Source of the DNA: Thermodesulfobacteriota bacterium
GTDB lineage: Bacteria > Desulfobacterota > DSM-4660 > Desulfatiglandales > Desulfatiglandaceae
Reading direction: 5' to 3'
Length of the DNA: 5,228 nucleotides
Assembly (NCBI GenBank): GCA_028278625.1
Contig: JANQDY010000096.1
Location: forward strand, 1-5,228
Made by a program: the position numbers and the translations under genes. Positions 1-5,228 of the stretch are shown here, piece after piece (position 1 is the first letter of the stretch; each line of letters starts with the position of its first letter). The notes beneath the pieces were generated by a model. The model saw only the letters and a list, made by a program, of their open reading frames with translations, was not told where the DNA came from and ran no database searches.

Positions 1-279
1 CTCAACCGCGGTTTCAAACAGCTTTACGGGCAAACCGCATTCGATCTCCTACGCAACGCCAGGCTCAAAAAAGGCCTGACACTTCTTCAACAGACCGACT
101 TGAGCCTGTCCGAGGTGGCGCTTTCGGTTGGATACAACAATCAAGCCAATTTCACCAAAGCCTTTCGCGCCCATTTCGGACAGACCCCTAACACCGCTCG
201 CCGACAGGGAATGGGGGCCGACATGGCTCTGGGGAAAATTGAACCGAGACCTTGCCGTTCTTTCTGTTCAAATGGGTAG
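1..279 (+). CDS. AraC-family transcriptional regulator, C-terminal part (5' end outside window)
   Basis: The reading frame is open from base 1 and ends at TAG 277-279, leaving 92 C-terminal residues. The visible part spans most of an AraC/XylS DNA-binding domain. It starts in the recognition helix of the first helix-turn-helix (LNRGFKQLYG, residues 1-10), continues through the linker helix (about 14-31), and includes the second helix-turn-helix (about 35-60, with LSEVALSVGY and FTKAFRAHFGQTP). The pattern LNRGFKQLYGQTAFDLLR resembles the siderophore-responsive PchR/YbtA/RhrA branch, which binds a ferri-siderophore through its missing N-terminal domain and activates receptor and permease genes. 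That subfamily placement is by resemblance only. About 24 residues after the domain look like an unstructured tail. Its position upstream of, and co-directional with, a permease-receptor pair fits a local activator. The effector cannot be judged because the sensor domain is outside the window. Confidence 0.9.
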   Translation, partial: LNRGFKQLYGQTAFDLLRNARLKKGLTLLQQTDLSLSEVALSVGYNNQANFTKAFRAHFGQTPNTARRQGMGADMALGKIEPRPCRSFCSNG

Positions 280-322
280 CGTCTCTCGTTGCGCCTATCG
301 TGTTCGGACCCTCCTATCGGTA

Positions 323-349
323 ATGCATTTCAAATAAAACAAAGTGCAT
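323..349. repeat. AT-rich inverted repeat between regulator gene and riboswitch
   Basis: Arms at 323-330 (ATGCATTT) and 342-349 (AAGTGCAT) pair over 8 positions with one G-T wobble around an A-rich 11-base loop. The element lies after the regulator stop codon and before the riboswitch aptamer, where an operator for the transcription start of the leader would be expected. There is no following T-tract, so it is not a convincing terminator. I could not find a sigma-70 promoter with good -35 and -10 hexamers in 280-400, and the sequence does not match a Fur box well. A protein-binding role is only a guess from position and symmetry. Confidence 0.3.
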
Positions 350-400
350 CGCGGAAAAGACAATCCTTTCATCCTTTTGCTAAACAACCCCCATTGGACA

Positions 401-562
401 TGCAGTTGCGCCCCTTTCGGGGTGTTAAGGGAAGACGGTGAAAATCCGTCGCGGACCCGCCGCTGTAACCGGGGACAAACGCCGTAACCATGCCACTGCC
501 CGAAAAGGCGGGAAGGCGCGGCCACTAGGAAGATCCGGAAGCCAGAAGACCTGACTGCAACA
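401..562 (+). ncRNA. Cobalamin (B12) riboswitch aptamer
   Basis: The region carries the ordered conserved blocks of the cobalamin riboswitch family. There is a C4/G4 hairpin at 411-422, then TTAAGGGAA at 425-433. GACGGTGAAAATCCGTC follows at 434-450, with GACGG/CCGTC as a stem, then GCGGACCCGCCGCTGTAACC at 451-470. GCCACTG lies at 492-498, CGGGAAGG at 509-516, and the B12 box GAAGCCAGAAGACCTG at 538-553. The closing stem can form from GTTGC 405-409 and GCAAC 557-561, with a competing register GCAGT 402-406 and ACTGC 554-558. The family binds coenzyme B12 or related corrinoids and normally turns genes off when ligand is present. The long GCCACTG-to-B12-box arm suggests the adenosylcobalamin-preferring class, which is an inference. 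It precedes a terminator and the permease-receptor genes on the same strand, so those genes are the likely targets. The exact ends are approximate. Confidence 0.93.
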
Positions 563-629
563 AGAAGTCATCGCCCCATTCTCCCGTGGATTGGTGAGGG
601 CCGCGATCTCAAAAGAGGGTTATAAACGG

Positions 630-668
630 AATCCCCGACTCGAATTGTCAGAGCCGGGGATTTTTTTT
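630..668 (+). terminator. Intrinsic terminator of the B12 leader
   Basis: The arms AATCCCCGACTC (630-641) and GAGCCGGGGATT (651-662) pair over 12 positions with a single A-C mismatch, around a 9-base loop. A run of eight T residues (661-668) completes the canonical shape. It lies about 70 bases after the B12 box and before the permease gene, so it is the probable switching element: termination with corrinoid bound, readthrough without it. Confidence 0.9.
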
Positions 669-680
669 GTGAGGGCTTTC

Positions 681-734
681 TATCGGTCGGATCCCGCACC
701 CTGAAGACGGTATGGGGAACCGAGGATCCGGATA
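681..734 (+). repeat. Leader hairpin after the terminator
   Basis: CGGATCC (688-694) and GGATCCG (724-730) are a perfect 7-base inverted repeat. The stem can be extended by TATC (681-684) with GATA (731-734) across a 3-base bulge, and CCC 699-701 can pair with GGG 714-716 inside. It lies between the terminator and the ribosome-binding site and lacks a T-tract. It could protect or shape the read-through mRNA, or take part in an alternative fold. No function is demonstrated. Confidence 0.5.
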
Positions 735-776
735 TCCCTCGAAAATAGACGGACGTCATAGGAGCTAAGGAGAAAA

Positions 777-2084
777 ATGCCCCCCGACAACAGCGAAAGG
801 TTTCAAAACGGAAGGCGGCGAATCCCATTGAAACTGACCTTGCTGACATCCATGTACATCTGCCAGACCATTCCCGTGGGGTTCATCATCACCTGCCTTC
901 CCGTGATTCTGCGCCACCAGGGAACAAGCCTTCGAACCATCGGTTTCCTTTTCCTGCTCCAGGCGCCCTGGGCCTTGAAATTCCTCTATGCCGCCTGGAT
1001 CGACCGCTTCTACATCAAGAAACTGGGCAGACGAAAAAGCTGGATCTTTCCCCTTCAGTGGGTGGGCGCGGGTCTGTTCTGCGCCCTCTCATGGGTGCCG
1101 CCGGATCGTTCTTTCGGGCTCATGTTCCTCATTTTGTTCTGCTTTAATGCGGTCATGGCAACCAACGACATCGCCGTGGACGGCTATGCCACCGATATGC
1201 TGTTGCCCGAAGAAAGGCCTTGGGGAAATACCATCCAGTCCGGTGCAAGGCCCGTGGGCATGCTTCTGGGCGGGGGGCTGGGACTCGTCCTGGTGGGGTC
1301 CTTGGGATGGCAAGCCGTCTGCATGCTTCTGGCCGGGACGATTCTGGTCCTGAGCCTGCCGGTGGTGTTGCATCGGGAGATGGCGCCCATTTACGAAAAC
1401 GGGAATGCGCAACCTGGAAACAATGGGCAAAAATTCGGTCTCCGGGCTTTTTTAAAACGGCCCGAAACCCTTTGGCATATTCTTTTTCTGCTATCGCCCA
1501 CCCTCTTTTTTTTCAGCGGTTTCCAGATGCGGATGCCGCTTTTGACCGACCTGGGAATGAACCCGGCCGCCATGGGAAAGGCCCTCATCCGGTTCGGGTA
1601 CCCCGCCGCATTTCTAGGGACCCTCTTCTGGGGATGGTTCTATGGCAGGGTGGGTCCCAAGGTCTTTCTTCGAACCTTCGGCCTTCTATCCCTGGCACTC
1701 ACCGGCTTTACCGTTTACGTGGCCCGTGCGGGGGTGATTTCGCCATTTCAGAGCGCCCTGATTCTGTCCGCCGACAACGTCATTCTGGGAGGAATATTCG
1801 TTTGGGGGTTCACGCTCATGATGAAGGCCAGTGCCGGACTGTACTCCGGAACCGGATTTGCCGTCTTGAGCAGTGTTTTCATATTGCCGCCCCTCCTCTT
1901 GGGCCCCCTGTTCGGGGCCCTGGGCGATGGTTGGGGGACGCTTGCGCTCTATGGGTGCATCGGCGCCCTGATGATGCTGGGGCTCTTGGGCGCAGAGTTG
2001 ATAATGCACTATCGATTGAAGGATTTCGTTGACAAAACCGATAGGGCCTCACCGAAGGCGAAAACGGTCCTCTCGTCGTTATAA
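777..2084 (+). CDS. MFS permease, AmpG/RhtX-FptX (siderophore importer)-like
   Basis: The product is a 435-residue inner-membrane transporter with about twelve hydrophobic helices, near residues 19-43, 52-72, 89-106, 111-132, 158-176, 179-198, 232-250, 270-288, 296-316, 324-345, 356-380 and 386-410. The signature loop after helix 2 is present (D77-R78 and GRRKSW 84-89). NDIAVDGYATD (130-140) after helix 4 is typical of the AmpG/acetyl-CoA-transporter-like branch. LPVILRHQG (41-49) and PWALKFL (64-70) resemble RhtX and FptX, single-polypeptide permeases that carry rhizobactin or pyochelin across the inner membrane. ATG 777 is supported by TAAGGAG at 766-772. It is the first gene after the B12 riboswitch and terminator, and a TonB-dependent receptor starts 42 bases downstream, so joint transcription is likely. 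Import of an iron chelate is the family expectation; the riboswitch suggests a corrinoid or cobalt complex instead. A muropeptide permease (AmpG itself) is less likely given the receptor neighbour. Parts of the gene are much richer in G+C (41 of 60 at 1261-1320) than sampled receptor segments. Confidence 0.85.
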   Translation: MPPDNSERFQNGRRRIPLKLTLLTSMYICQTIPVGFIITCLPVILRHQGTSLRTIGFLFLLQAPWALKFLYAAWIDRFYIKKLGRRKSWIFPLQWVGAGLFCALSWVPPDRSFGLMFLILFCFNAVMATNDIAVDGYATDMLLPEERPWGNTIQSGARPVGMLLGGGLGLVLVGSLGWQAVCMLLAGTILVLSLPVVLHREMAPIYENGNAQPGNNGQKFGLRAFLKRPETLWHILFLLSPTLFFFSGFQMRMPLLTDLGMNPAAMGKALIRFGYPAAFLGTLFWGWFYGRVGPKVFLRTFGLLSLALTGFTVYVARAGVISPFQSALILSADNVILGGIFVWGFTLMMKASAGLYSGTGFAVLSSVFILPPLLLGPLFGALGDGWGTLALYGCIGALMMLGLLGAELIMHYRLKDFVDKTDRASPKAKTVLSSL

Positions 2085-2126
2085 AACTGTTTTCGGGATA
2101 AAAAAAAGTAAAGGGAGAGAAGATCA

Positions 2127-4217
2127 ATGAAAAAGCACTTTTGTAAAGCAGTTGCTCTGTTGGCGATCGCGATGTTGACGGATTCCACGGCATACGGCGA
2201 ATCCGTTGAAGACCATGAAATACAGGACATCATGCAGTTGGGGAGTATGACGGTCACGGCCCAGAAAAAGGAAGAAAACGTTCAGAAGGTCCCCATCAGC
2301 ATAGACGTTTTTTCGGAGACGGAGATGGAAGACGCCAGGATTCTGGATACGTCCGATTTGGTGCGGTTTTCGCCCAATGTCTCCATGCTGCAACAGGCTT
2401 TCGAGCATATGGTCGTCATCAGGGGCATCTCATCCTTCAGGGGAAACATCTATTCACCGGCGGGATTCTATGTGGATGACGTGAACTACCCGCTTCATTA
2501 TTGCCAGAACATAGACTTTTTCGATCTTGAGCGGGTGGAAATTCTTAAGGGTCCCCAAGGCACATTGTATGGAAGAAACACCGAAAGCGGGGTCGTCAAC
2601 ATCATTACCCGCCAGCCGGGAAATCAACTTAGGGCCAAGGTACTGGCCGAATACGGAAACTACAATTCCTTCCGATCAATCGCCAATGTCAGCGGACCCG
2701 TTGTGGACGATCGGTTGTATCTGGGAGGGGCGTTTTTTTACCGGTCTTCGGACGGATACATGGAAAACGTATCCAACGGCAATGACCGGGCCGCCGATCT
2801 GAGCCATCTGGCCGGACGCTTCACCTTGAGATGGACCCCGTCGGATTTGTGGGACATATCCCTGATGGCGGACATCATGAATGCCGACGATCACGGGGCC
2901 GAAAGCCGATTCCTGAGCGGCCCCTATAAGACGGATCCCCACAAGGTTAGAAAAGATACGGATGCCTATTTAAAACAGAACTGGAACAGTCAAACGTTGC
3001 GTGTAAAATACGACGGGGACGCCTTCCAGATTCTTTCCGTTTCCGGTCTGTTGTACCAGGATCTCGACAAGGTCAATGACATTGATATGTGGGATAACCC
3101 CAAAAACAAAATGATCAATCCCACCTATATGGAGGTGCGTCAATACAGCCAGGAGTTTCGGATATCCTCGGAAGCGGGGCCCGTTGAATGGCTTGCGGGG
3201 TTGTACGGGTTCATTGAAGAGTCCCACTTCAACTATAAAAACGAAATTATTTCCAAAAATATGATCTATATGAACCCCATTACCGATATCGACTCCAAGG
3301 GCTGCGCCGCTTTCGGCCAGGGGACCTATACCTTTTTCGATAGATTCCACCTGACGGCGGGACTCCGATTGGATCATGAGGAAAAGGAGGGTGAACTCAA
3401 TGATCCCGTTAAAAAGAAGGCCTACAGCAAAGATCTCAGCTTCAACGAGGTCCTGCCGAAATTCTCCTTTTCCTATGATGTCTCAAGGGACGTCATGGCC
3501 TATGCATCGGCATCCAAAGGTTATCTCACGGGCGGGTACAATTGGGGCATGACCGGCACACGTGAAACGTTTTCATATGATCCGGAATACACATGGAATT
3601 ATGAAACGGGCATCAAATCCACCTGGCTGAATAATAAACTGACGGCCAACCTGTCGGTTTTTTATATTTCCATTGACGACAAGCAGGTTTCGGAATTGCA
3701 CCCAACCATGGCAACCGTTACCATCACCAATGCGGCAAAGGCCCATTCCCAGGGCTTTGAGCTGGAATTGCAGGCAAGGCCGTTCATGGGCCTGGATCTC
3801 TCCGCGGGATTCGGTTTCAACGAATCCAAATTCGACCAGTTCATGGCGAACGTATGGAATGACGCGGGCACCGGGTTGACCCAAAAAAATTATGAAGGCA
3901 ACTATCTCCCCTATGCCCCCAAATATACCTACAACATAAGCGCCCAATACCTACACCCGAGTGGGGTTTTCGCCCGGGCCGACCTTTTGGGGAAGGGCCC
4001 TTTTTACGGGGATGCGGCGAACAAGGCCGAACAGAAAGCGTACGAGATCGTGAATCTGCAACTCGGATACGAATGGAAGTGCTTGGATCTGGTCCTCTGG
4101 AGCGAAAATGTTTTCGACCAACAATATTGCACCTTTCTGAGCCCCTATCGGCAGTCCATTGTGGCCGTCGACGGTCCTCCGAGAACCTTCGGCGTCACCT
4201 TGACCTGGCGGTATTGA
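2127..4217 (+). CDS. TonB-dependent outer-membrane receptor (FyuA/CirA-like)
   Basis: This 696-residue protein has a complete TonB-dependent receptor layout and a usual length. A Sec signal peptide (MKK start, hydrophobic 8-17, likely cleavage after about G24) leads to a TonB-box-like strand MTVTA (41-45). The plug domain (about 50-165) shows VVIRGISS (96-103), FYVDDV (114-119) and the hallmark LERVEILKGPQGTLYGRN (134-151) followed by GVVNIITRQP (155-164). The beta-barrel runs from about 170 to the end, with SKGYLTGGYN (463-472) as in FyuA-type siderophore receptors. The C-terminal strand FGVTLTWRY ends in an aromatic residue, as expected for BAM-dependent insertion. It imports a ligand into the periplasm using TonB energy; the ligand is not readable from the sequence. 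GGGAG at 2113-2117, nine bases before ATG 2127, supports the start. The 42-base gap to the permease gene contains no terminator, placing it in the riboswitch-controlled unit. Four cysteines remain in the mature part (C126, C393, C652, C668). C126 lies in the plug segment HYCQN. Confidence 0.95.
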   Translation: MKKHFCKAVALLAIAMLTDSTAYGESVEDHEIQDIMQLGSMTVTAQKKEENVQKVPISIDVFSETEMEDARILDTSDLVRFSPNVSMLQQAFEHMVVIRGISSFRGNIYSPAGFYVDDVNYPLHYCQNIDFFDLERVEILKGPQGTLYGRNTESGVVNIITRQPGNQLRAKVLAEYGNYNSFRSIANVSGPVVDDRLYLGGAFFYRSSDGYMENVSNGNDRAADLSHLAGRFTLRWTPSDLWDISLMADIMNADDHGAESRFLSGPYKTDPHKVRKDTDAYLKQNWNSQTLRVKYDGDAFQILSVSGLLYQDLDKVNDIDMWDNPKNKMINPTYMEVRQYSQEFRISSEAGPVEWLAGLYGFIEESHFNYKNEIISKNMIYMNPITDIDSKGCAAFGQGTYTFFDRFHLTAGLRLDHEEKEGELNDPVKKKAYSKDLSFNEVLPKFSFSYDVSRDVMAYASASKGYLTGGYNWGMTGTRETFSYDPEYTWNYETGIKSTWLNNKLTANLSVFYISIDDKQVSELHPTMATVTITNAAKAHSQGFELELQARPFMGLDLSAGFGFNESKFDQFMANVWNDAGTGLTQKNYEGNYLPYAPKYTYNISAQYLHPSGVFARADLLGKGPFYGDAANKAEQKAYEIVNLQLGYEWKCLDLVLWSENVFDQQYCTFLSPYRQSIVAVDGPPRTFGVTLTWRY

Positions 4218-4265
4218 TTGGGATCATATGAACCCGAATTACGGATCATTCATGTCGCGGTTGCC

Positions 4266-4306
4266 ATATCCGGAAGAGCACATGGAATACTTCCATATGC
4301 GGATAT
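4266..4306. repeat. Nested inverted repeat downstream of the receptor gene
   Basis: Outer arms ATATCCG (4266-4272) and CGGATAT (4300-4306) are perfect complements. Inside them, ATGGAA (4282-4287) and TTCCAT (4291-4296) form a second perfect pair around the 3-base loop TAC. The internal loop is asymmetric (9 and 3 bases). With no T-run immediately after it, it is not a standard terminator. An mRNA-end stabilising hairpin or a protein-binding site are both possible. Confidence 0.5.
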
Positions 4307-4320
4307 TGATTTTATCGTAT

Positions 4321-4349
4321 TTGAAGGTTTGGATTTTTCGGAATATCCT
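4321..4349 (+). promoter_or_regulatory. Possible sigma-70-type promoter for the DUF4405 gene
   Basis: TTGAAG (4321-4326) and TATCCT (4344-4349) each match four of six consensus bases with a 17-base spacer, in the most AT-rich part of the gap. Such matches arise by chance in AT-rich DNA, so this is weak. If real, it would let the downstream gene be transcribed independently of the B12 riboswitch. Confidence 0.25.
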
Positions 4350-4564
4350 ATCTATTTTAAATCTCATCATAAAGCCGATTGGCACGATTTAGGCAAAGAA
4401 TTTCCCGAGAGACAAGCAGGACTGTGTCATTTTCTCTTGCCGAGACCATAGCGCCGAGACGATTCACATGAGCTTATGGATCCTGGGGGGCGTCTTAATC
4501 CAAGCACCCTTTTCAGGGCATATGGTCGGAGGCAGTTCGCAAAGACCCTCACGCGGCCCCATAG

Positions 4565-4571
4565 AAAGGAG
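4565..4571 (+). promoter_or_regulatory. Ribosome-binding site fixing the DUF4405 gene start
   Basis: AAAGGAG lies four bases before ATG 4576. The in-frame upstream ATG at 4468 has no purine-rich site in front of it and would add 36 residues unlike a membrane-protein N-terminus, so 4576 is preferred. Confidence 0.75.
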
Positions 4572-4575
4572 AAGC

Positions 4576-5199
4576 ATGCTAAAGAAAACAACGTCCCTTA
4601 CCCTCACCTTTTCCGGCCTGGTACTGTTGATTACCAGTATCGTCCTTTACATAGGCCCTCCCGGCCATGTGGGCCATTTCTCTCCATGGCGACTTTTGGG
4701 GCTCTCCAAACACTATTGGGGTATCTTGCATCTGAACAGCGGCATCCTCTTCTGCCTGGCCATGATCATCCATGTCTATTTAAATTGGAAACCGCTGATG
4801 TCATATTTGAAGAAGCGGGCCAGGGAGAAGATTCCCTTTCTTCCCCTGATCGCCTCCCTGGCCTTGACGGGATATGTCTGTGTGGGAGCCTGCTATGAGG
4901 TTTCTCCCATGGGGCCGATCATGGATTTTGCACGGAAGCTGAAAATGGCCGCAGTGAGACAATACGGGTCACCACCCTATGGCACATCCATCTCATATCC
5001 CATCGGGACCATTGCCGGTTACATGGGTTGGCATGTGGAAACCGCCCTAAAGCGCCTGGCCGAACACAACATTATAATCGGGTCGCCGGGTGAGTCCCTT
5101 AGGGACGTGGCCCGAAACAACGGCACCAGCATCGGCAGCCTGTTGGATATCATGGCCGGGACCGGGGGCTGTGATTTAACTTTATCTTTAGGAAATTGA
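4576..5199 (+). CDS. DUF4405-like three-helix membrane protein
   Basis: The 207-residue product has three predicted membrane helices (about 9-27, 47-72 and 86-107). A C-terminal soluble segment of about 100 residues follows. The second helix begins HYWGILHLNSG and ends AMIIHVYLNW, with H46, H52 and H66. This pattern is typical of the DUF4405 family, whose histidine-bearing helices recall b-type cytochrome bundles, so heme binding is a plausible but unproven inference. H31 and H34 lie in the first loop. The C-terminal segment (about 137-194) starts PPYG and contains two helical units: IGTIAGYMGWHVETALKRL and SLRDVARNNGTSIGSLLDIM. This resembles the small helical tail seen in related DUF4405 proteins, where successive helices look like repeated helix-turn-helix-type modules. 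Its function is unknown to me. It is co-directional with the uptake genes but separated from them by 358 bases, and it almost touches the next gene (2-base gap). Family assignment is from memory of the motif; confidence is moderate. Confidence 0.6.
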   Translation: MLKKTTSLTLTFSGLVLLITSIVLYIGPPGHVGHFSPWRLLGLSKHYWGILHLNSGILFCLAMIIHVYLNWKPLMSYLKKRAREKIPFLPLIASLALTGYVCVGACYEVSPMGPIMDFARKLKMAAVRQYGSPPYGTSISYPIGTIAGYMGWHVETALKRLAEHNIIIGSPGESLRDVARNNGTSIGSLLDIMAGTGGCDLTLSLGN

Positions 5200-5201
5200 C
5201 C

Positions 5202-5228
5202 ATGAAGAAAATCGGATTGTCTGAAAAA
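5202..5228 (+). CDS. Start of an unidentified gene, truncated by window end
   Basis: ATG 5202 opens a frame encoding MKKIGLSEK before the window ends. AGGA at 5190-5193, eight bases upstream and inside the end of the DUF4405-like gene, is a plausible ribosome-binding site. Only two bases separate it from the preceding stop codon, so the two genes are very likely co-transcribed and translationally close. Nine residues are too few to name a product. Confidence 0.6.

Follow-up and report, generated by a model that had tools for sequence, protein, structure and literature searches.

A siderophore-type permease and receptor pair under a predicted B12 OFF switch, with a cobalt chelate as possible cargo

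The stretch analyzed here (the window; 5,228 bases, G+C content of 52%), which is probably a whole contig, as the database gives the contig of its permease this same length, carries genes for a permease and a TonB-dependent receptor of siderophore-uptake type behind a cobalamin riboswitch and a terminator hairpin, with the end of an AraC-family regulator gene upstream. We propose that a B12 OFF switch has come to control an import module of siderophore type here and that the likeliest cargo of the module is a cobalt chelate used for corrinoid synthesis, a reading to which we assign a probability of roughly 45%. Cobalamin riboswitches recur at some of the related clusters, and relatives in the Desulfovibrio group have Fur-box-like sites and no riboswitch. 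The features of the window, all on the + strand, are as follows.

1-279, + strand: C-terminal end of an AraC-family regulator (HTH_18; PF12833, 72.2 bits), with its start beyond the contig edge
323-349, + strand: candidate AraC operator, an A-rich stretch flanked by two TGC(A/G) half-sites at a spacing of 21 bases
387-572, + strand: cobalamin riboswitch aptamer (RF00174, 108.3 bits, E = 2.8e−27, full length)
573-668, + strand: expression platform with an intrinsic terminator at its end, located by folding (stem at 630-662, T run to 668)
777-2084, + strand: MFS permease of 435 aa, placed by profile matches between the RhtX/FptX and AmpG families (AAGGAG at 767-772)
2127-4217, + strand: FyuA-like TonB-dependent receptor of 696 aa (PF00593 and PF07715)
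4576-5199, + strand: DUF4405 membrane protein (PF14358, 61.7 bits), of uncertain membership in the unit
5202-5228, + strand: first nine codons of a further gene that ends at the contig edge

The preliminary description of this DNA listed the riboswitch, the permease, and the receptor, all of which are present, and did not list the AraC end and the DUF4405 gene. Although omitted there, the AraC regulator belongs to the module set. DUF4405 genes recur around related receptors (at 14749 in locus L205, 13160 in L206, and 7329 in L211) and lie immediately 5′ of the related receptor in L206 and L211; by analogy with these two loci, the gene that begins at 5202 may encode a second receptor.

The aptamer was matched by cmscan over model positions 1-189 of 189, far above the gathering score of 31.5, and RF00174 is the sole Rfam family matched in the window up to an E value of 1. 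The covariance model, on whose failure the preliminary description would have given up the aptamer, thus bears it out, with a start at 387, 14 bases ahead of the position claimed earlier (401). The intrinsic terminator claimed before the permease is likewise present, with a folding energy of −17.4 to −18.5 kcal/mol that varies with the stretch folded, and it ends 108 bases before the permease start. A general consensus terminator scan did not list this hairpin on the + strand, probably because its loop is 9 while the scan allows 3 to 8; over the whole window, the same scan found no excess of terminators (5 versus 7.1 expected). No antiterminator candidate stood out in a search of the leader, where the best pairing partner for the 5′ arm of the terminator lies inside the aptamer (~470-476), and the fold of the whole leader is no more stable than those of its shuffles (z = −0.26). 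In a search run without a shuffle control, a terminator-like hairpin with a T-rich tail was found after each of nine riboswitches (that of the window, two at L009, and those of L010, L013, L014, L207, L209, and L206); the hairpins are strong in eight of the nine leaders (−13.1 to −26.3 kcal/mol) and weak in L013 (−10.3 kcal/mol). The riboswitch is expected to terminate transcription when coenzyme B12 is present, with B12 as the probable ligand and OFF as the predicted direction.

The permease is a member of the Major facilitator superfamily (PF07690, 76.9 bits versus a gathering score of 33.4) and also exceeds the cut-off of PF13000. Its proposed likeness to RhtX/FptX permeases holds as a relationship (TIGR02718, 144.3 bits) but not as family membership, the score being far under the cut-off of 356.15; the score against AmpG (TIGR00901, 132.1 bits) is also far under its cut-off of 350. 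A TonB-dependent receptor follows closely, as previously claimed: after a gap of 42 bases, the encoded protein matches both the PF00593 barrel (166 bits) and the PF07715 plug (56.3 bits) above their gathering scores. This receptor narrowly misses the siderophore receptor family TIGR01783 (217.1 versus a cut-off of 223.5), and its nearest solved relative is the yersiniabactin receptor FyuA. The closest relatives of the permease (75% identical) and of the receptor (77%) are located on one 8,161,625-base contig. Searches with the permease matched 3 genomes among 395 of the phylum and 5 among 389 of the class, none of them the genome behind this contig; viral contigs yielded no relative, and the 329 plasmid records matched were all below 60% identity. 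One related permease match (G873:C6:237289-238554) has an in-frame TGA inside the aligned range. Beside some related receptors, an NMT1/phosphonate-type ABC transporter stands in place of the MFS permease (L190, L178 by Pfam, and L210 by eye).

Yersiniabactin uptake (YbtA, FyuA, and YbtX) has the same make-up of AraC regulator, receptor, and permease, and pyochelin uptake (PchR, FptA, and FptX) resembles the window in its AraC regulator, its TonB-dependent receptor of the FyuA/FptA kind, and its MFS permease related to RhtX/FptX. Both systems are iron controlled and sit with synthesis genes, whereas a cobalamin riboswitch leads the genes of the window, in which there is no synthesis gene. PMC10846271 describes FptX as the inner-membrane carrier for the inward transport of ferric pyochelin and PchR as the regulator of the genes. 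The FoxR clusters of Desulfovibrio, as presented in PMC545781, are similar in belonging to sulfate reducers and in combining siderophore-type transport genes with an AraC regulator homologous to YbtA and PchR; they differ in their predicted Fur control, and the 17 loci of Desulfovibrio relatives described below, which we liken to but do not equate with these clusters, have no cobalamin riboswitch. A closer regulatory parallel comes from Novosphingobium, for which PMC7689651 describes an adenosylcobalamin riboswitch before a TonB-dependent receptor predicted for cobalt and accompanied by an inner-membrane partner. That partner is a NiCoT permease with CobW, while the window has a siderophore-type MFS permease and an AraC regulator. 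Cobalamin uptake by BtuB/BtuFCD is unlike the system of the window, whose receptor scores 34.4 bits against the BtuB profile (TIGR01779; cut-off, 599.7) and which contains no ABC transporter gene. A literature search that left most subscription journals outside found no paper on a cobalamin riboswitch before an RhtX/FptX-type permease. The arrangement joins familiar parts in a new way, and the regulatory contrast between relatives is suggestive.

The AraC end in the window shares 61 to 67% identity with the AraC domains whose genes directly precede the related permeases in L009-L012, and the AraC-permease spacers of the window, L010, L011, and L012 have paired TGC(A/G) half-sites in common. 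This motif was found post hoc and is significant only when the scan is limited to AraC-target spacers: in leave-one-out scoring among 44 such rows, P is 0.002 for the window, 0.006 for L011, and 0.02 for L012, and the motif is also found in L009, L014, and L207, which were not used to define it (P = 0.002 to 0.004). In L010, one of the four motif-defining sequences, the best match is a different site (P = 0.19). When the L011/L012 matrix was applied to the whole window, positions 323-349 scored 12.6, tied with another place and within the range of the shuffles (mean, 10.7; maximum, 18.8). Positions 323-349 remain a candidate AraC operator, and RNA made from a promoter at this place would begin close to the aptamer. 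If the operator is real, this layout suggests serial action of AraC regulator and riboswitch, as a two-input gate.

To examine the recurrence of this arrangement, genome contigs were scanned with an alignment of 24 permeases. Twelve of the best 80 of 222 loci (L001-L003, L005, and L007-L014) have a related permease and a related receptor that adjoin or lie a few genes apart; all 12 are Desulfobacterota by title, and the receptor of L005 is incomplete at a contig end. Cobalamin riboswitches are present at L009 (twice), L010, L013, and L014, so homologous pairs do not consistently lack one, the outcome that had been named as adverse. None was found at L001-L008, or at L007, L011, and L012 when these were rechecked at a lax threshold. 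Of the two at L009 (Desulfonema magnum), the first lies ahead of the permease and the second ahead of the receptor, and the interval contains FmdE and BadF/DUF2229 genes; at L010, L013, and L014, the riboswitch lies ahead of the AraC gene that heads the cluster. Receptor searches of 291 genomes of the order of Desulfonema magnum (up to three candidates scored per genome) gave at least 27 places, those of 21 genomes of the order of Dethiosulfatarculus gave 30, and those of five more genomes gave 36, for a total of 93 places in 23 genomes. A same-strand riboswitch lies within 3.5 kb upstream of 6 of the 93 receptors (one of them with two), some upstream regions being hidden by contig ends, versus 0.30 expected by random placement. 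The count of six stands with 119 riboswitch places, which leave out G515 (no listed receptor), and with the L206 riboswitch not taken as receptor linked. The corresponding P value of about 8e−7 is generous because the null ignores the preference of riboswitches for transport genes. Dethiosulfatarculus sandiegensis (G002) alone has twenty related receptors at E = 1e−80 or better, two of which are riboswitch linked.

On a tree of 55 receptors, the seven riboswitch-linked ones (window included) need 6 changes versus a mean of 6.7 for shuffled labels. This scatter rules out the single clade of riboswitch-linked receptors that we had expected and implies that gain, loss, or both happened repeatedly. 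Among the 15 receptors with an adjoining permease (window included), 5 are riboswitch linked (window, L010, L013, L014, and L207); L009 was left out of this count because other genes intervene between its permease and receptor. Copies (L215, L216, L183, and L176) were dropped from trees and scans, and L234, by length the same contig as L006, was not counted. The survey for a conserved riboswitch-permease-receptor order that the preliminary description called for therefore went against it: being in the minority and scattered, the riboswitch does not form a conserved unit with the pair. The same minority status and scatter would fit a stray riboswitch left from a lost or displaced gene, by which the pair is no longer controlled. 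Given that the aptamer is full length and intact, that a terminator lies 108 bases ahead of the permease start, that Desulfonema magnum has two separate riboswitches, and that linked receptors are in excess (6/93 versus 0.30 expected), we consider such a chance arrangement very improbable.

The window receptor groups on its tree with those of L011, L012, L189, L007, L009, and L010. The window permease groups with four close database relatives, beside the permeases of Desulfovibrio relatives and away from the L007 and L009-L014 permeases, on a tree made by a quick method and with several long branches. The differing placements suggest a swap of permease and receptor partners.

Iron control is the usual expectation for genes of this type, and PMC545781 reports Fur-controlled clusters of siderophore type in Desulfovibrio whose AraC regulators are homologs of YbtA and PchR. 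Using the Fur consensus given there, we scanned upstream regions against 200 shuffles per region that preserved single-base composition. Desulfovibrio relatives were taken as the order of the L003 genome (297 genomes, 16 with the permease at E = 1e−60 or better) together with L001, L002, and L006; none of their 17 distinct permease loci (L001-L003, L006, and L219-L231) has a cobalamin riboswitch. An AraC gene was detected at 13 of these loci, and a Fur-box-like site lies near its called start in 11 (P ≤ 0.02); the other two, L222 and L226, have a weaker site at a similar place (P of about 0.2). Upstream of the receptors and permeases at these loci, none of 26 regions has a site at P ≤ 0.05. 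L227 and L229 share one site and may be near-copies, and the AraC gene of L225 is divergent from the receptor. The L001 site lies 363 bases upstream of where the AraC gene is called to start, and a narrower scan there gave P = 0.075 at another site. Sites at or just inside the called AraC start (L006, L224, L225, L227, and L229) indicate that these starts were probably called too early.

Among the riboswitch-bearing clusters scanned (window, L010, L013, L014, L207, L209, and the L009 receptor, with the L009 permease and AraC gene outside the scan), the lowest P value is 0.155. The scanned stretches of the window show no Fur-box-like site above chance, with the AraC start beyond the contig and a consensus drawn from other delta-proteobacteria. 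Because a scan of 120 regions (L001-L003 included) gave 8 at P ≤ 0.05, about chance level, missing Fur boxes at riboswitch loci say little, and the informative result is their presence at the AraC genes of Desulfovibrio relatives. As judged from these sites, some related sulfate reducers appear to place genes of this kind under the control of iron, not B12. These sites, the resemblance of receptor and permease to iron-siderophore families, and the prediction in PMC545781 that Desulfovibrio FoxR clusters are Fur-controlled siderophore transport all fit a true ferric-siderophore importer that is linked to B12 for another reason, e.g., cobalt-iron competition. We regard this explanation as unlikely, since no Fur-box-like site above chance was found at the riboswitch-bearing clusters scanned and the B12 switch is repeatedly associated with this receptor family.

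The surroundings of related clusters hold several further genes. A CobN-type chelatase (PF02514, 1186 bits) is encoded at 14111-18001 of L207, beside a riboswitch-AraC-receptor-permease cluster. At 856-5448 of L206, a cobalamin riboswitch is followed by an AraC gene and a FecB/FecCD-type ABC transporter, beside a receptor and a methyltransferase. Permease or receptor loci L002, L004, L007, L009, L011, L012, and L189 each have one or more of a recurring set (FmdE, SAM methyltransferases, a TrmO-like protein, and an activase protein of the BadF/DUF2229 kind with ~1330 residues), as though the cell modified the compound after import. Tetrapyrrole methylase-like proteins, called by Pfam in L009 and L012 and by similarity only in L173 and L182, and several of which seem by eye to carry a signal peptide, also occur near clusters, as do DUF4198 proteins in L009 (coordinates for both kinds: L009, 1-1311, 3801-4694, and 4882-5769; L012, 2-688; L173, 5930-7576; L182, 7625-9271).

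We also profiled ten riboswitch-adjacent proteins, chosen from 13 loci, in three module-bearing genomes (G001, G002, and G003). They comprise CbiK (G003), RACo (G001), one DUF3450 and one DUF2162 protein, a ThiC-family protein (G003) that exceeds the ThiC cut-off while the BzaB profile stays under its own, three truncated TonB receptors (G002 twice, and G003) that among NCBIfam profiles match BtuB best, though below its cut-off, and two BtuF/FepB-type binding proteins with Peripla_BP_2 (G001 and G002). These genomes thus have other riboswitch-led candidates for corrinoid uptake, which favors, short of proof, a different cargo for the window-type pair.

This result bears on the main rival explanation, direct import of corrinoids (cobamides, cobinamide, or other precursors) by a non-BtuB receptor and an MFS permease that replace BtuB and BtuCDF. 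To our knowledge, no MFS importer of corrinoids is known, the window receptor scores only 34.4 bits with the BtuB profile, the permease has its kin among siderophore and muropeptide permeases, and the Desulfovibrio relatives look iron controlled. Corrinoid import would, however, fit the CobN-type chelatase adjoining the L207 cluster and the arrangement in G185, in which a window-type receptor and a BtuB-like receptor adjoin, each with its own riboswitch. It would also agree with the statement in PMC7689651 that the genes under cobamide riboswitches mostly serve cobalt transport and cobalamin metabolism, which fits cobalt import equally. On balance, we hold direct corrinoid import to be possible but doubtful. 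The preliminary description had put forward an importer of corrinoids, their precursors, or cobalt chelates built from siderophore parts; this idea fits the evidence, apart from RhtX/FptX membership and the conserved riboswitch unit. The pair, we suggest, was re-purposed to import cobalt or B12-like compounds.

The main precedent for a cobalt chelate as cargo is the uptake of pyochelin-cobalt in Pseudomonas aeruginosa, reported in PMC11481552, and a cobalamin riboswitch ties expression to cobalt starvation in Anabaena, where the receptors are of the BtuB type (PMC10878165). The action of the AraC regulator and the cargo are inferred, and we put them as a tentative scheme. The imported chelate would act on the AraC regulator, which would start transcription from a promoter just upstream of 387, and the cobalamin aptamer would fold in the nascent RNA. 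With coenzyme B12 plentiful, transcription would end at the terminator (630-668); with coenzyme B12 scarce, permease and receptor would be made, and the cargo, a cobalt-metallophore complex, would supply cobalt for corrinoid synthesis. A model cited in PMC11481552, in which PchR with pyochelin-cobalt represses, counts against such a simple AraC activation step. The full proposal is B12-repressed, chelate-induced uptake of a cobaltophore, with the regulator sensing the chelate and the riboswitch B12 sufficiency in a two-input gate. Among sulfate reducers and their kin, cobalamin control would have been imposed on a siderophore module on more than one occasion, with iron control kept in Desulfovibrio relatives. 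We offer this full proposal as a conjecture that may well fail in this form.

The passage of cobalt across the outer membrane is poorly known. A cobalt-specific outer-membrane receptor is so far unconfirmed according to PMC7689651, and PMC545781 describes several delta-proteobacteria without a homolog of a known cobalt transporter, for which a new one, CbtX, was predicted. A B12-controlled siderophore-type receptor and permease would be a concrete candidate for this passage. The Fur-box-like sites of Desulfovibrio relatives and the riboswitches of some other Desulfobacterota would also offer an example from nature of two different signals acting on one type of import module.
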